DNA of 42,955 nt from Xanthomonas arboricola (GTDB lineage: Bacteria; Pseudomonadota; Gammaproteobacteria; Xanthomonadales; Xanthomonadaceae): NCBI RefSeq assembly GCF_003353015.1, contig NZ_QREM01000007.1:542605-585559 (forward strand). The letters are read 5' to 3'. The notes below the pieces were generated by a model. That model was not told the origin of the DNA and ran no database searches. It saw only the letters and a program-made list of their open reading frames with translations. Below, one piece after another: positions 1-42,955 of the stretch. The position numbers and the translations under genes were made by a program. Position 1 is the stretch's first letter. The number at the start of each line of letters is the position of its first letter.

Positions 1-70
1 TCGCGGGACCCTGAGCGGCATGGATGCCGCGCCGGAGCCTACATGGACGTACTTGCGGCGTGTCCCGCGA
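1..70. repeat. 70-bp palindromic intergenic repeat, copy 1
   Basis: The segment begins TCGCGGGAC and ends GTCCCGCGA, so it has 9-bp perfect terminal inverted repeats. Inside it carries an inner GGCATGGATGCC palindrome. A second copy of the same length and architecture lies at the other end of the window (42881-42950) with the inner motif in the other orientation. It looks like a non-coding dispersed repeat; short ORFs through it are not credible genes. Confidence 0.7.
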
Positions 71-152
71 TGGTGGGCGGGCAAGGGCCTTGCAGCCAGG
101 CCACAGGTCCGCCGCTCTGGAGAATGGCATCGCACAGCGCAAGGCCTCAAAC

Positions 153-185
153 CGACTCCCGACTCCCGACTCCCCATTCCCCTCC
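153..185. repeat. Short tandem CGACTCC-type repeat
   Basis: Three head-to-tail copies of CGACTCC(C) are followed by CCATTCCCC. The same word family (GACTCCC, AATCCCC) forms the long inverted repeat between proB and proA at 14051-14198, so this is probably a partial member of that dispersed family. No function is evident. Confidence 0.5.
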
Positions 186-211
186 TGCACCCCGGCACAC
201 GCCATGGCAGA

Positions 212-217
212 TAGAAT
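212..217 (+). promoter_or_regulatory. Candidate -10 element of metX
   Basis: TAGAAT matches five of six bases of the sigma-70 -10 consensus and ends 6 nt before the metX ATG at 224. I see no good -35 hexamer at 16-18 nt spacing and no Shine-Dalgarno sequence before the ATG. If it is used, transcription would begin at or next to the start codon, giving a nearly leaderless mRNA. Confidence 0.3.
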
Positions 218-223
218 TGCCAC

Positions 224-1426
224 ATGACCGAATTCATTCCTCCCGGCACGCTATTCCACGCGCTGCCCTCGCCGTTTCCGATGAAGCGCGGTGGTGAGCT
301 GCACCAGGCGCACGTGGCCTACGAAACCTGGGGCACGCTGGCGGCCGATCGCAGCAACGCGGTGCTGATCGTCACCGGCCTGTCGCCGAACGCGCATGCT
401 GCGGCAAGTCAGGCCAATGCCGAGCCGGGCTGGTGGGAGGCGATGGTCGGGCCGGGCAAGCCGATCGATACCGCGCGCTGGTTCGTGGTGTGCGTCAATT
501 CGCTGGGCAGTTGCAAGGGCTCGACCGGCCCGGCATCGATCGACCCTGCCACCGGCGCGCCGTATCGCCTGAGCTTCCCGGAATTGTCGATCGAAGATGT
601 GGCCGATGCCGCCGCCGACGTGGTGCGCGCATTGGGCATTGCACAGCTGGCCTGCCTGATCGGTAATTCGATGGGCGGCATGACCGCGTTGGCGTTACTG
701 CTGCGGCACCCGGGTATCGCGCGCAGCCATATCAATATCTCCGGCAGTGCGCAGGCATTGCCGTTTTCGATCGCCATCCGCTCGCTGCAGCGCGAAGCCA
801 TCCGCCTGGATCCGCACTGGAACGGCGGCCATTATGACGACACCCGTTACCCGGAATCGGGCATGCGCATGGCGCGCAAGCTTGGCGTGATCACCTATCG
901 CTCGGCGCTGGAATGGGACGGCCGTTTCGGCCGGGTGCGGCTGGATTCCGAGCAGGCCGCCGATGACCCGTTCGGGCTGGAATTCCAGGTCGAAAGTTAT
1001 CTGGAAGGCCACGCGCGCCGCTTCGTGCGCTTCTTCGATCCCAACTGCTATCTGTATCTGAGCCGTTCGATGGACTGGTTCGATCTGGCCGAGTATGTCG
1101 ATGACGCGCCAACCGCTGATGCGCGTGCCGATGGCAGGCAGGTCGACAGCGCACACCTTGCCGGCAAGCCCGACACCGGCGTCTCGACCGACGCAACGGT
1201 ACTGGCCGGCCTGGCACAGATCCGTATCGCGCGCGCGCTGGCGATCGGTGCCAATACCGACATCCTGTTCCCGGTGCAGCAACAGGAACAGATCGCCGAA
1301 GGCCTGCGTGCCGGCGGAGCCGACGCTCGCTTCATCGGGCTGGATTCGCCACAAGGCCACGATGCCTTCCTGGTCGACTTCGCGCGCTTCGGCCCCGCCG
1401 TGCGCGACTTTCTGGACGCCAGCTGA
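224..1426 (+). CDS. metX: MetX-family homoserine/serine O-acyltransferase
   Basis: A 400-residue alpha/beta-hydrolase-fold acyltransferase of the MetX family. It transfers an acyl group from acyl-CoA to the hydroxyl of homoserine or serine in sulfur amino acid synthesis. Visible are the nucleophile elbow GNSMGGM (about residues 147-153), the acid in ANTDILFP near 346-353, and the catalytic His in QGHDAF near 380. The length is slightly above typical MetX because of an insertion around residues 290-325 (DAPTADARADG...). Established knowledge: xanthomonad MetX proteins have been characterised as serine O-succinyltransferases rather than homoserine acetyltransferases, so a role in cysteine synthesis is quite possible; sequence reading alone does not settle the substrate. 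ATG at 224 is the first good start and follows a TAGAAT box closely. DUF1294 follows on the same strand. Confidence 0.9.
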   Translation: MTEFIPPGTLFHALPSPFPMKRGGELHQAHVAYETWGTLAADRSNAVLIVTGLSPNAHAAASQANAEPGWWEAMVGPGKPIDTARWFVVCVNSLGSCKGSTGPASIDPATGAPYRLSFPELSIEDVADAAADVVRALGIAQLACLIGNSMGGMTALALLLRHPGIARSHINISGSAQALPFSIAIRSLQREAIRLDPHWNGGHYDDTRYPESGMRMARKLGVITYRSALEWDGRFGRVRLDSEQAADDPFGLEFQVESYLEGHARRFVRFFDPNCYLYLSRSMDWFDLAEYVDDAPTADARADGRQVDSAHLAGKPDTGVSTDATVLAGLAQIRIARALAIGANTDILFPVQQQEQIAEGLRAGGADARFIGLDSPQGHDAFLVDFARFGPAVRDFLDAS

Positions 1427-1512
1427 TTTCCGGAACTGCGCAACGGCGGCGCGGCCCGTCACGACAGCATGGCCTGCCGCGCAAGACGCTGGCCCTGCTG
1501 TTTCTGCTCGGC

Positions 1513-1842
1513 ATGGCGGCGATGACGGTTGCAGGTCGCCTGCCAATGCTGCTGGCGCTGTGGTACGCGGCCACCAGCAGCGTGGCGATGCTCGCCTACC
1601 GGCGCGACAAGCGCGCGGCCCAACGCGGCCGGCAACGTACGCCGGAAGCGACCCTGCACCTCATCGCACTGCTCGGCGGCTGGCCGGGCGCGTTGCTGGC
1701 GCAGCAACTGTTCCGGCACAAATCCAGCAAGACGGCCTTCCAGCTGCGGTTCTGGATCACCGTCGTGGTGAACGTCGCTGCCTTGTGCTGGGCATGGCAA
1801 CACCCCGCGTTGATGGCTGCGTTGGACACATTCCCTGATTGA
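1513..1842 (+). CDS. DUF1294 family small membrane protein
   Basis: A 109-residue hydrophobic protein with a DUF1294 pattern: an AYRRDKRAA motif after a first membrane segment, then LHLIALLGGWPGALLAQQLFRHKSSK, a well conserved stretch of the family, and a final membrane helix (FWITVVVNVAALCWA). About three transmembrane segments are expected. Many DUF1294 proteins are fused to an N-terminal cold-shock domain; this one is not. The frame is open further upstream and codes for LALLFLLG before the first ATG, so a non-ATG start around 1474-1489 could give a fuller first helix. Function is unknown. It lies 86 bp after metX on the same strand. Confidence 0.75.
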   Translation: MAAMTVAGRLPMLLALWYAATSSVAMLAYRRDKRAAQRGRQRTPEATLHLIALLGGWPGALLAQQLFRHKSSKTAFQLRFWITVVVNVAALCWAWQHPALMAALDTFPD

Positions 1843-1908
1843 GGCAGCGCACGCGCTCACTGCACCCGAGCGTTGCCCGCATGCATGCGCACTACCTTGA
1901 CCGGCCGG

Positions 1909-2679
1909 CTACGACTCGCCCCTGGACAGCAGCTTTACCGGCGAATCCACCACCACGGTCTGGTCTGCGGCGTCTCCAAGCGCCTGGAGGCATTCCTGCG
2001 ACAACGCCTGCCGCGCCAACTCCAGCGAGCGCTGCTTGTCGAGATCGCGCGGAGTGGTCGGGCCGCCCGACAGCATGACATTCGTCTGCATGCGGGTGGA
2101 CACCGGCACATTGTTCAACTGCTCGGGTTTGAAACGCTGCGCCTTGACCCATTGCGCAGCCATTCCCTCCAACCAGCGCGCTCCGCGTGCGTCGGTCGGG
2201 CTGTTGATGTGCACCTGCTCGAAGGTTGCGCGCCCGTTCGCCAGCACGTTGTAGTCAATTGTCAGCTGCAACGCCGTGGCCGACAGCAGGCCCGGCGGTG
2301 GCGCCGATCTGGGCTGGAACCCAACACGCGGCGGCCGGTAAGGACCATTGCCCGCATTGGCGATTGCCAGGCTGACTGCATCGTGTTTCGACACCAGACA
2401 TGCTGCGACCTGCACATAAGTGACCGCCGAGACCGGCCTGCCTTGCTCGGTTGGCGGCGCGAACGTCCAGGCGCTTACGCGACGCTCGATGGATTCCCGC
2501 ACTTTCTCGTGCAGGCCTTGATCGGCCTGCGCCGAAACGATGGAACCATCGGGACCGACCTCGACCCTGACCTGTGTCATGAACGCCGACGGCTTGGAGA
2601 CCTCGGCCACTGCGGCCTGCGTCATGCACGCAGCCGCACAGAGCACTGCCTTCATCCATCCTTGCATGTGCTGCATCAT
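1909..2679 (-). CDS. Secreted TonB C-terminal-like protein
   Basis: A 256-residue protein with a signal peptide (MKAVLCAAACMTQAAVA after a short N-terminal run of Met codons) and no further membrane segment, so probably periplasmic. Two stretches resemble TonB C-terminal repeats: residues about 30-85 (MTQVRVEVGPDGSIVSAQ ... SAWTFAPP) and about 135-185 (LQLTIDYNVLANGRATFEQV ... AQRFKP), each with the beta-strand, glycine turn and W/F-x-P ending of the family. Such proteins without the membrane anchor are common in xanthomonads, but their role is unknown. AGGA lies 4 nt before ATG 2679 and 7 nt before ATG 2676, so either of the first two Met codons may be used. It lies downstream of cydC on the same strand (60-bp gap) and is convergent with DUF1294. 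Confidence 0.65.
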   Translation of the reverse strand: MMQHMQGWMKAVLCAAACMTQAAVAEVSKPSAFMTQVRVEVGPDGSIVSAQADQGLHEKVRESIERRVSAWTFAPPTEQGRPVSAVTYVQVAACLVSKHDAVSLAIANAGNGPYRPPRVGFQPRSAPPPGLLSATALQLTIDYNVLANGRATFEQVHINSPTDARGARWLEGMAAQWVKAQRFKPEQLNNVPVSTRMQTNVMLSGGPTTPRDLDKQRSLELARQALSQECLQALGDAADQTVVVDSPVKLLSRGES

Positions 2680-2739
2680 CGATTCCTGTCGAAGTGGTTA
2701 CCCGATCCTCGCTGATGGCCGCGGCCTGCGCAAGGACCC

Positions 2740-4416
2740 CTAGGCCAACGGCTCCAGTGCACCGGCGCGCATGCGATAGCGCCGCTGCACCACGCCATCG
2801 GGCACGCTGTCGTGGGTGATCATCACCAGGCTGCGTTCGCCCAGTGCCGCCGATAGATCCAGCAGCAAGGCGTGCGCGGTATCCACGTCCAGGCCGTCGG
2901 TGGGTTCGTCCAGCAACAGGATCGCTGCGTCGCGCAGCAGCGCGCGCGCCAGCGCCAGCCGGCGCGCCTGGCCGGCCGAAAGCGTGGCGCCGTTTTCGCC
3001 GACCCAGGTGTCCAGGCCGTTCTGCGCGGAGGCCCACGCGCGCAGACGCACCTGCTCCAGCACGCTCCACAGCGCCGCATCGCTTGCGTCCGCATCGCCG
3101 ATGAGCAGGTTGTCGCGCACCGTGCCGGCGAACACCGGGGCATTCTGCGGCAGCCAGGCGATACGGCGATGCCAGTGCGCCTGCGCCATGTGGCGCAGGT
3201 CGATACCCGCGTAGCGCACCTGCCCGGCCTGCGGGTCCCACAGGCGCAGCAGCAGTGCGGACAAGGTGCTCTTGCCGCTGCCGCTGTCGCCGCTGATGGC
3301 GATGCGCTCGCCGGGCGCCAGCGTCAGATCGAGCGCCTGCAGCACCGGACGTGCGCTGCCCGGCCACGCAAAGCCGACCTGGTCCAGCTGCAGCGTGCCG
3401 CTGCGTGGCACCGCCACTGGCTGCGGCGGATCGAGCACCGACGGCGCCTGATCGACGATGGCCTGCAGGCGTTTGGCCGCAACCCGCGCGCTCTGCAGCG
3501 CCTGCAACGCGAGCCCGGCGCCGGCCCATACTTCCAGCAGCGCCATGGTCAGGAACACCAGCCCGGCCGCCATCTCCGCCGCAATCAACCCACGTTCGGC
3601 GGCGCTGAGAGCCAGCCACACCATGCCGGCCAGGCCAAGGCCGCCGCAGGCCGCATGCAGCAGATTGCCGCCGATCAGGCGGCGGCGTTGCAGGCGGTCG
3701 CCATCGACCACGGCCGCCGCCGCCGCATCGACCTGCTGCAGCCAGGCACCTTGCGCATCCACCGCGGCGAGATCGGCCGCACCTTCCAGGCCCTCGAACG
3801 CCTGCGTGCGCAAGGCGGTGCGTTGCCGGGCGCGCAGCTGTTCGCGCTGCGCCCCGCCGCGTGCCACCTGCCACGGCACCACGCCACCGATGACGACACC
3901 AAGCACCACCAGCAACACTGCAGCCGGCGGATGGATCAGCGTCGCTGCAACCACGCCGGCCACCCAGATGCCAAGCAAGGCGCTCAACGGTGCCAGCGCG
4001 CGCACGCTCACGCCATCGACCTCGCCGATGTCGGACATCAGCCGCGCCAGCAGATCGCCGGTGCGCGTGGCCGACAGGCGCCCCGGTGCCAGCGGCAACG
4101 CACGGCGGAAGAACCACACGCGCAGATCCCGGGCGATGCGCAGCGTGGCGTCGTGACCGATCAATTTTTCGCCATAGCGCGAGACGATGCGCGCGAAGGT
4201 CAGCGCGCGGATGCCGGCCGAAGGCGAGAAGAAGTTGAAGCCGGTGCCCATGCCCGCGACACCGGCCAGGGCGGCGGCGGTCAGGAAGCTGCCGGACAGG
4301 CCGAGCAGGCCCACGCCGGCCAGCATGGTGACCAGCACCAGCAGGGCCGACAGCAGCAGGCGCCAGGCATGCCGGCGGAAGATATCGCGCAGGCGATCGG
4401 GCGGTGCGGTGCTCAT
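2740..4416 (-). CDS. cydC: CydC, ABC exporter subunit for cytochrome bd assembly
   Basis: A 558-residue half-transporter with six N-terminal membrane helices (first near LLLSALLVLVTMLAGVGLLGLSGSF) and a C-terminal nucleotide-binding domain. Walker A GDSGSGKST, signature LSAGQ and Walker B ILLLDEPT are all intact. With CydD it forms the heterodimeric transporter that exports cysteine/glutathione (and binds haem) and is required for assembly of cytochrome bd. The start is placed at 4416 (MSTAPPDRLRDIF), because the cydD stop and this ATG share ATGA, which implies translational coupling; the frame is open upstream but overlaps cydD. Sequence and context (cydABX divergent) support CydC over a generic exporter. 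Confidence 0.92.
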   Translation of the reverse strand: MSTAPPDRLRDIFRRHAWRLLLSALLVLVTMLAGVGLLGLSGSFLTAAALAGVAGMGTGFNFFSPSAGIRALTFARIVSRYGEKLIGHDATLRIARDLRVWFFRRALPLAPGRLSATRTGDLLARLMSDIGEVDGVSVRALAPLSALLGIWVAGVVAATLIHPPAAVLLVVLGVVIGGVVPWQVARGGAQREQLRARQRTALRTQAFEGLEGAADLAAVDAQGAWLQQVDAAAAAVVDGDRLQRRRLIGGNLLHAACGGLGLAGMVWLALSAAERGLIAAEMAAGLVFLTMALLEVWAGAGLALQALQSARVAAKRLQAIVDQAPSVLDPPQPVAVPRSGTLQLDQVGFAWPGSARPVLQALDLTLAPGERIAISGDSGSGKSTLSALLLRLWDPQAGQVRYAGIDLRHMAQAHWHRRIAWLPQNAPVFAGTVRDNLLIGDADASDAALWSVLEQVRLRAWASAQNGLDTWVGENGATLSAGQARRLALARALLRDAAILLLDEPTDGLDVDTAHALLLDLSAALGERSLVMITHDSVPDGVVQRRYRMRAGALEPLA

Positions 4417-6122
4417 GGCAGCTCCGATACCACGGTGGCGCCGCGCAGGTCGATCACCGTATCGGCCCACTGCATCACCGCCGCGCTGTGCGTGGCCACT
4501 ACCACCGCGCGGCCGCGTGCAAATACAGCCAGCGTGTGCAGCAACTGCGCTTCGGTGTCCGGGTCGAGAAAGGCGGTGGGTTCGTCCAGCAGCAACAGGT
4601 CCGGCTCGCGCAGCAACAGCCGTGCCAGGGCCACGCGCCGCGCCTCGCCACCGGACAATCCGAAGCCGCGTTCACCGATCACCGTGTCCAGGCCGTCCGG
4701 CAACTGCGCAGCAAAGCGCAGCACCTGCGCAGCTTCGGCCACGGCACGCAGCCGCGCCTGGCCGGCCTGTGGATCGGCCAGGCGCAGGTTGTCGGCGATG
4801 CTGCCGTGGAACAGGTACGGCCGCTGCGTGGCATAGCCGATGCGGGCATCCGCACGCAGCACCACGCTGCCCGCCTCCGGTGCAAGCCAGCCGGCCAGCC
4901 CCTCGAGCAAGGTGCTCTTGCCGCTGCCGCTGGCACCGATCACCGCCACGCGCTGCCCCGGCTGCAAGGTCAGCGAAAAATGCGCGACCACGCGGTGTGG
5001 CGCGCCCGGCGGCCGCAACGCAAGATCGCACGCCTGCAGCAATGGGGCCTGCGCCTGCGCAGGTTCCATCACGCGCGATGGAGGCACCCGCACCGTTGCC
5101 GACGGTGGCTCGAATCCTTCCAGCAGACGCTCGGCTTCGGCCACCGCCGCCAGCGCATTGGCGCGGTCGTGGTAATGCGCGGCCAGCCGCCGCAATGGCG
5201 CAAAGAATTCCGGCGCCAGCAGCAGGCAGAACATGCCTGTGCCCAGCGTCGGCAAGCCGTGCAGATTCAACATGCCCAGATAGGTCAGCCCGAAGTACAG
5301 CGCCACGATCGCCACGCTTACCGAGGCGAAGAATTCCAGCACCGTGGACGACAGGAAGGCGATGCGCAGCACCTTGAGCGAGCGCTCGCGCACGCCTTCG
5401 GCGGCGGCGGCAATGCCGGCCAGCTCGGCCTCGCCACGGCCATACACGCGCAGCAAGCCCAGGCCCTTGAGGCGGTCGGCAAAGTGCCCGCCCATCCGTG
5501 CCAGTTCGCCCAGCTGCTCGCGCCCGGCGGCTTCGGCGCCCCAGCCCACCAGCATCATGAACACCGGAATCAGCGGCGCGGTCAGCAGCAGCACCAGGCC
5601 CACCACCCAATCGACCGAAAACACCGCGATCAGGATCAGCGGCGGCACCAGCGTCATTTCGGTGCGCGCGAGCTGGTAGCCGACGAAGTAGCCCTCCAGC
5701 GCGTCGGTGTGCGCCAGGCTCAGCTCGCCCAGTTCGCCGCTGCGTTGCCGGCGCAACCACACCGGCCCGTGCTGCACCAGACGGCTTGCGATGCGGGCAC
5801 GCAGTTCGCGCCTGGCCACATCGGCCACCTCGCCGGTCAGCGACTGCGCCCAGGCATTGAGCATCGCCCGCCCCAGCAGCGCACAGACCAGCCCCGCGCC
5901 CACGTTGCGCAGCTGCGCCAGCGCCAGGTGCTGCACCAGCGCCGCCTGCAGCAACCAGGCGATCGCCGCCGCCTGCGCCAGCAGCAGCACGCCGGACACC
6001 GCCACCGCCACGCCGGCCAGGCGCCGCGCACGCGTGGCCGGGGCGGCCAGTGCATCCAGCCACTGACCGCGTTGGCGGCGCTGGGCTGGCGTTTCGCTGG
6101 CTCGCACGCTGGGCTGGCTCAC
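4413..6122 (-). CDS. cydD: CydD, ABC exporter subunit for cytochrome bd assembly
   Basis: A 569-residue half-transporter, partner of CydC. N-terminal membrane domain begins at RRLAGVAVAVSGVLLLAQ; the nucleotide-binding domain has Walker A GASGSGKST, signature LSGGE and Walker B LLLLDEPT. I choose GTG at 6122 (VSQPSVRASETPAQ), preceded by AGAGAG about 5 nt upstream; the open frame extends to 6413 but would run back across the cydA start and the FNR-type site. It is divergent from cydABX, so both assembly factors and oxidase can share one control region. CydDC exports reduced thiols to the periplasm and is needed for haem insertion into the bd oxidase. Confidence 0.92.
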   Translation of the reverse strand: MSQPSVRASETPAQRRQRGQWLDALAAPATRARRLAGVAVAVSGVLLLAQAAAIAWLLQAALVQHLALAQLRNVGAGLVCALLGRAMLNAWAQSLTGEVADVARRELRARIASRLVQHGPVWLRRQRSGELGELSLAHTDALEGYFVGYQLARTEMTLVPPLILIAVFSVDWVVGLVLLLTAPLIPVFMMLVGWGAEAAGREQLGELARMGGHFADRLKGLGLLRVYGRGEAELAGIAAAAEGVRERSLKVLRIAFLSSTVLEFFASVSVAIVALYFGLTYLGMLNLHGLPTLGTGMFCLLLAPEFFAPLRRLAAHYHDRANALAAVAEAERLLEGFEPPSATVRVPPSRVMEPAQAQAPLLQACDLALRPPGAPHRVVAHFSLTLQPGQRVAVIGASGSGKSTLLEGLAGWLAPEAGSVVLRADARIGYATQRPYLFHGSIADNLRLADPQAGQARLRAVAEAAQVLRFAAQLPDGLDTVIGERGFGLSGGEARRVALARLLLREPDLLLLDEPTAFLDPDTEAQLLHTLAVFARGRAVVVATHSAAVMQWADTVIDLRGATVVSELP

Positions 6123-6216
6123 ATCGCTCTCTGGGAAGACATCGTGTTGCAGGCGATTGTAAGGCGCCACCTCCCGCTCCGGGCTGCGCAGTGTGCCGCA
6201 CCCGTGGGCCCCGGCA

Positions 6217-6230
6217 TTGATCTGGATCAA
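6217..6230. promoter_or_regulatory. FNR/ANR-type operator between cydDC and cydABX
   Basis: TTGATCTGGATCAA is a perfect match to the FNR/ANR consensus palindrome TTGAT-N4-ATCAA. It lies 86 bp before the cydA start and 95 bp before the cydD start, in the only intergenic space between the divergent transcripts. Cytochrome bd genes are classical oxygen-limitation targets, so binding of an oxygen-sensing CRP/FNR protein here is likely. Which of the genus's CRP/FNR paralogues binds it cannot be read from this window. Confidence 0.75.
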
Positions 6231-6300
6231 CGCGCTTGGCGCGGCAAGCGCAGATGATCGGCTGCATTCCTTCATCGACACCCAACCAGGCCCACCCGCC

Positions 6301-7923
6301 ATGATCGACTCGACAGTTGTTGAACTGTCGCGGCTGCAGTTCGCAGTCACCGCGATGTACCACTTCATCTTTCCGCCGCTGACCATGGGCCTGTCGTTCC
6401 TGCTCGGCATCATGGAGAGCGTCTATGTGATGACCGGCAAGGACATCTGGCGGCGCATGACCATGTTCTGGGGCGTGCTGTTCGGCATCAACTTCGCCAT
6501 GGGCGTGGGCACCGGCATCGTGATGGAGTTCGAGTTCGGCATGAACTGGTCGTACTACAGCCATTACGTCGGCGACATCTTCGGTGCGCCGCTGGCGATC
6601 GAGGGCCTGATGGCGTTCTTCCTGGAAGCGACCTTCCTGGGCCTGTTCTTTCTCGGCTGGAACCGGCTGAGCAAGGTGCAGCACCTGGCCACCACCTGGC
6701 TGGTGGCGCTGGGCAGCAACTTCTCTGCGCTGTGGATCCTGATCGCCAATGGCTGGATGCAGAACCCGACCGGGGCAGTGTTCAACCCGGACACCATGCG
6801 CATGGAAGTGGTCGATTTCATGGCCGTGCTGTTCAACCCGGTGGCGCAGGCCAAGTTCGTGCATACCGTCAGCGCCGGCTACGTGCTCGGTGCGGTGTTC
6901 GTGATGGCCATCAGCGCGTTCTACCTGCTGCGCGGCACCCATGTTGAGATGGCACGGCGTTCGTTCGCGGTGGCTGCCGCGTTCGGCCTGTTGTCGTCGC
7001 TGTCGGTGGTGGTGCTCGGCGATGAGAGCGGCTATGCCGCCAACGAACACCAGAAGATGAAGCTGGCCGCGATCGAGGCCATGTGGGAGACCGAAGCCGC
7101 ACCGGCCGACTTCACCGCATTCGGCATTCCCAACCAGCAGACCCATCGCAACGACTACGCGGTCAAGATTCCGTATCTGATGGGCCTGATCGCCACACGT
7201 TCGCTGGACCAGCCGATCCCCGGCATCCTGGAGCTGGTCGGCCGTGCCGAGCACCGCATCCGCGGCGGCCAGATCGCCTACGGCGCGCTGGAGCGCATCC
7301 GTGCCAACAAGGACGACGCGCAAGCGCGCGAGGTCTTCGATGCGCATTGGCAGGACCTGGGCCACGGCCTGCTGCTCAAGCGCTATCGCGACGACATCGG
7401 CAATGCCACGCCGCAGCAGATCGCCCAGGCCGCCATGGACACGGTGCCGCGGGTACTGCCGCTGTTCTGGACCTTCCGCATCATGGCCGCCATCGGCATC
7501 TACCTGATCGCCTTCTTCGCCATCGCGTTCTGGTTCGCCTGCAAGCACAACTTCCAGGACAAACGCTGGTTCCTGACGGTGGCGCTGTGGACCTTGCCGC
7601 TGCCGTGGATCGCGATCGAGTGCGGCTGGTTCGTGGCCGAATACGGCCGCCAGCCGTGGGCGGTGGAAGGCGTGCTGCCGACCTTCTATGCCGCCTCGGG
7701 ACTGGACCTGTACGAAATCGTGTTGACCCTGGTCGGCTTCACCGCGCTGTACACCACGCTGCTGGTGATTGCGATCAAGCTGTCGCTGAAGACGATCCGC
7801 AAGGGCCCGGACGTGCTGTTTCCGCCGACGCACCGCACCCCGGCACCGCACAACGACTCGCCCCACGCGTCCTCACCCAACGCCCCACTGAGCACCGGCG
7901 CGCTGGCCGGCGGCGCACCGTAA
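6301..7923 (+). CDS. cydA: Cytochrome bd ubiquinol oxidase subunit I
   Basis: A 540-residue integral membrane protein of the CydA family, close to the 522 residues of the E. coli protein. It holds haems b558, b595 and d and oxidises quinol, reducing oxygen to water. Visible are LQFAVTAMYHFIFPPLT with the N-terminal haem-ligand His, the GWMQNPTG motif, the Q-loop (FGIPNQQTHRNDYAVKIPY onward) and the strongly conserved EYGRQPW. Residues about 510-540 form a Pro/Ala/Ser-rich hydrophilic tail without obvious function. The ATG at 6301 begins the conserved sequence; an upstream in-frame ATG at 6193 would include the FNR-type site and is rejected. cydB follows after 15 bp. Confidence 0.96.
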   Translation: MIDSTVVELSRLQFAVTAMYHFIFPPLTMGLSFLLGIMESVYVMTGKDIWRRMTMFWGVLFGINFAMGVGTGIVMEFEFGMNWSYYSHYVGDIFGAPLAIEGLMAFFLEATFLGLFFLGWNRLSKVQHLATTWLVALGSNFSALWILIANGWMQNPTGAVFNPDTMRMEVVDFMAVLFNPVAQAKFVHTVSAGYVLGAVFVMAISAFYLLRGTHVEMARRSFAVAAAFGLLSSLSVVVLGDESGYAANEHQKMKLAAIEAMWETEAAPADFTAFGIPNQQTHRNDYAVKIPYLMGLIATRSLDQPIPGILELVGRAEHRIRGGQIAYGALERIRANKDDAQAREVFDAHWQDLGHGLLLKRYRDDIGNATPQQIAQAAMDTVPRVLPLFWTFRIMAAIGIYLIAFFAIAFWFACKHNFQDKRWFLTVALWTLPLPWIAIECGWFVAEYGRQPWAVEGVLPTFYAASGLDLYEIVLTLVGFTALYTTLLVIAIKLSLKTIRKGPDVLFPPTHRTPAPHNDSPHASSPNAPLSTGALAGGAP

Positions 7924-7938
7924 GCCAGGAGAGACACC

Positions 7939-9090
7939 ATGGATTTCATCTTGCTCGACTACACCACATTGCGCGTGATCTGGTGGCTGTTGCTCGGCGT
8001 ACTGCTGTCCGGCTACGCGGTGATGGGCGGCTTCGACCTGGGCGTCAGCACCCTGCTGCCGCTGGTGGCCCGCAACGATGCCGAACGCCGGCTGGTGATC
8101 AACACCATCGGCCCGGTCTGGGAAGGCAACCAGGTGTGGCTGATCCTGGGCGGCGGCGCGATCTTCGCCGCCTTCCCGCCGCTGTATGCGGTGAGTTTTT
8201 CCGGGTTCTACCTGGCCATGTTCCTGATCCTGTTCGCACTGATCCTGCGTCCGGTCGGGTTCAAGTTCCGCGGCAAGCTGGTCGACCAGCGCTGGCGCAA
8301 CACCTGGGACTGGGCCTTGTTCGTCGGCGGCTGCATTCCGGCGCTGATCATGGGCGTGGCGGTCGGCAACGTGCTGCTCGGTGTGCCGTTCCACTTCGAC
8401 GCCAGCATGCGCATCTTCTACAGCGGCAACCTGTTCGGACTGCTGACGCCGTTCGCGCTGCTCGCCGGCCTGCTCAGCGTGGCGATGTTGATGGCACACG
8501 GCGCCGCGATGCTGGTGCTCAAGACCGACGGACCGGTGGCCGCGCGCGCGGCGCGTTTCGGCAGCATCGCCGCGCTTGGCGCGGTGGCGTTGTTTGCCGC
8601 CGCCGGTGCGTGGGTGGCGCTGGGCCTGCCGGGGTATGCCGTGACCTCGGTGCTGGCCACCGATGCGCCGACCAATCCACTCGGCAAGACCGCCGCCCTC
8701 ACCGCCGCCGGTGGCTGGCTGCACAACTACAGCAGCATGCCGGCCACCTTGATCGCACCGCTGGTCGGCCTGGTCGGGCTGGCGATGAATGCGCTGCTGT
8801 TGCGTGTACGTCGCGGCGGCCTGGCGTTCATCGCTTCGGGTTGCGCCATCGTCGGCATCGTCTTCACCGTCGGCTTTGCGTTGTTCCCGTTCCTGCTGCC
8901 CTCCTCCACCGCACCGAGCGCAAGCCTGACGCTGTGGGATGCCTCCAGCAGCCGTCGGACGCTGTGGATCATGCTGCTGGCGACCACGGTGTTCATGCCG
9001 ATCGTGCTGGCCTATACGAGCTGGGTCTATCGCGTGCTCAAGGGCAAGGTCACTGCCGACGAACTCTCGGCCAATCCCAACGCCTACTGA
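7939..9090 (+). CDS. cydB: Cytochrome bd ubiquinol oxidase subunit II
   Basis: A 383-residue membrane protein (E. coli CydB has 379) that pairs with CydA to complete the bd oxidase. The family start is clear: [30 protein letters not shown], followed by [23 protein letters not shown] and [13 protein letters not shown]. Eight or nine membrane helices are expected. AGGAGA stands a few bases before the ATG. It lies 15 bp after cydA and is followed by cydX, so cydABX is read as one operon. Confidence 0.96.
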
Positions 9091-9094
9091 GCGT

Positions 9095-9141
9095 GCCCGC
9101 CGCGCGTGGCGCTGCGGACGCGCGTGGCACCCGCGGCGGGC
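9095..9141 (+). other. Stem-loop between cydB and cydX
   Basis: GCCCGCCGCG at 9095-9104 is perfectly complementary to CGCGGCGGGC at 9132-9141, giving a 10-bp GC stem with a 27-nt GC-rich loop. There is no U-run, so it is not an intrinsic terminator. It may protect the cydAB mRNA 3' end or set the relative level of cydX. Confidence 0.5.
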
Positions 9142-9183
9142 CTTCAACGTCCCACGTATTTCAACGACTCAAGGAGAACGACA

Positions 9184-9294
9184 ATGTGGTACTTCGCCTG
9201 GATCCTCGGCACCGGCCTGGCCGCACTGGCGGCCGTGCTCAACGGCATGTGGTTCGAAGCACGCGAGCTGGAGCGTGGCCAACCGCATCAGTAA
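9184..9294 (+). CDS. cydX: CydX, small subunit of cytochrome bd oxidase
   Basis: A 36-residue single-span membrane protein starting MWYFAWILGTGLAALAAVLN and carrying the conserved pattern MWYFAWxLG and the ELE-like stretch after the helix (FEARELERGQ). CydX stabilises the haem d centre of the CydAB complex. The start at 9184 is supported by AAGGAG seven nt upstream; longer versions of the frame starting at 9106 are artefacts. It is the third gene of cydABX, 93 bp after cydB, and is followed by tRNA-Pro. Confidence 0.92.
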   Translation: MWYFAWILGTGLAALAAVLNGMWFEARELERGQPHQ

Positions 9295-9354
9295 AAATAT
9301 TTACGATAGATGCTTGCCGATTCCGCATTCCCTATGTAACATACGCGGCTCCTT

Positions 9355-9431
<77 letters not shown>

Positions 9432-9436
9432 GTTTC

Positions 9437-9473
9437 AAAACACAAAACCGGCCTCGTGCCGGTTTTGTGTTTT
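9437..9473 (+). terminator. Intrinsic terminator after tRNA-Pro
   Basis: Two perfectly complementary 16-nt arms (9437-9452 and 9458-9473) enclose the loop CTCGT; the stem has a GC core (CCGGC/GCCGG) and ends in a T-rich run GTTTTGTGTTTT. It ends the tRNA transcript and possibly read-through from cydX. The symmetry would allow termination from either side. Confidence 0.9.
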
Positions 9474-9515
9474 CAGGCGCTGGCGCATGCAGGTGCGCAG
9501 TGCGGATGGTCTGTC

Positions 9516-10781
9516 ATGTTTGTTGTCATTGCCGCTGCCTCCCCGTCCGCCCGGTTGCGTGGTCGTGGCCTGGTGCTGGCTGCCATTTTGTTGTCTGCCT
9601 TCAACTTGCGTACCGCGGTGACGTCGTTGACGCCGCTGCTGGAACGCATTGCACACGAGTACGCATTCGGCGCGCCCACCATGGGCGCGCTCGGCATGTT
9701 GCCGACCGCGGCATTTGCACTGACCGGGGTCGCCACCCCGGCCTTGCTGCGCCGCTTCGGCCTGCTGCGCACGGCACTGCTGTCGATGGCATTGGCCACC
9801 CTCGGCCTGGTGTTGCGCCCGCTGTTGCCGCAGACCAGCGGACTGTTCATCGGATCGCTGGTGGCGCTGGCCGGCATGGGCATGGGCAACGTGGTGCTGC
9901 CGCCGCTGGTGAAGCGTTACTTCGGCGATCGCGTCGGCGGCGTCAGCACGCTCTACATCACCGTGCTGCAGGTGGGCACCCTGCTGCCGGCACTGCTGGC
10001 GGTACCGGTGGCCGATGCGCTTGGCTGGCGCAGCTCGATGGTGGTGTGGGTGTTGCCGGCGCTGCTGGCGCTGGTGGCCTGGGCCATGGTGCATACCAGC
10101 CACCGCCGTCTCCGCGCGACCGGACCGGCACCGGTCACGCCCACGCCCGAAGCCGAGGGCCGCGTGGCACGCACCGCCCTGGGCTGGAGCATGGCGGTGA
10201 CCTTCGGCATGACCTCGCTGGTCACCTATTCGATGTTCACCTGGTTGCCGACACTGCTGCGCGAAGCCGGCGCCTCGCCCGCGTTCGGCGGCACCATGCT
10301 GGCGTTGTTCGCCGCACTGGGCATGGTCGGTGCCTTGACCATGCCGGCGCTGGCAGTGCGCATGCGCAACCCGTTTCCGATCGTGCTGCTGTGCGCGGCC
10401 TGCCATCTGGTCGCGTTCGCCGGGCTGTGGTGGGCGCCGTTGGCCGCGCCGATCCTGTGGGTGACCCTGCTCGGCCTGGGGCCGAGCACGTTTCCGCTGG
10501 CCTTGGTGCTGGTCAACCAGCGCAGCCGCACCGCGGCCGGCTCGGCGGCCCTGTCCGGGTTCTCGCAAGGCATGGGCTATGCGATGAGCTGCCTGGGGCC
10601 GTTCCTGTTCGGCTGGCTGCACGCCCACCAGGGCGGCTGGACCTCGCCATTCGTGTTCCTGGTGCTCTGCATCCTGCTGCAGCTGGCGGCCGCCTGGGTG
10701 GCCTGCCGCCCGCAGCTGCTGGAAGACGTCTGGGTACCGGCGCCGCGCGGCGCCGGCGTGGTCAACGTACCGGCAGACTGA
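9516..10781 (+). CDS. CynX/NimT-like major facilitator transporter
   Basis: A 421-residue protein with about 12 membrane helices, in the CynX/NimT branch of the MFS (cyanate and 2-nitroimidazole transporters). Support is the family-type N-terminus LSAFNLRTAVTSLTPLL and motifs such as GMGMGNVVLPPLVKRYF (near residue 125) and LGLGPSTFPLALVLVNQRS (near 325). The substrate cannot be inferred; there is no cyanase neighbour. ATG 9516 is preferred because the longer frame begins inside the terminator hairpin. The 3' end overlaps the convergent hydrolase gene by 20 bp. Confidence 0.8.
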   Translation: MFVVIAAASPSARLRGRGLVLAAILLSAFNLRTAVTSLTPLLERIAHEYAFGAPTMGALGMLPTAAFALTGVATPALLRRFGLLRTALLSMALATLGLVLRPLLPQTSGLFIGSLVALAGMGMGNVVLPPLVKRYFGDRVGGVSTLYITVLQVGTLLPALLAVPVADALGWRSSMVVWVLPALLALVAWAMVHTSHRRLRATGPAPVTPTPEAEGRVARTALGWSMAVTFGMTSLVTYSMFTWLPTLLREAGASPAFGGTMLALFAALGMVGALTMPALAVRMRNPFPIVLLCAACHLVAFAGLWWAPLAAPILWVTLLGLGPSTFPLALVLVNQRSRTAAGSAALSGFSQGMGYAMSCLGPFLFGWLHAHQGGWTSPFVFLVLCILLQLAAAWVACRPQLLEDVWVPAPRGAGVVNVPAD

Positions 10782-12675
10782 TGTAGCTGGGCTGCTCCGG
10801 GCTCACGTAGACGCGCTGGGTGGCCTTTTGATAATCGCCGGGCCTGGCGAAGAAGATGTTGTCCACGTAGGTCTGCGGGTTGCGGTCGTACAGCGGAAAC
10901 AGGCTGGACTGCACCTGCACCATCACCCGGTGCCCCGGCTGGAAGGTGTGGTTGGCGGTCGGCAGGCCGAACTGGAACGCCAGCGGCTGATTGGACGCCA
11001 GCGGCTTGGGCGTGCTGAAACTCTCGCGATAGCGGCCGCGGAAGATCGCCAGCGACACCGGCAATTCGTAACCGCCCATCTTCGGACTGGACGCCATCTC
11101 GTCCGGATACACATCGATCAGTTTCACCACCCAGTCGCTGTCGCTGCCGCTGGTGGAGGCCTGCAGATGCACTTCCGGTGCGCCGGCGATCTGCAGGGGT
11201 TCGGTCAGCGGTTCGGTAACGAAGGTCAGCACGTCCGGACGGCCGTCGACGAAGCGCTGGTCCTGCACCAGCCAGGTGGTCCACATGCTGCGATCACCGA
11301 AGTCCACCGGGCGCGGCACGAACGGCACCGGCTTGGCCGGGTCGGCCACGTATTCCTCGAAGCCTGGCTGCCCCGCGGCCGGCCGCTGGAACGACAGCTT
11401 GCCGCCGGCCTGCAGGTACAGCGGCTTGCTGGTCGCGGCGCAGCCCTTGGCGCAGCTGCGCGGCCAGGCCTGCAGACGGTCCCAGTGGTTCTCTCCGGTG
11501 TTGTAGATGAACACCGGCGGCGTGCTCGCCTTGGGCGCGCCATCGACCAGGTATTGGTCGAAGAACGGGCGCAGCACGTCGTGACGGAACTGGCGCGCGG
11601 TATCGCCGTCGAAATTCAATGCGCCCAGCGCGCTGCCATCGTAGTTGACCTGGCTGTGCCGCCACGGGCCCATCACCAGGTAGTTGAGCGTATTGCCCTT
11701 GTCGCGCGGCTCCATCGCCGCGTAGCTATGAATCGCGCCCCACATGTCCTCCTGGTCCCACAGCCCCTGCAGCCACATGGTCGGCACCTTGAGCGGCGTG
11801 CGCGCCATCACCTTGTCCAGTGCCTGCTCCTGCCAGAACGTGTCGTAGGCGGCGTGTTCGGTGAGCTTGTGCCACCACGGCAGCTGCTCCAGGCCGGCGG
11901 CCTTGGCGAAGTCGCCCGCCGAGCCGGCGCGCAGCAGGTTGCTGTAGTCGTCATGGCCCTGGCGCGCGATGTCGATGCCCTCGCCGCGCTGGGTGAGCTG
12001 GCCGGTGAAGTAGTCGAAGTTGACCTGGCGGAATGCACCATAGTTGAACCAGTCGTCGCCCATCCAGCCGTCGATCATCGGGCTTTCCGGCACCGCGACC
12101 TTGAGCGCCGGATGCGGGTTGGTCAGCGCCATCACCACGGTGAAGCCTTCGTAGGACGAGCCGATCATGCCGACCTTGCCGTTGGACTCCTTCACGTTTT
12201 TCACCAGCCAGTCGATGGTGTCCCAGGCATCGGTGGCATGATCCACCTCGCTGGGATTGAGCGCACCGCGCAGCGGCCGGGTCATCACGTAATCGCCTTC
12301 CGAGCCGTACTTGCCGCGTACGTCCTGGATCACGCGGATGTAGCCGCCTTCCACGAACACGTCATCGCCCTGCGCGAGCAGGTCCTTCATATGCGGCGAG
12401 GCCATGCGCTCGGTGCGCCCGCTGGCGTTGTACGGGGTGCGCGTCAGCACCATCGGTGCGTTGCGTGCGCCCTTGGGCAGCACGATCACCGTATGCAGCT
12501 TGACCCCGTCGCGCATCGGGATCATCACCTCGCGCTTGATGTAGTCATTGGCGGCATCGCTGGCCACGAACGGCTTGCCGGTGATGTCCGGCGTCATCGG
12601 CGAGGTTTGTGCCAGCGCCCCGCCGCTGGCGGCGGCAATGGCGGTGGCGAGTAGGCAGGCGGCAAGACGGCGCAT
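10762..12675 (-). CDS. Secreted alpha-amino acid ester hydrolase (CocE/NonD family)
   Basis: A 637-residue protein with a signal peptide (RRLAACLLATAIAAASGGALAQ), so periplasmic or secreted. It closely resembles the structurally characterised X. citri alpha-amino acid ester hydrolase, which hydrolyses and transfers acyl groups from alpha-amino acid esters and amides, including beta-lactam side chains. The nucleophile motif is GSSYEG near residues 173-178; the triad Asp is in GLWDQEDMWG near 307 and the His in GPWRHSQ near 340. The C-terminal jelly-roll domain (VHLQASTSGSDSDWVVKL onward) is complete. It is sometimes annotated as glutaryl-7-ACA acylase, a name that misleads about specificity. 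The natural substrate is unknown. It is convergent with the MFS gene. Confidence 0.9.
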   Translation of the reverse strand: MRRLAACLLATAIAAASGGALAQTSPMTPDITGKPFVASDAANDYIKREVMIPMRDGVKLHTVIVLPKGARNAPMVLTRTPYNASGRTERMASPHMKDLLAQGDDVFVEGGYIRVIQDVRGKYGSEGDYVMTRPLRGALNPSEVDHATDAWDTIDWLVKNVKESNGKVGMIGSSYEGFTVVMALTNPHPALKVAVPESPMIDGWMGDDWFNYGAFRQVNFDYFTGQLTQRGEGIDIARQGHDDYSNLLRAGSAGDFAKAAGLEQLPWWHKLTEHAAYDTFWQEQALDKVMARTPLKVPTMWLQGLWDQEDMWGAIHSYAAMEPRDKGNTLNYLVMGPWRHSQVNYDGSALGALNFDGDTARQFRHDVLRPFFDQYLVDGAPKASTPPVFIYNTGENHWDRLQAWPRSCAKGCAATSKPLYLQAGGKLSFQRPAAGQPGFEEYVADPAKPVPFVPRPVDFGDRSMWTTWLVQDQRFVDGRPDVLTFVTEPLTEPLQIAGAPEVHLQASTSGSDSDWVVKLIDVYPDEMASSPKMGGYELPVSLAIFRGRYRESFSTPKPLASNQPLAFQFGLPTANHTFQPGHRVMVQVQSSLFPLYDRNPQTYVDNIFFARPGDYQKATQRVYVSPEQPSYISLPVR

Positions 12676-12796
12676 CGACGACTCCGGAACGTGCGGGGGG
12701 CAGTCCTCGACTGTAGGCAGGGCGCGGCCTGCCGGGGGAGTGTCAAAGGTCGTGGTTGGCGGGTGGCTGGCCAGCGTTTGGTTGCGCTGCAGCCGC

Positions 12797-14041
12797 TCAG
12801 TGCCGTACCTGGCCTTCGCCCCGCACCACGAAGCGCTCCACGGTCAGCGCTTCCAGGCCCATCGGGCCGTAGGAATGCAGGCGCGTGGTGGAGATGCCGA
12901 TCTCCGCACCCAGGCCGAGCTCGCCGCCGTCGGAGAAGCGCGAGGAGGCGTTGACCATCACCACCGCCGAGCGCAGCGATTGCACGAAGTGCTCGGCATT
13001 GGCGGCGTCGCGGGTGGCGATCACCTCGGTGTGGTCCGAACCGTATTGGCGGATATGCGCCAGCGCGGTGTCCAGATCCGGCACCACGCGGATGGCCAGG
13101 ATCAGGTCGAGGAATTCGGCGGCGTAATCCTCGTCGCTGGCTGCGCCAAGATCCGGCAACAGTGCGCGCGTTGCCGCATCGCCACGCAGCTCCACGTTAC
13201 GGTCGCGCAGGGCCTGCGCCGCCGCCGGCAGGAAGCGCGCGGCGATGTCGGCATGCACCAGCAAGGTCTCCAGCGCATTGCAGGCCGATGGCCGGCTGGC
13301 CTTGCCATCGACCAGCAAGCGCACGGCCAGATCCACGTCCGCCGACGCATCCACGAACAGATGGCACACGCCCTTGTAATGCTTGATCACCGGCACGCGC
13401 GCATGCTCGGCGACGAAGCGGATCAGCCCCTCGCCACCACGCGGAATCGCCAGATCGACGATATCGCTGAGTTGCAGCAGCTCCAGCATGGTCTCGCGGC
13501 GCAGATCCTCCACCAGGGTCAGCGCCGCTTCCGGCACGCCGGCCTCGCGCAGGGCACGCTGCAGGGCGCGCGCAATCGCGGTGTTGGAATGGATCGCTTC
13601 CGAGCCGCCCCGCAGGATCACGCCGTTGCCGGCCTTGATGCACAGTGCGGCCGCATCGGCAGTCACATTCGGGCGTGCTTCGTAGATCATCGCGATCACC
13701 CCCAGCGGCACGCGCACCTTCTGCACGACGATGCCATTGGGGCGAACATCCTCGCGCGTGACCTGCCCGACCGGATCGGGCAATTGCGCGACCTCGCGCA
13801 GCGCGGCGGCGATGCCGGCCAGGCGCCTGTCGTCCAGCGCCAGCCGGTCGAGCATGGCCGTGCCCACGCCCTTCCCGCGCGCCGCCTCCAGATCGCGCGC
13901 ATTGGCCGCCAGGATCACCACTGCATCCTGCTCCAGAGCAGCGGCCATTGCCTCCAGCAAGGCCTGCTTGGCAGACGCGGACAGTTGCGACAGCACTTGC
14001 GCCGCATCACGGCATTGCAGGGCGAGGGATTTGATGGTCAT
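12797..14041 (-). CDS. proA: Gamma-glutamyl phosphate reductase
   Basis: A 414-residue NADPH-dependent enzyme of the aldehyde dehydrogenase superfamily. It reduces glutamyl-5-phosphate to glutamate-5-semialdehyde in proline synthesis. Visible are [22 protein letters not shown] (about 119-140), [10 protein letters not shown], and the catalytic Cys in [13 protein letters not shown] (Cys 254). Length is normal for ProA. It follows proB on the same strand, separated by a 158-bp gap containing a large inverted repeat, so proB and proA may not be expressed equally. Confidence 0.96.
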
Positions 14042-14050
14042 TGGAGGGCC

Positions 14051-14198
14051 GGGATTGGGGAGTCGGGATTGGGGATTGGCAAAAGCGGCAATACCGTTTT
14101 ATCACCACAGGGAATCAGTCGTCGGGACACGGAAGCAACGTTAGGGAAACGCGGTGCACATGCGTTTGCAAATCCCCAATCCCGACTCCCCAATCCCC
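14051..14198. repeat. Inverted repeat pair between proB and proA
   Basis: A GC-rich arm at about 14053-14080 (built from GGGATTGGGGA and GTCGGGATTG words) is the near-exact reverse complement of 14168-14195 (28 nt, one mismatch), separated by roughly 87 nt. The arms belong to a family of AATCCC/GACTCCC dispersed repeats; a partial copy lies at 153-185. In the proBA transcript they could pair into a long stem that insulates the two cistrons or protects the mRNA. Confidence 0.75.
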
Positions 14199-14199
14199 G

Positions 14200-15354
14200 C
14201 TACAAAAGCACCAGATCATCGCGATGCACCACGTTCTCGCCATAGCTATACCCGAGCACGGGCTCGATCTCGCGCGAGTGGCGGCGCGCGATGCGGCGGA
14301 TATCCACGGCCGAGTACTGGCTGACGCCGCGTGCCAGGCAGCGCTCGCCGCTGTCGTCGCGCAGGCGGATCTCCACCATGTCGCCGCGCCGGAAGTCGCC
14401 CTGCGCACCGGCCACCCCGCCCGGCAGCAGCGAGGCGCCCTTGTCGGTCAGCGCGGCGGCGGCGCCGGCATCGATCAGGATCGCGCCCGCCTCCACCGGT
14501 GCGTGACGCAACCAGTACTTGCGGGCGGCGATGCGCGTGCGCGCGGCATGGATCCGCGTGCCGCGCAGGCGGTCCTGCGCCAGCGCGCGCACCACCTCGC
14601 CATTGCGGCCGTTGAACAGATAGGTGTCGATGCCGGCCGCGCCGGCCTTGGCAGCGGCCTCGAGCTTGGTGCGCATGCCGCCGGTGCCCACGCTGCTGCC
14701 ACTGCCGCCGGCCATCGCCAGCACCTCGGGGGTGAGTTCGGGCACCTCGTCGAGCGGCCGCGCCAGCGGATGGCTGCGCGGGTCGGCGCTGTACAACCCG
14801 TCGATATCGGTGGCGATGAACAAGGCATCGGCATCGACCAGGGCGGCGACGATCGCCGCCAGGTTGTCGTTGTCGCCCAGCTTGAGCTCGTCCACCGACA
14901 CGGTGTCGTTTTCGTTGACCACCGGCAACGCCCCCAGCCGCAACAACTCGCCCAGGGTGGCGCGTGCGTTGAGATAACGACGGCGGTTACGCAGGTCGTC
15001 GTGGGTGAGCAACACCTGCGCGACGGGGCGCTCGAAAAAGCGCTGCCACAGTGCGATCAACTGCGCCTGCCCCAGCGCGGCCAGCGCCTGGCGCGCGGCG
15101 ATCGGTGCGCCGGCCTCGGCGGCCCTGGGCAGGATCGCCCGGCCGGCCGCCACCGCACCGGACGAGACGATCACCAGCTCGCGCCCGGCGGCCAGATTGG
15201 CCGACACGAATTGCGCCAGGCCCAGTGCAAAACGCGGCGACAAGCCACCGCCATCGGCGGCCAGCAGGCTGCTGCCGACCTTGAGCACCGCACGCCGCCA
15301 CGGTGGCAGCGCTTGCTCGGTAAACGACACAGCAGTGGCGATGGGCGTGCTCAT
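14200..15354 (-). CDS. proB: Glutamate 5-kinase
   Basis: A 384-residue kinase that phosphorylates glutamate, the first committed and proline-inhibited step of proline synthesis. The amino acid kinase domain begins at RRAVLKVGSSLLAADGGG and includes the ELVIVSSGAVAAGRA and PVVNENDTVSVDELKLGDND motifs; residues about 285-375 form the C-terminal PUA domain (LIDAGAAAALTDKGASLLPGGV). I place the start at 15354 (MSTPIATAVSF); an in-frame ATG at 15387 would extend into the upstream yciI-like gene. It is the penultimate gene of the arginine/proline cluster. Confidence 0.95.
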   Translation of the reverse strand: MSTPIATAVSFTEQALPPWRRAVLKVGSSLLAADGGGLSPRFALGLAQFVSANLAAGRELVIVSSGAVAAGRAILPRAAEAGAPIAARQALAALGQAQLIALWQRFFERPVAQVLLTHDDLRNRRRYLNARATLGELLRLGALPVVNENDTVSVDELKLGDNDNLAAIVAALVDADALFIATDIDGLYSADPRSHPLARPLDEVPELTPEVLAMAGGSGSSVGTGGMRTKLEAAAKAGAAGIDTYLFNGRNGEVVRALAQDRLRGTRIHAARTRIAARKYWLRHAPVEAGAILIDAGAAAALTDKGASLLPGGVAGAQGDFRRGDMVEIRLRDDSGERCLARGVSQYSAVDIRRIARRHSREIEPVLGYSYGENVVHRDDLVLL

Positions 15355-15367
15355 GGCGACGATCTGC

Positions 15368-15628
15368 TCAGTGGGTGTTCCACTCATGGACGGTCAGCGT
15401 GGAGGCATCGCGCAGCACCAGCGGATCGCGTGCCACGATCTGCTGCGCCTGCTCCAGGCTGTCCACGTTGACCAGCACATAGGCGCCACCGCTGCCATCG
15501 CTGAAGCCGCCGGTCAGCTCCAGCTGCCCGGCCGCCCGCAGCGTGTCGAGAAATGCGCGATGCGGCTCCACCACGTCGGCCGGGAACTGCGGCTTGCGCA
15601 GCGCCAGCACCAGATAGCGCAGCGCCAT
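15368..15628 (-). CDS. YciI-family protein
   Basis: An 86-residue single-domain YCII protein (MALRYLVLALRKP ... HRAFLDTLRAAGQL ... GGFSDGSGGAYVLVNVDSLEQAQQIVARDPLV). The fold is a small alpha/beta ferredoxin-like barrel with a conserved His and Asp (H23, D68 region) proposed as an active-site pair in relatives. The reaction is unknown. Its ATG overlaps the stop of the cupin gene (TGATG), so the two are translationally coupled, and it precedes proB by 13 bp. Confidence 0.8.
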   Translation of the reverse strand: MALRYLVLALRKPQFPADVVEPHRAFLDTLRAAGQLELTGGFSDGSGGAYVLVNVDSLEQAQQIVARDPLVLRDASTLTVHEWNTH

Positions 15629-15981
15629 CAGCCTGCCTCCTTGTCGGGGGTTGCCGCGCTACGACCGAACGGCGTGGAAATCACCAGAAAACGCGCTTCG
15701 CTCCCGGACAGGTTGTGCATCTGGTGGGTGGAACCGGGCGGCACATGCAGGCCCTGCCCCGCGCGCAGCACATGCTGCTCGCCATCCAGCTGCAGCATCA
15801 CCTCGCCGGCCAGCACATAGAAGAAATGCCGTGCGCGGCTATGCCGATGGCGCAGTTCGGCAGCGCCCGGCGGCATGCGTTCTTCCAGCACGCTCAGGTT
15901 GGGATCGCGCAGCAGGTGCCAGCCATCGCTGGCCTCGCCCCACGGATAATGTTCTGCGCTGTCGGTACTGATCACGGCCAT
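15628..15981 (-). CDS. Small single-domain cupin protein
   Basis: A 117-residue protein consisting of one cupin barrel. The first cupin motif is visible as RHRHSRARHFFYVLAGEVML (about residues 45-64) and the second as LRAGQGLHVPPGSTHQM (about 73-89), with His residues suited to metal binding. No substrate can be assigned. The start at 15981 overlaps the argH stop as TGATG, and its stop overlaps the yciI-like start in the same way, so argH-cupin-yciI are tightly coupled. Confidence 0.8.
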   Translation of the reverse strand: MAVISTDSAEHYPWGEASDGWHLLRDPNLSVLEERMPPGAAELRHRHSRARHFFYVLAGEVMLQLDGEQHVLRAGQGLHVPPGSTHQMHNLSGSEARFLVISTPFGRSAATPDKEAG

Positions 15982-17276
15982 CAGAGCAGCGCCTCCCAGC
16001 GGGCACGCAGCACGTCCAGCTGCAGGTCCGCGGCGGCGCCTGGCGAGACGCGCGCGGCCAGGCTGCCTTCCGGCGTGCGGCCCTGCCCGGCGGTGTCGGC
16101 CGATTCCGCCGCGGCCTTGTAGGCCTCGCGGAACGGCACACCGGCAACGGCCGCTTCCACCGCCACATCGGTGGCGTACATGCCCGAATCGATCGCCGCA
16201 TGCAGCTTGTCCGGGCGCCATTCCAGGTTGGCCAGCAGGGCCGGCAGCAGTTCCAGCGCCGCCAGGCCGCGCCCGAAGCCATGCACGATCGCCCCCTTGC
16301 TGCTCTGCAGATCACGGTGATAGCCCGACGGCAGCGACAGCAGCTGTTCGATCTCGGTGCGCGCGGCGGCCACGCTGGCGTGGGTGGCGCGCATCAGCTC
16401 GATCACGTCGGGGTTGCGCTTGTTCGGCATGATCGAGCTGCCGGTGGTGTACTGCGCCGGCAGCGCGACGAAGGCGAACTCGCCGCTGGTGAACAACGAC
16501 AGGTCCCAGGCAATCCGGCGCAGGTCCAGCGTTGCGCTGCCGAGGGCCTCGAGCGCAGCCAGTTCGTACTTGCCACGCGAGAGCTGCGCATAGACCGGCG
16601 AGACCTGCAGGCGTGCAAAGCCCAGCTCGGCGGTGGTATGCGCACGGTCCAGCGGCAGGTTGACACCGTAACCGGCCGCGGTACCGAGCGGATTGCTGTC
16701 CACCAGGCGCAGGGTGTCGGTCGCACGCACCGCATTGTCGATAAAGGCCTCGGCCCAGCCCGCCCACCACATGCCGGCCGAAGACACCACCGCGCGCTGG
16801 ATATGCGTGTAGCCCGGCACCGGCAACGCGGCTTCTGCCTGCGCGCGATCCAGCGCCACCTTGGCGATCTCCGCGCCGAGCTCGGCCACGCGCTGCAGCT
16901 TGTCCTTCAACCACAGGCGGGTGGCGACCAGGATCTGGTCGTTACGGCTGCGCCCGGTGTGGATCTTGCGGCCGGCATCGCCCAGCCGCTCGGTCAGGCG
17001 CGCTTCGATCGCCGAATGGCAGTCCTCGTAGCGCTCGTCCAGCACGAACGCGCCACTGCGGAAATCGGCCGCCAGCAGGTCGAGCTGCTCGCTCAGCCCG
17101 CCCAGCTCCTGCAGCGACAGGATGCCGATGTGCTGCAGCCCCTGCGCATGCGCCTTGCTGGCAGCGATGTCGTACAGGAAGAACTCACGGTCCAGGATGA
17201 CGTCGTCGCCGGCCAGGAAGCTCTGGATCTTGGCGTCCACCGCCACGCCGGGTTTTTGCCACAACAGATTGGTCAT
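15981..17276 (-). CDS. argH: Argininosuccinate lyase
   Basis: A 431-residue enzyme of the fumarase/aspartase superfamily that splits argininosuccinate to arginine and fumarate, the last step of arginine synthesis. Motifs include [11 protein letters not shown] (104-114), YTHIQRA with catalytic His 158, and the signature [11 protein letters not shown] (279-289). The start [14 protein letters not shown] at 17276 is chosen because the longer frame runs back through the intergenic hairpin and argC. The N-terminal region is slightly shorter than in the 460-residue E. coli type, as is usual in xanthomonads. Confidence 0.95.
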
Positions 17277-17311
17277 CGGAAAGCGTCTCGAGTAAGTCGT
17301 CCAGTTAAACC

Positions 17312-17331
17312 CCCGCACATGGAGGTGCGGG
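17312..17331 (-). other. Hairpin between argC and argH
   Basis: CCCGCAC at 17312-17318 pairs with GTGCGGG at 17325-17331 around a 6-nt loop. It lies just after the argC stop and 36 bp before the argH ATG, read leftward. No U-run follows directly, so it is more likely an RNA-processing or stability element than a full terminator. Confidence 0.5.
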
Positions 17332-17353
17332 CTCTTGCGAGGGACCTGCATCA

Positions 17354-18304
17354 TCAGCCAATCGCAGTCAATTCGTCCCAGCCCAATGCCAGGTTGAGAT
17401 TCTGCATCGCCTGCGTCGCCGCGCCCTTGAGCAGGTTGTCCAGCGTGGCCACCACCACCACCCGCTTGTTGCCCGGCGCCAGCGTCACGCCGCCGATCTG
17501 CACGCCATGCCGGCCGGCGATGCGGCTGACCCACGGCGCTTCATCGACGATCTCGATCAACGGCTCGTCGGCGTAACGCTGCGTGTAGCGCGCCTGGACC
17601 TGCTCGCGCGTCAGCGCTTGCTGCAGCCACAGGTTGACGGTCATGGTGATGCCACGGAAATGCGGCGCCACATGCGGCATGAACTCCACCGGCACGCCGA
17701 GCTGCGCAGAGACTTCGCGCTCGTGCATGTGGTTGGTCAGCGCATACGGCATCAGGTTATCGGCCAGCAACTCGGGGTTGTTCTTGTCCGACGGCGTGGT
17801 GCCCGCGCCGGAATACCCGGACACGCCGAAGCACTGCGGCGGGCCGGCCAGTTGGTCGAGCAACGGCGCGATCGTCAGCTGCATCGCGGTGGCATAGCAA
17901 CCCGGGTTGCTGATGCGCTTCTGCCCGGCGTAGTTGCCGCGCGTGAGCTCCGGCAACCCGTAATACCAGGCCGGATCGAAGCGGTAATCGGCCGACAGGT
18001 CGATCAACAGCGTCTGTGGCCTGGCCGCATCGATCGCCGCGACGAAGGGCTCGGCCTTGCCGTTGGGCAATGCCAGGATCACCACGTCGGCGGCCTTGGC
18101 GGCCACCGCCTCGGCATCCAGGCTCTCGTAGCGCAACTCGCCACGATAGGCAGCGTTGTGGTCGGCCACCGGCTGCCCGGCCAGTTCGCGCGAGGACACG
18201 AACACCAGCTGCAGATGCGGGTGTGCCACCACCAGCTTGATCAATTCCGATCCGGTATGCCCGCGGGCACCGACGATGCCGATGGTGGTTGCTTGAACAG
18301 TCAT
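17354..18304 (-). CDS. argC: N-acetyl-gamma-glutamyl-phosphate reductase
   Basis: A 316-residue NADPH-dependent reductase that converts N-acetylglutamyl phosphate to N-acetylglutamate semialdehyde. The Rossmann start is [19 protein letters not shown]; the catalytic Cys lies in [13 protein letters not shown] (about 137-149) and the conserved His region in [15 protein letters not shown]. The start at 18304 overlaps the stop of the upstream acetyltransferase as ATGA. The gene belongs to the short (type 2-like) ArgC group. Confidence 0.94.
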
Positions 18305-18912
18305 GCGTTTGCTTCCAGGCGGAACTGCAGGTGGCGTTTGACCCCGGCCCATTCCGTATCGATGATGGAGAACACCACGGTATCGCGCGGCGTGCCGTCG
18401 GGGTGACGGGCATGGTTACGCAGCACCCCGTCCTGCTTTGCACCGAGCCGCGCAATCGCCGCGCGCGAGGTGTGATTGAACCAGCTGGTCTCGAACACCA
18501 CGCTCAGGCAGCCCAGCGTTTCGAAGGCGTGTTGCAGCAGCATCCGCTTGGTGTCGGTATTGACGCCGCTGCGCTGCACGCGCGGCGCGTACCAGGTGTA
18601 GCCGATCGACAGCTTGGGTACTGTCGCATCCAGCCCGTAATAGCGTGTGCAGCCGACGATCTCGCCAGCCGCGTCACGCACCACGTAAGGCAGCGCCAGA
18701 CCGTCGGCCTGCGCCACCAACGCGGCGCCCACGTAGTCGTCCACCTGCGCTGGCGCCGGCACGCCGGTGTACCACAGCCGCGACAGCGCCCCGTCGCCTA
18801 ATGCGGCACGCAGACCATCGGCATGCGCAGCCTGCAACGGGTCCAGCGTGGCGTGTTGCCCGCGCAGCGTGGGCAGCTCGCGCCAGTGCGATGGCAATGC
18901 GACGGGCGCCAT
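18301..18912 (-). CDS. GNAT-family N-acetyltransferase
   Basis: A 203-residue protein of the RimJ/RimL-like GNAT group: [19 protein letters not shown] near the start, [21 protein letters not shown] in the middle and a core stretch [33 protein letters not shown] with the acetyl-CoA-binding turn. The substrate is unknown. It is encoded between the fused kinase/synthase (5-bp gap) and argC (ATGA overlap), so it is co-translated with arginine genes although the pathway already has its acetyltransferase. A regulatory or protein-modifying acetylation is as likely as a metabolic one. Confidence 0.8.
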
Positions 18913-18917
18913 CGGAC

Positions 18918-20261
18918 TCAGCCCAGCAGCGTCGGCTGGCGCGTCGCGCAATGCGCCACGCAGTGCTGGATCTGCTCGAAGCTCTCCAGCCCGTACCAGA
19001 ACACCTTCCACTTCTCCTGCTTGATGCAGCCGTCGGACTCGGCGTAGTAGAAGATGTTGACCTGGTTGTTGTGCCGCGAGCGCCAGAACAGTTGCGGGGT
19101 TTCCTCGCGCATCACGTTCCACACCGCGCGGCCCAGGCCTTCGCCCTGCGCATCGTCGAGCACGGCGAACTTGTCCAGGTAGATCAGCGCGCTTGCGCCC
19201 AGCATGCCTTCATCGGTGAGGATCACCGCGGCGCGATAGTTCTCGCTGACATAGGCACGCAACAACCTGGTGTTGCTGAAGTACTCGGGCACCAACGTGC
19301 GGCCGAAGCTGGATTCGATCAGCGTCTTGAGCCGCGGCAGGTCCAGTTCGTCCCACGAGGTCGCGCGCAACACGCGCTCGCCGCGCCGCACCAGCGTGCC
19401 CGAGCCCTTGTGGGTGAACAGCTCCTTGGCCAGGTCCGCCGGCCGGGTGATCGATACCGACGATTCCAGCGGCAGGCGATCGAGCAGGTCCTTGATCTGT
19501 TCGATCTTGACCCGCATGCCGCCATTGATCCACGGCTGCTCCATCAGGTGATCGTATTCGGTGGACAGGTTGATCGAATCGATCACCTTGCCATCGGCAT
19601 CCAGCAGACCGCCGGTGCCGGTGAGGAAGATGATCTTGTACGGCTGCAGCTCCTGCACCAGTTCGTTGGCGGCAAAATCCGCGTTGATGTTGAGGATCTG
19701 CCCGCTCGGCGTCTCGCCCAGGCTGGTGATCACCGGGATCGAGCCGGCCTGCAGGCTGGCTTCGATCGGTGCCAGGTTCACCGCCTTGACCTCGCCGACC
19801 AGGCCGTAGGTGTCGCGGTCCAGATACTGCGCCTCGAACACGCCGCCGGTGATCGAGGTCGCACGCGCACCATTTTGCTGCAACGCCTCGACCAGCTTGA
19901 GGTTGGAGGCCTGGAACACCTTGCGCACGATCGCCAGCGCTTCGGGCGAGGTTACCCGCAGGCCGTTGACGGTGCGCTTGTCGATACCCGCCGCCGACAG
20001 TTCGGCATCCAGCTGCGGGCCGGCGCCATGCAGCACGATCGGGGTCAGCCCCACTTCCTGCAGGAACGACAGCGAGGAGGTCAGCGCGTCCAGGTCGTCG
20101 CGCAGCACCGCGCCGCCCACCTTGACCACCGCAAAGCGTTTGGCATCCAGCTGCGAGAAACGCTTGAGATACTGGCTGATTTCCTTGGCGCTGGCCATGC
20201 TCGAAAGCAGGCGCACGATGGTCTGGCGGGTCTGTTTGTGGGGCTGTGCGGAGAGGGACAT
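18918..20261 (-). CDS. argB: Bifunctional N-acetylglutamate kinase/synthase
   Basis: A 447-residue fusion. Residues about 40-290 are an amino acid kinase domain ([57 protein letters not shown]), and about 300-447 a GNAT domain ([22 protein letters not shown] ... [22 protein letters not shown]). Established: in Xanthomonas and relatives such fusions make N-acetylglutamate and phosphorylate it, giving the first two steps of arginine synthesis, with arginine control; this architecture resembles vertebrate NAGS. The argA activity is therefore expected here and no separate argA is needed. The gene sits between argE' (74-bp gap) and the GNAT gene. Confidence 0.93.
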
Positions 20262-20335
20262 TGCGGTGATCGAAGGGAGGAATGGCCGCGCCAGGCGCGG
20301 AATGCGGTTTTAGTGCGAGCCGTAAGTGAAAGCGG

Positions 20336-21436
20336 TCAGTGTGCGCCGTTGATGATGCGATGGACCGACCCGGCGTAACGCTGCAACTGCGCAAGCGTCA
20401 CGAACTCGTCGGCGGTGTGCGCCTGGGCGATATCGCCCGGTCCGTACACCAGTGCGGTATAGCCACCGGCCGAGAACAGCGAGGCCTCGGTCCAGAAATC
20501 CACTGCATTGCCGATCGGCAGGTCCAGCGCATCGGCGACATCGCGTGCGGCCAGGCGGCGTTCTTCGGCGCGCGCGATGTCACCCGACGGCAGGCTCGGC
20601 CCGCGAAAGGTTTCTTCGAACTGCGCTGCGGCCGGCTCGGCGAACCCGGCAAACGTGGCCAGCAAGCCATCCACGTCCATCGACGGCAGCGGACGAAAGC
20701 CGAAACGCAGCTCGGCCGCCGGCGCGATCATGTTGGCCTTGATGCCGCCCTCGACCCGACCGATGTTGAAACGCAGGCCGGTCAGGCCGCCGAAGCGCGC
20801 ATGCGCCAGCGACTCGACATGCTCCAGCGCCTTGCCGCCCCAGCGCATCGCCTGGTGGAGCGCACTGGCGGAGGGATCCTGCCTGCCCGACGCATGCCCG
20901 GCACGCCCGGCAAAGCGCATCAGCACCGAGCTGATCCCGCGATGCGCCAGCACCGCCTCGCTCATGGTCGGCTCGGCCACCAGCACCGCCTCATACGGCA
21001 CGCCCCGCGCCAGGAAGGCGGCGATACAGCGCGGGTCGTTGGCTTCCTCGTCGGAGGAAAACAGGAAGGCCGCATCGCCCTGCCCGGCATTGGCCGCCGC
21101 CGCCAGCGCCGCGGCCGCACCCTTGATGTCGCAGACGCCCAGGCCGATCACGCGATCGTCGGTACGCCGCATCACGTGCGGATGGGCACTCCAGTGCGGC
21201 GAATCCGGCACCGTGTCCAGATGCACGTTGAACAGGTACCTGGGCGCACCGCGCACCGCATACAGGCTCACCGCACCGGCACCGTGGTCGATCACCTCGA
21301 CCTGGAACCCGGGCAGCTGCGCACACAGGTAATCGAAGATGCCGCCCTCGGCAGCGATCGCCCGCGGCGGATTGCGGGTGTCGAAGGACACCAGCTTTTC
21401 CAGGTGTATGAGGGTGGCGGCGAGGAGATCGGTCAT
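20336..21436 (-). CDS. argE: N-acetylcitrulline deacetylase (ArgE-type M20 peptidase)
   Basis: A 366-residue zinc-dependent M20/ArgE-family deacetylase. Metal and catalytic residues are visible: YLFNVHLDTVPDSPHW (His 72, Asp 74), LGVCDIKGAAAAL (Asp 103) and FLFSSDEEANDP (Glu 130/131). Established knowledge: in Xanthomonas the homologue acts on N-acetylcitrulline because carbamoylation precedes deacetylation, in agreement with the AOTCase encoded in this operon. Generic annotation as acetylornithine deacetylase would misplace the step. It is separated from argG by a repeat-rich 282-bp gap. Confidence 0.9.
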   Translation of the reverse strand: MTDLLAATLIHLEKLVSFDTRNPPRAIAAEGGIFDYLCAQLPGFQVEVIDHGAGAVSLYAVRGAPRYLFNVHLDTVPDSPHWSAHPHVMRRTDDRVIGLGVCDIKGAAAALAAAANAGQGDAAFLFSSDEEANDPRCIAAFLARGVPYEAVLVAEPTMSEAVLAHRGISSVLMRFAGRAGHASGRQDPSASALHQAMRWGGKALEHVESLAHARFGGLTGLRFNIGRVEGGIKANMIAPAAELRFGFRPLPSMDVDGLLATFAGFAEPAAAQFEETFRGPSLPSGDIARAEERRLAARDVADALDLPIGNAVDFWTEASLFSAGGYTALVYGPGDIAQAHTADEFVTLAQLQRYAGSVHRIINGAH

Positions 21437-21535
21437 ATCGGTTTGGTCAATGGTCCGAAGCGGCGGCTAACAGAAGTCACAAATGCACGGTGGTGCGAGG
21501 CTGCGCAAACAACGCCTACAGCGCATCCAAGCCAC

Positions 21536-21717
21536 CCTTCTCCCACTGGGAGAAGGTGCCCCGAAGGGGCGGATGAGGGTACGGGCGAAGCCTGGTAAAG
21601 CCAGAAATCCCAGCGGGCGGATGAGGGTATGCGCGAAGCTCTCGCGCTGTGCATTGCACGAGGCTTCGCTCGTACCCTCACCCCAACCCCTCTCCCGCAG
21701 GGAGAGGGGCTTAGATC
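21536..21717. repeat. Dispersed repeat cluster between argG and argE'
   Basis: The gap holds a 10-bp-arm hairpin (21536-21556, CCTTCTCCCA...TGGGAGAAGG), two direct copies of a GCGGATGAGGGTA unit (starting near 21569 and 21618), an inverted copy (GCTTCGCTCGTACCCTCACC near 21664) and a last hairpin CCCCTCTCCCGCAGGGAGAGGGG (near 21687-21710). A 29-nt stretch at 21564-21592 recurs exactly at 26890-26918. This is typical of a non-coding xanthomonad repeat family, inserted within an operon. Confidence 0.8.
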
Positions 21718-21718
21718 C

Positions 21719-22912
21719 TCAGCGATTCACCTGGGCGTACAGCGTCGAGCTCATCCCGAACAGCTTGATGAAGCCTTCCGCCTCCTCCACGCCCCAGTCG
21801 GCCGACTGCGCATAGGTCGCGCCCTTGGTGTTGAGCAGATGCGGCGAGCGCACCGCCACCGCATCGACGCGGCCACCGCGGGTTTCCAGCGTGACCTCGC
21901 CGTTGACCTTGGCCTGCGACGACTTCAGGAACGCCTCGATATCGGTCTTGAGCGGGTCGTGGTAGAAGCCTTCGTACACCAGCTCCACCCACTTGCGCGC
22001 CACATCCGGCTTGAAGCGGTTCTGCTGCTTGGTCAGCACCGCATCTTCCAGCGCGCGGTGCGCGGTCAGCAGCGAGATCAGGCCCGGCGCTTCGAACACG
22101 ATGCGGCCCTTCAACCCGATCACGGTGTCGCCGGTATAGACGCCACGGCCCACGCCGTAGGGCGCAAACAGCTTGTTGAGCTGGGCCAGGATCTGCTCGC
22201 CCGGCAGCGCCTTGCCGTTGAGTTCAACGGCCTCGCCTTCGACGAACGTCAGGGTGACCGTCAGCGGCTCGGCCGGCCACTCGCTGCGCGGCGCGCACCA
22301 GCCGCGCGCGCCCTCGCCCGGCGCTTCCCAACGGTCGATCTCACCGCCGGACATGGTCAGCCCGAGCAGGTTCTCGTTGATGGTGTAGGCCTGCTGCTTG
22401 GCACGCACGCCGAAACCGCGCTCTTCCAGGTACTTCTGCTCGTAGGCGCGGGTCTGGGTGTGCTCTTTCTGGATCTCGCGGATCGGCGCCACGATCTGGT
22501 AATCGCCCAGTGCCTTCACTGCCAGATCGAAGCGCACCTGGTCGTTGCCCATGCCGGTGCAGCCGTGGGCGATGCTGCGCGTGCCCAGTTCCCCGGCGCG
22601 CTTGAGCGCGGCATCGACGATCAGGTAACGGTCGGACACCAGTAACGGATACTGGCCCTGATAGCCCTCGCCGGCCCACACGAACGGCTTGACGAAGCCC
22701 TGCCAGATGGCCGGACCGCCATCGACGGTGACATGGCTGGCCGCGCCCAGCTCGGCGGCGCGCTTCTCGATGAAGTCGCGTTCCTCCGCATCCACGCCGC
22801 CGGTATCGGCAAACACGGTGTGCACCGCATAGCCCTGCGCCTGCAGATACGGAATGCAGAAGCTGGTGTCGAGGCCGCCGGAGAAGGCGAGAACGATATC
22901 TTTGCTGCTCAT
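21719..22912 (-). CDS. argG: Argininosuccinate synthase
   Basis: A 397-residue ATP-dependent enzyme joining citrulline and aspartate to argininosuccinate. The N-terminal PP-loop is clear: [20 protein letters not shown]. Further conserved parts include [16 protein letters not shown], the substrate-binding region near [20 protein letters not shown], and [20 protein letters not shown]. Length is normal. It lies between the OsmC-like gene (36-bp gap) and argE' and acts on the citrulline released by the acetylcitrulline deacetylase. Confidence 0.95.
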
Positions 22913-22948
22913 GACGAAGATCCTGGGGGGGAAGGTAGAAAAGGGAAC

Positions 22949-23419
22949 CTACTCGACAACCACGACGCGCGGCTCGCAGCGCACCGGGAAGTTGACCGAA
23001 CGGGCGATGAAACAGGCCGCGTGCGCGGCATGGTGCAGCGCCTGCGCGGCCGCCGGATCACCGGCGGAAATCGTGACGACCGGATGCAGCACCACCTCGA
23101 CGAACTGGCCGCCGCCGGCGTCGGTCGACATCGTGCCGCCGGCCTCGTCGACGTAGCCACGCACCACCACGCCGGCCTCGGCGGCCAGGTGCAGGTACCA
23201 CAACATGTGACAGGCCGAGAGCGACGCCACCAGCAGGTCCTCGGGATTGTGCCGCGATGCGTCGCCGCGGAACGCGGGGTCGGCCGAACCGGCCAGCGTC
23301 GGCTTGCCGGCGATGGCGACCTCGTGCTCGCGCCCGTAGCTGCGGTAGTCGCGCGTGCCCTGGCCGCGGTCGCCGGTCCAGGTGACCTGCGCGGCGTAAT
23401 GGTGGAGCTGGCCGCTCAT
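22949..23419 (-). CDS. OsmC/Ohr-family protein
   Basis: A 156-residue protein of the OsmC superfamily, with the conserved core NPEDLLVASLSACHMLWYLHLAAEAGV (about residues 59-85) and a Cys near 71 that is the likely peroxidatic residue; the second family Cys is probably in AACFIARSVNFPV near 139. OsmC proteins detoxify organic hydroperoxides with a thiol mechanism. Its start overlaps the argF' stop as ATGA, so it is co-translated with the arginine operon. Why a peroxidase-like gene lies second in the operon is not known. Confidence 0.82.
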   Translation of the reverse strand: MSGQLHHYAAQVTWTGDRGQGTRDYRSYGREHEVAIAGKPTLAGSADPAFRGDASRHNPEDLLVASLSACHMLWYLHLAAEAGVVVRGYVDEAGGTMSTDAGGGQFVEVVLHPVVTISAGDPAAAQALHHAAHAACFIARSVNFPVRCEPRVVVVE

Positions 23420-24435
23420 GCCCGGCTCTGGCCCGCCAGCGCAGCCATGATCGCCTTCTGCACATGCAGGCGGTTCTCGGCCTCGTCGATGGCGATGCAG
23501 TTGGGCGAATCCATCACCGCGTCGGTGGCCTTGACGTTGCGACGCAGCGGCAGGCAGTGCGAGAACACGCCGTTGTTGGTCAGCGCCATCTTGCGTTCGT
23601 CGACGATGAAGTGCTGGTACTGGTCGCGGATCGGTTTTTCCGGCTCCCAGTTGCCGAAGAACGGCAGTGCGCCCCAGCTCTTGGCATACACCACGTCGGC
23701 GCCGGCGTAGGCGCTGTCGATGTCGTGGCTGACCTGCAGCGAGCCGCCGCTTTCGGCCACGTTCTGCGCCGCCCAGTCCATGTAGCGCTCGTCCAGGATG
23801 TAGTCCGGCGTCGGGCACAGCAGGGTCACGTCCATGCCTAAGCGGGTGGCGATGGTCAGCGCGGAATTGGCCACCGCGGTGTTCAACGGCTTGGGGTGAT
23901 AGGTCCAGGTCAGCACGTACTTCTTGCCGCGCAGGTCCTGGGTGCCGAAGTGTTCCTGCAAGGCCAGCGCATGCGCCAGCTCCTGGCACGGGTGGGTGAT
24001 CGTCTCCATGTTGATCACCGGTACCGGCGAATACTTGGCGAAGCTCCTGAGCACCTGGTCCTCGCGGTCCTTGGACCAGTCGACGAACTTCGGGAACGCG
24101 CGCACGCCGATCAGGTCGACATAGCGGCCCAGCACGCGCGCCACTTCGGCGATGTGTTCTTCGGTGTCGCCATCCATCACCGTGCCCAGGTTGAACTCGA
24201 TCGGCCAGGCATCCTTGCCCGGCTGCAGCACCACCGCATGCCCGCCCAGCTGGAAAGCGCCCAGCTCGAAGCTGGTCCGCGTGCGCATGGACGGGTTGAA
24301 GAACACCAGCGCGATCGACTTGCCCTTCAGCTCGCTTCCCAGCTTGTTGCGTTTGAACAACGCAGCCTGGGTCAACAGCGCGTCCAGTTCGGCGCGGCTC
24401 CAGTCCTGGGTGTTCAAGAAGTGCTTCAGTGACAT
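23416..24435 (-). CDS. argF': N-acetylornithine carbamoyltransferase
   Basis: A 339-residue transcarbamylase using N-acetylornithine, not ornithine, to make N-acetylcitrulline. The carbamoyl phosphate motif is SMRTRTS (49-55) instead of the STRTR of OTCases; HPCQE is at 148-152 and HCLPLRRNVK at 293-302. Lys 302 (carboxylated in the X. campestris enzyme) and Glu 92 (the residue that controls acetyl versus succinyl selectivity) fall at exactly the published positions. It is the first structural gene of the arginine cluster. AAGGA lies upstream of ATG 24435, and a leader ORF with terminator stands before it. Confidence 0.95.
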   Translation of the reverse strand: MSLKHFLNTQDWSRAELDALLTQAALFKRNKLGSELKGKSIALVFFNPSMRTRTSFELGAFQLGGHAVVLQPGKDAWPIEFNLGTVMDGDTEEHIAEVARVLGRYVDLIGVRAFPKFVDWSKDREDQVLRSFAKYSPVPVINMETITHPCQELAHALALQEHFGTQDLRGKKYVLTWTYHPKPLNTAVANSALTIATRLGMDVTLLCPTPDYILDERYMDWAAQNVAESGGSLQVSHDIDSAYAGADVVYAKSWGALPFFGNWEPEKPIRDQYQHFIVDERKMALTNNGVFSHCLPLRRNVKATDAVMDSPNCIAIDEAENRLHVQKAIMAALAGQSRA

Positions 24436-24542
24436 CGATCGATCCTTGTGCTGCGTGCTTCTGCTGCGTGGTCCGCCAGGAGCGACGGGGTGCGCGACAT
24501 GCGCGTTTCTTGCGGTTGAAACTTTTGTGACGTCAAAACGAA

Positions 24543-24568
24543 AAAACCCAGCCTGAGGGCTGGGTTTT
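24543..24568 (-). terminator. Intrinsic terminator in the argF' leader
   Basis: Read leftward, AAAACCCAGCC (24568-24558) and GGCTGGGTTTT (24553-24543) form an 11-bp stem around a 4-nt loop, followed by further T residues (24542-24541), a textbook Rho-independent terminator. It lies 28 bp after the stop of the leader ORF and 107 bp before the argF' ATG. Its position ahead of the operon suggests conditional termination rather than only the end of the upstream gene. Confidence 0.88.
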
Positions 24569-24604
24569 CAACAACGGAACAGCCAAACGCTCCGGTTACC
24601 CAGC
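24546..24604 (-). promoter_or_regulatory. Candidate arginine-operon attenuator
   Basis: Three blocks occur in transcript order: GCTGGGT (24604-24598), ACCCAGC (24565-24559) and GCTGGGT (24552-24546). The middle block can pair with either flank but not both. Pairing with the last gives the intrinsic terminator; pairing with the first is an antiterminator. The first block overlaps the Gly codon and stop of the leader peptide, so a ribosome at the stop would mask it, while one stalled at the Arg codons 19 or more nt upstream would leave it free. This is the geometry of trp-type attenuation. It is an inference from sequence and has not been tested. Confidence 0.55.
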
Positions 24605-24697
24605 GAAAATGTGGGATTCCGGTCGGCGGGCACGCGAGGTCATGCCGGAGGCCATCCGGGCGGCGCTGGTGTCGTGCTGAAAGGCGTTTGCGTGCAT
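24596..24697 (-). CDS. Candidate 33-aa arginine leader peptide
   Basis: A 33-codon ORF between the upstream gene and the terminator. It begins MHANAFQHD, contains Arg at positions 14, 22, 24 and 25 (TSRARRPESH, residues 20-29) using four different Arg codons (CGG, CGT, CGC, CGA), and ends at TAA 28 bp before the terminator. A GAGGA sequence lies 10 nt before the ATG. Clustered Arg codons just ahead of antiterminator and terminator stems argue for a regulatory leader peptide sensing charged tRNA-Arg. The frame also continues upstream, so the start is inferred. It is too short for homology-based support by eye. Confidence 0.5.
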   Translation of the reverse strand: MHANAFQHDTSAARMASGMTSRARRPESHIFAG

Positions 24698-24747
24698 AGG
24701 GCGCGAATCCTCGCATGCATGCGGGCATGGCGCAACCGCTGCGCAAC

Positions 24748-25266
24748 TCAGCGCGGCGGCGCGACGATGGCGTCGGGGATATAGGGGGTGACCGACACGC
24801 GGATGCGCAGCCGGTTGCCCGGGTCTTCCGGCAGCCGCGAGCGGTACTTGGTGCCCTTGTAGACGTAGTCCACGTCGAAGGCGATCGGCCGCCGGAACTC
24901 GCGCGGCACTTCCACCACCCGGCAGTTGCGCCGCGTGCTGGTCGGCGGCACCGCCATCGGCACCGAGGCCGGCTCGGGGCGCCGCGAGAACATCTCCTTG
25001 ACCGAATCCACCATGCGGTTGATGCGGCCCTCGTCCTCGACCGGCGCCACTGCCACCGATGCGACCTGCTCGGCCTCGCATTGTTCCTCCATGCGGGTGG
25101 CGCGCAAGGTCTGGTAGACCGGCTCGACGTTGAGCACCTGCGCGTAATCCAGCTTCACGTTCTCGATCACCACCACCCTGTTCTTGGGATCGGTTTCTGC
25201 CGCATGCGCTGACGGTGCCTGCCAGGCGAACACACACAGCAGCAGGAAGAACGGGGAAGGTCGCAT
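24748..25266 (-). CDS. Secreted protein of unknown function, related to glycine-zipper outer-membrane proteins
   Basis: A 172-residue protein with a signal peptide (MRPSPFFLLLCVFAWQAPSAHAAE). The N-terminal part VIENVKLDYAQVLNVEPVYQTLRATR and the C-terminal part YVYKGTKYRSRLPEDPGNRLRIRVSVTPYIPD resemble the ends of SlyB/glycine-zipper 2TM-type envelope proteins, but the glycine zipper that normally lies between them is absent and replaced by a charged, Pro-rich linker (about residues 65-110). Function unknown, probably in the periplasm. It is divergent from cysS and lies directly upstream of the arginine leader. Confidence 0.65.
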   Translation of the reverse strand: MRPSPFFLLLCVFAWQAPSAHAAETDPKNRVVVIENVKLDYAQVLNVEPVYQTLRATRMEEQCEAEQVASVAVAPVEDEGRINRMVDSVKEMFSRRPEPASVPMAVPPTSTRRNCRVVEVPREFRRPIAFDVDYVYKGTKYRSRLPEDPGNRLRIRVSVTPYIPDAIVAPPR

Positions 25267-25375
25267 CAGTACCAGGGGGGCGGAGCGAAGCAATACGTAA
25301 GTGTATGGAGCTTGCGATCCCTTGGGCTGAACGCAGCCCATCCGGTTACCGGCATCGGTGCGGGCATGCGACCGG

Positions 25376-25404
25376 TTCGCCACACCGCCGCGACCGGCTA
25401 GAAT
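25376..25404 (+). promoter_or_regulatory. Predicted sigma-70 promoter of cysS
   Basis: A -10 hexamer TAGAAT (25399-25404) lies 17 nt after a weak -35 TTCGCC (25376-25381). Transcription would start near 25411, giving a 5' leader of about 15 nt. A TGGGCTG-AACG-CAGCCCA hairpin (25323-25340) stands upstream, in the shared region with the divergent gene. Confidence 0.5.
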
Positions 25405-25425
25405 CGCCTGGTTATCCTTTTCCAG

Positions 25426-26856
25426 ATGCCGATGAGCCTGCGCCTGCACAACAACCTGACGCGGCGGATCGAGCCGTTCGCGCCGCTCGATCCGTCCAGC
25501 CCCACCCTGTATGTGTGCGGCCCCACGGTCTACAACTACGCGCATATCGGCAACGCCCGCGGCCCGGTCGTGTTCGATGTGCTGGCCGCACTGCTGCGGC
25601 GGCGCTTCGGGGCGCTGCGCTACGCGCGCAACATCACCGACGTGGACGACAAGATCAATGCCGCCGCGCAGGCGCAGGGCGTGCCGATCTCGACCATCAC
25701 CGACCGCTTCGCGGCGATCTATCGCCAGGACATGGCCGCGCTCGGCGTGCGGCCGCCGGACATCGAACCGGAAGCCACCGCGCACATCCCGCAGATCGTG
25801 GCGATGATCGAGCAGCTGATCACCAATGGGCATGCCTATGCCGCCGAGGGCCATGTGCTGTTCGCGGTGGCCAGCTTTGCGCACTACGGCAAGCTCTCGC
25901 GCCGCGATCCGGACGAGATGCTGGCCGGCGCGCGCGTGGACGTGGCGCCGTACAAGCGCGACCCGGGCGACTTCGTGCTGTGGAAGCCATCCAGCGACGA
26001 GCTGCCCGGCTGGGACTCGCCCTGGGGCCGCGGCCGCCCGGGCTGGCATATCGAATGCTCGGCGATGGCCGCCGCGCACCTGGGCCCGACCATCGACATC
26101 CATGCCGGCGGCGTGGACCTGCAGTTCCCGCATCACGAGAACGAGATTGCGCAAAGCGAATGCGCGCATGGCGGCGCCACCTTCGCCCGCTTCTGGCTGC
26201 ACAACGGCATGCTCAATTTCAGCGGCGCCAAGATGAGCAAGTCGCTGGGCAATATCGAGACCGTGCACGACCTGATCGCCCGGCACCCGCCCGAGGCGCT
26301 GCGTTACGCGCTGCTGAGCGCGCATTACCGGCAGCCGCTGGACTGGTCCGATGGCCTGATCGAGCAGGCCAAGAACACGCTGGACCGGTTGTATGGCACG
26401 TTGCGCGATCTGGCCGCGGCCGAACAGGCTGCAGGGGTCGCCTCCGCGCAGCCGGCCATGATTCCCGACGAGGTGGAAGCCGCGCTCGACGACGACCTCA
26501 ACACGCCGCATGCGCTGTCGGTCATCGCCAGCATCGCCTCCGAGGCCCGCGCGCTGCGCACCCAACTCGCACAGGGCAGCGATGCATCGACAGGCGTCGC
26601 CGCGCTGTCCGGGCTCAAGTGCCGGCTGCTCGGCGCAGGCCTGGCGCTGGGCTTGCTGCAGCAGGACCCGGCCGCCTGGTTCGCGCGCGGCACCGATGCC
26701 GGCGACGATGCGCGTATCACCACGCTGGTCGAAGAGCGCAATGCCGCAAAGAAAGCCAAGGATTTCGCCCGCGCCGACACCATCCGCAAGCAACTGGCCG
26801 ACGAAGGCATCGTGCTGGAAGACACCCCGCAGGGCGTACGCTGGAAGCGCGCATGA
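25426..26856 (+). CDS. cysS: Cysteinyl-tRNA synthetase
   Basis: A 476-residue class I synthetase charging tRNA-Cys. Zinc-binding Cys in [19 protein letters not shown] (HIGH-equivalent HIGN), [10 protein letters not shown] and [10 protein letters not shown] for zinc and substrate, and KMSKS (about 267-271) are all present. The C-terminal DALR/anticodon region ends [28 protein letters not shown], as expected. M1 (25426) or M3 (25432, [10 protein letters not shown]) could be the start. It is followed by dispersed repeats, then sufE. Confidence 0.96.
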
Positions 26857-26859
26857 CCT

Positions 26860-26995
26860 CCCCTTCTCCCGTCGGGAGAAGGGGCCCCAAAGGGGCGGAT
26901 GAGGGTACGGGCGAAGCCACATGTACCGTTTTTTGAGCCAAGAGCGAAGCCACCCGCATTGAATTCCAGCGAGGCCTCGCCCGTACCCTCACCCC
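26860..26995. repeat. Dispersed repeat cluster after cysS
   Basis: A 12-bp-arm hairpin (CCCCTTCTCCCG ... CGGGAGAAGGGG, 26860-26884) lies 4 bp after the cysS stop. It is followed by the 29-nt block at 26890-26918 that is identical to 21564-21592, and by an inverted relative (CGCCCGTACCCTCACCCC, near 26978-26995). It may act as the 3' end of the cysS mRNA, although there is no U-run. The rest of the gap up to sufE (to 27139) is GC-rich with no credible gene. Confidence 0.78.
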
Positions 26996-27139
26996 GCGCC
27001 CCGGCCCGCGCTGGCGGCGCGGGCGCTCCAAGGCACGCGCGCCAGTGGCGCGCAGACCGCTCCTTCTCGCCGCGACGGGACAGGGGCACCATCGCGGTGT
27101 CGCCGGCAGCGCTATCACCGAACTGATTCTGGATTTTTG

Positions 27140-27577
27140 ATGACCACCACCCCGTTCCCGCTCGAACCCACCGCCGTCGACGCGCAGGCCGCCATTGCCG
27201 AGGAGTTCTCCTTCTTCGGCGACTGGTCCGAGCGCTACCAGTACTTGATCGACCTGGGCCGCAAGCTGCCCGGCTTCCCCGAACAGTGGAAGACCGAAGA
27301 ACACCGCCTGCATGGCTGCCAGTCGATGGTGTGGATCGTGCCCGAGGGCAATGCCGAGCGGCTGGACTTCCACGCCGTCAGCGATTCGGCGATCGTCTCC
27401 GGGCTGATCTATCTTGCCCTGCGCGTGTACTCCGGGCGTAGCGCGCAGGAGATCCTGGCCACCGAGCCGGACTACATCGCCGGGATCGGGCTGGCCAAGC
27501 ACCTGTCGCCGACCCGCAGCAATGGCGTGGCGGCCATGCTGGCCTTCATCCGCGACACCGCCCGCGCCCAGCAGTGA
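27140..27577 (+). CDS. sufE: SufE-family sulfur transfer protein
   Basis: A 145-residue SufE domain protein. SufE accepts persulfide sulfur from the cysteine desulfurase SufS and stimulates iron-sulfur cluster assembly. The acceptor Cys is in RLHGCQSMVW (Cys 60), after the family pattern FFGDWSERYQYLIDLGRKLPGFP. ATG at 27140 is chosen over TTG at 27137. No other suf gene is in the window. Its stop overlaps the GTG of the next transporter gene (GTGA). Confidence 0.92.
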   Translation: MTTTPFPLEPTAVDAQAAIAEEFSFFGDWSERYQYLIDLGRKLPGFPEQWKTEEHRLHGCQSMVWIVPEGNAERLDFHAVSDSAIVSGLIYLALRVYSGRSAQEILATEPDYIAGIGLAKHLSPTRSNGVAAMLAFIRDTARAQQ

Positions 27578-28824
27578 GCACGCCGACGCCCTCGCCCGCC
27601 GCCTCGCTGCGCACGCTGTTCGCCCACCCCGGCTTCGGCCTGGTGCTGCTGTATCGCGTGGCAGCGATGCTGTCGTACCAGATCGTCGCGGTCACGGTCG
27701 GCTGGCATATCTACGAGATCACCCGTGACCCGCTCTCGCTCGGGCTGATCGGGCTGGCGGAGATCCTGCCGTTCTTCTGCGTCGCGCCGTTTGCCGGCTA
27801 TCTGGTCGATCACCTGCCCCGCCGACGCCTGGGCATGATCGCGGTGCTGGGCCTGGTCGCCACCGCGCTGCTGCTGCTGGGCATCACCCATGGCTGGCTG
27901 CCGGTGCAGGGGGTGTGGGCGATCTACGCAGCCATCGCGCTGACCGGTGCGGCACGTTCGTTCCTGTCGCCGGTCTACAACGCGCTGTTCGCACGCACGC
28001 TGCCGCGCGAGGCCTTCGCCCGCGGCGCCAGCATCGGCAGCGTCACCTTCCAGGCCGGCATGGTGATCGGCCCGGCGCTGGGCGGCGTGCTGGTCGGCTG
28101 GGGCGGCAAGGGCCTGGCCTACGGCGTGGCCGCCAGCGTGGCGCTGGTGGCGATCCTGGCGCTGGCGCTGTTGCGGGTCAGCGAGCCGGTCAACGCAGGC
28201 CCGCGCGCACCGATCTTCCGCAGCATCGCCGAAGGGGCGCAGTTCGTGCTGTCCAACCAGATCATGTTGGGCGCGATGGCGCTGGACATGTTCTCGGTGT
28301 TGCTGGGCGGCGCGGTGTCGATGCTGCCGGCCTTCATCCAAGACATCCTGCATCACGGCCCGGAAGGCCTGGGCATCCTGCGCGGCGCCCCGGCGCTGGG
28401 CTCGATCGTGGTCGGGGTATGGCTGGCCCGGCACCCGCTGCAACGCAACGCCGGGCGCATCCTGATGCTGTCGGTGGCCGGCTTCGGGCTGTGCACGATC
28501 GCATTCGGCCTGTCGCGGCACTTCTGGCTGTCGGCGGCGATCCTGCTGGTGTACGGCATGTGCGACGGCGTGTCGGTGGTGGTGCGCCAGACCATCCTGC
28601 AGCTGGCCACGCCCGATGCGATGCGCGGCCGGGTGTCGTCGATCAACGGCATCTTCATCGGCTCGTCCAACGAGCTGGGTGCGTTCTACGACGGGGTGAT
28701 GGCGCGCCTGGTGGGCCTGGTGCCGGCGGTGGTGATCGGCGGCTGCGTGACCCTGGGCGTGGTCGCCACCACCGCATGGAAGGCGCCCAAGCTGCGCAAG
28801 CTGGATCTGCGCGACCTGCAGTGA
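27574..28824 (+). CDS. MFS transporter (EntS/MFS_3-like)
   Basis: A 416-residue protein with about 12 membrane helices. The cytosolic loop motif FAGYLVDHLPRRRLGMI (near residues 70-86) and the second-half motif TPDAMRGRVSSINGIFIGSSNELGAF (near 348-373) match the MFS_3/EntS group, whose members export siderophores or drugs. The substrate is unknown, and no siderophore biosynthesis gene is nearby. The GTG start overlaps the sufE stop, so it is translationally coupled to sufE. Confidence 0.8.
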   Translation: MSTPTPSPAASLRTLFAHPGFGLVLLYRVAAMLSYQIVAVTVGWHIYEITRDPLSLGLIGLAEILPFFCVAPFAGYLVDHLPRRRLGMIAVLGLVATALLLLGITHGWLPVQGVWAIYAAIALTGAARSFLSPVYNALFARTLPREAFARGASIGSVTFQAGMVIGPALGGVLVGWGGKGLAYGVAASVALVAILALALLRVSEPVNAGPRAPIFRSIAEGAQFVLSNQIMLGAMALDMFSVLLGGAVSMLPAFIQDILHHGPEGLGILRGAPALGSIVVGVWLARHPLQRNAGRILMLSVAGFGLCTIAFGLSRHFWLSAAILLVYGMCDGVSVVVRQTILQLATPDAMRGRVSSINGIFIGSSNELGAFYDGVMARLVGLVPAVVIGGCVTLGVVATTAWKAPKLRKLDLRDLQ

Positions 28825-29002
28825 GCCCTGCAACGAGGCAGTGCCAGCTGCCAATGCAGCCGGCACCTTTTCGCTGTCCAGGCAGGGCCACGGCACGCCC
28901 GGCAGCTGGTCCACATCCCGCACGCCACGCCCACCAGGCCGCATGCCGTGGATCAGGCAGGTCGATGCATCAAACGCCCTTACGCGTGCGCGATGCGTAC
29001 AA

Positions 29003-29029
29003 AAAAACCCCGCACATGGCGGGGTTTTT
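29003..29029. terminator. Bidirectional intrinsic terminator
   Basis: AAAAACCCCGC (29003-29013) and GCGGGGTTTTT (29019-29029) form an 11-bp stem with a 5-nt loop, flanked by A- and T-runs on both sides. It lies between the convergent MFS gene and the DksA-type gene and can serve both. Confidence 0.92.
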
Positions 29030-29064
29030 CTGTCCAGTGACTGCGCTGCGGCCTTGCCGGCCGA

Positions 29065-30108
29065 TCAGTCGCCCTGCTGCTTCTGCAGGTGCTCCCAACG
29101 CTCCTGGGCGTCGATGGTGCGCTCGGCAGTCAGACGCGCTTCCAGGCGGTCGATGCCGATCTCTTCGCCGGTATCCACGCAGTAGCCGTAGTCGCCGTCT
29201 TCCAGGCGCTTGAGCGTGCTGTCGATCTTGGAGATCAGCTTGCGTGCACGGTCGCGGGCGCGCAGTTCCAGCGAGTTCTCGGTCTCGCGCGTGGCACGCT
29301 CGGCTTCGTCACCGATATCGCGCACTTCTTCGCGCAGGTTCTCGATCGTCTGCTTGGATTCCTCCACCATCTCGTTGCGCCACTGCTGCAGGCGCTGGCG
29401 GAAATACTCCTGCTGCAGCTTGCTCATGTACTCCTCGTCCGCGGAAGGCTTGTAGCCCTGCGGAAGGATCGGACGGCCGGTGGCTTCGTCGGTCTTGTAC
29501 TCGACCACCTTGTACTTGGTCTTGGGAGTCGGGCTGGACGGCTTGGAGGTCACGGCCACGGCCACCTTGCCGACCGGACGGGTCGCGGCGGGCTTGGCGG
29601 GGGCTTCGGTTTTGGTTGGCGTTTTTGCTGAAGATTTCGAAACGGGCACGGGATTCTTAAGTGACGGGGTCGCAGGCTTCGCCGGCTTCGCAGGGACGGC
29701 CTTGGAGGCCGGTGCGGGCGCGGGCTTTGCAGCCTTGACCGGGACTGACTTGGCCGGAGTCGACTTGGTAGCCGGCTTCGGTGCGGACTTGGGCGCCACC
29801 GGCTTGGCGGCCGGTTTGGCGGCAGCCGGAGCTGCCTTGTTCGCCGCCGGCTTGGCAGCACTCTTGGCGACCGGAGATTTTACAGGTTTGAGGGCCGCGG
29901 GTTTGGACGCTGCGCTCTTGGAGACCGGCGCCGGCTTGGTCGCGGTCTTGCTCGCAGCTGCCTTCTTGGCGACCGGTTGCCTGGCAGCCGGCGTCGCCTG
30001 CTTGGCGGCCGGTTTTGCAGCAGCGGGCGCCGCTGCCTTCTTCGCAACGGGTTTGGCGGACTTCTTGGCGGCCTCTACGGCCTTTTTTGCAGGTTTTTTA
30101 GCAGCCAC
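29065..30108 (-). CDS. dksA: DksA-family protein with histone H1-like tail
   Basis: A 347-residue protein in two parts. Residues 1-195 are an Ala/Lys/Pro-rich basic repeat (AAKPAAK-type), like histone H1 or AlgP tails. Residues about 196-347 are a DksA/TraR module: a coiled coil with DIGDEAERATRE at the tip and the terminal YGYCVDTGEEIGIDRLEARLTAERTIDAQER. Of the four zinc-binding Cys of E. coli DksA only Cys 310 remains; Thr 313, Thr 331 and Ala 334 take the other positions. This resembles the zinc-independent DksA2 type. DksA binds RNA polymerase in the secondary channel and works with ppGpp in the stringent response. The GTG start at 30108 fits the basic tail; the promoter is just upstream. 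Confidence 0.85.
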   Translation of the reverse strand: MAAKKPAKKAVEAAKKSAKPVAKKAAAPAAAKPAAKQATPAARQPVAKKAAASKTATKPAPVSKSAASKPAALKPVKSPVAKSAAKPAANKAAPAAAKPAAKPVAPKSAPKPATKSTPAKSVPVKAAKPAPAPASKAVPAKPAKPATPSLKNPVPVSKSSAKTPTKTEAPAKPAATRPVGKVAVAVTSKPSSPTPKTKYKVVEYKTDEATGRPILPQGYKPSADEEYMSKLQQEYFRQRLQQWRNEMVEESKQTIENLREEVRDIGDEAERATRETENSLELRARDRARKLISKIDSTLKRLEDGDYGYCVDTGEEIGIDRLEARLTAERTIDAQERWEHLQKQQGD

Positions 30109-30152
30109 GAAACGCTCATCCTTGGTTCCCCCGGGGCCCGGGAAAGCGGGCC

Positions 30153-30182
30153 TTTATAGCTTACCCCACGGACCCCCGGCAA
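30153..30182 (-). promoter_or_regulatory. Predicted promoter of the dksA-like gene
   Basis: Read leftward, TTGCCG (30182-30177) and TATAAA (30158-30153) are separated by 18 nt, a good sigma-70 pair. It lies 45-75 bp before the GTG start. yidD begins on the other strand about 35 bp beyond it. Confidence 0.6.
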
Positions 30183-30216
30183 CCACGTATTAATCCAAGT
30201 GGCATATCATTGGCAA

Positions 30217-30492
30217 GTGATCTCACGCCTGCTCATCGCGCTGCTGCGCTTCTACAAGCGGTTCATCAGCCCCTTGCTGGGGCCGCGCTGCCGTTTTGCG
30301 CCCAGTTGCTCGGAGTACGCGATGACCGCCATCGGCCGCTTCGGCCCGCTACGCGGGTGCTGGCTGGCCGCGCGCCGGCTCGGCCGTTGCCATCCCTTCC
30401 ACCCGGGCGGGTTCGACCCCGTCCCCGACGCGCCCGCGGCCGCCGGTTCGCCCGCGTCCCCTTCCTGCAGTTGCAAAGGACCTCATCCATGA
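30217..30492 (+). CDS. yidD: Membrane protein insertion efficiency factor YidD
   Basis: A 91-residue YidD protein. The family core is [36 protein letters not shown], including the FxPSCSEYA motif, and [18 protein letters not shown]; it aids YidC-dependent membrane insertion as a peripheral membrane protein. GTG at 30217 gives the usual length; GTG at 30199 is an alternative. In most bacteria yidD lies beside rnpA-yidC; here it precedes pyrC with an ATGA overlap, so it is co-translated with a pyrimidine gene. The C-terminal [16 protein letters not shown] stretch is atypical. Confidence 0.88.
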
Positions 30493-31838
30493 GCCGAACC
30501 CTCATCGTCAACGCCCGCCTGGTCAACGAAGGCAAGGAATTCGACGCCGACCTGCTGATCGACGCCGGCCGCATCGCGAAGATCGCCAGCAAGATCGCCC
30601 CAACCGCGGGCGACACCGTGGTGGATGCCGCCGGACGCTGGGTGCTGCCGGGCATGATCGACGACCAGGTGCACTTCCGCGAGCCGGGCCTGACCCACAA
30701 GGGCGATATCGCGACCGAATCCGGCGCTGCGGTGGCCGGTGGCCTGACCAGCTTCATGGACATGCCCAACACCAATCCGCCGACCCTGGACGCGGCCGCG
30801 CTGCAGGCCAAGTACGACGCTGCAGCCGGGCGCGCCTGGGCCAACTACGGCTTCTACATGGGCGCCAGCAACGACAACCTGGCTGCCATCCAGACCCTGG
30901 ACCCGAAGACCGCGCCGGGCATCAAGGTGTTCATGGGCGCCTCCACCGGCAACATGCTGGTCGACAACCCCGAGACGCTGGACGCGATCTTCCGCGACGC
31001 ACCGACGCCGATCATCACCCACTGCGAAGACACCCCGACCATCGATGCGACGCTGGCGCAATACAAGGAGAAGTACGGCGACGCGCTGACTCCGGAGATG
31101 CATCCGGACATCCGCTCGCGGCAGGCCTGCCTGAAGTCGTCGCAGCTGGCGGTGGCGCTGGCGCGCAAGCACAACACCCGCTTGCACGTGCTGCATATCT
31201 CCACCGCCGACGAGCTGGCGCTGTTCGAGGCCGGCCCGCTGGTCGATGCCGAGGGCAAGCTGCGCAAGCGCATCACCGCCGAGACCTGCATCCACTTCCT
31301 GCGCTTTGACCGCAGCGATTACGCGCGGCTGGGCAACCTGATCAAGTGCAACCCCGCGATCAAGGACGCCGAGGACCGCCTGGCGCTGATCGAGGCGCTG
31401 GCCGAGGACGTCATCGACGTGCTCGCCACCGACCATGCCCCGCATACCTGGGAAGAAAAGCAGAAGCCCTACGCGCAGGCCCCGTCCGGGCTGCCGCTGG
31501 TGCAGTACGCGCTGGTCGCCGCGCTGGAGCTGGTGCATGAGGGCAAGCTGCCGATCACCCGCATCGTGCAGAAGTTTGCGCATGCGCCGGCGCAGCTGTT
31601 CGACGTGGAAGAACGCGGCTTCCTGCGCGAAGGCTATTTCGCCGACCTGGTGATGATCGACAACACCCCGTTCACCGTGAAGCGCGAGCAGGTGCTGTCC
31701 AAGTGCGGCTGGTCGCCGTTCGAAGGCACCACGTTCCGCTCGCGCATCGCCGCGACCTGGGTCAACGGCCAGCAGGTGTGGGATGGCGAGCAGTTGGTCG
31801 GCAGTGCCGCCGGCCAGCGCCTGACCTTCGACCGTTGA
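30489..31838 (+). CDS. pyrC: Dihydroorotase
   Basis: A 449-residue amidohydrolase that closes carbamoyl aspartate to dihydroorotate in pyrimidine synthesis. Zinc-binding [10 protein letters not shown] (about 57-66), the [10 protein letters not shown] Lys region (lysine expected to be carboxylated), [16 protein letters not shown] and the Asp in [13 protein letters not shown] are all present. The HFREPG motif and length place it among class I-like (long) dihydroorotases rather than the short E. coli type. Its start overlaps the yidD stop, and its stop overlaps the M23 peptidase start (TGATG). Confidence 0.92.
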
Positions 31839-32677
31839 TGCGCGCAGCCCTGTTTGGCGCCTGGCTTGCGCTGGCGCCGCTGTCGCTTGCCGTCGGCAGT
31901 GCCGCTGCGCAGTCCGCGGCGGCGGCGGACGTGGTGTTTCCGCAAAGCGCGTCGCAGGGCGCGCTGGTGATCGGCAAGGTGCCGGCGGGTAGCCAGGTGC
32001 AGTACGCCGGCCGCTCGCTGCGCGTCAGCGGTTACGGCAGCGTGGTGTTCGGCATCGGCCGCGATGCCACCGGCCCGTTGCAGGTACAGATCACCCGGCC
32101 CGATGGCAGCACGCAGACCACCAGCATCGCGGTGACGCCGCGCGACTGGCCGGTGGAGCGCGTCAATGGCGTGCCGCCCAAGACGGTCAATCCGCCTGCG
32201 GCGATCGCCGAGCGGATCAAGCGCGAGCAGGCGCAGGTCACCGCCGCGCGCGACCGCGACGATGCCCGCCCCGATTTCGCCCAGCCCTTCGTCTGGCCGG
32301 TACAGGGCCGCATCAGCGGGCGCTTCGGCAATGCGCGCGTCTACAACGGCCAGCCCGGTGCCGGTCATTCGGGCATGGACATCGCCGTGCCCACCGGCAC
32401 GCCGGTCAAGGCACCGGCCGCCGGCGTGGTGACCTTCGCCGCGCCGGACCTGTACCTGACCGGCGGCACCGTGCTGCTGGACCATGGTTTCGGGGTGAGC
32501 TCCAACTTCCTGCACCTGTCGCGCATCGACGTGAAGGTGGGCGACCGGGTCGAGCAAGGCCAGGTGATTGCCGCGGTCGGCGCCACCGGGCGCGCGACCG
32601 GCCCGCATCTGCATTGGGGCATGAACTGGTTCGACGTGCGGATCGATCCGTTGCTGGTGCTCGAGCGCAGCAGATAG
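31838..32677 (+). CDS. Secreted M23-family peptidase
   Basis: A 279-residue protein with a signal peptide ([25 protein letters not shown]), a beta-rich N-terminal region (about 30-145) and a C-terminal LytM/M23 domain. The zinc ligands appear intact: HSGMDIAVPTGTPV (His 177, Asp 181) and GPHLHWGMN (His 257, His 259). A role in peptidoglycan remodelling in the periplasm is likely. It is coupled to pyrC by TGATG. Confidence 0.88.
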   Translation: MRAALFGAWLALAPLSLAVGSAAAQSAAAADVVFPQSASQGALVIGKVPAGSQVQYAGRSLRVSGYGSVVFGIGRDATGPLQVQITRPDGSTQTTSIAVTPRDWPVERVNGVPPKTVNPPAAIAERIKREQAQVTAARDRDDARPDFAQPFVWPVQGRISGRFGNARVYNGQPGAGHSGMDIAVPTGTPVKAPAAGVVTFAAPDLYLTGGTVLLDHGFGVSSNFLHLSRIDVKVGDRVEQGQVIAAVGATGRATGPHLHWGMNWFDVRIDPLLVLERSR

Positions 32678-32942
32678 TTAGAGCGTCGGGATATCGACTG
32701 CGCAACCCTACCCTGCCCCCAACTCTCTCCCGAAGGAAAGGGCTCTGGTTGCGCTGGCGTGGCGGCGTGTTCTCTGCGACCCACCCGCGGTGCCTGTGTT
32801 CGCCGCAGGGCTTTGGGGTATAACCGGAACGACCGTGGATCGTCGCCCTGCAGCAGCGGGCGGGCGGTCGCTGGCGATCGGTCCCGTGTTCAGGCGCCGG
32901 ACCGCTTCATCTCCCCTCCCCCGACCGCAGGAGATGTGCGAC

Positions 32943-34298
32943 ATGCGCAACGAGCAGCTCAAACCCACCCTGGGCACCTGGCAACTGTGGGGGATCGCCG
33001 TGGGCCTGGTGATTTCCGGTGAATATTTCGGCTGGAGCTATGGTTGGGGCACCGCCGGCACCTTGGGATTTCTGGTGACCACGCTGCTGGTCGCGGTGAT
33101 GTACACCTGTTTCATTTTCAGCTTCACCGAGCTGACCACCGCCATTCCTAACGCGGGTGGACCGTTTGCCTACAGCCTGCGCGCGTTCGGTACCTATGGC
33201 GGCATGCTGGCGGGCCTGGCCACGCTGATCGAGTTCGTGTTCGCGCCACCGGCCATTGCGATGGCGATCGGCGCCTATCTCAACGTGCAATTCCCGACCC
33301 TGGACCCGCGCATCGCCGCGATCGGTGCGTATGCGATCTTCATGAGCTTGAACATCGCCGGTGTGGCGATCGCCGCAACCTTCGAGTTGGTGGTGACCTT
33401 GCTGGCGGTGATCGAGCTGCTGGTGTTCATGGGCGTGGTGGCGCCGGGGTTCAGCGTTGCGCGCTTTGCCGCCAACGGCTGGGCCGGCAGCAACACGTTC
33501 GGCCCGGCGGCGATCTCCGGCATCTTCGCCGCGATCCCGTTCGCGATCTGGTTCTTCCTGGCGATCGAGGGCGCGGCGATGGCGGCCGAGGAAGCCAAGG
33601 ACCCGAAACATACGATTCCGCGCGCCTACATCGCCGGCATCCTCACCCTGGTGGTGCTGGCATTGGGCGTGATGGTGTTCGCAGGCGGGGTCGGCGACTG
33701 GCGTCAGCTCTCCAACATCAACGATCCGCTACCGCAGGCGATGAAGGCGGTGGTCGGCAACAATTCGACCTGGCTGCACATGCTGGTGTGGATCGGCCTG
33801 TTCGGCCTGGTGGCCAGCTTCCACGGCATCATCCTGGGCTATTCGCGGCAGTTCTTCGCGTTGGCGCGTGCGGGGTTCCTGCCGCACGGCCTGGCCAGGC
33901 TGTCGCGCTTTCGCACGCCGCATCGGGCGATCCTGGCCGGCGGCGCGATCGGCATCGCGGCGATCTGCAGCGACAGCGCGGTCAAGATCCAGGGCATGTC
34001 GCTGACCGCGGCGATGATCACCATGTCGGTGTTCGGCGCGATCGTGATGTACGTGATGAGCATGCTCAGCCTGTTCAAGCTGCGCCGCGCCGAACCCGGG
34101 CTGGAGCGCAGCTTTCGCGCACCCGGCTATCCGGTGGTGCCGGCCATCGCGCTGCTGCTGGCGCTGGTGTGCCTGGTGGCGATGGTCTGGTTCAACCCGA
34201 TCGTCGCGTTGATCTTCGTGGGCCTGCTGCTGTTCGGCGGGCTGTGCTGCGTGCTGAGCCTGCGCGGCCAAGCCACGCCGGCGACCAGCACCAGATGA
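32943..34298 (+). CDS. eat: Ethanolamine permease
   Basis: A 451-residue amino acid-polyamine-organocation (APC) permease with about 12 membrane helices, of the ethanolamine permease group: LGTWQLWGIAVGLVISGEYFGWSYGWGTAGTLGF at the start and TTAIPNAGGPFAYSLRAFG in helix 3. It is assigned to ethanolamine mainly by the ATGA-coupled eutBC genes that follow. I choose ATG 32943 (MRNEQLKPTLG), with AGGAG about 8 nt upstream; ATG 32934 would abut that Shine-Dalgarno. The 265-bp upstream gap has no clear regulatory site apart from a GTATAA element near 32818. Confidence 0.9.
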   Translation: MRNEQLKPTLGTWQLWGIAVGLVISGEYFGWSYGWGTAGTLGFLVTTLLVAVMYTCFIFSFTELTTAIPNAGGPFAYSLRAFGTYGGMLAGLATLIEFVFAPPAIAMAIGAYLNVQFPTLDPRIAAIGAYAIFMSLNIAGVAIAATFELVVTLLAVIELLVFMGVVAPGFSVARFAANGWAGSNTFGPAAISGIFAAIPFAIWFFLAIEGAAMAAEEAKDPKHTIPRAYIAGILTLVVLALGVMVFAGGVGDWRQLSNINDPLPQAMKAVVGNNSTWLHMLVWIGLFGLVASFHGIILGYSRQFFALARAGFLPHGLARLSRFRTPHRAILAGGAIGIAAICSDSAVKIQGMSLTAAMITMSVFGAIVMYVMSMLSLFKLRRAEPGLERSFRAPGYPVVPAIALLLALVCLVAMVWFNPIVALIFVGLLLFGGLCCVLSLRGQATPATSTR

Positions 34299-35704
34299 GC
34301 GGGTTCGCGTTCAGCGCTGGCGGCGAGCGCTTCCGGTTTGCCGATCTCAAGACCCTGCTGGCCAAGGCCACGCCGACGCGCTCGGGCGATCAACTGGCCG
34401 GGCTCGCCGCCGACTCCGGGCTGCAGCGGGTGGCGGCGCAGATGGCGCTGGCGGATCTGCCGCTGCGGCACTTCCTCGAGGAAGCAGTGGTGCCGTATGA
34501 AGCGGACGAGGTCACCCGCCTGATCGTCGACCAGCACGATGCGGCCGCGTTTGCCACCGTCGCGCACCTGACCGTCGGCGGTTTTCGCGACTGGCTGTTG
34601 AGTGCGCAGGCCGACGAAGCGGCGCTGACCGCACTGGCACCCGGGCTGACGCCGGAGATGGTGGCGGCGGTCTCGAAGTTGATGCGCGTGCAGGACCTGG
34701 TGCTGGTCGCGCAGAAGACCCGCGTGGTCACGCGCTTTCGCAATACGCTGGGCTTGCGCGGGCGTCTGTCCACGCGCCTGCAGCCCAACCACCCCACCGA
34801 CGATGCCACCGGCATTGCCGCCAGCGTGCTCGATGGCTTGCTGTATGGCAACGGCGATGCGGTGATCGGCATCAATCCCGCCAGCGACAGCCTGGCCGCC
34901 ACCAGCGCGTTGCTGCGCATGCTCGATGCAGTGATCAGCGGTTACCAGATCCCGACCCAGTCCTGCGTGCTGGCGCATATCACCACCACCATCGAGGCGA
35001 TCAACCGCGGCGTGCCGGTGGACCTGGTGTTCCAGTCCATTGCCGGCACCGAGGCGGCCAATGCCAGCTTCGGCATCAATCTGGCGCTGCTGCAGGAAGG
35101 CCACGACGCCGGGATGTCGTTGCGGCGCGGCAGCGTCGGCGACAACGTGATGTATTTCGAGACCGGCCAGGGCAGCGCGTTGTCGGCCAACGCGCATCAT
35201 GGCGTCGATCAGCAGACCTGCGAGGTGCGCGCCTATGCGGTGGCACGGCAGTTCAAGCCGCTGCTGGTGAACACGGTGGTCGGCTTCATCGGCCCGGAGT
35301 ATCTCTACGACGGCAAGCAGATCATCCGTGCCGGGCTGGAGGATCACTTCTGCGGCAAGCTGCTCGGCGTGCCGATGGGCTGCGACATCTGCTACACCAA
35401 TCATGCCGAAGCCGATCAGGACGACATGGACGTGCTGCTGACCCTGCTCGGCACCGCCGGCATCAACTTCATCATGGGCATCCCTGGCTCGGACGATGTG
35501 ATGCTCAACTACCAGACCACCTCGTTCCACGATGCGCTGTATGCGCGCCAGGCGCTCGGCCTGCGCGCCGCGCCCGAGTTCGAACACTGGCTGGAACAGC
35601 AAGGCATCCTGCGGCTGCGCGATGGCCGCTTCGAACTCGGCAGCGAACTTCCCGCACCGTTTCGGCGTGCGCTGGAGCAGTTGCACACCGGCGGCGCGCA
35701 ATGA
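34295..35704 (+). CDS. eutB: Ethanolamine ammonia-lyase heavy chain
   Basis: A 469-residue large subunit of the adenosylcobalamin-dependent lyase that turns ethanolamine into acetaldehyde and ammonia. Visible are [19 protein letters not shown], the [11 protein letters not shown] region, [38 protein letters not shown] and [20 protein letters not shown], typical EutB sequence. The ATG overlaps the permease stop and the eutC ATG overlaps its stop, so three genes are translationally coupled. No carboxysome-like shell genes follow. Confidence 0.95.
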
Positions 35705-36552
35705 GTGCCCCGCCCCCCCCACCACGCGATGCCTGGGCACGACTGCGCCGGCTCACGCCAGCGCGCATTGCGCTGGGGCGCGTCGGCACCAGCCTGCCGA
35801 CTGCTGCGCACCTGGATTTCCAGCTGGCGCACGCGCAGGCACGCGATGCGGTGCATCTGGCGTTCGAGCCGCAGCCGCTGCAAACAGCGCTGAAACAGCG
35901 TGGGCGCGACAGCATGCTGTTGCACAGTGCGGCGGTGGATCGGCATGTCTATCTGCAGCGGCCGGACCTGGGCCGGCGCCTGGGCGAGGAGGCGGCAGCG
36001 CAGCTGCGTGGCCTGACCGCGGTCCATGGCGGCGGGCACGATGTGGCCGTCGTGGTCGCCGACGGACTGTCTGCATTGGCCGTGCATCGGCATGCCGCAC
36101 AGATGCTGGAACACATCGACGCCCTGGCCGCGCACGAAGGCTGGTCATTGGCGCCGGTAGCGTTGGTTGCGCAAGGCCGTGTCGCCATCGGCGACGAGGT
36201 CGGCGAACTGCTCAAGGCCCGCCTGGTGATCGTGTTGATCGGCGAGCGGCCCGGCCTGAGCTCGCCCGACAGCCTGGGCCTGTATCTGACCTACACCCCG
36301 CGGGTGGGCCTGACCGACGCGGCGCGTAATTGCATCTCCAACATCCGTGCCGAAGGGTTGAGCTACGCCGACGCCACCCACAAGCTTGCGTATCTGCTGC
36401 GCGAGTCGTTCCGGCGCAAACTGTCGGGCGTTCACCTCAAGGACGAGGCCGAACAGCCGGCGTTGCCGTCGGCGGGCCTGCCCGACGCCGCGCCACGGAC
36501 GTTTCTGCTTCCGGAGGGTCTAGCAACCGATGCAGACGGAAGTCGCCGGTAA
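35701..36552 (+). CDS. eutC: Ethanolamine ammonia-lyase light chain
   Basis: A 283-residue small subunit. Family features are [38 protein letters not shown] and the cobalamin-domain end [41 protein letters not shown]. It completes EutBC. The C-terminus has about 30 extra residues ([11 protein letters not shown]...) beyond the conserved part. The gene ends 6 bp before the convergent small gene. Confidence 0.94.
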
Positions 36553-36557
36553 CCGCT

Positions 36558-36848
36558 CTACCTGAGCGCGCCATCCCGCGGGTCGCTGGCCGCATAGGTG
36601 CTGGTCGGGAGTTCGTTGTCGTGTGGATGACGCAGTGCGTTGCGGACGTCGTCCGGCAGTTGCTCGACATCCAGCATCACCTTGCCGGAATGCACATCGC
36701 GCACCACCGACGCAGGCAGCACGAAGTCGCCACCGTTTTCGATATTGATGACCAGCTCGGCGCCATCCTTGCGAACCTCGCGGATCGCACCGACGCCGAC
36801 TTCGCCGTCGCGCAGAAACACCATCTGGCCAACTTCGATCTGTTGCAT
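36558..36848 (-). CDS. Small PRC-barrel/DUF2171-like protein
   Basis: A 96-residue protein, MQQIEVGQMVFLRDGEVGVGAIREVRKDGAELVINIENGGDFVLPASVVRDVHSGKVMLD..., with the beta-barrel pattern of PRC-barrel/DUF2171 proteins and a hydrophilic C-terminus. AGGAGA stands about 6 nt before ATG 36848. Its role is unknown. It is convergent with eutC and may be transcribed alone. Confidence 0.65.
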   Translation of the reverse strand: MQQIEVGQMVFLRDGEVGVGAIREVRKDGAELVINIENGGDFVLPASVVRDVHSGKVMLDVEQLPDDVRNALRHPHDNELPTSTYAASDPRDGALR

Positions 36849-37034
36849 CTTGCTTCTCCTGTTGCGGGCGCGCACTGTGCCAGCGCGTCGTGCCGGTCAC
36901 TGTTCGTGCATGCGGTGCAAGCTGACAGCGCCGACCCGGCCTTGCAACCGGATCGGCGCCTGCGCAAGCGACAACGCTTGAATGCATGAGGACGCAGGCA
37001 CCACCGCGAAGATCGCGCATGCGTGGATCAGGCC

Positions 37035-37523
37035 TCAGCGCAGCGGAACGTCCGCCACCTTGTCCTGGTAATCCTTTTTCGGGTCGACGCCGAACAACAC
37101 CTTGATGCCGGCCAGCAGGCTGGAACCGTTGAGCCAGATCTGTGCGTGATCGGTATCCAGGCGCAGCAGCGCCAGCTTGGGATCATCCTTGCCGCCTTCG
37201 TACCAGGCAGCGACGTGCGGATTCCACAGACGCTCGACCACGGCCGGATCGGTATCTTCGCGCAACGAGCCGCTGATGCTGGCAAACAGGTCGTGTCCCT
37301 TGCTGCTGAAGGCGCCGATGACGCGGCGGCCCTGTCCCAGCATGGCAATCAACGCATTGTCCTTGGAGGTGAAGAACCAGATCGGGCCACCGCTATCGCC
37401 TTCGATCTGCGCGGTCATCGGGCGTGCATGGCCGTCTTCCACCCCATCCAGGCCCAGCATCACGGTGCGATCGGATTTCAGGGCTTTCCAGAATTTTTCC
37501 TGCAGCTCTTTGGGATCTGCCAT
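37035..37523 (-). CDS. Pyridoxamine 5'-phosphate oxidase-like general stress protein
   Basis: A 162-residue split-barrel flavin-binding protein of the general stress protein 26 type: LQEKFWKALKSDRTVMLGL, HARPMTAQIEGDSGGPIWFFTSKDN and RVIGAFSSKGHDLFASISGSLRED are typical. Established: a Xanthomonas homologue binds FMN/FAD but has no pyridoxamine oxidase role. It is isolated between the PRC-barrel-like gene and the pectinesterase remnant. The ATG at 37523 is preceded by a weak Shine-Dalgarno region. Confidence 0.82.
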   Translation of the reverse strand: MADPKELQEKFWKALKSDRTVMLGLDGVEDGHARPMTAQIEGDSGGPIWFFTSKDNALIAMLGQGRRVIGAFSSKGHDLFASISGSLREDTDPAVVERLWNPHVAAWYEGGKDDPKLALLRLDTDHAQIWLNGSSLLAGIKVLFGVDPKKDYQDKVADVPLR

Positions 37524-37721
37524 CTTGCTATCTCACATGCGCGTCTGTGCGCGGGTGACCCAGTCTGGAAGTCTCCCTGCCCACGGCATGTGACGATGCG
37601 CACTCCTGCCTGCACATGACGGCAACGCGACTGGGCTTGGGCACTTACACCATCTACACCGTCTTCAACCCGACGCCCAAGTCAGCCGGCACGGCAAGTC
37701 CCCCTGCGCAGCAATGCAGCA

Positions 37722-38054
37722 GCAACCACAGTCGGCACATCTAACGGCGCGACATTGACCATACGCGCAGCCGGCGTCCAGGCGCGTCACCTGCGCGTGC
37801 AAAACCATTATGTCGAAGGCACTTACGAGGACGAAAATCAGGCTGCTATGGCGCTGGCGGCACCTGGCGACCAGGCCAGTTTCGAAGATGCGCTGGTGAC
37901 CGGCAATCAGGGCGCCTTGCCCTTGCTGATCAGCGCGACCAATGCCGCCGCGGTGACTAGCCCCCACTTCAAGAACAGTACCATCAAGCGCGATGTCGAC
38001 TTCATCTTCGGGGTGAGCGTGGGCGTGTTCGAAAATGCCACCATTCATTTGGTC
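37722..38054 (+). pseudogene. Pectinesterase/YbhC-like remnant
   Basis: An open frame without a credible start encodes about 110 residues of a pectinesterase-type beta-helix: ATTVGTSNGATLTI, VQNHYVEGTYEDENQAAMAL, GNQGALPLLISATNAAAV and VDFIFGVSVGVFENATI, the last matching the DFIFG motif of the family. The N-terminal third and everything after the DFIFG block, including the LGRPW Arg motif, are missing; the frame then runs through unrelated sequence to 38150. The catalytic Gln region is altered (EDALVTGNQG). It looks like a decayed pectinesterase that once belonged to the pectinase block. Confidence 0.7.
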
Positions 38055-38257
38055 GGTGCACGCCCGGGCAGAAGATGGGGGTTGAACATCCTTCGCATGC
38101 GCACGACAGCATTCGCAACGAAACAAATAAAATTAACCGGTCAGGATTAGGATAGAACCCATGCTGCTGAGTCAGCACGTTTGCACTCGAGAAAACCTGA
38201 GTCGCACTGATCATAGCGGAAGGGAAAATCCGCCAAAAACACCGGCACAGCTGTGCT

Positions 38258-38297
38258 TTGTCTTTATATATTATTAATTAAATTAATCCGCCTGGGG
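38258..38297 (+). promoter_or_regulatory. AT-rich probable promoter region of the trypsin-like gene
   Basis: An AT-rich tract with TTGTCT (38258-38263) followed by TATATATTATTAATTAAATTAAT, about 40 bp before ATG 38336. A 12-bp palindrome GCACAGCTGTGC lies at 38245-38256. The -10 cannot be fixed. The sequence differs strongly in composition from the surroundings. Confidence 0.35.
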
Positions 38298-38335
38298 CAC
38301 TCGACTCCAGGCAAAACATATAGGTTAAAAGCACC

Positions 38336-39361
38336 ATGGCACATTTTCCAAAAACCACATCCCTGCGCGCGTCTTGCGCAATGCTCACCATCCTAGCGAT
38401 GAGCGACGTGTCTGCAAGCACCGACTCAATCAGCCCACCCCTTAGCACCATCGTGCAGCACGTCGTGCCGACTGCTCAGCGAGATGCGAGTTCTTCCTAC
38501 TGGACACTCGCACGGATGCAAGCTGCGGTTTCCGCATCCTTCGTGGATGACAACCCGGCCGACGGCGACCCGCCAGAGCTGCAGAATTCGGCATTGGTGC
38601 GCGGTAAAACCCCGGGTGCCGGGTTGAAGCTAGTGAAAGGAGCGGTGCCGACCCCGAAGACGGATCCGTCCGCGCCAGTTCCAGGATTCCTTTCCGCAGC
38701 TCACCTGGGCGTTGTATTCTTTCGGGCGAACGGCGTAGACCAGCGCTGCACTGGCAACGCGGTCGTCTCAGACTCCGGTAACGTGGTAGCCACTTCCGGG
38801 CGATGCGTCTCTTCCCTAACGGGCAAGTTCGTGTCGCACTTGGCGTTCGCGCCAGCCTACAACGGCACCGCCCCCTACGGTGTTTGGCCTGCGACGACCA
38901 TTACCGCCGATAATCGCTGGGTCGTAGAGCGAGACGTCGGCTACGATACGGCCTTCTTCCAGGTGCAGGCTCCCACGACAATGAAGACCTCCGGCGCCAC
39001 CTTGTCGAATACTGTCGGGGCATCTGGCGTTCGCTTTATCGGTCAGGAGGACGACAACGAATATCGGGTAACTGGCTACAACACCGACCCTGGCGCAAAT
39101 GCGAACACGCCCGTCAGCGTGACCAGCACCGCAGAGCCGAACCCGTGGATGAACAAGGACTATGCCATTGAGGGCCTGGAGTGGGACGCACGTTCCGGTG
39201 TCAGCGGCTCACCTTGGGTTTCGACCGACGAGGATCCCGTGCAGGACGTCGAAGTTGGCATGACCTCATTTGCCTACAAGCAATTCACCCACACTTCGTT
39301 CGGCCCTCAGTGGACGTCATCAATCCGTAACCTGTATCAGACGGCAGCAGCCATCAACTAG
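38336..39361 (+). CDS. Secreted trypsin-like (S1) protein with altered catalytic His
   Basis: A 341-residue protein with an N-terminal signal-like stretch (SLRASCAMLTILAMSDVSA) and an S1 chymotrypsin-like fold. The Cys pair at 138 and 157 surrounds the usual catalytic His block, but the expected AGHC reads TSGRC (153-157), so Arg 156 is at the His position (codon CGA). The Asp (DVGYDTAFF, Asp 204) and Ser (GVSGSPW, Ser 290) positions are intact. Hence it may be a catalytically dead or redirected relative. GC content is lower than in the core genes. It lies between the pectinesterase remnant and the pectate lyase, suggesting a role at the plant interface. Confidence 0.7.
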   Translation: MAHFPKTTSLRASCAMLTILAMSDVSASTDSISPPLSTIVQHVVPTAQRDASSSYWTLARMQAAVSASFVDDNPADGDPPELQNSALVRGKTPGAGLKLVKGAVPTPKTDPSAPVPGFLSAAHLGVVFFRANGVDQRCTGNAVVSDSGNVVATSGRCVSSLTGKFVSHLAFAPAYNGTAPYGVWPATTITADNRWVVERDVGYDTAFFQVQAPTTMKTSGATLSNTVGASGVRFIGQEDDNEYRVTGYNTDPGANANTPVSVTSTAEPNPWMNKDYAIEGLEWDARSGVSGSPWVSTDEDPVQDVEVGMTSFAYKQFTHTSFGPQWTSSIRNLYQTAAAIN

Positions 39362-39426
39362 GCATGCAAATCGCTGCGACGTAATTTCTTACTTGCTCGA
39401 TAACCGGTCGTTATTTTTGGAACATC

Positions 39427-39459
39427 TGCATGCTGTTCTATTTAATAGAACAGCATGCA
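39427..39459. repeat. 33-bp near-perfect palindrome
   Basis: Two perfectly complementary 16-nt arms (39427-39442 and 39444-39459) surround a single T. It lies 66 bp after the trypsin-like gene and 42 bp before the pectate lyase start. There is no U-run. In RNA it would form a tall hairpin; in DNA it could bind a dimeric protein. The long-frame pectate lyase ATG at 39430 lies inside the arm, which argues against that start. Confidence 0.75.
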
Positions 39460-39501
39460 AGCTGCAGCCAAGCTTGGCCACGTATCAGTAAAGGTCCGCA
39501 T

Positions 39502-40635
39502 TTGCATTTCTCTAATATCTCGCTGTTTCTTGCTATTTTTTTCGCACAGATCTGTGTCGCCAGGGCTGGAACCGGCGGTTTTTCTTCTGCGTCTGTATCT
39601 GGCGAAACTGCTACCACAGTGACAACGCTTGCAGAGCTGCAAGCGGCATTCAATGCTAAAAAGCATCATATCGTCGTCCATGGAAAGATCTACGGTGGCC
39701 CAAAGTTGACCACTCTGAATTTCTCCAGCACTGCTTGGAACAACACAACAATCGAGGGTGCTACAGGCGGTGAAGCGGCCTTGCAGAATATCCAATTAAA
39801 ATTTAGCGGCGAAATGCTGCCCGCCGGGACAAACATTCAAAACGTGGTCATCAGGAACATATCATTCGCTGGCAATATCGGCGACTTGCAAGCCCTGCCC
39901 AACCAAGTCGAAGGAACTTCCAACAACATTGGCATCAACTACCTTGGCGTATCATTGCGGCGTGTATCCAATGCTTGGATAGACCACTGTACTTTCTACG
40001 ACATGAGCGATGATCTTTTATCAATCAGCATGTCATCTGATTACATCACGGTGTCGTATAATCATTTCTACTTCAGCAACAGCTGGGTCAATATGAACCC
40101 GGATCCGGTATGGAGCTGGGTTGACAAGGGTTATCATGACCTCGCAAACGAGCGCCTGGCAATCCTTGTTGGTTACAACAAGAACGATTCATACATATAT
40201 GGTGACAACAAGCTGCACGTGACGTTGCACCACAACTGGTTTGGCCCCAATCTGGCCGGGCGTCCACTACTACGCGGCTGGGTCCATGCCTACAATAATT
40301 ACTTTGACAATAGCACCTTACCGAATGGCACTCGCATCGCCGCAGATGGTCACCGCTATGGAAAGCAGCAGTACAACGCTTTGCAGATAGGTAGTGGCAG
40401 CATTGTTTTTTCCGAATCAAACTATTTTTACAAAACCAATGTCAGCAACCATATTCGACTAGAATCAAGCGGTGACACATACAATTTTTACGAGAAGAAA
40501 AACGTGTATGAATCAACCACAGGCGATTCGGCGACTGGCTTGACCTTCAATAACGCGCCGGTGAAATACAGCCACGAGCCTGACGATGCGGCAAGAGTTC
40601 CCGGCATCGTGCGGTCCAACGCGGGGCCGCACTAA
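39502..40635 (+). CDS. Secreted pectate lyase (polysaccharide lyase family 1)
   Basis: A 377-residue pectate lyase cleaving polygalacturonan by beta-elimination. I choose TTG 39502, giving a signal peptide (MHFSNISLFLAIFFAQICVARA) and a Shine-Dalgarno AAAGG 7 nt upstream; ATG 39430 would precede the signal. Motifs: WIDHCTFYDM (159-168), VTLHHNWF (240-247), GRPLLRGWVHAYNNYF (253-268) with Arg 254 and the expected catalytic Arg 258, and the Ca-binding DDLLSIS after WIDH. Base composition is markedly AT-rich (about 45% GC by eye in the middle) compared with neighbours, suggesting acquisition by transfer. It lies in the pectinase block with polygalacturonase. Confidence 0.88.
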   Translation: MHFSNISLFLAIFFAQICVARAGTGGFSSASVSGETATTVTTLAELQAAFNAKKHHIVVHGKIYGGPKLTTLNFSSTAWNNTTIEGATGGEAALQNIQLKFSGEMLPAGTNIQNVVIRNISFAGNIGDLQALPNQVEGTSNNIGINYLGVSLRRVSNAWIDHCTFYDMSDDLLSISMSSDYITVSYNHFYFSNSWVNMNPDPVWSWVDKGYHDLANERLAILVGYNKNDSYIYGDNKLHVTLHHNWFGPNLAGRPLLRGWVHAYNNYFDNSTLPNGTRIAADGHRYGKQQYNALQIGSGSIVFSESNYFYKTNVSNHIRLESSGDTYNFYEKKNVYESTTGDSATGLTFNNAPVKYSHEPDDAARVPGIVRSNAGPH

Positions 40636-41131
40636 ACGCGATTTCTCCAGGAATTAACTCGGTACCCGAGGAGGCGGCAGGAATCCCTAAAAAAATTCCA
40701 TATTGAGAACCCAGCGATCACACTTTCGCTATTTTTCGCGAATTCCTGCAGCGTCTCATCCGTAACCGTTTTGTCCCGAGCTCCGGTACGTCTGGCAATT
40801 TCGCCAAACCGTTTCTATGAGCACGGCAATACCGGCGCCAGCAGCGCCATTGATTCACTGCATCACTTGGCAATGAACCCATGTTGGAAACCGCGTGATG
40901 TGCATATTCCCTCTTCGGCGATGCGGCGCGGGATTCGCCCATCCGGACATGCTCCCTGGCGTAACGCAATACCCTTGCGCATCGATTGCCACCGACCAAC
41001 ATCACCGGCGCCGAGATGACATGCGGATCGGCAACGCCTGATCGCTGCTGCGGTAACGCAACCGCAACACATGTCGTCTGCAGACCTGGTTCATCCCCAC
41101 CTCGCGCTTCACGCCACTGGAGTAGTCCACC
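40636..41131 (+). other. 496-bp intergenic region before the polygalacturonase
   Basis: No credible gene in any frame. The first 90 bp are AT-rich, continuing the pectate lyase composition, and hold TTCGC copies at about 40726 and 40736 that are too close together to be a PIP box. The downstream part is GC-rich and carries the PIP-box-like element at 40914-40975, then about 150 nt of probable 5' leader. Confidence 0.6.
40914..40975 (+). promoter_or_regulatory. PIP-box-like HrpX promoter of the polygalacturonase
   Basis: TTCGG (40914-40918) and TTCGC (40934-40938) are separated by exactly 15 nt, matching the imperfect plant-inducible promoter TTCGB-N15-TTCGB bound by HrpX. A YANNNT -10 element TACCCT (40970-40975) follows 31 bp after the box, within the 30-32 bp needed. 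Transcription would begin near 40982, leaving a leader of about 150 nt to GTG 41132. Xanthomonas polygalacturonases are known members of the HrpX regulon, which strengthens the call. Confidence 0.65.
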
Positions 41132-42802
41132 GTGCAATCCCCGTCCGCTTTTCCGGCTATCGCACCCTTGACCCTCGCCCTGCTCGGTCTATCCACCTTC
41201 CAGGCCGGTGCGGCGCATCCGCATGCACAGGACGTGGCCGATACCGCACATGGCATCTCCACCAGTTGGGGCGTGATCCAGCAGCCCACATTGCCGACGC
41301 AGGTCTGCGCAACGCTCAGGGCCGCGCTGGTGCCGGTTGCCGGCTCGCTGGATGCGCTCGACAGCGATCCAACACAGTCCAAGCGCGACACCGCGCGTCT
41401 GCAGGCGGCCATCGATGATTGCCCGGCCGGCAGCGCGGTGCGCCTGGTGCCCGGCAATGCCGGCGAATCCGGCTTCCTGAGCGGCCCACTGACGATCAAG
41501 AGCAAGGTCACGCTGTGGATCGACCGCGGCGTCACCTTGTTCGGCTCGCGCAATCCGCACGACTACGACAACGGGCTGGGCACCTGCGGCACCGCGACCA
41601 GCGACAAGGCCAAGTCGTGCAATCCGCTGATCCACGTCGCCACTACCGCCAACAGCGCGATCGTGGGTGCCGGCAAGATCGATGGCCGCGGTGGCAGCAC
41701 GCTCACCGCCGGGCCCAATGCCGGCACCGCCAGCTGGTGGGACCTGGCCTATCTCAATGTCACCAAGGGCCTGAGCCAGCATGTCCCGCGGCTGCTGCAG
41801 ATCGACGACAGCAGCGATTTCACCCTGTACGACATCACCCTGGAAAATTCGCCCAATTTCCACGTCGCCACCGACAACGTGGTCGGCCTGACCGCGTGGG
41901 GCATCAAGATTCTGGCGCCCAGCCTGGTCTACTCACGCCCCGGTTACCGCTGCCCGGCCGGCACTACGCCCGATGTCACTGCGCATGCCAGCTGCTTCAC
42001 GCCCGAAACGGCCAAGAACACCGATGGCTTCGATCCCGGCCAGTCGAAGAACGTGTTGCTGGCGTACTCCTACATCGGCACCGGCGATGACGGCGTGGCG
42101 ATCAAGGCCCACGCCAGCGACAAACGCAGCATCGCCGCGGAAAACATGCTGTTCGCATACAACCAGTTCTACTACACGCACGGTTTTTCGCTGGGTAGCG
42201 AAACCGACACGGGCATGCGCCACATCGCCGTGCGCGGCTTGAGCATCGATGGCTTCGACGCCAATGATGTCGCCAGAGACCCGTATTCGGCCAACGGCCT
42301 GCGCATCAAATCCGACGGCACGCGCGGCGGCCAGGTGTACGACATCAGCTTCGAAAACGTCTGCATGCGCCGTGTTGCCAGGCCACTGGTGTTCGACGCC
42401 AACTATGCCAACGCGGCGGTGCGCAACAAACTGCCAAGTTTCAGCGGCATTGCACTCACCAACGTGCACTCATTGGGTTCCAAGGCGTTTGGCGGCGGCG
42501 AGCTGAGCTTCTATGGGTATCGCGACGCGACCACCACCTTGCCGATCACCCTGTCGCTGGACAACGTGGTGCTGGACGGCGGGCCGATCGCGTTCGCACA
42601 ACCGCACTTCGGCGGGCCGGCCAGCAATCCGGGCGCCACCCACTTCACCTTCAAGGGTGGCCCGGTGAGCTTTTTCGATCAGCTGTCCGAATCGGTGCCC
42701 AACGATGTGCAACTGCAAGGAAAACCCGGCCCAGGCGCGCCACTGCAGTGCGCTGACGCGTTCATCGCCTACCACTCGGTACTGCCGGATTCGCCGATCT
42801 GA
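41132..42802 (+). CDS. Secreted polygalacturonase (glycoside hydrolase family 28)
   Basis: A 556-residue GH28 enzyme hydrolysing alpha-1,4-polygalacturonate. The signal peptide (MQSPSAFPAIAPLTLALLGLSTFQAGA) points to type II secretion. Catalytic motifs: NTDGFD (296-301, Asp 298), GDDGVAIK (318-325, Asp 319/320), THGFSLGSETDTG (349-361, His 350) and RIKS (391-394), all intact. The GTG start at 41132 has GGAG about 11 nt upstream. GC content is like the core genome, unlike the neighbouring pectate lyase. It is probably induced in planta through the PIP-box-like element upstream. It resembles the PghA/PghB type polygalacturonases; I give no symbol. Confidence 0.92.
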   Translation: MQSPSAFPAIAPLTLALLGLSTFQAGAAHPHAQDVADTAHGISTSWGVIQQPTLPTQVCATLRAALVPVAGSLDALDSDPTQSKRDTARLQAAIDDCPAGSAVRLVPGNAGESGFLSGPLTIKSKVTLWIDRGVTLFGSRNPHDYDNGLGTCGTATSDKAKSCNPLIHVATTANSAIVGAGKIDGRGGSTLTAGPNAGTASWWDLAYLNVTKGLSQHVPRLLQIDDSSDFTLYDITLENSPNFHVATDNVVGLTAWGIKILAPSLVYSRPGYRCPAGTTPDVTAHASCFTPETAKNTDGFDPGQSKNVLLAYSYIGTGDDGVAIKAHASDKRSIAAENMLFAYNQFYYTHGFSLGSETDTGMRHIAVRGLSIDGFDANDVARDPYSANGLRIKSDGTRGGQVYDISFENVCMRRVARPLVFDANYANAAVRNKLPSFSGIALTNVHSLGSKAFGGGELSFYGYRDATTTLPITLSLDNVVLDGGPIAFAQPHFGGPASNPGATHFTFKGGPVSFFDQLSESVPNDVQLQGKPGPGAPLQCADAFIAYHSVLPDSPI

Positions 42803-42880
42803 GACCGGTCGGGTTGTTCGATCGCGGTCGGTTGCTTGAAGCAAAAGCCCGGTGCGTCGAGGGCGCGGTGCCCTCACCGC

Positions 42881-42950
42881 TTGCGGGACACGCCGTGAAC
42901 CCGTCCCTGGGGCTCGGTGGCGGCATCCATGCCGCCACACGGTCCCGCAA
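42881..42950. repeat. 70-bp palindromic intergenic repeat, copy 2
   Basis: It begins TTGCGGGAC and ends GTCCCGCAA (9-bp terminal inverted repeats) and contains CACGCCGTGAACC, CCTGGGGCTCGG and the inner GGCGGCATCCATGCCGCC palindrome. Length and layout equal copy 1 at 1-70. The remaining 5 bp of the window carry nothing. Confidence 0.7.
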
Positions 42951-42955
42951 CCGGC

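Follow-up and report, generated by a model that had tools for sequence, protein, structure and literature searches.

A candidate ribosome-mediated arginine attenuator ahead of argF' in Xanthomonas arboricola and related families

The minus-strand leader at ∼24699-24541 of the window (the whole 42,955-nucleotide stretch of Xanthomonas arboricola DNA analysed here), which lies ahead of argF'-argG-argE-argB-argC-argH, is very probably a ribosome-mediated, arginine-sensing transcription attenuator, with argF' and probably the arginine genes behind it under its control. This reading is drawn from features of the sequence itself, namely a short open reading frame (ORF) and its arginine codons, an intrinsic terminator, a mutually exclusive pairing, and the spacing, conservation, and covariation of these elements. 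The original prediction had described a candidate arginine leader with a layout of the trp/his type, and that description is supported by the conservation of the leader, its spacing, its covariation, and the arginine clusters found in further families. The elements of the leader in the window are the following:

24730..24735, minus strand: promoter-like -35 element, TTGCGC, read from the sequence, with a putative promoter function
24707..24712, minus strand: promoter-like -10 element, GAGGAT, a poor match to the usual -10, also of putative function
24596..24697, minus strand: leader ORF of 33 codons, peptide MHANAFQHDTSAARMASGMTSRARRPESHIFAG, with ATG at 24697 and TAA at 24598-24596
24623..24643, minus strand: MTSRARR, codons 19-25, kept in 156/157 loci, with Arg25 encoded by CGA at 24625-24623
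24612..24622, minus strand: block 1, CCGGAATCCCA, the proposed protector strand, with a pairing to block 2 that is weak relative to shuffles
24598..24604, minus strand: block 2, GCTGGGT, the putative 5' strand of the antiterminator, recognized by its pairing with block 3 and its fixed spacing from Arg25
24558..24568, minus strand: block 3, AAAACCCAGCC, the 5' arm of the terminator and putative 3' strand of the antiterminator, recognized by pairing, folding, and terminator scan
24541..24553, minus strand: block 4 and T run, GGCTGGGTTTTTT, part of a terminator present in 155/156 MTSRARR loci

The predicted details of the ORF all held when the coordinates were checked, including its four arginine codons (positions 14, 22, 24, and 25, the last three close together) and a TAA that overlaps the final T of GCTGGGT. 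This heptamer is complementary to the 5' arm of the intrinsic terminator and is also contained in its 3' arm (24568-24541, minus strand; 5' arm AAAACCCAGCC, loop CTCA, 3' arm GGCTGGGT, T run to 24541), which bears out the mutually exclusive pairing that had been proposed, and the duplex exceeds dinucleotide shuffles, as detailed below. The argF' start codon, at 24435, lies ∼160 nt further downstream. In a promoter scan, the -35 and -10 elements were 17 nt apart (L001), and TTGCGC was the commonest -35 pick (55/156 loci), although these counts are indicative only because implausible starts were picked in some loci (e.g., L182 and L186). The leader peptide matched no Pfam or NCBIfam family (Pfam up to E 10), and the only Rfam matches over the gathering cut-off in the window were "Xanthomonadaceae sRNA Xoo5" and one tRNA, with no T-box or riboswitch family among them.

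The genes behind the leader make arginine, the amino acid of its codon cluster, and were identified as follows:

23416..24435, minus strand: argF', N-acetylornithine carbamoyltransferase, the first controlled gene in the proposal (NF003384, 653.8 bits, cut-off 288)
21719..22912, minus strand: argG, argininosuccinate synthase, presumably co-transcribed (NF003385, 827.7 bits, cut-off 603)
20336..21436, minus strand: argE, acetylornithine deacetylase (NF006439, 701.8 bits, cut-off 345)
18918..20261, minus strand: argB, acetylglutamate kinase (NF003386, 956.8 bits, cut-off 417)
17354..18352, minus strand: argC, N-acetyl-gamma-glutamyl-phosphate reductase (TIGR01850, 334.3 bits, cut-off 233.6)
15981..17534, minus strand: argH, argininosuccinate lyase (TIGR00838, 275.3 bits, just under the cut-off of 279.5)

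Between argF' and argG lies a frame (22949-23400, minus strand) that presumably resembles an OsmC-type protein, and an overlapping frame (23058-23465, minus strand) had no NCBIfam match. Upstream of the leader, the gene at 24748-25272 (minus strand) had a weak NCBIfam match, under the cut-off, and similar coding sequence is located directly upstream of the leader in many relatives.

Conservation was assessed at 157 argF' loci from four families (f1, which is the window's own, f12, f2, and f3), consisting of the best 80 among the matches listed for the window's ArgF' and 77 added loci, of which 16 were from f1 genomes without an Rfam match and nine (L191-L199) were picked by their Xoo5 match. 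An upstream ORF with SRARRP was found at 80/80 loci of the first scan and MTSRARR at 77/77 of the added loci; the leader ORF and the arginine codons foreseen for relatives were present at all 157 loci, with MTSRARR in 156 and ITSRARR(P) in L015, which falls outside the 156-locus counts given here, for which the filter was MTSRARR. Measured from M19 to argF', 154 of the 156 leaders were distinct. L051 and L169, with equal leaders, look like one genome. The argF' locus of L044, leader included, is Stenotrophomonas-like, yet its contig was deposited under the name Bacillus subtilis SK7B5 and is probably contamination or a mislabelled assembly. On a tree of the 156 argF' genes, in which identity to the L001 gene falls as low as 73%, the third codon position underwent 40 changes at T20, 30 at R22, 27 at R24, and 21 at A23, but only four at S21 and three at R25; the unchanged first and second positions of the core follow from the MTSRARR filter, and the independent figure is 156/157. 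The codon for Ser21 is TCG in 152/156 loci and may be constrained too. Ala at -6 and -3 is invariant in the 156 loci. Downstream of the core, the residue after R25 is Pro in 142/156 loci and otherwise Leu, Arg, Cys, Asn, or Thr, the later codons drift, and the stop codon occurs at a drifting position 2 to 10 codons after R25.

The exact MTSRARRP pattern was found in 5/369 genomes of the class, all from this order and all directly before argF', and the reversed pattern gave one match; relatives of ArgF' (E up to 1e-80) were found in 3/274 genomes, all of the window's family; arginine leaders may still precede genes other than argF' elsewhere. The Thr_leader family (RF00506) produced only weak matches (20/60 genomes with E up to 0.001 and 0/60 over the cut-off) and therefore gave no yardstick for ordinary leader-peptide conservation within the same family.

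Beyond the four families, 42 usable argF' loci were sampled from families f4 to f11; L233, which had too little sequence upstream, was left out. Six f11 loci had no terminator by script. In the remaining seven families, an arginine-codon cluster and a terminator were found together at 32/36 loci, of which 31 were identified by script and one, the script-negative L384, was counted as positive after reading of the sequence, its ORF and terminator being located further upstream; neither leader nor terminator was found at L226 (the sole f5 locus), L232, L392, and L394 (f9), though argF' is present, which counts against the attenuator reading. At least three Arg within six codons occurred in 31/31 loci vs. 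34% of shuffles, and at least four in 22/31 vs. 6%, with Arg the most enriched residue against 100 dinucleotide shuffles (z 13.7, followed by Asn at 4.3 and Val at 3.5). The peptides are unlike MTSRARR, for example NPRRRRVLQSTAG, VVRRRPRPRIYAGR, VVVRRNRRRINMPG, and LRRRRRLSQRRAG. From the last Arg of the cluster to the best block 2, the distance was 14 to 25 nt in 26/31 loci, the outliers being L376, L395 (with a doubtful terminator score), L231, L396, and L399, and in the last two block 2 was absent or out of place. These two f8 leaders, ending RRRRPLRQMELFG and RRRRPIRQMELFG, share the tail MELFG and have no good block 2 near the stop, and their layout may differ. What the further families have in common with the core loci is the switch and its arginine codons, while the peptide differs, which is what one would expect of an arginine sensor. 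The DNA-binding domain of ArgR (PF01316) was found in 8/101 genomes of the order, all f11, and in 9/14 controls; the best f11 match to ArgF' has 38-43% identity and is probably an ordinary ornithine carbamoyltransferase, and the ArgR contrast is therefore confounded.

The choice of codons in the leader is as distinctive as the residues. R25 is CGA in 153/156 loci (151/154 distinct leaders), whereas CGA makes up 0.8% of the 1291 Arg codons in argF' at the 80 first-scan loci, and only CGU, CGC, and CGA are used at R22, R24, and R25 in all 156 loci. In the 32 clusters of the further families, the Arg codons were CGC (59), CGA (41), CGT (24), AGA (1), AGG (1), and CGG (0), vs. 23% CGG and 8% CGA in the argF' genes of those loci. 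The window's own genome has tRNA-Arg anticodons ACG (four copies), CCG, TCT, and CCT, and none of its 54 tRNA matches (ARAGORN) has a TCG anticodon. By standard decoding rules, the inosine form of the ACG tRNA decodes CGU, CGC, and CGA, with CGA decoded least well. The preference for CGA at R25 points to tRNA supply. Attenuator theory links the choice of leader codons to the isoacceptor that responds most strongly to supply (PMC1183508).

The core is nearly frozen, beyond what a codon-counting leader would require, and this suggests that the nascent chain also matters. Taken to its end, this would make the leader an arrest peptide, in which the chain ...GMTSRAR stalls the ribosome at Arg25 by touching the exit tunnel, so that block 2 becomes free and the operon is switched on through the same RNA structures, the cue being N-acetylornithine, ornithine, or a fixed pause and not uncharged tRNA. 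An MTSRARR unchanged in 156/157 loci despite varying third positions, together with the equally invariant Ala at -6 and -3, is what such a device would show, and as a lead, with R22-A23-R24 in the P site and R25 incoming, Arg and Ala would occupy the two positions that precede the P-site residue, as in the RAPP arrest peptides ApdA, ApdP, and SecM described in PMC10951233. The motif here, however, is RARR(P) and not RAPP or RAGP, those peptides serve protein localization and not arginine genes, six other families hold Arg clusters without the MTSRARR peptide, the CGA preference points to tRNA supply, and the sign would be wrong for a stall triggered by excess arginine; we consider an arrest peptide unlikely. 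The same strong conservation of the core could reflect a peptide that functions in trans, with the attenuator-like pairing secondary, and the text of PMC7298713 offers a precedent in peTrpL; however, there is drift in the C-terminal third of the peptide and in where it stops, the peptide matches no Pfam or NCBIfam family, and Arg clusters are all that the six other families share, which leaves this explanation barely credible.

The position of block 2 ties the pairing to the arginine codons, as expected of an attenuator that senses arginine. By script, the terminator was found in 155/156 core MTSRARR loci, with L221 as the exception, and at these 155 loci the best duplex between the 5' arm of the terminator and the stretch after Arg25 had a mean score of 18.3 vs. 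12.4 (sd 2.5) for dinucleotide shuffles, with scores of at least 14 in 149/155 loci vs. 31% of shuffles. Block 2 had been predicted to start about 19 nt downstream of Arg25, and it does so in the window (19 nt past the last base of Arg25), with a start at +20/+21 from the first base of R25 in 144/155 loci vs. 5% of shuffles; like the other shuffle tests, this one ignores the relatedness of the loci. Block 2 keeps a constant distance from the arginine codon and not from the stop. A ribosome with R25 in its A site should have its front edge near +13 by footprint, and would therefore cover block 1 and leave block 2 free, while one at the usual stop codons would cover block 2; L217, with its stop at +6, fits this geometry poorly, and block 2 is weak or misplaced in seven core loci (L153, L154, L165, L199, L220, L223, and L224).

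Pairing between blocks 2 and 3 is close to complete and, at one position, covaries. All seven 2:3 pairs are present in 131 of the 155 loci, six in 18, and five in 6. The third pair is T-A in 101 loci, C-G in 47, T-G in 4, C-A in 2, and G-G in 1, and over the 310 branches of the tree it changed 11 times on the block 2 side and 10 times on the block 3 side; in five cases both sides changed on the same branch, each time keeping the pair (hypergeometric p 4.6e-6); no same-branch change was found at the other 2:3 pairs. Together with GCTGGGC/GCCCAGC in L230 and CCAGGT/ACCTGG in L231, these changes agree with the covarying 2:3 stem that had been anticipated. With folding from +14 through block 3, the minimum-energy structure contained the 2:3 helix at 152/155 loci. 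In the window this fold has -20.7 kcal/mol, and once block 4 is added the terminator wins (-26.8 kcal/mol), so timing must decide between them. The CCCA/TGGG protector stem is a candidate, weaker than had been proposed: the 1:2 stem forms in 143/155 loci, somewhat above the 76% obtained with a shuffled block 1. With block 3 present, 2:3 wins in 137/155 loci and 1:2 in 12/155, so that an untranslated leader might read through.

In the proposed mechanism, transcription would begin ∼2 nt before the AUG, and translation of the leader peptide would start on a nearly leaderless RNA. With charged Arg-tRNA(ICG) in short supply, the ribosome would wait at Arg24/Arg25 (CGA), possibly helped to pause at Arg25 by the frozen peptide core, and would cover block 1 with block 2 left free; block 2 would then pair with block 3, no terminator would form, and argF' would be transcribed. 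When arginine is plentiful, the ribosome would reach the stop codon and cover block 2, blocks 3 and 4 would pair, and transcription would end. The sign of the switch is set by this geometry, and the kind of arrest that excess arginine causes in the fungal arginine attenuator peptide would therefore act in the wrong direction here.

The leader overlaps a catalogued RNA:

24576..24699, minus strand: Rfam RF02242, sRNA Xoo5, 144.2 bits, model positions 1-124 of 124, with its first base taken as the transcription start

The score is compared with a gathering cut-off of 50 bits, and the leader region thus belongs to the family, which Rfam types as Gene; sRNA. The 5' end of Xoo5 was mapped by RACE in X. 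oryzae (PMC3039613), and this end, from one species and carried over by alignment, lies 2 nt before the leader AUG, so that almost no RNA would precede the ORF. The same source gives a size of 124 nt and Northern bands of ∼130 and ∼100 nt, of which the longer was visible in early growth alone and the shorter persisted afterwards (PMC3039613). Under the attenuator reading, Xoo5 would be the remnant of termination or processing. Against this reading, its cloned 3' end stops 8 nt short of the terminator stem, and the Northern bands are smaller than the terminated transcript of ∼159 nt that would be expected, for which processing is our guess. If real, this 3' end would imply cleavage of the leader RNA in the stretch that separates blocks 2 and 3 (24699-24576, minus strand). 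The main text of PMC3039613, in which no target of Xoo5 was found, does not contain the terms arginine, ornithine, or argF, and the paper lists no sequence similar to Xoo5 in Xylella, which counts against the attenuator reading. In the order, Xoo5 matches with E up to 0.001 were found in 162/397 genomes and matches over the cut-off in 84/397, with 0/14 in controls. A second match in one genome (G131; 31.9 bits, under the cut-off) was located in DNA that by eye was coding-like and without argF', and was taken as chance; G203 and G279 have second Xoo5 matches too.

Xoo5 could alternatively be a trans-acting sRNA that regulates other mRNAs, to which the ORF and argF' would be incidental. Cloning and Northern blots revealed it as a discrete RNA (PMC3039613), it carries the Rfam type Gene; sRNA, and rnTrpL is a precedent of a leader RNA with a role in trans (PMC7298713). 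Against this stand the codon-wise conservation of the ORF, its constant place before argF', the spacing of block 2 tied to Arg25, and the hfq mutant, for which three sRNAs are named as affected in the text of PMC3039613 and Xoo5 is not among them; a role solely in trans is very improbable, and one that accompanies the role in cis is conceivable.

Among known systems, an arginine attenuator most resembles the trp and his attenuators, with which the leader has in common a short ORF carrying end-product codons, the series of four blocks (block 1 as a candidate protector), a terminator opposed to an antiterminator, biosynthetic genes behind, and a codon choice that fits the theory of supply sensitivity (PMC1183508), but from which it differs in being specific for arginine and in having a nearly frozen peptide core and one nearly fixed rare codon. 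Like the trpL/rnTrpL attenuator RNA of S. meliloti, which begins at the ATG of its ORF and accumulates as an sRNA, it starts close to the coding sequence; that system, however, concerns tryptophan, encodes a 14-residue peptide, and has demonstrated functions in trans (PMC7298713). The orf34 (SpeFL) leader of speF in Salmonella is likewise an upstream ORF with consecutive arginine codons that senses arginine and in which a pause without arginine favours expression (PMC6386406), but it acts by Rho-dependent termination and RNase G on a polyamine gene, is induced by ornithine, and belongs to Pfam PF10940 (PMC6386406), a family that the leader here did not match up to E 10. The carA gene of P. aeruginosa, which serves the arginine and pyrimidine pathways, also follows a leader peptide, but its attenuation is by pyrimidines, and P. 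syringae is described as having no such start codon (PMC4997734). A literature search at the level of titles and abstract openings, mostly outside subscription papers, found no arginine attenuator of a biosynthetic operon, and term searches of the main texts of a survey of premature terminators (PMC2965389) and an sRNA screen in Xcc (PMC7694677) found no mention of arginine or argF.

As a tentative extension, the arginine attenuator may have turned into a nascent-chain device, in which the frozen GMTSRAR slows peptide bond formation and the rare CGA, read by the inosine tRNA, serves to amplify the sensing of arginine or an acetylated pathway intermediate. If so, attenuators that sense tRNA charging and arrest peptides would form a single evolutionary series, of which the sister families would still carry the plain arginine-run leaders. 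Proteobacterial arginine genes are usually said to be under DNA-binding repressors such as ArgR. An arginine attenuator would explain the control of arginine genes in members of the order without ArgR, and would give the orphan RNA family Xoo5 a role. Leaders that range naturally from plain arginine runs to a nearly frozen peptide would also make the step from codon-sensing to nascent-chain-sensing testable.
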